DNA of 32,493 nucleotides from Candidatus Aminicenantota bacterium (GTDB taxonomy: Bacteria; Acidobacteriota; Aminicenantia; Aminicenantales; Aminicenantaceae). The DNA lies in the NCBI GenBank assembly GCA_014859315.1, contig JACUUK010000007.1:1-32493 (forward strand), written 5' to 3'. Positions 1 through 32,493 of this stretch are shown piece after piece. Every line of letters starts with the position of its first letter. Position 1 is the first letter of the stretch. The position numbers and the translations under genes were made by a program. Under the pieces are notes generated by a model. It was not told where the DNA came from. It did no database searches and was given only the letters and a program-made list of their open reading frames with translations.

Positions 1-112
1 TTGCCAAGACCCTCCCACCCTCCACAATGGGCTTCTGATGGAGAAGGAACCGTCGCCGCACTTCTCAATTAGGTCTGATGTTTCCCTCATCACGGAAATA
101 GAAATGATTACT
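1..112 (+). repeat. Dispersed intergenic repeat, copy 1 (5' end cut by window edge)
   Basis: Shares ttgccaagaccctcccaccctccacaatgg..gatggaga-ggaaccgtcgc..cacttctcaattaggt[c]agatgtttccctcatcacggaaatag with copies at 24162 and 24809. Weak similarity to copy 3 may extend to ~132. Confidence 0.9.
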
Positions 113-164
113 ATTTTGCTGGCCCATTGCTTTTGTCCAGATATTTTGATAAGTTTTTTAATGA

Positions 165-458
165 ATGGGAAAAGAAGAGAAAAAAAATCCAAAAGTATTT
201 CAGACGCATTGTCCAATCTGCAATTCTTTACTATGGATCGACCCGGTTACGCAAGAAGTAATAAAACATGAACAGGTTAAAAAGAAAAAGAGTTCATTAG
301 ATGAACTGCTTTTAGAAGAGAAAGAAAGAAAAGATAAATTTGACAGGAAATTTGAAGCAACAGCAGAGTTGGAGAAAGAAAAGTTAAGAAAAGCAGAGGA
401 AAAGTTTAAGAAAGCCCTTCATAAAATAGGTGATGATGAAGCAGATAAGAAGGACTAA
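165..458 (+). CDS. Small conserved-type hypothetical protein with an N-terminal CPIC knuckle and charged coiled-coil-like C-terminus
   Basis: 97-aa ORF with THCPICNSLLWIDPVTQEVIKHE then a Lys/Glu-rich helix; preceded by repeat copy 1. Confidence 0.65.
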   Translation: MGKEEKKNPKVFQTHCPICNSLLWIDPVTQEVIKHEQVKKKKSSLDELLLEEKERKDKFDRKFEATAELEKEKLRKAEEKFKKALHKIGDDEADKKD

Positions 459-472
459 ACTTTATTTAGCTT

Positions 473-1900
473 TTAACTTCCAATCTGAGTTTCATCTTCT
501 CTTATTTTTGGTGCCATTGTGAATTTCGTGAATCCATATATCGCCAGGATAATTACAGAAATATAATTCATGAATGCCCACGGGAGATAAGAGAAAGTGG
601 AAACTCCAATCGTTCCCGTGATATAAACACCTGCCATACTCCATGGAATCAAGGGAACTATGATAGCACCACTTTCTTCTATGATGCGGGATAGATTTTT
701 AGCTGCTAAACCCTTTTTCTTATAAATAGGAGAAAGAAGCTCACCAGGAATGATCATTGAGAGATAGGAACTTCCTGTGATAAGCGCTGTTGTGATGGAA
801 GTTACAATAGTCGTTATGACAATACTCCAGACTTTATTAGCGAACTTCATTACTTTATCCAATATAATAGAAAGAAGTCCTGTGCTTTGCATTATTCCGC
901 CGAAAGCGAATGCTGTGAAAGCCACGAGCTGTGTTTCCATCATGCTCATCATGCCTCCACGGGAGATAAGCTGGTCCACGGCTTCGACGCCTGTATTGGC
1001 TTGGTATCCTGTATTCACGGCAGTCGCGATTTCTGTGATAGAAGCTTTTTGAAAAATGATAGCTAAAATGCTTGCAGTAATCGATGAAACAAGCATCCCA
1101 GGAATAGTTGGCTTTTTAGTCGCCGCAAAATAAAAAACAATCACCATGGGAACAAGAAGAAGTATGTTGAAATGAAAATGCTCTTTTAAGGTTTGAGTGA
1201 TAAGTATCGTCGTCTGTGATTCTACGGTATTGGCCCCGTATTTGAGGCCAATAAAAAAGTAGATGATTAAGCCTATAATCCAGGCAGGCGTGGCTGACCA
1301 AAGCATGTGTTTAATGTGGTCAAATAGATTAGAGCCTGCAGCTACAGGAGCAAGATTTGTGACATCAGAAAATGGGGACATTTTATCTCCAAAGTAAGCC
1401 CCAGCAACGATTGCTCCAGCTGCAGGTCCGAGAGGGATGCCCAGGCCCATAGCGATTCCAATAAACGCTACGCCTAAGGTTCCGATAGTTCCCCAAGAAG
1501 TGCCAGTGGCTATTGAGGTAATGGAGCAGACAAAACAAGCTGTCACTAAAAAAAGCTTTGGAGAGATAAGCTTAAGGCCGTAGTATATGATCATCGGTAT
1601 AGTACCAGAGGCAATCCAAGAGCCGATGAGAATACCAACACATAGCATGATCAGGATAGCAGGCATAGCTTTATGAATGCTGTTTACGATTCCCCTTTCC
1701 ATTTCCTGCCAGGTAAAGCGCAGAAAGATTCCTAAACAGCCGGTAATAAAAGCGGCCGTCACCAGGAGGACTTGTGGCCTGATATGGTAAATGCCGTATC
1801 CTACCCCAAGAAGTATTCCCATAACGATTAAAGGGATTAGAGCCACAAAAAAACTTGGCTGCTTTCTTGGATATTTTTTACTTTCAGTTGATTGATTCAT
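473..1900 (-). CDS. nhaC: NhaC-family Na+/H+ antiporter
   Basis: 475-aa multi-TM protein; GTSWGTIGTLGVAFIGIAMGLGIP..GAIVAGAYFGDKMSPFSDVTNLAP is typical of NhaC. Confidence 0.85.
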   Translation of the reverse strand: MNQSTESKKYPRKQPSFFVALIPLIVMGILLGVGYGIYHIRPQVLLVTAAFITGCLGIFLRFTWQEMERGIVNSIHKAMPAILIMLCVGILIGSWIASGTIPMIIYYGLKLISPKLFLVTACFVCSITSIATGTSWGTIGTLGVAFIGIAMGLGIPLGPAAGAIVAGAYFGDKMSPFSDVTNLAPVAAGSNLFDHIKHMLWSATPAWIIGLIIYFFIGLKYGANTVESQTTILITQTLKEHFHFNILLLVPMVIVFYFAATKKPTIPGMLVSSITASILAIIFQKASITEIATAVNTGYQANTGVEAVDQLISRGGMMSMMETQLVAFTAFAFGGIMQSTGLLSIILDKVMKFANKVWSIVITTIVTSITTALITGSSYLSMIIPGELLSPIYKKKGLAAKNLSRIIEESGAIIVPLIPWSMAGVYITGTIGVSTFSYLPWAFMNYISVIILAIYGFTKFTMAPKIREDETQIGS

Positions 1901-1941
1901 AGGTTGTTCCTTTTTTTCTAAATATTTTTAAACATCTATTT

Positions 1942-3126
1942 TTAAACATCGGAATCTTTACAGAATGTCCCTCTTGCCAGGCACTTTCCGTTGGCCATCA
2001 TTTGACGGCCTTTTGCGAAAGAATCTGTGAGCGTTAGGTGTTCATCCAGTAATAGGAGGTCGGCATCCATTCCAACTTTGATTTCCCCTTTATTTTTTAA
2101 TTTGTAGAAAACAGCAACGTTTGTTGAAAAGAATTTTATTGTATCCTCAAGACCCAATATGTTTTTATTGACTAAATAGCGGAAATTATTCAAGAGGCTT
2201 TTTTGTGTGGCGATTGTCAGGCCAGTAAGATTCCCGTTTTTATCAAAGACCGGAAGGCTTCCATTGCTGTCCGAGCTGATGGTAATGTGCGAAAGGGGAA
2301 CTTTGTGTTCGCAGCAGAGGCGAATGGCATTGGCGATACTTATCTCTTCCCCCTCCTGAAATTCTGGGTGCTCGTTTGCTGTAAGGTCTATATATCCTCC
2401 TTTAATGACAAATTTTATTGCATCTCCCAAAAGTTCTTGGTTGCGGTTCACGTGAGTGGGAATGATTTGAGTGGGGGGGATTTCTGTTTCTTTTATCAAA
2501 CGGAAAAACATATGTAGTTTTCGCGGCCCATCTCCCAGATGGCAGTGGAGAACTCCAGCTTTGCCTCCGAGCATTCCTCCAACGCGGCATTCTGAGGCAA
2601 GACGACAGAACTCTTCAAAAGTCGGTTGGGAAGAACGGTGGTCAGAGACAGCAATTTCTCCTGCACCGATTACTTTGTCTATAATGACAAGATCCGAGCG
2701 AATGCTTCCTGTTAGAGTGACAACAGGGATTTCATAGGAACCTGAGAAGATATAAGTTGTTATTCCTTCTTGCTCAAGTGCCCTTGCTTTAGCGAGAAGG
2801 GAACTCATATGGCGTGTTGTGCCGTCTGTGCCGAGGCAACCTATTACCGTAGAAACTCCATTGGAGATGATATCTTCGATAAAAATTTCAGGAGCTCTTG
2901 TTGAAGGGCCTCCTTCTCCTCCGCCTCCTATTATATGGACATGAGAATCAATAAATCCTGGGATAATGATTTTTCCTGAAGCTTTCATTTGATAGTAATC
3001 AATTCCTTGAAGTTTTATCTGGCCTGGTTCAGTGATTGCAGCAATTTGGTTGCCTGCAATCAGAATATCTTTTGGGCCCAAAGGTTCAGGGGAAAAAACA
3101 TTTCCTTCACGAATTAAAGTAATCAT
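1942..3126 (-). CDS. iadA: Isoaspartyl dipeptidase (beta-aspartyl peptidase), amidohydrolase superfamily
   Basis: 394 aa; GFIDSHVHIIGGGGEGGP, GTDGTTRH, HCHLGDGPRKL, PTHVNRN, ISSDSNGSLP as in IadA. Confidence 0.9.
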   Translation of the reverse strand: MITLIREGNVFSPEPLGPKDILIAGNQIAAITEPGQIKLQGIDYYQMKASGKIIIPGFIDSHVHIIGGGGEGGPSTRAPEIFIEDIISNGVSTVIGCLGTDGTTRHMSSLLAKARALEQEGITTYIFSGSYEIPVVTLTGSIRSDLVIIDKVIGAGEIAVSDHRSSQPTFEEFCRLASECRVGGMLGGKAGVLHCHLGDGPRKLHMFFRLIKETEIPPTQIIPTHVNRNQELLGDAIKFVIKGGYIDLTANEHPEFQEGEEISIANAIRLCCEHKVPLSHITISSDSNGSLPVFDKNGNLTGLTIATQKSLLNNFRYLVNKNILGLEDTIKFFSTNVAVFYKLKNKGEIKVGMDADLLLLDEHLTLTDSFAKGRQMMANGKCLARGTFCKDSDV

Positions 3127-3326
3127 GAGTGCCTCCCTTGAGATTATTTTTAAAAAGGATTATCGACTCATTGTATCCGCTAAATTAACACGTCCATTTC
3201 CTATTTTCAAGCAGACTCTTTAAAGGGCAGGCATTTTTAAAATTCCATGTTTCTCAGTGGCTGTACAGCTCATATATTTGGACGTTTGAATGTACTTGCC
3301 GGGACAACCTTAAAAATATAAATCTT

Positions 3327-3355
3327 TTGAAATTAAAAAAAATTAGGTAAAATAT
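3327..3355 (+). promoter_or_regulatory. Possible sigma70-type promoter for the LPLAT gene
   Basis: TTGAAA-17-AAATAT; overlapping TAAAAT is an alternative -10. AT-rich region, so weak. Confidence 0.35.
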
Positions 3356-3370
3356 AAATTAGAAAATAAA

Positions 3371-4138
3371 ATGGCTACATTTGAAGAAGAATTAGAAAAG
3401 ATTGAACCTGTAATCCGCAAATTATGCAACTTCGCACTTCTTGGAAAAAAAATAGAAGTTCAGGGGAAAGAGAATTTTATTAAAAAAGGCCCGAATATCA
3501 TTGTTGGCAATCACATTGGAAGTTATAAGGATATTGCCATTTTATTGAAAATCGTTCCTCGTCCAATATTTTTTATAGCCAACAGGATGGTTTTCAATAG
3601 AGAAGACTTTAATTTTCTTATAAGAAATCACCTGAAATGCCACTTGAAGGACTTTGGCCTCTTTTTAGATTTAGTCCTTAAACCAATCAAATCGCTTTTT
3701 GTCAATTTTATTTCAAGCAATATCGGAAAGATTGGAACAATACCTGTCGATTTGACCTCGAGTAAAGGAATTGTCATTGAGAAATGCCAGGAACACCTAA
3801 AACAAGGAAGGACTATTATTGCTTTACAGGGGCACGGGCGAATCATTGAAAGCTGCAAAAATCCTTTCATGAGTCCATTTCGCAAAGGTGCCTCACTCAT
3901 TTCTTACAATTTATATACTCAGGAAGATAACCTTGTCCCTGTTACTCCTGTGGCCGTACTGGGAACACAGCGCCCTTTTTTAGTCCCAGGAAGAATTATG
4001 GTCAAGATTGGAAAGCCACTTTATATCACAGATTATTTTGCTGGTGGCTTATACGAGACAGTGAGCCGCTTCGCCCAGGCGATGGAAGAACGAGTAAATG
4101 CCCTAATATTGGAAAGCATAAGGGCTATGAAGACTTAA
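3371..4138 (+). CDS. Divergent lysophospholipid acyltransferase (PlsC/LPLAT-like)
   Basis: 255 aa; IIVGNHIGSYKDIAILLKI..PIFFIANRMVFNRE..GTIPVD..GRTIIALQGHGRI..FRKGASLIS resembles LPLAT block order, but the catalytic motifs deviate. Confidence 0.6.
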   Translation: MATFEEELEKIEPVIRKLCNFALLGKKIEVQGKENFIKKGPNIIVGNHIGSYKDIAILLKIVPRPIFFIANRMVFNREDFNFLIRNHLKCHLKDFGLFLDLVLKPIKSLFVNFISSNIGKIGTIPVDLTSSKGIVIEKCQEHLKQGRTIIALQGHGRIIESCKNPFMSPFRKGASLISYNLYTQEDNLVPVTPVAVLGTQRPFLVPGRIMVKIGKPLYITDYFAGGLYETVSRFAQAMEERVNALILESIRAMKT

Positions 4139-4180
4139 TGCTTGCTAAGAAATAATGATTGTTCTGGCAAAAGAACTGGT

Positions 4181-6112
4181 TTATTTTTCAATACTGTATC
4201 TGGAGAGGAGGTCTGAATTTATTTTAAGAAAGAGATCATATTTTATTTTTACTCTTTTGTCTTCGCGTAGCTTAAGGAGACAAGAATGTAGAAATTTATT
4301 CTTTTTGGCTTCGAGCGTCTTTTCTCTTTCTTCGTCCTTTACTTTTTCAAACTCTTCTTTCGTGACTTCTTTTCGGGAAAGTGAGCGAACCAGCACAAAT
4401 CCGCCATCAAATTCAATTGGGTCGCTGGGTTCATTTAAGGGAAGAGAAAAAACGAGTCGGTCGACCTCGTCGTTTTCACCGATGATGCTGAGATATTGAC
4501 CTCTTTTGTGTTCCTCTGCGGTTTTATATTCGAGCCCATAGGCCTTCGCCAGTTGTTCGAGGTTTTTCTTAGGAAGCTCTGCCTTGATTCCTTGTATCTT
4601 TTCTCTTGCGGCTTTTTTGTTTTCTGTAATCAAAAGCTCTTTTTTGATGTCTTCCTTTACTTCTTCAAATAGGGCGGGCTTGGGAGGTTCTATTTTTTCC
4701 AATTGTGTTAATCCCACTCCTTTGTATGTGTAGATTGGAGAGGATATTTTTTTGTCATCAAGCTTAAAGAGTTCCATGCTGATTGCACCTGAAGGATCTA
4801 TATCTGGAAGAGATTTCCCATCAGTGAGAAGCCCGGTTTTTTCTGCCTTGTAACCAAGTTTTTGCGCAGCAGCATCTAAATTTTTTACTTTTTTGGCGTT
4901 TTTTTCCAATTGACGGACTTTTTTCTCTGCTAATTCTCTCGCTATCTGTTCTTGAAGAATGCTTGATATATTTCCTCTCACTTGCTCAAGAGGTTTTAGA
5001 AAAGACTCTTCTTTTTCGGTAACCATTAAAATGGAGACTCCCTCATCGAGTTCAATTACTCTTGAGACCTCATTCTTCTGTAATTTTCTTATTTCTTCTT
5101 GTTCAACAGAAGATAATCTTTGCCATTCAAAGAAGCCCCAGTCGCCATTATTTTCTGCTTTTTCATCCTTAGAGTATTTCCTGGCAAGGTCTCCAAAATT
5201 GGCGCCTTTTTGGATTTGATCTAAAATATTTTGAGCTTCTGCGAGAACAAATTCTTTATCATTTCCTTCGAAAGCCAGAAAAATACGGTTAACCCGGACT
5301 TTTTCAGGCTCTCTGAACTGAGCTTGATTCTTTTTATAATAATCCTCGATATCTGAGTCGCTCAATTGGATTTCGTCTTTTAAGTTCTCTGTGTTGAAAA
5401 AGACAAAGAGGCCCTCTCTTTTTTCAGGCATTTTGTATTTTTCTTTGTATTTTTCGTAAAATTCTTGGAGTTCGCTCAGTTTGGGCTCCCAATCAAGTTC
5501 TAAAGAATCTGTTTCAATGACTACAAACTCAAGCTTAGCGCTTTCATTTGTGTTTTTATAATTACCCCATATTTCTTTCTCTGTAACAGCGATTCCAGAA
5601 GTAAGGGACTTAATAGTTTTCTCGATTATGATTTCTTTTTTAAGGCTTTCTTCAAACTCGGATAATGGAATTCGATTCCAATCTAATATCTTCTTGTAAT
5701 TTTCGAAGCCAATGAACTTTCCGTCCTGTTGGAATACAGGATAGCTCATGATTTTCTGCCTGATTTCTTCATCGGAAGCCTTGATGCCCATTTCTTCAGC
5801 TGATTGAATAAGTAGAGTTTGCTGTATTATTTGTTCGAGAACTTGTTGAGGTATATTCAGTTGCTGGATAAGATTAGAATCCAGGTCTTTGAATTCTCTT
5901 TTGAGTAATTCGAGCCTTTGCTTTAGGTTCTGGAAATAGAAATCGGCTGAGATTTTTTCTTTTCCTATGGTGACGAGTGTATTTGCAGCCCGCGATTCTC
6001 CTAATCGGCCTGCACCACCCCATACAGCAAAAATTGCAATAATGAACGCTGCAATAACGATCCATAAGGTTGGAGCTAAAGCTTTTACATTTTTTCTCAT
6101 TGCTTTTAACAT
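4181..6112 (-). CDS. Membrane-anchored peptidyl-prolyl isomerase (SurA/PpiD type)
   Basis: 643 aa; N-terminal TM anchor, SurA_N-like segment, parvulin-like block VRVNRIFLAF..ILDQIQKGANFGDLARKYSKDEKAENNGDWGFFEW. Confidence 0.85.
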   Translation of the reverse strand: MLKAMRKNVKALAPTLWIVIAAFIIAIFAVWGGAGRLGESRAANTLVTIGKEKISADFYFQNLKQRLELLKREFKDLDSNLIQQLNIPQQVLEQIIQQTLLIQSAEEMGIKASDEEIRQKIMSYPVFQQDGKFIGFENYKKILDWNRIPLSEFEESLKKEIIIEKTIKSLTSGIAVTEKEIWGNYKNTNESAKLEFVVIETDSLELDWEPKLSELQEFYEKYKEKYKMPEKREGLFVFFNTENLKDEIQLSDSDIEDYYKKNQAQFREPEKVRVNRIFLAFEGNDKEFVLAEAQNILDQIQKGANFGDLARKYSKDEKAENNGDWGFFEWQRLSSVEQEEIRKLQKNEVSRVIELDEGVSILMVTEKEESFLKPLEQVRGNISSILQEQIARELAEKKVRQLEKNAKKVKNLDAAAQKLGYKAEKTGLLTDGKSLPDIDPSGAISMELFKLDDKKISSPIYTYKGVGLTQLEKIEPPKPALFEEVKEDIKKELLITENKKAAREKIQGIKAELPKKNLEQLAKAYGLEYKTAEEHKRGQYLSIIGENDEVDRLVFSLPLNEPSDPIEFDGGFVLVRSLSRKEVTKEEFEKVKDEEREKTLEAKKNKFLHSCLLKLREDKRVKIKYDLFLKINSDLLSRYSIEK

Positions 6113-6137
6113 GTTCTCACCTCAATTGTGTTTTCCA

Positions 6138-6164
6138 TCTCTGTTATTACTGTTCCAACAGAGA
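6138..6164 (-). other. Stem-loop in leader of PPIase gene
   Basis: Perfect 8-bp arms TCTCTGTT (6138-6145) / AACAGAGA (6157-6164), 11-nt loop. Confidence 0.5.
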
Positions 6165-6190
6165 GCTCTTTTTCAATCCTGATTAGTATT

Positions 6191-6228
6191 GAGCCATTGT
6201 TTTTTATGGCTTTCAATCCCAATGGCTC
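6191..6228 (-). other. Stem-loop between HIT and PPIase genes (terminator or leader structure)
   Basis: Perfect 9-bp arms GAGCCATTG (6191-6199) / CAATGGCTC (6220-6228), with a competing internal ATGGC at 6206-6210. Confidence 0.5.
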
Positions 6229-6266
6229 TTTGCATGAGATTAAGTGACTCCTTAAAGGGATATCGC

Positions 6267-6755
6267 TTACTTGATTCTTTTAAAAAGCGACAGAAGCCGG
6301 TCATATGTTGTATTTAAATCCTCGATCATGACTTTTGTATTGCTAAAAAGTGGCATGAAGTTGGAATCTCCTGTCCATCGGGGTACAACGTGAATGTGGA
6401 AATGGTCTACTACACCAGCACCTGCACTCTGGCCGATGTTCATACCAATATTGAATCCATGTGGATTATAGTGCTTTTTTAAGATTTTTAAGGTTAGTTT
6501 AAGAAGGTCGCTTAATTCATCTGTAGATTCTTTTTTTGCATCTTCGAACATAGAGATGTGTTCATAAGGAGCTATCATCAGGTGGCCTGGGTTGTAAGGA
6601 TATCTATTCAAAACGATGAAATTATAAATGCCTCTGTAAAGAATATAGGCCTTTTTGTCTTTTTTAAGATTATGGGCCCGGCAAAAAATACACTTATCCA
6701 TTTTGAAAGCTGTTTTAACGTATTCTTCTCTCCATGGAGCAGATATGTATTTCAT
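6267..6755 (-). CDS. HIT-family nucleotide hydrolase/transferase
   Basis: 162 aa; CIFCRAH Zn knuckle, NRYPYNPGHLMIAPYEH, HFHIHVVPRW histidine triad. Confidence 0.92.
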   Translation of the reverse strand: MKYISAPWREEYVKTAFKMDKCIFCRAHNLKKDKKAYILYRGIYNFIVLNRYPYNPGHLMIAPYEHISMFEDAKKESTDELSDLLKLTLKILKKHYNPHGFNIGMNIGQSAGAGVVDHFHIHVVPRWTGDSNFMPLFSNTKVMIEDLNTTYDRLLSLFKRIK

Positions 6756-7030
6756 TATTCATTAATCAGATTTTTTAAAAGTTTACTTGGTTTAAAATAA
6801 AGCACTTTCTTTGGAGGGACTTTAACAGGTTTTCCTGTGCGTGGATTTCTTCCTGAACGTGCACCTCTTTCCCTGAAACGAAAGCTTCCAAATCCCCTTA
6901 GTTCAATCTCTTCTCCGTTTATAATGGCCTCTTTAATTGTCTGGAAGAAAAGATTGACTCCAGTTTCTGCCTCTTGTTTAGAAACATTCATTTCTTTTGA
7001 AATTTTGTTGATAAGGTCAGCTTTTATCAC
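6755..7030 (-). CDS. HU/IHF-family DNA-binding protein
   Basis: 91 aa; GFGSFRFRERGARSGRNPRTGKPVKVPPKKVLYFKPSKLLK signature. Confidence 0.95.
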   Translation of the reverse strand: MIKADLINKISKEMNVSKQEAETGVNLFFQTIKEAIINGEEIELRGFGSFRFRERGARSGRNPRTGKPVKVPPKKVLYFKPSKLLKNLINE

Positions 7031-8781
7031 TTTTTGCCTCCTTTTTTCTTTAAATTTTTTGGGGACTTGAAATTCTTTAGCTGATCTTTCATTATGTCGC
7101 CAAGAGTAAGTTTATCATCCTGGGATTGTGTGTATTTTTGATATTCTAATTTTTGCATTTCAGTCTGAGCCTGCTTGAAACTCAATGAAATTTTCTTGTC
7201 TTTCTGATTCAATTTAATGATTTTTGCCAGTTTTTCTTCTCCTGCGGAGAAAACCTCTGCAGGGTTTTCAATTTTTTTCTCATCGAGTTCTGAAAGAAAA
7301 ACCACTCCCTCGATTCCAGGAGTGATTTCAACGAAAACACCAAAGTTAACCAGGCGTACAATCTTGACTTTAACAAGATCACCAATACGCTGTCTCTTAA
7401 AAAAGTCTTCCCAAATGTCACCCTCTAACTGTTTGATGCCAAGAGATAATTTTTGCTTTTCTACATCGATGCTTAATATGACTGCTTCTGCTTCATCCCC
7501 GACTTTCAATTTATCTGACGGGTGTTTTATTTTTTTCCAGCTGATATCTGAAATATGAATAAGCCCTTCTATTCCTTTCTCTACTTCCATGAAAGCGCCA
7601 AAATCTGTTATGTTTGTTATCGTTCCTTTGACACGGGAACCTGGGCTGTATTTTTGCCTTAGAAGTTCCAAGGGATGGGTTGTTACTTGTTTGAGCCCAA
7701 GAGAAATTCTTTTACTTGCGGGATTGATATTTAAAATTGTCACCAAAACTTCTTCTCCAACAGATACAACTTTTTTCGGGTGAATTAGCTTGCGGGACCA
7801 CGTGAGATCAGAAATGTGAACAAGTCCTTCAACCCCTTTTTCTAATTCAATAAAAGCTCCAAAATCGGCAAGGCTCACCACCTTGCCTTTTACTTTTTGC
7901 CCCACCTGGTATTTTCCTTCGATATTTTCCCACGGGTCTGGGAGAAGTTGTTTGTAGCCCAAAGAGATTCGTTCATCTTTTTCATTAAAATCAAGAACAA
8001 CGGCCTCGACATCCTGGCCTATTTGAAAAACTTCAGAAGGATGGTTTATTTTTCCCCAGGACATATCAGAAATATGCAGAAGGCCTTCGATTCCTCCTAA
8101 ATTAATAAAAGCCCCGAAATTAGTAATTGATTTAACAACGCCTTTCACTTTTTGCCCGCGTGTAAGCTTGTCAAACACTCTCCTTTTTCGTTTTTCCCGT
8201 TCATCTTGCAGAAAGAGCTTTCGAGAAAGAACCGCATTTTCACTTTTTCTGTCGAATTTTATAACTTTAAATTTATATTTATTCCCTATAAGCTGTTCCG
8301 GCTCTTTCACTGATTTTACATCTGCGTGTGAATCTGGAAGAAAAGCATTGATTCCCGCATTCACAGTAAAGCCATTTTTTATTTTCTCTGTGATTTTTCC
8401 AATGATCCAGCTGTTGTGATAATAGGCTTTCTCCAGGTTGTCCAATGCGTTGAGCATGACAGCTTTCTTTTTCGAGAGAATGAGATAACCTTCTTTTGGA
8501 TTGATTTTTTCTAAAACCGCCTCAATGTTATCTCCGGGATTGATGTTTCTTGACTCCAAGGAGTCATTAAAATCTTCGATGGGAATAATTCCTTCGGATT
8601 TAAACCCAACATCGACGAGAACATGAGTTGGTGTAATCTTAATGACCTTGCCTTTAATAATTTTCCCAGGGGTTAATTCTTTGGCACTGAATTGATATTT
8701 ATTGATGAGATTTTCGTAATCTTCGAATGAGATGTTTTCTTCGTTGTTGGATTTTTTAGTTAACTCTGACATTGAATTCAT
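7027..8781 (-). CDS. rpsA: 30S ribosomal protein S1
   Basis: 584 aa with six S1 OB-fold-like repeats (e.g. GxVxxITxFGAFxxLxxGIEGLxHISD). Confidence 0.95.
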   Translation of the reverse strand: MNSMSELTKKSNNEENISFEDYENLINKYQFSAKELTPGKIIKGKVIKITPTHVLVDVGFKSEGIIPIEDFNDSLESRNINPGDNIEAVLEKINPKEGYLILSKKKAVMLNALDNLEKAYYHNSWIIGKITEKIKNGFTVNAGINAFLPDSHADVKSVKEPEQLIGNKYKFKVIKFDRKSENAVLSRKLFLQDEREKRKRRVFDKLTRGQKVKGVVKSITNFGAFINLGGIEGLLHISDMSWGKINHPSEVFQIGQDVEAVVLDFNEKDERISLGYKQLLPDPWENIEGKYQVGQKVKGKVVSLADFGAFIELEKGVEGLVHISDLTWSRKLIHPKKVVSVGEEVLVTILNINPASKRISLGLKQVTTHPLELLRQKYSPGSRVKGTITNITDFGAFMEVEKGIEGLIHISDISWKKIKHPSDKLKVGDEAEAVILSIDVEKQKLSLGIKQLEGDIWEDFFKRQRIGDLVKVKIVRLVNFGVFVEITPGIEGVVFLSELDEKKIENPAEVFSAGEEKLAKIIKLNQKDKKISLSFKQAQTEMQKLEYQKYTQSQDDKLTLGDIMKDQLKNFKSPKNLKKKGGKK

Positions 8782-9637
8782 TTCTCCCTTTGAATTTATG
8801 CATGAAGCGAGTTTTGATAATGTGAACTGCTTCTTGAATGGCCTCTGGTGGGGTGGATGCTCCCCCTGATAAGCCTATTTTTTGTGCTCCTTCTAACATT
8901 TCAGGAGTTATTTGTTCAGAACTTTCAATGAAATATGTTCTCGGAAGAATCCTTTTGGAAATTTCATAAAGTTTGTTGGTATTTGAACTGTTCTTCCCTC
9001 CGATTATTATGAGTGAATCAACACGAGAAGCCAATTCAGAGGTGGATTTTTGCCGTGTTTGAGTCGATTTGCAAATTGTGTTGAAAACTCTTAATTCCTT
9101 GGTCCTCTCCAGTAGAGCCAGGACAGCTTTTTCAAAGAGGAATAAATCCTGAGTAGACTGGGCAAGAACTGCTCTCTTTTTTTTCTGGGGCAAATTTTTC
9201 GCTTGAAGTTCGTTTTCGATAATAATGGCTTTTCCCTGGCTGTATCCAATAAGGCCTTTTATTTCAGGATGCTCTTTATTCCCAACAATGATGATTTCGT
9301 TCTTGGATTTGGTCAATGATTCTACTAATCTCTGAATTTTTTTTACAATGGGGCATGTAGCATCGACAACGCCCATTTTTTTTTGAGTCAATTGATTGTA
9401 GATTTCAGGGGAAATGCCATGACTCCGTATGATAATGGTTCCTTCCATCAGTTCTTCTAATTTCTCAACAGGGGAAATATCATTGCGTTTTAAATCATCA
9501 ATAATCTGTGGATTATGAACCAAGTCTCCTAAAGTAAAAACCTTGCCAGTTTTTGTATTTCTGGTTTCCTTGGCAATCCTCAAGGCCCGTTTGACTCCGT
9601 AGCACAGTCCAGAATTTTTGGCGATAATTATTTCCAT
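8756..9637 (-). CDS. ispH: 4-hydroxy-3-methylbut-2-enyl diphosphate reductase
   Basis: 293 aa; AKNSGLCYGVKRAL, FTLGDLVHNPQIIDDL, IRSHGISP, DATCPIVKKIQ, GLSGGASTPPEAIQEA. Confidence 0.95.
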   Translation of the reverse strand: MEIIIAKNSGLCYGVKRALRIAKETRNTKTGKVFTLGDLVHNPQIIDDLKRNDISPVEKLEELMEGTIIIRSHGISPEIYNQLTQKKMGVVDATCPIVKKIQRLVESLTKSKNEIIIVGNKEHPEIKGLIGYSQGKAIIIENELQAKNLPQKKKRAVLAQSTQDLFLFEKAVLALLERTKELRVFNTICKSTQTRQKSTSELASRVDSLIIIGGKNSSNTNKLYEISKRILPRTYFIESSEQITPEMLEGAQKIGLSGGASTPPEAIQEAVHIIKTRFMHKFKGRNEFNVRVN

Positions 9638-9660
9638 TTTTTTAAAAGATAATTGATTAT

Positions 9661-9688
9661 ACTATATTACTCGAAGGCAGTTTGTCAA
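9661..9688 (-). promoter_or_regulatory. Predicted sigma70 promoter of the ispH-rpsA-HU-HIT operon
   Basis: Minus strand TTGACA (9688-9683), 16-bp spacer, TATAGT (9666-9661), just upstream of ispH. Confidence 0.6.
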
Positions 9689-9718
9689 TCTTAAATATAG
9701 GTAAAATCTGAACTTAGC

Positions 9719-10858
9719 TTATTTTGGGGGCTCAAGATAAATTCCTGTTCCATGTTCAATGATTTCACGGGCAGATGGAAAGTTTGTGATGTCTATTCCT
9801 TTTCCAAGCTCAACTTCCTGGAGGTTTGAAAGGAATGCTTTTATAGCTGCTACATGACGCCCAACTCTTACTTTTAACGGGATTCCTTTTTCATCAAAAG
9901 GGACAAACAGGCGTCCTATCCGTGAGGCCTTAACATAATTTTTATCCTTTCCATCGATGATAAGAGCAACAGAAGGTTTTCCTTTTAGTCTTCCATGGGA
10001 AGCATTTGCGCTTTCAAGCAGTATCGCCTTAACCTTGGTGGTATCGCCCCATTCGCGGTGGCTTAAACCTCGAAGGTTTTTTGGGGAAGCTTCTAAGCGG
10101 AATTCAAATCCTTCCATTTGAAGCTCCATATAGACAAGTGCGGCTAATTCTGCACTATTTTCATGGAAAACTATAGCATTGATAACAGGATATTCAGGGG
10201 CTGCTTCATGGAGGTCAATAGCAAGGTCAATTTGCTCTTTTTTAATGAGGTTTGTGATTCCAAAAGCGATTCTTTCTGTCAGATTGCCTTTTGCCTTCCC
10301 TGGATAACAGCGGTTCAGGTTCCGGCTTTCCGCCCCTGAAAGCTTTTGTCCTGATGGGTTGACATAGAGTACAGGATCAGGCCATTGGTGCACAGGGTTT
10401 GTAAGACGGGAACCATAGCGAAACCATCTTATGCCTTCGGGAGTTTGAATGGGAAATCTTTGAGGATTTCCTTCATGCGGGTCATTATGGGTAAAACCGC
10501 TGTGGTTGGCCTGAGGGATTATGAATACTTTGCCCTTGTCAACATGGATATTTTCAATAAGAATTATTGCAGTCAAAAATCCTGCTGGTTCATTCGGGTG
10601 GGTGCCGCCGAGAATAAGAAGGTTTCCTCCCTCTTCTTTACCCTTGAAAACATAAACATCGGTATCCCCAGGAGTACCTTTCAATAGGGGGAAATAAACA
10701 CTGAGTTTTACTTTGCTGGAAATTCCTGGCCCCTGGATGATGATGTCCTTTTTGTGCATTTGCAGGAATTGCTTTCCTGAAAAAAATGAAATAAGAATTA
10801 TTGACAAGAAAAGAATAGAACCTTTAATTGTTTCTTTTTTTATTGTTATAAAACTCAT
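9719..10858 (-). CDS. Aspartoacylase/succinylglutamate desuccinylase-like zinc hydrolase (M14-type fold)
   Basis: GGTHPNEPAGFL and DLHEAAPEYP zinc/catalytic motifs. Start placed at internal ATG 10858 (MSFITIKKE..) because it overlaps the upstream 48-aa ORF stop; the track start at 10921 runs through that ORF. Confidence 0.75.
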   Translation of the reverse strand: MSFITIKKETIKGSILFLSIILISFFSGKQFLQMHKKDIIIQGPGISSKVKLSVYFPLLKGTPGDTDVYVFKGKEEGGNLLILGGTHPNEPAGFLTAIILIENIHVDKGKVFIIPQANHSGFTHNDPHEGNPQRFPIQTPEGIRWFRYGSRLTNPVHQWPDPVLYVNPSGQKLSGAESRNLNRCYPGKAKGNLTERIAFGITNLIKKEQIDLAIDLHEAAPEYPVINAIVFHENSAELAALVYMELQMEGFEFRLEASPKNLRGLSHREWGDTTKVKAILLESANASHGRLKGKPSVALIIDGKDKNYVKASRIGRLFVPFDEKGIPLKVRVGRHVAAIKAFLSNLQEVELGKGIDITNFPSAREIIEHGTGIYLEPPK

Positions 10859-11001
10859 TTTATTAGAAATAATCTTAGTAGAAACATGATGAGAACAATT
10901 GCTGTTCCTGCCTGTTTCCAAAAATTTTTCTCACGGAATAAATACCAGATGAAATTCAACGTTAAGTAAAGGATAATCAGATGATATATAAGTCTTATCA
11001 T
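10855..11001 (-). CDS. Small 48-aa putative two-helix membrane protein (missing from ORF track)
   Basis: Manual translation: MIRLIYHLIILYLTLNFIWYLFREKNFWKQAGTAIVLIMFLLRLFLIK*. Starts 5 bp after the DctM-like stop; its TGA overlaps the next ATG (ATGA). Confidence 0.65.
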   Translation of the reverse strand: MIRLIYHLIILYLTLNFIWYLFREKNFWKQAGTAIVLIMFLLRLFLIK

Positions 11002-11006
11002 TGTCC

Positions 11007-12275
11007 TTAAATAAATTTATCTAAAATTGGTGCCAAGAGTAAGATGATAATTCCCATAGAGAGCTCAAAAAGAGCTGGTATCAGACAATATCTGAGCACT
11101 TTAAAATAATTCTTTTCTTTGACAACCTGTGCTGCAAAGATGCCTGCTAAAGCTGTTGGAGGCATTAAATCTCCTAATCCGGCAATGGCAGAAAGCGCAG
11201 AGGATGTGATGATGGCATTCTTGTTGATAAGAGCCAGAATAAATGGTACTCCTAATATAGATGCGGACCCAAATGCAGATACGGCTCCAAAGAGCGGCAT
11301 GCTCATAGCTATCCCAAGATACAGAAAAACTGGAGGCAGGGAAAGAAACGACATGACCAGCCATCCTCTTCCGCCTGTCAATGTCATGATTTGGATAAAC
11401 ATTCCTACTCCAACAAGAATGCTTAGGATAGGCATGGCTTCCTTTGCTGCCTCTTGAGTCACTTTGAAAAAATTGAAAGGCCGGCCGCAGAAAAGCCCAA
11501 CCAGGCTCCCTAAGAGAAATATCGCCGGGATTCCAAGCTTGGGCATCAATGGAATTGAAAGACTTTCTCCAAGCATCAAAATAAAGACTGTAAAGAGTGG
11601 AAGGAATAGCGCGAATCCATATTTTTTGGTATAGGATTTTGGTAAAATTAATTGCATTTGTGTGTAATCGATTATCTTGATATCCCTGTAACCTATCCAA
11701 AGGGAAATTATAATGGCAAGCGGAATGACTATTATAAGTAGGGGAAGGGTCAATCCAACATAAGGCATATCTACTCCTCCGCCCATAATCATAACGAGGA
11801 TGTTGACGGGCGGAGCAATCATGCCAAGAATTCCCCCCATGGCGATGAATGCTGCTGTTTTGACTTTGGGAAGCCCCATTTTCATTAGTACTGGGGCAAC
11901 AAGAGCTCCTGTAGTGAGGACAGCCGTGGTAGATGATCCCGTGATCATTCCAGGAAACATGATAAGTACCATTACAGTTAAGAGTAGAGAGAATTTTCTT
12001 TTGTAAAATGTCTTAAGTAAGATAGCAGTGATTGTATCTAAGGTGCCCGTAACAAGGAGGACTCTCATGAAAATCATGGCAGAGACAATGATTAGTATTG
12101 TGTCAAAATAGCCAAAACTGCCTTCCACAAGATGACGGAGAGCAATCCCTTCTCCTCCTGCTATAGCTCCTGCAACAGCAGAGAAAGCCAAAGAGACTCC
12201 AATAGGAAGTTTTAAAACCATGGCCAAAAGAGCGAAGACAAAGACCATAAATATAACTATTAAAACTTCTGACAT
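11007..12275 (-). CDS. TRAP-type transporter large permease (DctM-like)
   Basis: 422-aa multi-TM; MITGSSTTAVLTTGALVAPVLMKMGLPKVKTAAFIAMGGILGMIAPPVNILVMIMGGG and a second repeat FGSASILGVPFILALINKN..GDLMPPTALAG. Confidence 0.8.
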   Translation of the reverse strand: MSEVLIVIFMVFVFALLAMVLKLPIGVSLAFSAVAGAIAGGEGIALRHLVEGSFGYFDTILIIVSAMIFMRVLLVTGTLDTITAILLKTFYKRKFSLLLTVMVLIMFPGMITGSSTTAVLTTGALVAPVLMKMGLPKVKTAAFIAMGGILGMIAPPVNILVMIMGGGVDMPYVGLTLPLLIIVIPLAIIISLWIGYRDIKIIDYTQMQLILPKSYTKKYGFALFLPLFTVFILMLGESLSIPLMPKLGIPAIFLLGSLVGLFCGRPFNFFKVTQEAAKEAMPILSILVGVGMFIQIMTLTGGRGWLVMSFLSLPPVFLYLGIAMSMPLFGAVSAFGSASILGVPFILALINKNAIITSSALSAIAGLGDLMPPTALAGIFAAQVVKEKNYFKVLRYCLIPALFELSMGIIILLLAPILDKFI

Positions 12276-12294
12276 ATTTGCGTTCTTATTGAAG

Positions 12295-12858
12295 TTATTT
12301 AAAAGCTTTTTTTAAAGGTTGAAGAGCATCGACTGCCCTTTCCACGACTATAAGTGGTATATGATTTTCTTTGCAAATCGATGTGAATAATCCATCCTTG
12401 TTGCCTGATTCAACTACGATAGCCATCTTGGAGAATGGAAGAAAGGTATTTATTAAATCGTCTGTTAGCTGCCCCCTCCGTGTTTCTCCACCTAAGTGGA
12501 GGCACAGAATTGGAATGTTTTTTCTTTGCGCATCATCCACGAGAATCTGCACCCTGTTGGTTTCTTGGCTTATATCCAGACCTGCTGCTCCTAAACCTTT
12601 GAGGCTTACTCCAAGGACAATTACAAGCGTTCTTATCCCCTTGAGTTCGTTTGCAAAGGCGGCCTTTGAGAGGGCTGCAGATAGCCCTGCCCTTTTGGCA
12701 AGAACAGAAGCTATTTGCACTTCTGCACTCTGGCCGGCTGATGTGATAAGAATGGGCTGTTCAAATATGTTTATTACTTCATCTTTTTTTTCTTGTCCAA
12801 GTAGAGCCGAAACAATGAAGAAATGTAAGATAAAAATAGAGAGGATAATTTTTTTCAT
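12295..12858 (-). CDS. Exported protein of unknown function (possibly DUF6305-like)
   Basis: 187 aa with N-terminal signal sequence and Rossmann-like alternation (ITSAGQSAEVQIASVLAKRAGL..IPILCLHLGGETRRGQLTD). DUF assignment is from memory and unverified. Confidence 0.6.
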   Translation of the reverse strand: MKKIILSIFILHFFIVSALLGQEKKDEVINIFEQPILITSAGQSAEVQIASVLAKRAGLSAALSKAAFANELKGIRTLVIVLGVSLKGLGAAGLDISQETNRVQILVDDAQRKNIPILCLHLGGETRRGQLTDDLINTFLPFSKMAIVVESGNKDGLFTSICKENHIPLIVVERAVDALQPLKKAFK

Positions 12859-12923
12859 TATGTTTACTTTTTTATAATGTAAATTTTATATTACAAATAA
12901 ACCACTGGATTGTATAACATATT

Positions 12924-14660
12924 TTAATATCCAATTCCACATCCATCTCTTCGTGAATCGGCTCCTCCATGAATTATTCTTGTATAGGGAATAATCATTA
13001 TTCCTTGGGCGCCACCAAAGTATCGGTCATATGCCTGCCTTACCTGGATTGTATGTCCAATTATTTCAAGATCTTTTACTGAACTCTGAGGAATCCGGGA
13101 TTCCACGAAAATGCTTCTGGCTTTTCCTTGAGAAGAGTAGGAAAAAAAACGAGGGGATTCAATGGCCTCATCCAAAGATAAGGCAAAATCAATGATGTTT
13201 ACTATGATCTGTGCAAGACTTGAGAAAATTCTTGTTCCACCAGGTGAGCCAAGGGCCAGGAAAGGCATATCGCCTTTAAACATGATGAGGGGTCCCATGG
13301 AACTAACCGGACGATGTTTTGGGCCAGGAGCATTTGGCGAATCTGCATTGCGGGAAAAGTCATCCATATGATTATTAAGAAGGAATCCTGTTTCTTCTGG
13401 CACAATGCCAGAGCCAAAAAAGTGGTTTATAGACTGGGTTAAAGAGACTATGTTTCCTTGTTTATCAATGACACAAAGGTGAGTAGTGTTTTCTTTAGCG
13501 TTTTCTTGCTCGTGAAACTCACTGTATGGATAGAAATCGAGTGGACGCGCCGGGTCTATCTGTCCAGCGATATGGCTGGCATATTCTTTGGAAAGAAGGT
13601 TTATGATGGGGATGGAGATGAAGTCAGGATCCCCGAGGTAATGCGACCTGTCGGCAAAGACAAAACGAAGTGCTTCACTAAAATGATGAATATAAGCAGT
13701 CGAGTTTAGCCCCCATTCTTTTACAGGCCAGTTTTCAAGAATATTGAGAAGTTGAATAACATGGAATCCTCCAGAAGCAGGAGGCCCGATTGTGAAAATT
13801 GTGTAGTCTTTGTATGTCCCTTTTATCGGGGCTTGCTCAACTGGCTTATATTGGGCAAGGTCTTCGAGTGTTAATATGCCGCCTTTAGATTTTACGGCTT
13901 TCACGATTTTATGTGCGATTTCTCCTTTATAAAAAACGGTTATTCCTTTGCGGGAGATTAATTTCAATGTTCTGGCAAGCTCCGGGTTCCTGAAAATATC
14001 TCCAGGTTCATAAGGGAAGCTCTGGTTCAAATAACATGAAGACTCTCCAGCATTAAGAAGTAATTTTTCGTATTCATCTTTGTTAATTGCACTGAACGTT
14101 TTACTAACTTGAAATCCTTTTTCTGAGATTTCAATGGCTTTTGCCATTGTTTCAGAAAGTTTTTTGGTTCCGTATTTTTTTAGAGCGTAGTCAAGGCCCG
14201 CCAGGACTCCAGGAACAGCCACAGAAAGACCATGTGTTTTCCTCCATTCTTCATTTATTTTTCCGTTTTCTATGAACATATTAGGGGACGCCCTTGAGGG
14301 TGCTTTCTCTCTGAAATTGACGGTGGTTACTTTCCGCTCCTTGGCAATATAAATTACCATGAAGCCGCCTCCTCCAATTCCAGAAGCAAAGGGCTCAGCA
14401 GCATTTAAGGTGAAGGCTGTAGTCACGGCTGCATCCACAGCATTGCCTCCTTTTTTGAGCATCTCTAAGCCAGCATTTGCGGCTAAAGGATGGGCTGCGA
14501 CAACCATGCCATTTTTTCCGATATAGTTGTAAGGTTGATGAATGTCTAAGAGCGACTGTTTGCTGGATGGAAAACAAAGCCAAATTAGAAAGAAGAGAAA
14601 AATACCAATGGTTAAGGAACTTTTCTTAAGAAAACAGAGTTTTTCAGGATTCAATATCAT
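12924..14660 (-). CDS. ggt: Gamma-glutamyltransferase
   Basis: 578 aa; GMVVAAHPLAANAGLEMLKKGGNAVDAAVTTAFTLN, GIGGGGFMVIY, NFREKAP, catalytic-Thr region ENTTHLCVIDKQGN, PVSSMGPLIMF. Confidence 0.93.
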   Translation of the reverse strand: MILNPEKLCFLKKSSLTIGIFLFFLIWLCFPSSKQSLLDIHQPYNYIGKNGMVVAAHPLAANAGLEMLKKGGNAVDAAVTTAFTLNAAEPFASGIGGGGFMVIYIAKERKVTTVNFREKAPSRASPNMFIENGKINEEWRKTHGLSVAVPGVLAGLDYALKKYGTKKLSETMAKAIEISEKGFQVSKTFSAINKDEYEKLLLNAGESSCYLNQSFPYEPGDIFRNPELARTLKLISRKGITVFYKGEIAHKIVKAVKSKGGILTLEDLAQYKPVEQAPIKGTYKDYTIFTIGPPASGGFHVIQLLNILENWPVKEWGLNSTAYIHHFSEALRFVFADRSHYLGDPDFISIPIINLLSKEYASHIAGQIDPARPLDFYPYSEFHEQENAKENTTHLCVIDKQGNIVSLTQSINHFFGSGIVPEETGFLLNNHMDDFSRNADSPNAPGPKHRPVSSMGPLIMFKGDMPFLALGSPGGTRIFSSLAQIIVNIIDFALSLDEAIESPRFFSYSSQGKARSIFVESRIPQSSVKDLEIIGHTIQVRQAYDRYFGGAQGIMIIPYTRIIHGGADSRRDGCGIGY

Positions 14661-15192
14661 TCTCCTCTACTAAAATTTTTTCAATCTCTTCCTGAGTAGG
14701 AAGGTCTTTAAGACTGCTTAGGCCAAAATATGCCAGAAAACGTTCGGTTGTTCTGTAAATGAGAGGCCTTCCAGGAGCCTTCTTGCGTCCTACGATTTTC
14801 ACCAGTCTTTTTTGGAGAAGTGTCCTTAGAGAATGAGTGGAATCTACTCCCCGTATAGCAGAAATTTCGGCTAATGTTATCGGTTGGTGATAAGCAATAA
14901 TTGAAAGAGTTTCGAGAGCGGATGGAGAAAGCTTGTTTTTCCGTTCCCCATGGAGCAGTCTTTGTATCCATATATTATGGCCCGGCTTTGTCGCGAAAAG
15001 AAATCCGCCAGCAGCCTGTATTATCTGGATTCCCCTTTGATTAGAGGAATAGCTTTCCAACAGTTGATTTATTGCCTCCTCAATTTCTTTGTTAGAGAAT
15101 TCTGTAAGAACAGATTTAATCTTATCAAGAGACAGGGGCTCGAGGGATACAAATATTAAAGATTCAATAATATCTTTTAAATGGTTCGTCAT
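14644..15192 (-). CDS. scpB: Segregation and condensation protein B
   Basis: 182 aa; IIESLIFVSLEPLSLDKIK.., LSPSALETLSIIAYHQPITLAEISAIRGVDS, VGRKKAPGRPLIYRTTERFLAYFGL. Confidence 0.93.
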   Translation of the reverse strand: MTNHLKDIIESLIFVSLEPLSLDKIKSVLTEFSNKEIEEAINQLLESYSSNQRGIQIIQAAGGFLFATKPGHNIWIQRLLHGERKNKLSPSALETLSIIAYHQPITLAEISAIRGVDSTHSLRTLLQKRLVKIVGRKKAPGRPLIYRTTERFLAYFGLSSLKDLPTQEEIEKILVEENDIES

Positions 15193-15194
15193 AG

Positions 15195-15914
15195 TTACTT
15201 CTCTTCCAGGAGCCAGACCTTGATTGGGTGAAAAAGGCTTTCTTGAACTGCTATAACTAATTTGGCTCTTATGAGTTCTAAAAGACTGAAAAAGGAAATC
15301 AGCGCCTCTTCAATTGAATCTTGTTGAGTAAAGTATGTTGAAAAATCCAAAAAAGAATTCTCATTAAGAATGTTAATAATCTCCTTCATTTTGTCTTCTA
15401 TAGAATATTTTTTCCCTTCCAATATTTTTATATTTTCTTTTTGTTTTTTTTTCATTAAAGAGAAGAAGGCCTCTGTGAGATTAAACAGGGAAATTTCAGT
15501 TAATTCAATTTCATCTGTTTTTACTTGAGGAGGATAGGATGTCCTTTGCCAGATTTTTAATTGATTCTGTTCTTTTTCGCGTAGTATATGACATGCGGCT
15601 TTTATTTTCTGATGGTCAAGAAGTCTATTGACAAGTATTTGACGAGGGTCGTCATCGTCTTCCAATACTTTCTCTCGAGGAAGTAGCATTTGAGACTTTA
15701 TATAGATGAGAAGAGTTGCAATTAGCAAGAACTCAGCTTCACGTTCGAGGTTTATTTTTTCCTTATTATTTAGATATTTCAGGTATTCTTTAGTAATAGT
15801 GGCGATAGGGATGTCATGAATATCGATTTTTTTCTTTCTGATGAGAAAAAGCAGAAGATCCAAAGGTCCCTGAAAAACATCTAATTGAACTTGATAGCTT
15901 TTTTGTGTTTCCAT
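15195..15914 (-). CDS. scpA: Segregation and condensation protein A
   Basis: 239 aa; YQVQLDVFQGPLDLLLFLIRKKKIDIHDIPIATITKEYL; adjacent to scpB. Confidence 0.93.
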   Translation of the reverse strand: METQKSYQVQLDVFQGPLDLLLFLIRKKKIDIHDIPIATITKEYLKYLNNKEKINLEREAEFLLIATLLIYIKSQMLLPREKVLEDDDDPRQILVNRLLDHQKIKAACHILREKEQNQLKIWQRTSYPPQVKTDEIELTEISLFNLTEAFFSLMKKKQKENIKILEGKKYSIEDKMKEIINILNENSFLDFSTYFTQQDSIEEALISFFSLLELIRAKLVIAVQESLFHPIKVWLLEEK

Positions 15915-15937
15915 AGATAATTTTCAAAATGGATTAT

Positions 15938-16930
15938 TTAAAAACCAATAGCCGCCCTGACTTCTTCCATTGTATTTTGAGCTACTTCTCTTGCTCTTTT
16001 ATTTCCTTTTTCTAAAATTTCCCAGACTAAATGACGGTTCCTCTCGAAATTTCCCCTTTTTTCCCAGAATGGAGTGAGTCGTTTGATAAGACTTTCAATG
16101 ACGACATTTTTGCATTCCAAACAACCGATTTTGGCTGTCTGGCAACCCTTGGCTAAGGCATCTCTCTTTTCTTTTGCCACGAATGCTTTGTGTAATGTAA
16201 ACACAGGACAATCTTTTGGAACACCAGGGTCTGTTTTCCGCTTGCGCCTGGTGTCTGTCATCATTGTTGAGATCTTTTCCCGTATGACTTCTGGAGCGTC
16301 TTTGAGATAGATAGCATTTCCAAAAGATTTACTCATTTTCCGGCCATCTGTTCCCGCCAACTTAGGGACTTCAGTAAGGAGCATTTGAGGTTCAGGGAAA
16401 ATATTTCCATAGAGGCGATTAAACCGCCTTGTGATTTCCCGGGCTAATTCAAGATGAAATGCCTGGTCTTCCCCTACAGGGACGATTTCAGCTTTGTAAA
16501 TGAGAATGTCTGCTGTTTGGAGAACAGGATATCCAAGGAATCCGTAAGTGTTCAAATCTTTATCAGGGAGGTCATTTTGCATTTCTTTGAATGTTGGTAC
16601 TCTTTGGAGCCATGGCAGAGGGATAATCATTGAGAGCAGGAGATGGAGTTCTGCATGCTCTTTGACTTCTGATTGTATAAAAAGCACACTCTTTTCCGGG
16701 TTTATTCCTATGCTTAACCAATCTGCGGCCATTTCAAAGATGTTTTCTTTGATAGCTTTTGAATTTTGATACTCAGAACTAAGTGCATGCCATGTGACAA
16801 TCGAATAAAAACACAGGTATTTTTCCTGCAATTTGATCCAATTTGGAAGGGCCCCGGCCAAGTGCCCAAGATGAAGAGGCCCTGTGGGCCGCATCCCACT
16901 CAAGACTGTTTTTTTTCTATGTGCTTTCAT
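15938..16930 (-). CDS. trpS: Tryptophan--tRNA ligase
   Basis: 330 aa; SGMRPTGPLHLGHLAGAL (HIGH-like), GRKMSKSFGNAI (KMSKS). Confidence 0.95.
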   Translation of the reverse strand: MKAHRKKTVLSGMRPTGPLHLGHLAGALPNWIKLQEKYLCFYSIVTWHALSSEYQNSKAIKENIFEMAADWLSIGINPEKSVLFIQSEVKEHAELHLLLSMIIPLPWLQRVPTFKEMQNDLPDKDLNTYGFLGYPVLQTADILIYKAEIVPVGEDQAFHLELAREITRRFNRLYGNIFPEPQMLLTEVPKLAGTDGRKMSKSFGNAIYLKDAPEVIREKISTMMTDTRRKRKTDPGVPKDCPVFTLHKAFVAKEKRDALAKGCQTAKIGCLECKNVVIESLIKRLTPFWEKRGNFERNRHLVWEILEKGNKRAREVAQNTMEEVRAAIGF

Positions 16931-16932
16931 TC

Positions 16933-17613
16933 TTAGAAAAGAATAATTGTGTAAATAAGTATTTCAATGGGACGGATAATAATATGAAGAAGTCCCAAAT
17001 ATATCAAGCCTAAAATGATAAGAAACCCAAACGGACGAATCTGGTCAAACTTTCTGGCAGATTCCTCTGAGAGAAGCCCCATCAGGATGCCACTTCCATC
17101 AAGTGGAGGAATAGGAATCAGATTGAACACAGCTAAATATGTGTTAATGAGGATGCAGTAAAAAAGAATGAGAGTCAGACCTTCAATAGGATGAAAACCT
17201 GGGGGAAGGCCTCCTCGCCCAAGAAGAAATCCAATCAGAAAATTACGGGCATTAGGGCTAAAAATTTTCAAAAGAATGATGATAAATAAAGATATGGCAG
17301 ATACAATGAGGTTTGCCGCAGGACCGGCTGCAGAAATCCAAAGGTTATCACGCCTTGGATTTCTTAAATTTATCGGGTTTACAGGAACAGGTTTAGCCCA
17401 GCCAAAGGCTGGAAGCCCCATGAACACTAAAATAAAAGGGAATAGTACAGTTCCTATTGGATCAATATGGGCTATTGGGTTAAGGGTGACCCGACCCAAG
17501 GCATAAGCTGTGGGGTCTCCCATTTTATAAGCGACCCAGCCATGTGCAGCTTCATGCACTGTAATGGCAAAGAGCAGCACAAAAAGACTTATGATAATAG
17601 AGAAAATATTCAT
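16933..17613 (-). CDS. Site-2-protease-like M50 membrane metalloprotease
   Basis: 226 aa; FAITVHEAAHGWVAYKMGDPTAYALGRVTLNPIAHIDP (HExxH) and NLIPIPPLDGSGIL. Confidence 0.9.
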   Translation of the reverse strand: MNIFSIIISLFVLLFAITVHEAAHGWVAYKMGDPTAYALGRVTLNPIAHIDPIGTVLFPFILVFMGLPAFGWAKPVPVNPINLRNPRRDNLWISAAGPAANLIVSAISLFIIILLKIFSPNARNFLIGFLLGRGGLPPGFHPIEGLTLILFYCILINTYLAVFNLIPIPPLDGSGILMGLLSEESARKFDQIRPFGFLIILGLIYLGLLHIIIRPIEILIYTIILF

Positions 17614-17629
17614 TTTATTTCCGATATAT

Positions 17630-17658
17630 TTTATAACACATCATTTTTAAAGAGTAAA
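17630..17658 (-). promoter_or_regulatory. Possible promoter of the M50-trpS-scpAB-ggt block
   Basis: Minus strand TTTACT-17-TATAAA upstream of the M50 gene. Confidence 0.35.
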
Positions 17659-17719
17659 CCGAAAAACAGAAGTATCAGCTGTATCTGGAGCCATATTACT
17701 GAGGGATATTATATGAAAA

Positions 17720-17757
17720 CAGGATAGATAAAAGTTTTGCAACCTTTATCTATCCTG
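17720..17757 (-). terminator. Strong stem-loop downstream of the GltB-like gene; candidate terminator
   Basis: Perfect 13-bp arms CAGGATAGATAAA (17720-17732) / TTTATCTATCCTG (17745-17757), 12-nt loop; followed on the minus strand by a weak T-run (TTTTCAT). Confidence 0.5.
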
Positions 17758-17813
17758 CCAAGTAAGCTTTACCGACCTATAAAAAATTTCAGCTTTATGC
17801 TCGGTACTTTCCT

Positions 17814-19394
17814 TTAGCTATTTAGAATCTTTTCAACCTCTTCTTTGTCCACTTCTGTAATGAATGTAATGCCGCTTATATCTGCCGCATCGCGAGTCAG
17901 GGCAGCAATGTCGTTGCGTGTGATATAACTCAGGTTGAACTTTCTATTACCTGCCATAAGCTGGCGAAGGCCTTGATTCAATCTCTCAAAATATGTGTAC
18001 ACTCCCATTGCGCCTGTTGGGATTTCATTGAATTTTTCTTTAAACTCTCTCTTCAATTCAGGAGCAGTGACAAAAATTTCTTCTGCAGAGTAGCCAAAAC
18101 GCTCTATATAAACAGGAATTTGACCTTCTTCAATTCTTTTGCCTATGGTCTTTCCAACCATGGCTGCTGCCAATGGGCTTCGTGCCATGGCGACTGCTTT
18201 GAAATAAGGAGCTCCTAAGGCTAAGACCTTGAAAATTTGGTCCTCAAAAGTGATTCCTCCCGCAGGTGCCACATCAGGAACGTATTCCCCCTTTTCATCA
18301 AGTTTGCGTAGATATTGATAAAGCAGTGACCAGATTTCTACAGTCGGAACTCCCCATTCGTTCATCATACGCCAGGGGCTCATTCCTGTTCCACCACCAG
18401 CACCATCAACAGTCAATAAATCTATCTTGGCTTTAGAGGCATATTTTACAGCTCGGGCTAAATCTGCAGGGCGGTATGCACCTGTTTTAAGGAAGATATA
18501 TTTTGCTCCAGCCCTTCTGAGTTCTTCGACTCTTTTCATGAAGCTTTCTTCTTCGACCATCCCTAAGCGGGAATGTCTTTCGAATTCCTTGAAGCTTCCT
18601 TTCTCAAAAGCTTTGATGACATCCGGGTCTTCTGGATCAGGAAGGACGATATATCCTCTTCTTTTTAAATCTTGGGCTTTTTTAAGGTTCTTAATTTTGA
18701 CTTCGCCTCCGATATCCTTTGCTCCCTGGCCCCATTTCAACTCTACGACTTCCACACCCAACTTATCGATAGCATATTCCTGGGTGCCGAGTCTCGTGTC
18801 TTCTACATTGGCTTGAACGACCACAGCTCCATATCCATCTTGCTGCCAGTCTTTGAAAAGCTTTACCCGCATTTCCATATCAGGGGAATGGACAATTTTT
18901 CCGTTCTTGAATACCGACTCATCGTCCATGCCGCAGACGTTTTCACCTACAGTAAGAATGGTACCGGAAATGGCTGCCCCAATAGCCAATCCTGGCCAGT
19001 TTTGTTTGGCCACATTTGTGGACCCCATGCCTGCAATAATAAAAGGCACTTTCAGTTTTATACCCTTATCATGTCCGATACGGGTTTCAGTGCTAACTTT
19101 AGGGAAGGTAGCTTTGTCACTGTCTGCCTCAACCCCATAAGCGCCTACTGCAGTCCCCATGACGTTGAAATGAGACAGGTCAACAGGATAATCTTTTTCT
19201 GATGCAGAAGTAATGATTCCAAAAGGTTGTGGATAGATGACTTCATGGCCCCTGTATGCAGATTTTCCAATTTCACACATCCCGATACAGCCGTCAACAC
19301 ATGTGACACACATCCCGCTGAAAGGACTGATAGACCCTTCAGTTCTGTTTTTTGTTAAGGTAGCGGCACTCCTGTTAAGTTTTGTATAAGACAT
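17814..19394 (-). CDS. GltB-like FMN-binding (glutamate synthase central/FMN-domain family) protein without amidotransferase domain
   Basis: 526 aa; LLTVDGAGGGTGMSPWRMMNEWGVPTVE, APAGGITFEDQIFKVLALGAPYFKAVAMARS; N-terminal CVTCVDGCIGMC. Confidence 0.8.
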   Translation of the reverse strand: MSYTKLNRSAATLTKNRTEGSISPFSGMCVTCVDGCIGMCEIGKSAYRGHEVIYPQPFGIITSASEKDYPVDLSHFNVMGTAVGAYGVEADSDKATFPKVSTETRIGHDKGIKLKVPFIIAGMGSTNVAKQNWPGLAIGAAISGTILTVGENVCGMDDESVFKNGKIVHSPDMEMRVKLFKDWQQDGYGAVVVQANVEDTRLGTQEYAIDKLGVEVVELKWGQGAKDIGGEVKIKNLKKAQDLKRRGYIVLPDPEDPDVIKAFEKGSFKEFERHSRLGMVEEESFMKRVEELRRAGAKYIFLKTGAYRPADLARAVKYASKAKIDLLTVDGAGGGTGMSPWRMMNEWGVPTVEIWSLLYQYLRKLDEKGEYVPDVAPAGGITFEDQIFKVLALGAPYFKAVAMARSPLAAAMVGKTIGKRIEEGQIPVYIERFGYSAEEIFVTAPELKREFKEKFNEIPTGAMGVYTYFERLNQGLRQLMAGNRKFNLSYITRNDIAALTRDAADISGITFITEVDKEEVEKILNS

Positions 19395-19435
19395 TATAAT
19401 TACCTCCTTGTTTGCTCCTTTGTTTATTCATATTG

Positions 19436-20158
19436 TTAATATTTTGCGTTTTTTGCCTGTTTATTGCTGTCGGATTTCTCGCTTTTTTCCCGGATGCAGG
19501 TGCCACATCGGCCTGCATCATACATCCAGCATTGCAACTCGTCGTAAAAATCCAAACAGGTTGGGTCCATAGTTAAACAGGCATTACAGATTGTTGTGTC
19601 TGCTTGAGGCCCCTGGCATTTGAGCTGACAGGCTGGGCAGATATACATGCATGCGCCGCATAAGCGGCATTCTTCAGAACGAATGTCAAAAGGTGTAGAG
19701 ATTTTTCTTTTGAAGCCCCTATTTTGAAACCCGATGGCTTTGCCGTCCATCTGTTCCTTGCACATGCGTACGCAAAGTCCGCAGAGAATACATTCTTCGT
19801 TTCTGACTTTAAATCTGACTTTGGTCACGCCAAATTTAGAAGCTAAATCCTGAATTACTTTAGAGTTTGGAGCGATAGAAAGCATAAGCTCTATCATCAT
19901 CCTTCGGGCCTCGATTACCCTTTTGGTGTCTGTGTGCACTTCCAGGCCTTCTTCAACAGGATAAGTGCAAGAGGAGACAAGTTTGGTATTCTCATTTTCG
20001 CCTATCTCTACGAGACAAAGACGGCATGCTCCATAGTTGCTCAATCCATCATTGTGGCAAAGGGTAGGAATTTCAAGCCCATAAAATTTGGCTGTTTCTA
20101 AAATGGTCCAGCCTTCCTCCGCCTTGACATCTAAGTTATTTATTTTTAAATTAATCAT
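19436..20158 (-). CDS. [2Fe-2S]/[4Fe-4S] ferredoxin-type subunit (HoxU / HydA N-terminal / NuoG N-terminal-like)
   Basis: 240 aa; CHNDGLSNYGACRLCLVEI..C 2Fe-2S pattern, CILCGLCVRMC and CRLCGACMYICPAC clusters. Confidence 0.85.
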   Translation of the reverse strand: MINLKINNLDVKAEEGWTILETAKFYGLEIPTLCHNDGLSNYGACRLCLVEIGENENTKLVSSCTYPVEEGLEVHTDTKRVIEARRMMIELMLSIAPNSKVIQDLASKFGVTKVRFKVRNEECILCGLCVRMCKEQMDGKAIGFQNRGFKRKISTPFDIRSEECRLCGACMYICPACQLKCQGPQADTTICNACLTMDPTCLDFYDELQCWMYDAGRCGTCIREKSEKSDSNKQAKNAKY

Positions 20159-20159
20159 T

Positions 20160-23100
20160 TCACCGTCCTATTGCTTTTTTCCCATCCTCGGTTTCCAATT
20201 CACACCTTAAACACCGTCTAGCTTCTTTAACGGCCATGTCTTCTGATAACCCTAACTCAACTTCTTTGAAATTTTTGTACCGCTCTTTGGCTGACAACTT
20301 AGGCATTTCTGGTCTATGTGCCAATTCTATTTCTTCTTCAGTCAATTCGACAGGCTCAATAAACATTGAAGGTCTATTAAGCTTGTACTCTCTTGCTAAG
20401 CTTTTTGCTTGAAGATAGTTGTCTATGGAATTGGCAGCAATCTTCCCTGCTGAAATGGCCTTGACAACTGTGCTCGGGCCTGAAGTCACATCGCCTCCAG
20501 CAAAGACGCCCTTTCGATGGGTTATTAAAATTTCCTCATTCACAATGATAGTACTCCATTTTGTAAGCTTCAATCCATCCTTATCGCTAAGAAATGAAAC
20601 ATCAGGGCTTTCTCCAATTGCCGGAATAAGAGTATCTAATTCTAGTGAAAATTCTGAGCCTTTGATCGGTACTGGCCTTCGTCGGCCACTGGCATCCTTA
20701 TCGCCAAGTTTCATCCTTATGCATTCAACACCTGTGACTTTTCCATTTGCTGTTAATACTTTGGTTGGAGCAACAAGATACTGAATATCTATCCCTTCTT
20801 CAAGAGCGTTATCGACCTCTTCTTCATAAGCCGGCATCTCTCTCCGTGTTCTTCTATACAAGATGGTTACTTTATCAGTGTTTTTGTTCCGTATTGCGAC
20901 ACGAGCTGCATCAATAGCTGCATTTCCGCCGCCTATAATACCAACCTTTTCTCCCAAATCTACTTCTTTTCCTAAATTTACTTCTTTGAGTAGCTTCATG
21001 GCTTGAATTACGCCTTCAGCCGATTCGCCAGAGATGCCCAGCTTCATTGACTTGTGGGCACCGATTGCAATGAAAACTGCCTCATATCCTTCATCAAAAA
21101 GGTCGTCGATAGAGAAATTTTTGCCTAATGTTTTGTTTAGCTTCAGATTCACACCTGTAGTTAGGATGTAATCAATGTCTGATTTTAAGGATTTTTTAGG
21201 TAATCTGTGTTCAGGGATTCCAATTGCCAGCATTCCGCCAGGAACAGAAAGTGATTCAAAGATAGTAACATCATACCCCTTTTGGTTTAGATTAAATGCT
21301 GCTGCTAGTCCAGCCGGACCTGAACCAATGATTGCAACTTTCTTGTTTTTTCTTGGCTCCTTGGGTGGATAAGTGATATGTTTTCCATTTTTTGATGCCC
21401 AGTCCAAGACAAATCGCTTGAGGGCACGAATAGCAATTGGTTTATCCATTTCTTCAGCTCTGCAAACTGATTCGCATTTATGATCGCAGACCCGTCCGCA
21501 CACATTGGGCAATGGATTGTCTTTCCGTATCACATTTAACGCTTGTTCAAATTTTCCTTGTGCAATCAAGGCGATATAGACCGAAGCTTCCTGATCAATG
21601 GGGCAGATGTACTGACATGGGGCTGAGACAATTTCTTTACAGACTAAAGCGGGACAACGCTTGTACTCGATATGCTCTTGATATTCTTCTTTAAAATACT
21701 GCAAAGTGGATAATACTGGATTTGAAGCTGTCTGTCCCAGGCCACACATGGAGGCAACTTTCACGGATTTAGCCAGCTCCTCAAGTAATTCCAGATCGCC
21801 ATTCTTGCCTTTTCCATTGGTGATATCTGCTACTATTTCCCACATCCGTTGTATGCCTTCCCGGCAGGAGATGCATTTTCCGCAGGATTCATCCCGGAGA
21901 AAATTCAGAAAATATTTAGCCACGTCAACCATGCAAGTGTTTTCGTCCATTACGATCATCCCACCTGAACCCATTATGGAGCCAGCTTGAGTTAGACTTT
22001 CATAATCAATAGGCAGATCTAAAAGTTCTTTAGGAATACATCCGCCAGAAGGTCCTCCTGTTTGAACTGCCTTGAATTCTTTACCTTTAGGGATTCCTCC
22101 GCCGATATCAAAAATGACTTCTCTTAGTGTGATTCCCATAGGGACTTCAACAAGACCTGTGTTATTGATTTTCCCAACAAGAGAAAAGATCTTTGTCCCT
22201 TTGCTTCCATTTGTCCCTATTTGAGAGAACCAATCTGCTCCCTTGTCTATAATTATTGGAATGTTTCCCCATGTCTCAACGTTATTGATGTTAGTAGGGT
22301 TATTCCATAGGCCTTTTGCTGCGGGGAACGGCGGTCTCTGACGTGGTTCTCCAACCCTGCCTTCAATGGATGCTATCAAAGCTGTTTCCTCCCCGCAAAC
22401 AAATGCACCTGCACCCTTAGAGATATTAATTTTTAAGTTAAAGCCAGTCACTAAAATGTTCTCACCTAAAAGCCCCAATTCATTTGCTTGTTCAATGGCG
22501 AGAGTAATGTGTTTTAATGCAAGAGGATATTCATCACGAATATAGATATAGCCCTCTGTAGCGCCAATTGCGTATGCTCCGATTATCATTCCTTCGAGAA
22601 CACGGTGAGGGTTTCCTTCCATTAAACTTCTATCCATATAAGCTCCTGGATCTCCTTCGTCTGCATTACAGATGATGTATTTTGGGACTCTGTTGGCTTT
22701 CCTTGTAAATTCCCATTTGTTTCCAGTTGGAAAACCTGCTCCTCCTCTTCCTCTGAGGCCTGATTTTTTTACACTCTCTATTACTTCTTCTGGAGTCATT
22801 TCCGATAGTACTTTACACAGTGAGCCATATCCTCCAATGGAGATGTAGTCATGGATGTTGGTAGGGTCAATAAGAGCATTATCACCTAAGACAATTCTCT
22901 TTTGTTTCTTGTAGAAAAAAATGTCATTTTCTTTAACAACTGTTTCCCCAGTAGCAGGATCTGAAAATAGAAGGCGTTCTATGATTTTTTTGTTGAGAAT
23001 TGTCTCGGAAATTATTTCTTTTGCATCTTCTGGGGTAATATTTTGGTAGAAAATGTTATGTGGATGAATGATAATATTCGGTTCTGCCTCGCAAAAGCCA

Positions 23101-23318
23101 TGGCACCCGGTGACTCGTACTTTGACTTTATCTCCCAATCCTGCTCTGGTGATTTCTTGTTCTAATGCTTCAATCACTTTTAGTGAACCTCGTGCTTGAC
23201 CACAAGTCCCTGCAGAAACTGTAAGAAATGTCTTTTTTTCGGATTTTCTATTCTGAATTTCTCTATTAATGGATTGTTTTAATTCTTCAATTGATTTAAT
23301 TTTCTTTATGGCCTTCAT
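20160..23318 (-). CDS. Fusion: [2Fe-2S] domain + NuoF/HydB-like FMN subunit + GltD/NfnB-like FAD/NAD(P) oxidoreductase
   Basis: 1052 aa; VSAGTCGQARGS..TGCHGFCEAEP; GLRGRGGAGFPTGNKW, YIICNADEGDPGAYMDR, SCGKCISCREG (NuoF); CPIDQEASVYI..NVCGRVCDHKCESVCRA, AIIGSGPAGLAAAFNL, VGIIGGGNAAIDAARVA, RRTRREMPA (GltD). Junction near 21660. Confidence 0.92.
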   Translation of the reverse strand: MKAIKKIKSIEELKQSINREIQNRKSEKKTFLTVSAGTCGQARGSLKVIEALEQEITRAGLGDKVKVRVTGCHGFCEAEPNIIIHPHNIFYQNITPEDAKEIISETILNKKIIERLLFSDPATGETVVKENDIFFYKKQKRIVLGDNALIDPTNIHDYISIGGYGSLCKVLSEMTPEEVIESVKKSGLRGRGGAGFPTGNKWEFTRKANRVPKYIICNADEGDPGAYMDRSLMEGNPHRVLEGMIIGAYAIGATEGYIYIRDEYPLALKHITLAIEQANELGLLGENILVTGFNLKINISKGAGAFVCGEETALIASIEGRVGEPRQRPPFPAAKGLWNNPTNINNVETWGNIPIIIDKGADWFSQIGTNGSKGTKIFSLVGKINNTGLVEVPMGITLREVIFDIGGGIPKGKEFKAVQTGGPSGGCIPKELLDLPIDYESLTQAGSIMGSGGMIVMDENTCMVDVAKYFLNFLRDESCGKCISCREGIQRMWEIVADITNGKGKNGDLELLEELAKSVKVASMCGLGQTASNPVLSTLQYFKEEYQEHIEYKRCPALVCKEIVSAPCQYICPIDQEASVYIALIAQGKFEQALNVIRKDNPLPNVCGRVCDHKCESVCRAEEMDKPIAIRALKRFVLDWASKNGKHITYPPKEPRKNKKVAIIGSGPAGLAAAFNLNQKGYDVTIFESLSVPGGMLAIGIPEHRLPKKSLKSDIDYILTTGVNLKLNKTLGKNFSIDDLFDEGYEAVFIAIGAHKSMKLGISGESAEGVIQAMKLLKEVNLGKEVDLGEKVGIIGGGNAAIDAARVAIRNKNTDKVTILYRRTRREMPAYEEEVDNALEEGIDIQYLVAPTKVLTANGKVTGVECIRMKLGDKDASGRRRPVPIKGSEFSLELDTLIPAIGESPDVSFLSDKDGLKLTKWSTIIVNEEILITHRKGVFAGGDVTSGPSTVVKAISAGKIAANSIDNYLQAKSLAREYKLNRPSMFIEPVELTEEEIELAHRPEMPKLSAKERYKNFKEVELGLSEDMAVKEARRCLRCELETEDGKKAIGR

Positions 23319-23790
23319 TGTCCTTCTCTTTTTTTGTGTAGTCCTTTAAAATTAAGCTAACTTTTCGCCTTGTTGTTTGAGCGTAGTAATTTCCATCAAT
23401 GACAACTACAGGGCCAATAGCACAGCATCCTAAACAAGCAACAGTTTCCAGTGTAAATTGATTATCCTTTGTGGTCTCTCCTGCTTGTACATTCAGGTGT
23501 CTTTCAAATTCTTCAAGGATTTTTGGTCCTCCTCTAACATGACAGGCTGTTCCCAGGCATACTGTAACAAGATGTTTTCCTCTTGGTTTAAGACTGAAAG
23601 ACCGGTAAAAAGTTGCAACGCTCACGATATCGATCAATGGGATGCTTAAATAATCAGAAGTGAATTTTAATGCTTCTTGTGGAAGATAATTAAATTCTGC
23701 TTGTATGTCCTGTAATATAGATATGAGTGCCTTTTTTTGGTTATGATATTTGGCTATGAAAGATTTGACCTTTTGAATGTCTGTATTCAC
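23296..23790 (-). CDS. NuoE/HydC-like thioredoxin-fold [2Fe-2S] subunit
   Basis: 164 aa; CLGTACHVRGGPKILEEFERHL..LETVACLGCCAIGPVVVIDGNYY. Confidence 0.92.
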   Translation of the reverse strand: MNTDIQKVKSFIAKYHNQKKALISILQDIQAEFNYLPQEALKFTSDYLSIPLIDIVSVATFYRSFSLKPRGKHLVTVCLGTACHVRGGPKILEEFERHLNVQAGETTKDNQFTLETVACLGCCAIGPVVVIDGNYYAQTTRRKVSLILKDYTKKEKDNEGHKEN

Positions 23791-24016
23791 AAATTTTCCT
23801 CCAGATATTAGATTTAAAAAAGACTCTTCTGATGAAGTGAAAACATATATGAAATCATAAGTTTTTGGCTTGAAGTAGTATTTTGGTTGTTTCAGGAGGG
23901 ATTAATTGTGATAAACAGAAAGTTGATTTAGGAAGTATAAGGGATATTATGATTCCTCCTCTTAACTATTATTTAATTTTTAACCTAAAAAAATATTATA
24001 TATTAAGTAAGAAGGT

Positions 24017-24046
24017 TTTATAACAGATATATTTTTTCATTGTCAA
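24017..24046 (-). promoter_or_regulatory. Predicted promoter of the NuoE/NuoF-GltD/Fd/GltB-like operon
   Basis: Minus strand TTGACA (24046-24041)-18-TATAAA (24022-24017), ~230 bp upstream of the NuoE-like start. Confidence 0.5.
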
Positions 24047-24089
24047 GGAGTTTTTTCTCTTTTAAATTCATGTGTTTTGTTATGAGATG

Positions 24090-24123
24090 ATCCGAAGCAA
24101 CGGCTTGTAAAAATTGCTTGGAT
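24090..24123. other. Imperfect stem-loop in speD/nuoE divergent intergenic region
   Basis: ATCCGAAGCAA ... TTGCTTGGAT, near-perfect inverted repeat. Confidence 0.4.
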
Positions 24124-24161
24124 TATAGTGTTACTCGCGTAAAAAATAATCTGGAGGGCTC

Positions 24162-24293
24162 CAGCGCCGGTTCCCCTCCATCCTTGCCAAGACCCTCCCA
24201 CCCTCCACAATGGCTTCAGATGGAGAGGAACCGTCGCGGCACTTCTCAATTAGGTCAGATGTTTCCCTATCACGGAAATAGAAATGCTTACGT
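24162..24293 (+). repeat. Dispersed intergenic hairpin repeat, copy 2 (upstream of speD)
   Basis: ~132 bp; 19-bp arms GCGCCGGTTCCCCTCCATC (24164-24182) / GATGGAGAGGAACCGTCGC (24219-24237), 17/19 paired; second small stem TTTCC/GGAAA. Confidence 0.92.
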
Positions 24294-24306
24294 AATAAAA
24301 GATATC

Positions 24307-24334
24307 TTGACACCTATATTAAATATGCAATAAT
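24307..24334 (+). promoter_or_regulatory. Predicted speD promoter
   Basis: TTGACA (24307-24312)-16-AATAAT (24329-24334) with extended -10 TGC; starts 14 bp after repeat copy 2. Confidence 0.55.
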
Positions 24335-24372
24335 AATTCCGTATTTTTTTTATTTCAGAGGAGTAACTGAAA

Positions 24373-24801
24373 ATGGATAAAAAGAATCATAGTCCTGTTG
24401 GGCATCATTATATTGCGGAAGCATCTGGCTGTGACCCTGAAATCATCGGAAGTGTTGAGAAGGTCCAACAAATTTTAATCAAAGCAGCAGAGATTGCTGG
24501 TGCCCATGTTTGGGCAGTGTCTATTAGTAGATTTCCTCCAAATGGTGTCAGTGGTGTCGTTGTTATTTCGGAATCTCACATTTCCACTCATACTTGGCCT
24601 GAATATGGCTACGGAGCCTTAGATATATACACTTGTGGAAGCTCTGGAGACCCTGAAAAAGCTATTATGTATGCTGTTGAAGCTTTCGGTGCATCGAGTT
24701 CACATATTACAGAAATAACCCGGGGTATAGATGAAGGGGACAAAATCTTCTTTCACAGTTTTGTTACCTGGGAAGAAGATTTTGATAAAGAAGAGGTGTA
24801 A
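24373..24801 (+). CDS. speD: S-adenosylmethionine decarboxylase proenzyme (class 1B, prokaryotic)
   Basis: 142 aa; VVISESHISTHTWPEYGYGALDIYTCG contains the Glu-Ser self-processing site and downstream catalytic residues; RBS gaggag upstream. Confidence 0.93.
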   Translation: MDKKNHSPVGHHYIAEASGCDPEIIGSVEKVQQILIKAAEIAGAHVWAVSISRFPPNGVSGVVVISESHISTHTWPEYGYGALDIYTCGSSGDPEKAIMYAVEAFGASSSHITEITRGIDEGDKIFFHSFVTWEEDFDKEEV

Positions 24802-24808
24802 TCTGTCA

Positions 24809-24944
24809 CAGCGCCGGTTCCCCCTCCATCCTTGCCAAGACCCTCACACCCTCCACAATGGACTTCGGATGGAAGGGAAACCATCGCCGTACTTCTCAAT
24901 TAGGTCAGATGTTTCCCTCATCACGGAAATAGAGATGCCTACGT
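24809..24944 (+). repeat. Dispersed intergenic hairpin repeat, copy 3 (downstream of speD, upstream of M1 peptidase)
   Basis: ~136 bp, starts 8 bp after the speD stop; 21-nt arms 24811-24831 / 24867-24887, 17/21 Watson-Crick. Confidence 0.92.
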
Positions 24945-25142
24945 TAGAGGCAGGGCCGCGTCATTGTTTTTCAATGTACTAAAATCTTGCGATTTTTCGT
25001 CATTTTTTGAAAGACCAGGTATATTTTTATCCCAGAATTCGCATATTTTCCTCAAAATAAGAAAAAGAAAACGGGAAATTTGCGACTTTGACACAGGCCT
25101 GACGTTAGAGGGCCGAGATTATTTTTTTTATCTTATTTATGC

Positions 25143-25148
25143 TACAAT
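25143..25148 (+). promoter_or_regulatory. Possible extended -10 (TGCTACAAT) for the M1 peptidase gene
   Basis: TGC-TACAAT 13 bp before the start codon; no good -35; spacing implies a very short leader. Confidence 0.25.
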
Positions 25149-25161
25149 TCATAAGAAATAA

Positions 25162-27771
25162 ATGGAGAGACGATTTTTCTCCCTTGCTTTTCTTTTGATA
25201 TTCCTTATCTGCATTTCTCCCTTGTTTTCTGAGAGTCAACAGAGCATAAATGAACTTATTGATCAATTGCAGACAGCTCTGGAGAGGAAAGACATTCCTG
25301 CTTATTTGAATACCTTTTCGCCTGAGTTAAGGCTCGATGAAAAAGAATCCCTCGAAAGCCACTTTAGAGATTTTGAGGCAGACAGTATTTCTGTATTTCC
25401 TGCCTTTGAATCGATAGAAGAAGAAGACGAAACAACTGTTTTCCTAAGGGTTCTTTTTCAAAACTCTTATTCCGTTTTTATAGAACTGTGGAAGCTGTCT
25501 TTATCAGAGGAAAACAGGAGATGGATAATAAAGGATAAGGAAGTCAAAGGAGATGTAAAGCGCCTGTACAGATTAACAATCCCTTCAAATAGAGTGGAAA
25601 TAGTAAAGAGAATTGAAATAAAACATGTAGATATTCAAATGGTATTTAAAAATGCGATTTGTTTTTTTGACAATATACCGAAGATGGAAACAGCCTTACT
25701 TGTGATAGGTGAAGGACATTTGTATTATTCACCCAGCTCGCAGAGTGAAAGACATCAGCTGGATTTATTTTTTAAGAACACTTTTTTAGATGATAGACTT
25801 AAATATGCCTATCTCCGTTTTTCCAATTCTTTTTTTGAAAAAAATATCAAGATTATCAGAGAAGATGAAGATCAGAATACTGTCACAAAGGCAGATATAA
25901 ACAAAGCGTACTCTTTGTTTATGAAACATTATCCACGCTCGTTCACAATTGAGAATTCTTTGAATAGAGAATTGCTTTCATTTTTACCTCAAGGAGATGA
26001 AGCAGTATTTGAATTTGAAAGCAGGAGAAAAGGAGTTTTTACATATATTTATTCTCCATTTGCGAGGGAGGAAGTCAATCTTTTCCATTGGGAAGGCGAG
26101 AAAATCATTAACATTTATTCTCCTCAGATCGACAAGGAGACTAAGAGGTTTTTCATTTCTTTTGGGCAGATGTATGATGTGGAAAACTATCAGATAGACA
26201 TTAATTTTACTCCAAAGGACTCATATCTTTCCGGAAAAGCAAAAGTTATTGTGAAGTCAGAGATAGATTCCCTGAATGAGCTAAAGCTTAAACTCCATCC
26301 AGATTTAGAGATTCTTCGTATTAACGATGAAGAAAACCGTAAATTGTTTTACAGCCGAGATAGACTGAGGAAAATATTATATATTTATCTTCTTCACTCT
26401 GTTCCTAAAGGTCAAAGCGCTTCTATTGAAATTTTTTACCGTGGAAAGATTATTCCCCCAGATATCACAAGCGATGTGCTTCATATGCCTCAAATGAGAG
26501 AAACAAATTCTTTTATTTCGCCGAAATATGATACCTATCTTTTTAGCCAATCATCTTACTGGTATCCTGCTCCTCCTGACGATGACTATTTTAAAGCGCG
26601 GTTGAAAATCATTGTTCCTCATGAATACACCTGCATTTCCAATGGCGTTCTTATCGAACAGTCCTGGCTGCGGTCTTTAGATAAAGTCGAAGACTTTGAC
26701 AAGTTGGGGAATTCCGTTTGTGTGTTTGAAACGAAGGTTCCCGTGAAGTATCTTTCATTTATTGTAGGAAAATTTGATGCTGTAGAGGAAGATTTTGACT
26801 CCATTCCTTTTGCTCGTTATCAACCCTCAAAAGTCATTCTGCATTGGAAAAATTTATTAAAGGATGCTAAAGACATCTTTGATTTCTATGTAAATCTATT
26901 TGGTCCATATCCATTCGAAAAACTTACCATTATCCATAGACTCTGGCCAGCAAGTGGAGGCCACAGTCCTGCCTCTTTCATTGTGCTTAATGAGTTGCCG
27001 CGGATTCCTGGGGCTGGGCGTTTAGTGAAAGTTAAAAGCCCGGTTGACCTTCCGCTTTGGAAAGAATATTTCCTTGCTCATGAAATTGCTCATCAGTGGT
27101 GGGGGCAGGGTCTTGCGTGGAAGACTTATCATGACCAGTGGATAAGTGAGGGCTTGGCACAATATTCGGCAGTTCTTTTTTTAAAAAAGCGGTATGGAGA
27201 GAAAGCTTTTAGTCAAATTCAAAAAAAATTTTCAGAATGGACAGAAAAGAAATCAGATAAAGGCCAGATTACAATGGGTTCTCGCATCAGTTATGTTGAT
27301 TTTGAAGCATATCAAGCAATTGTGTATAACAAGACATCATTGGTATTGAATATGTTGAAAGATTATCTTGGGGAAGACGTGTTTTTTGATGGATTAAAAG
27401 AATTTTTCAGCCGTTATAAGTATAAAACCGCAGACACGAACGCTTTTTTTAGGACATTCAATGATGTATCGGGGAAAGAATTGAAACCTTTTTTTGACAT
27501 GTGGTTTAATTCATATCATTTGCCAGATGTGAAAGTTTCTTATTCTATACAAAAAAGAGAAGATGGTTATTTTCTTGAATTCAAGATAACCCAGTCCAAG
27601 GAGTTGTTTGTTTTTCCTTTAGAAATAGAATGGAAAGAAGGCGGAAAAAAGGTTTTAAAGACCGTTACTATTGATAAAAAGATGAATGAATTCGAATTTA
27701 TTCTTGAGGATAAGCCAAAAAAGATAAAGGTTAATCCCCGACGAGCTATCCCAGGAAAATTTGACCAATAA
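25162..27771 (+). CDS. Exported M1-family (gluzincin) metallopeptidase
   Basis: 869 aa; N-terminal signal sequence; HEIAHQWWGQGLAWKTYHDQWISEGLAQYSA matches HExxH-x18-E. Confidence 0.9.
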   Translation: MERRFFSLAFLLIFLICISPLFSESQQSINELIDQLQTALERKDIPAYLNTFSPELRLDEKESLESHFRDFEADSISVFPAFESIEEEDETTVFLRVLFQNSYSVFIELWKLSLSEENRRWIIKDKEVKGDVKRLYRLTIPSNRVEIVKRIEIKHVDIQMVFKNAICFFDNIPKMETALLVIGEGHLYYSPSSQSERHQLDLFFKNTFLDDRLKYAYLRFSNSFFEKNIKIIREDEDQNTVTKADINKAYSLFMKHYPRSFTIENSLNRELLSFLPQGDEAVFEFESRRKGVFTYIYSPFAREEVNLFHWEGEKIINIYSPQIDKETKRFFISFGQMYDVENYQIDINFTPKDSYLSGKAKVIVKSEIDSLNELKLKLHPDLEILRINDEENRKLFYSRDRLRKILYIYLLHSVPKGQSASIEIFYRGKIIPPDITSDVLHMPQMRETNSFISPKYDTYLFSQSSYWYPAPPDDDYFKARLKIIVPHEYTCISNGVLIEQSWLRSLDKVEDFDKLGNSVCVFETKVPVKYLSFIVGKFDAVEEDFDSIPFARYQPSKVILHWKNLLKDAKDIFDFYVNLFGPYPFEKLTIIHRLWPASGGHSPASFIVLNELPRIPGAGRLVKVKSPVDLPLWKEYFLAHEIAHQWWGQGLAWKTYHDQWISEGLAQYSAVLFLKKRYGEKAFSQIQKKFSEWTEKKSDKGQITMGSRISYVDFEAYQAIVYNKTSLVLNMLKDYLGEDVFFDGLKEFFSRYKYKTADTNAFFRTFNDVSGKELKPFFDMWFNSYHLPDVKVSYSIQKREDGYFLEFKITQSKELFVFPLEIEWKEGGKKVLKTVTIDKKMNEFEFILEDKPKKIKVNPRRAIPGKFDQ

Positions 27772-27787
27772 AATAAAGAATCTAAAA

Positions 27788-29176
27788 TTAATCTGATAAT
27801 CTATTTGCATCTATTTTTAACCTTTTAATCATTTCATTTAGAGTTGTTGGTTTAATATTCAATATATTAGCAGCCTTTTTTTGAATGCCATTTGTTTTCT
27901 TTAAAGCTTCGATTATGGCTTTTTTCTGGATATGTTGAAGTTGCATCTTCAAATCTAAATTTCTATGTGAAGTGAAAGATATATCTTCTTCTGTTTTAGA
28001 ATTCAATAGAAATGGAGGAAGGAGGTTGCGGGTGATTACTTTCGATTTCGTCAACACAACAGCTCTTTCTATAAGATTTTCCAATTCTCGAATATTTCCA
28101 GGCCAGTCATAGGCTTCGAGTATCTCCCAAACATCTTCGGAAATCCCTATAATTTCTTTATTATTTTCTTTAGCATATAAATTCAAGAAATGTTTTACTA
28201 AAATAGGAATGTCTTCTTTTCTCTCACGAAGAGGTGGGAGTTCAATCTTAATGACGTTTAGCCTGTAGAAAAGGTCTTCTCTGAATTTTTTCTGACTTAT
28301 GAGTGCCTCAAGTTCTGAATTTGTTGCTGCAATGACCCGTACATCGACCTTTATCGTTTTTGTTCCGCCCAAGTGCATGAATTCCCGGTCTTGCAGTACT
28401 CTTAGAAGTTTTGCCTGAGTTTCGAGGTTAATAGAGGAAACTTCATCGAAGAAAATAGTTCCTTTATCTGCAGCTTCAAACAATCCTTGTTTATTTGTGA
28501 CTGCTCCGGTGAAGGCTCCTTTAACATGGCCGAATAGATGGCTTTCTAACAAATCCGGAGGGAGAGAACCGCTGTTGACAACAATAAAAGGGAAATTTGC
28601 TCTGTTGCTGTTTTGGTGAATTGCCTGGGCTACTAATTCTTTACCAGTTCCACTTTCTCCTTGTAGTAGCATTGTGCTTCGAGTAGGCGCAGCCGCCTTT
28701 ATTATTTCAAAAACGTTATGCATCACTTGACTCTTGCCAATGATGTTTTCGAATCGAAATTTCTTTTGGAGCTCATCTTTTAAACGAAGATTTTCTTCCT
28801 GGAGTCTTTTGTGAGCGATTGCTCTTTTGATAGTAAGAAGCAACTCGTCATGATTAAATGGTTTCTGGACATAATCAAAGGCCCCTGCTTTCATGGCCTC
28901 AATGGCTGATTCTATAGAGGCATAGGCGGTGATGATGATAATGACGGAATATGGGTCCAGGTTTTTTAGTTTTTTAAGGACTTCTATTCCATCTATTCCA
29001 GGCATCAGAAGGTCAAGCAGAATGAGGTCAAAGCTTTGGGAGGAGTGTTTTTCCAGTGCTTCTTCCCCATTGGAAGAAATTTCAATGTCGTAGCCTTCAG
29101 ATGTTAGAAGATCTTCCAAAACTTCATGAATAATTGGTTCATCATCAATGATATGTATAAGAGCATTTTGTGCCAT
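27788..29176 (-). CDS. Sigma-54-dependent response regulator (NtrC family)
   Basis: 462 aa; receiver domain DLILLDLLMPGIDG, AAA+ GESGTGKELVAQAIH, GAFTGA loop, C-terminal Fis-like HTH AANILNIKPTTLNEMIKRL. Confidence 0.95.
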   Translation of the reverse strand: MAQNALIHIIDDEPIIHEVLEDLLTSEGYDIEISSNGEEALEKHSSQSFDLILLDLLMPGIDGIEVLKKLKNLDPYSVIIIITAYASIESAIEAMKAGAFDYVQKPFNHDELLLTIKRAIAHKRLQEENLRLKDELQKKFRFENIIGKSQVMHNVFEIIKAAAPTRSTMLLQGESGTGKELVAQAIHQNSNRANFPFIVVNSGSLPPDLLESHLFGHVKGAFTGAVTNKQGLFEAADKGTIFFDEVSSINLETQAKLLRVLQDREFMHLGGTKTIKVDVRVIAATNSELEALISQKKFREDLFYRLNVIKIELPPLRERKEDIPILVKHFLNLYAKENNKEIIGISEDVWEILEAYDWPGNIRELENLIERAVVLTKSKVITRNLLPPFLLNSKTEEDISFTSHRNLDLKMQLQHIQKKAIIEALKKTNGIQKKAANILNIKPTTLNEMIKRLKIDANRLSD

Positions 29177-29188
29177 TTTTTTCCTCTT

Positions 29189-32023
29189 TTAGGAAATTAA
29201 AGAATTATTTCTTTTCCTTTCATCTAAATTCATTGGAATATAAATAGTAAAAAGTGAACCTCTCTCGGCTTCGCTTTCTACGGTTATATTGCCCTCATGC
29301 TCTTTAATGACAGCATAGCTGATAGACAATCCAAGTCCCGTCCCTTTGCCGATTCCTTTAGTAGTGAAGAATGGGTCAAAGATGTGAGGCAAATACTGTG
29401 GCTTTATCCCTATGCCTGTGTCTTGAATTTTGATTACTGCAGAGTTTTCTATTTGAGAGAGCTGGATTTTTAATTTTCCTCCATTGGGCATGGCATCGAT
29501 TGCGTTTAGAAGGATGTTTATGAAAACCTGTTGAAGTTTTTCCCCCTGGGCCCAAATTGGCTTGATCGAAGAAAGATCTAATTCTAAGTTTATGTTCATA
29601 TTTTTGAGTTTATAATCAATGAGAGAGACAATCTCCTCCAGACATTCCTTAATGTTAACAGGGTGAAAAGACGATTCTGCAGGGTTGCGGGAAAGGTTTA
29701 GGAGGTTTTTTACAATGCGTGCAACCCTTTCGGTTTGCATCTCTATTTTTTCCAGAATTTGTGCGTTGGGGGAATCATTGAGTTTTTTTTGTAATATTTG
29801 GACATAGCTAGAAATCCCGGTAAGAGGAGTATTGATTTCATGAGCAACACCTGCAGAAAGCAGTCCAATGGAAGCGAGTTTTTCAGATGTCAACAGCTGT
29901 TGCTGCAAAGAGATTTTTTCCGTTACATCTTCGAATACGATGACTGTTCCATAGGGATTCATGCGATTATCAAGCAGAGGCGTTTTTGCTATATCAAAGA
30001 TTTTTTTCTGCCCTGAAGGCATGTCCAGCGAAATCTCACTCAACAGGCGAAAATCATGCTGAGTGTCTGAAGGAAAAAGGGATGAGAAGTTTTTCTCGCC
30101 GAGGACATTTATCATTCTTTTACCAAGGACTTCTTCTTTTTTCTGGGAAAACGTCTCTTCCATGATGCGGTTCCATCCTATGATTTTTCCTTTTTGGTCA
30201 AGGACAGCCACTCCAACCGTCAAGCTTTCGATGATATTTTCGCTATAATCTTTGAGTCTCTCTAATTCCATGGCCCTGCTGTGAGCCTGGTTGTATAAGT
30301 AGGCGTTTTCTAATGCCAATGCCACAGAAGAAGAAATAGTCCTAAGAAGCTCCCAGTCTTCACTTTTAAGAAAAGTGTCGTCGGCCTTTTTCCCCATTCC
30401 AAGACATCCGATAAATTTATCTTCGACTCTAAGAGGCATGAAATGAAAAAAACCAAAGCTTGACAACTTCTGGAATTCTCTTTGGAGTTCCCGTTTTTCG
30501 GTAAGTGTATAATAAGACACAGACTCGGCATTTTTTAAATGTTGGAATAAAGGATATTGAATGGGGATTCGTGTTCCTGGAGGGGGCGTTTTTCCCCGGG
30601 ATTTAAGAACGTAAAAAGTGCTTGGTTCATGGTCGGAAGTGAGAAGAAGAGCTATATGTTCTAATTCAAGGGCATTCGCAATTAACTCTAAAAGGGATTG
30701 TGAGAGTTTTTGTAAATTTCTTTCTCTACTGATTTCCTGGCTTATAGAGAGAAGAGTCTTCCTGTATTTATAGCTTCTTTTATAAATTGCTCTGTCCAGA
30801 AGAGATTGTATGAGCTTTTTTATGGGAGAAAAGAGTGTTGCGCCGAGCACTATTGCAAGGATTCCTAAAATCAGGACATTGAGCCGGTTTTCAGAAAATA
30901 TCTTTGTTTGTGAGCTTACAATGAAATATAGAATACCAATGACAACATAAGAGGAAATAAGAGTGACTGCCTTTTTAAGAATGAATTCCAAGTCAACAAG
31001 TCTATATCTTGAAATAGAATAAGCGAATGTTAAAGGAATGATAGCTTGGAAGACAACGGTCAGTTCTGCGGCTTTAGAGGGGACTTGCCCAAACAGAAAA
31101 GGAATGACATAGAAAAGGAAGAAAGGAATAATGCCGATGCCAACGCCATATACAATCCACTTAAGTTGTTTTTTTATAATCAGGTTTGAAGCCCTGAGGT
31201 TATCATTGAAAATAATTCCTAATGTTATAAGGGAAAACAAAGCGAAATGACAGAGGTCGAGTTTATCTGAAGTCTGGTGGAAACGAAGGATAATATTGTC
31301 ATTGAAATTAAAGTAATTCGGCAAGTGGATGAATATTTTAGCAATAAGAAGCATGCCTCCTGGAAGATATAACCAGTAAATGGAAGATAAAATCTTTCTT
31401 AAATTTTTTTTTCGCCTTGGAAAAATGATGAAGAAGTGAAACAGTAGAGGAGGAAAAACCAAAAAAGCCACTTCATCCAGCCAATAGAAGACATTATCAA
31501 GAAAATTCATCTCCCCTGTGGGAGAAAAAATATAGAATGAATAAAAGGCAAGTGAAATGTAAAAGAAGAACACATAAGGAACTGAGAACGGCCTTTTTGA
31601 ATTGATTAAAACTATGATACTTATGGCAATTGTCGTTAATCCAATAAGAGCAAGGTAAAAATAAATGAGATTGACACCCTTTTGTGCTAAGTAGAATGAA
31701 GGGAAAAGTAGCTCGCCTTCTCTATTTATTTGATATGTGACTTTTTGGTCGGACAGGCCTGCCAACCACAGGTTTTTTGAGACATCTATTTTATTTTTTG
31801 TCAGAATGTTGTTGATAGAATACAGAATGTCCCCTTTCTTAATTCCCGCTAAATAGGCGGGGCTATCGATTTCGACTTTTAAAGCAGTGATTCCCTCAGG
31901 TTTTTCTTCCCAAAACACGCCATCTGAAGGTTCTTTCCATGTGATTTTTTTATAGATATTGAGTGCGCCAAGTACAACAAGCGCAGTAATGATAATAATG
32001 GCTAAAATCGTTTTTCGGTTCAT
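29189..32023 (-). CDS. Membrane sensor histidine kinase: PDZ-like, multi-TM, GAF, PAS, HisKA, HATPase
   Basis: 944 aa; EIDSPAYLAGIKKGDILYSINN (PDZ), several TM helices, PAS region, SAGVAHEINTPLTGISSYVQIL (H-box), GTGLGLSISYAVIKEHEGNI. Confidence 0.92.
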   Translation of the reverse strand: MNRKTILAIIIITALVVLGALNIYKKITWKEPSDGVFWEEKPEGITALKVEIDSPAYLAGIKKGDILYSINNILTKNKIDVSKNLWLAGLSDQKVTYQINREGELLFPSFYLAQKGVNLIYFYLALIGLTTIAISIIVLINSKRPFSVPYVFFFYISLAFYSFYIFSPTGEMNFLDNVFYWLDEVAFLVFPPLLFHFFIIFPRRKKNLRKILSSIYWLYLPGGMLLIAKIFIHLPNYFNFNDNIILRFHQTSDKLDLCHFALFSLITLGIIFNDNLRASNLIIKKQLKWIVYGVGIGIIPFFLFYVIPFLFGQVPSKAAELTVVFQAIIPLTFAYSISRYRLVDLEFILKKAVTLISSYVVIGILYFIVSSQTKIFSENRLNVLILGILAIVLGATLFSPIKKLIQSLLDRAIYKRSYKYRKTLLSISQEISRERNLQKLSQSLLELIANALELEHIALLLTSDHEPSTFYVLKSRGKTPPPGTRIPIQYPLFQHLKNAESVSYYTLTEKRELQREFQKLSSFGFFHFMPLRVEDKFIGCLGMGKKADDTFLKSEDWELLRTISSSVALALENAYLYNQAHSRAMELERLKDYSENIIESLTVGVAVLDQKGKIIGWNRIMEETFSQKKEEVLGKRMINVLGEKNFSSLFPSDTQHDFRLLSEISLDMPSGQKKIFDIAKTPLLDNRMNPYGTVIVFEDVTEKISLQQQLLTSEKLASIGLLSAGVAHEINTPLTGISSYVQILQKKLNDSPNAQILEKIEMQTERVARIVKNLLNLSRNPAESSFHPVNIKECLEEIVSLIDYKLKNMNINLELDLSSIKPIWAQGEKLQQVFINILLNAIDAMPNGGKLKIQLSQIENSAVIKIQDTGIGIKPQYLPHIFDPFFTTKGIGKGTGLGLSISYAVIKEHEGNITVESEAERGSLFTIYIPMNLDERKRNNSLIS

Positions 32024-32106
32024 TTTTCCAAGATGACGCAGGGACTTTTCAGTGTCTTTTTAAATCCAAAAAATTGAATCATTATTTTAAAAAATATATG
32101 AAAACT

Positions 32107-32391
32107 CTAATTCAATATATGTCTTTTCCCAGACCTTACAGCCCAATAAATGCTTGGTTGATTTAAGTATTTCTTTAATGCAATGTTTTCTTTGAGCCCC
32201 AAAGGCTTTGTGTTTCTGGATAGGAAAGTGCTCATATAGTCATATTTAGGCTTTTTCACGCTTTGAGGAGAGTCCCCTAATCCCTTCTCCACAGACGTGT
32301 CAGTGGCACTGTATGATTTTCCATGAAATGAAGGCATAAGAAAGGAAACAATAAAAGAAATGAGGATTATTTTGAAAAATTTTGCCTTCAT
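32107..32391 (-). CDS. Small exported protein of unknown function
   Basis: 94 aa with signal peptide-like MKAKFFKIILISFIVSFLMPSFHGKSYSA, a good upstream promoter, and same strand as the kinase gene. Confidence 0.65.
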   Translation of the reverse strand: MKAKFFKIILISFIVSFLMPSFHGKSYSATDTSVEKGLGDSPQSVKKPKYDYMSTFLSRNTKPLGLKENIALKKYLNQPSIYWAVRSGKRHILN

Positions 32392-32404
32392 TTATTCTTA
32401 TTTT

Positions 32405-32433
32405 AAGATAAAGCGTTCTTTCTATTTTGTCAA
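32405..32433 (-). promoter_or_regulatory. Predicted sigma70 promoter for the small exported protein (and possibly the kinase/regulator)
   Basis: Minus strand TTGACA (32433-32428)-17-TATCTT (32410-32405). Confidence 0.65.
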
Positions 32434-32442
32434 TACATCTGT

Positions 32443-32471
32443 TTGACAAATAAAATCGGATAACCTAATAT
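32443..32471 (+). promoter_or_regulatory. Predicted divergent sigma70 promoter reading out of the window
   Basis: TTGACA (32443-32448)-17-TAATAT (32466-32471). Confidence 0.65.
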
Positions 32472-32493
32472 GAGAATACAAATTATTGATTGA

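Follow-up and report, generated by a model that had tools for sequence, protein, structure and literature searches.

Short non-coding repeats carried by genomes of one family of Candidatus Aminicenantes lie at a fixed distance, 16 bp, from predicted σ70-type promoters. The spacing recurs across many independent insertions and in several families of the repeats; the promoters themselves are called by consensus. The reading we favor, at a probability of roughly 0.8, is that the repeats form a superfamily of non-autonomous DNA transposons (MITEs) whose transposase integrates them, in a set orientation, upstream of σ70-type promoters that already exist. As a MITE the element is ordinary; the mode of targeting is the new part.

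The 182-bp repeat is a MITE

The repeat was seen in a window of 32,493 nucleotides (the whole stretch of DNA analysed) from G000, a 2.06 Mb Candidatus Aminicenantes MAG in 200 contigs. Three copies, 88–95% alike, lie on its plus strand (Table 1). The first-pass annotation, made from sequence alone, had reported all three; they are confirmed, with the end of the second copy moved to 24291 and that of the third to 24942. Its statements that the copies are intergenic and precede the 97-aa ORF, speD, and the M1 peptidase gene, while the acyltransferase gene at 3371 has none, also held. Its unit length of ~135 bp failed: comparison of the sequence upstream of the copies puts the start of the unit ~50 bp before the boundary first drawn, and the full unit spans 182 bp; the estimate was too small because the 5′ part is missing from each of the three window copies.

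The full consensus starts with GGAAGCATCTCTATTTCCGTGACAG, finishes with ...TCATCACGGAAATAGAGATGCTTAC, and is bounded by near-perfect 22-bp terminal inverted repeats (TIRs), G[G/T]AAGCATCTCTATTTCCGTGA, each tipped GG or GT. It has no coding capacity and no transposase gene inside; it self-folds end to end as DNA (z −7.5) and the repeat folds stably as RNA (z −4.2). Target-site duplications (TSDs), assessed in the 87 elements for which the two ends and the two flanks are available, are 9 bp long: 13 are exact and 29/87 have at most one mismatch, with other lengths near zero; allowing up to two mismatches, a 9-bp TSD is found in 40 elements, versus a mean of 0.83 (maximum 4) for shuffled partners. 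Family labels in this set are approximate (the element at locus L002, labelled “other,” is a 182-bp element). Two empty sites are preserved in the sister species G001: the L002 locus (contig C200) carries a single ATCTCATTA and no element, and the speD promoter (L288) reads one GTAATAAAA followed by GATTTCTTGACACC, again without an element; at both, the promoter and the target exist in the absence of the insertion. Short, present in many copies, ended by 22-bp TIRs, flanked by 9-bp TSDs, and matched by empty sites in relatives, the 182-bp repeat is a MITE. The earlier description of a genome-wide dispersed, REP/MITE-like, non-coding element was thus right in every part except the likeness to REP: a REP/RAYT identity (20–40 nt palindromes, no TSD, a linked Y1 transposase) does not fit the TIRs and the 9-bp TSD.

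The first-pass annotation had also proposed a search of the genome and its relatives with the repeat, and had named the existence of only three copies, explained by local duplication, as its refutation. The search locates the repeat at ~40 places in G000, with unrelated flanks, and in dozens of copies in both G001 and the more distant G029, so the refutation failed. A one-copy query of G000 returns 41 matches, many of them at contig ends since assemblies break at repeats, and up to 41 are returned in each of the other two genomes. In the same bacterial family, at least 15 more genomes contain elements with the same terminal repeats and other interiors, 66–414 bp long; together, these elements make up a MITE superfamily, with common ends and differing interiors, in one Aminicenantes family. 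The shared ends occur in 0/23 genomes from other families of the same order, and no match was found in viral contigs and plasmids; an exact match at L145, in a MAG of Fibrobacteres, falls within a coding frame and seems due to chance. The genomes are without exception assemblies, for the most part of uncultured samples.

Some likeness extends into the interiors. Motifs such as GAACCATGCCCGCTC and long palindromes recur inside different MITE families (L111, L112, L109, L072, L135), possibly a sign of common ancestry or of a shared interior function beyond the ends. The MITEs of 314–414 bp (L106, L104, L118, L087, L129) have conserved interior blocks, GGAACTCCGCA, GTCGTGCTCAATAC, and GGTCGCTTCAACCATCC, with ~75–85% identity across genera, above expectation for dead spacer.

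The three window sites have different histories. The site of copy A is also occupied in G001 (L276); the TTGCTT that follows it is a possible promoter element of the 97-aa ORF, a suggestion inferred from sequence alone. Copy B is absent from G001, and alignment with L288 indicates that its 5′ end was deleted after insertion, together with roughly 180 bp of upstream DNA. The site of copy C is occupied in G001 too, by a 111-bp form that has lost its middle; in the window genome the 5′ end of this copy is lost, and what remains of its start encodes the last residues and the TAA stop codon of speD. The C-terminal end and stop of speD (window 24780–24812) thereby come from truncated copy C (GAAGAGGTGTAA); the G001 speD terminates by itself (GAGGCCTAA). 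Between copy C and the promoter of the M1 peptidase gene sits a 153-bp insertion, likely a second MITE unrelated to the 182-bp element; its inverted ends, CAGGGCCGCGTCA and CAGGCCTGTGTCA, are loosely similar (window 24943–25111).

Table 1. Features of the window that bear on the three MITE copies
Feature	Position	Strand	Remarks
MITE copy A	1..111	+	consensus ~73-182; truncated 5′ by the contig start; 3′ end at 111
Weak −35-like TTGCTT	127..132	+	15 bp past copy A; consensus match only
97-aa ORF	165-458	+	gene behind copy A
MITE copy B	24162..24291	+	consensus 51-182; 3′ end GCTTAC at 24286-24291
9-bp target sequence GTAATAAAA	24292..24300	+	adjoins copy B; single copy in unoccupied G001 site L288
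speD −35 box TTGACA	24307..24312	+	15 bp past copy B end; conserved in element-free G001
speD −10-like AATAAT	24329..24334	+	spacer 16; read from sequence
speD, S-adenosylmethionine decarboxylase, 142 aa	24373..24801	+	Pfam AdoMet_dc PF02675, E 1.4e-37
MITE copy C	24794..24942	+	consensus 36-182; 5′-truncated; start approximate
Second insertion, 153 bp	24951..25103	.	between GTTAGAGG direct repeats 24943-24950 and 25104-25111; absent from G001
−10-like TACAAT, extended (TGC-TACAAT), of M1 peptidase gene	25143..25148	+	consensus match only
M1 peptidase gene	25162-27771	+	Pfam Peptidase_M1

Spacing and orientation relative to predicted promoters

The first sign of a preferred position was that 3′ flanks are alike at a TTGAC ~16 bases out. 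Only independent flanks were kept (those >70% alike were removed), and each was scored for its best TTGACA-(16–18)-TATAAT promoter; these promoters are predicted from the consensus only, without transcript start data. A predicted promoter lies 15–17 bp outside one end in 64/87 two-ended elements, with the mode at exactly 16; the next fullest 3-base bin holds 10, and shuffled flanks place a promoter at 15–17 bp at ~3% of ends. About one quarter of the elements have no predicted promoter at this distance. At the mode, the element is followed by the 9-bp duplication, 7 bp, and TTGACA, with the −10 box at 39. In the 182-bp family, the best promoter falls at offset 15–17 in 41/77 flanks on the 3′ side and 16/71 on the 5′ side (for shuffled flanks, mean 2.2, maximum 6 and 7, respectively); in the other MITE families, which have only the ends in common, it does so at 41/103 ends (shuffles, mean 3.0, maximum 8). 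The peak is one base wide, with 72/96 promoter-facing ends at exactly 16. MITEs whose interiors are unrelated share the spacing, and all sampled genomes show it, the single-contig G014 and G025 among them. The 16-bp spacing across many independent insertions and several MITE families is thus shown, for promoters predicted by consensus, and the earlier remark that copies lie upstream of genes is sharpened to a fixed distance from the −35 box.

Are the predicted sites promoters? Both boxes appear in unselected columns too: of 269 ends, 16.7% have TTGACA at offset 16 (background 0.66%) and 14.1% have TATAAT at 39 (background 1.0%), a match of 5/6 or better being required for each box. Ends with a weak −35 box are still enriched for a −10 box at 39 (7.8% vs. 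background 1.0%). Among 41 cases with a predicted promoter at this distance, 37 have a next gene that points away from the element, with its start a median of 82 bp out. Since both boxes are present and the genes point in the right direction, the predicted sites look like real promoters.

The orientation of the elements is biased, with the GT end directed to the promoter. Elements with mixed tips (one GT, one GG) turn the GT end toward the promoter in 19/22 cases, versus 3 for GG; when all ends of the other families are counted, a promoter is faced by 30/44 GT ends and by 4/40 GG ends. Orientation tracks the second terminal base alone and is independent of the interior. GT is the usual 3′ tip in the 182-bp family, which accounts for what the first-pass annotation had noticed, that the copies and the genes that follow them share one direction.

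Choice of the target and rival explanations

How could an element come to rest at the same base pair upstream of so many promoters? In the model that we propose, an unidentified transposase would move these MITEs in trans: its staggered cut, 9 bp wide, would end 7 bp upstream of the −35 box, and it would place the GT-tipped end toward the existing σ70-type promoter, the target before insertion being 9 bp, 7 bp, TTGACA, ~17 bp, and TATAAT. With the −35 box in its standard position, the cut would fall at about −52 to −44. This DNA is touched by the α C-terminal domains of RNA polymerase. The guide would be either RNA polymerase bound at the promoter or a domain of the transposase that reads promoters; we infer that it is probably the former because the cuts would be made where the α C-terminal domains bind. 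The promoter would be left intact by the insertion, and the site would therefore be fairly harmless to the host. A bolder reading, which could as easily be wrong as right, is that promoter-bound holoenzyme serves many MITE families moved in trans as a genome-wide landmark, used in a fixed orientation at about −52/−44 of σ70 promoters.

An autonomous parent with these ends was not found among four transposase families, the loci examined, and the TIR pairs of the single-contig G014 and G025. Loci of DDE_Tnp_1 (PF01609), Transposase_mut (PF00872), IS1595 (PF12762), and IS66 (PF03050) in the window's own and related genomes have no such ends. An IS66 origin (ends beginning GTAA, 8-bp TSD, a PF03050 transposase within such ends) is rejected on the 9-bp TSD and on PF03050 loci that lack these ends; in G014, two ends 1.9 kb apart have ordinary genes between them and no transposase. 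The weak PF00872 transposase of G000, G003, and G014 was rejected on its own, different ends (GGGCATAATACT); insertion sequences at L216 (G000, contig C37), L215 (G014), and L214 (G003) combine this weak match with 27–49 bp inverted ends around that sequence. Orphan MITEs without an autonomous partner exist.

We infer that the spacing arises from target selection, not from later selection on random insertions. The latter is the main rival: elements would enter AT-rich intergenic DNA at random and survive only at tolerated or useful distances upstream of promoters, for example by supplying an upstream activating or insulating sequence. In its favor, some insertions are common to two species and hence retained, activators can depend on a fixed phase, the hairpin might act as an insulator, and insertions elsewhere could have been removed by selection. 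We consider it unlikely, however: a peak one base wide (72/96 at exactly 16), the same for unrelated interiors, is hard to obtain by selection, and orientation is set by the second terminal base only. It remains possible, and is not excluded, that the transposase reads a bare TTGAC(A) ~7 bp from the cut and that promoters are hit merely as carriers of the motif. No single signal is stronger than TTGAC at offset 16, and TTGACA is raised even at ends with a weak −10 box (5.6% vs. 0.7%); yet ends with a poor −35 box keep the −10 box at 39, and the genes that follow point in the right direction.

Two further alternatives fare worse. In one, the repeat would be primarily a cis-regulatory or RNA element of the host (riboswitch, leader, or terminator), dispersed for its function; this would account for the stable fold as RNA and as DNA and for the position upstream of genes, but the element lies upstream of the promoter, hence outside the leader RNA, Rfam covariance models give 0 matches in the window at gathering score, and the TSDs and empty sites demonstrate mobility; this explanation is very unlikely. 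That the three window copies arose by local segmental duplication is suggested by two of them being only ~650 bp apart but is all but excluded by the ~40 genome-wide places with unrelated flanks.

Significance and comparison with known systems

If targeting by a transposase is correct, base-pair-precise reading of promoters would be a new mode of target selection, with a possible use as a tool to place DNA upstream of active promoters; the elements would mark promoters in uncultured genomes that lack transcript data, and a position in front of many genes would not by itself make a repeat regulatory. The usual view of bacterial transposons is that they enter intergenic DNA loosely or use single attachment sites, and we found no description of fixed-distance promoter targeting by bacterial MITEs or transposons in the open-access literature searched.

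Known bacterial MITEs (Correia/NEMIS, RUP, ERIC, CIR, MITEAba12, BrickBuilt; PMC10969869) share with the present elements a short, non-coding, hairpin-forming sequence, TIRs, TSDs, a mostly intergenic location, and movement in trans. Their insertion preference is given only as intergenic (PMC10969869, section 3.3), and their effects on transcription come from promoters or IHF sites within the element (PMC10969869); here, by contrast, the promoter belongs to the host DNA outside, at a fixed distance, and is faced by a preferred end. In E. coli, IS5 likewise inserts upstream of a promoter, that of glpFK, and affects its gene (PMC2753651), but this concerns a single site and a single element, with no family-wide fixed spacing to the −35 box. 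Tn7, whose single-site targeting is also mentioned in PMC10969869, inserts in one orientation at a fixed distance from a recognized site, attTn7, as the Aminicenantes MITEs do from promoters; Tn7, however, uses one site per chromosome, read by TnsD, with a 5-bp TSD, as opposed to many promoters and a 9-bp TSD. The yeast retrotransposons Ty1 and Ty3 integrate at a favored distance upstream of promoters via the polymerase III machinery. They are the nearest working analogy, and the bolder reading would be, by analogy, a bacterial counterpart of such polymerase-guided targeting; Ty1 and Ty3 differ in using a retrotransposon integrase and eukaryotic Pol III, and no relationship is claimed.
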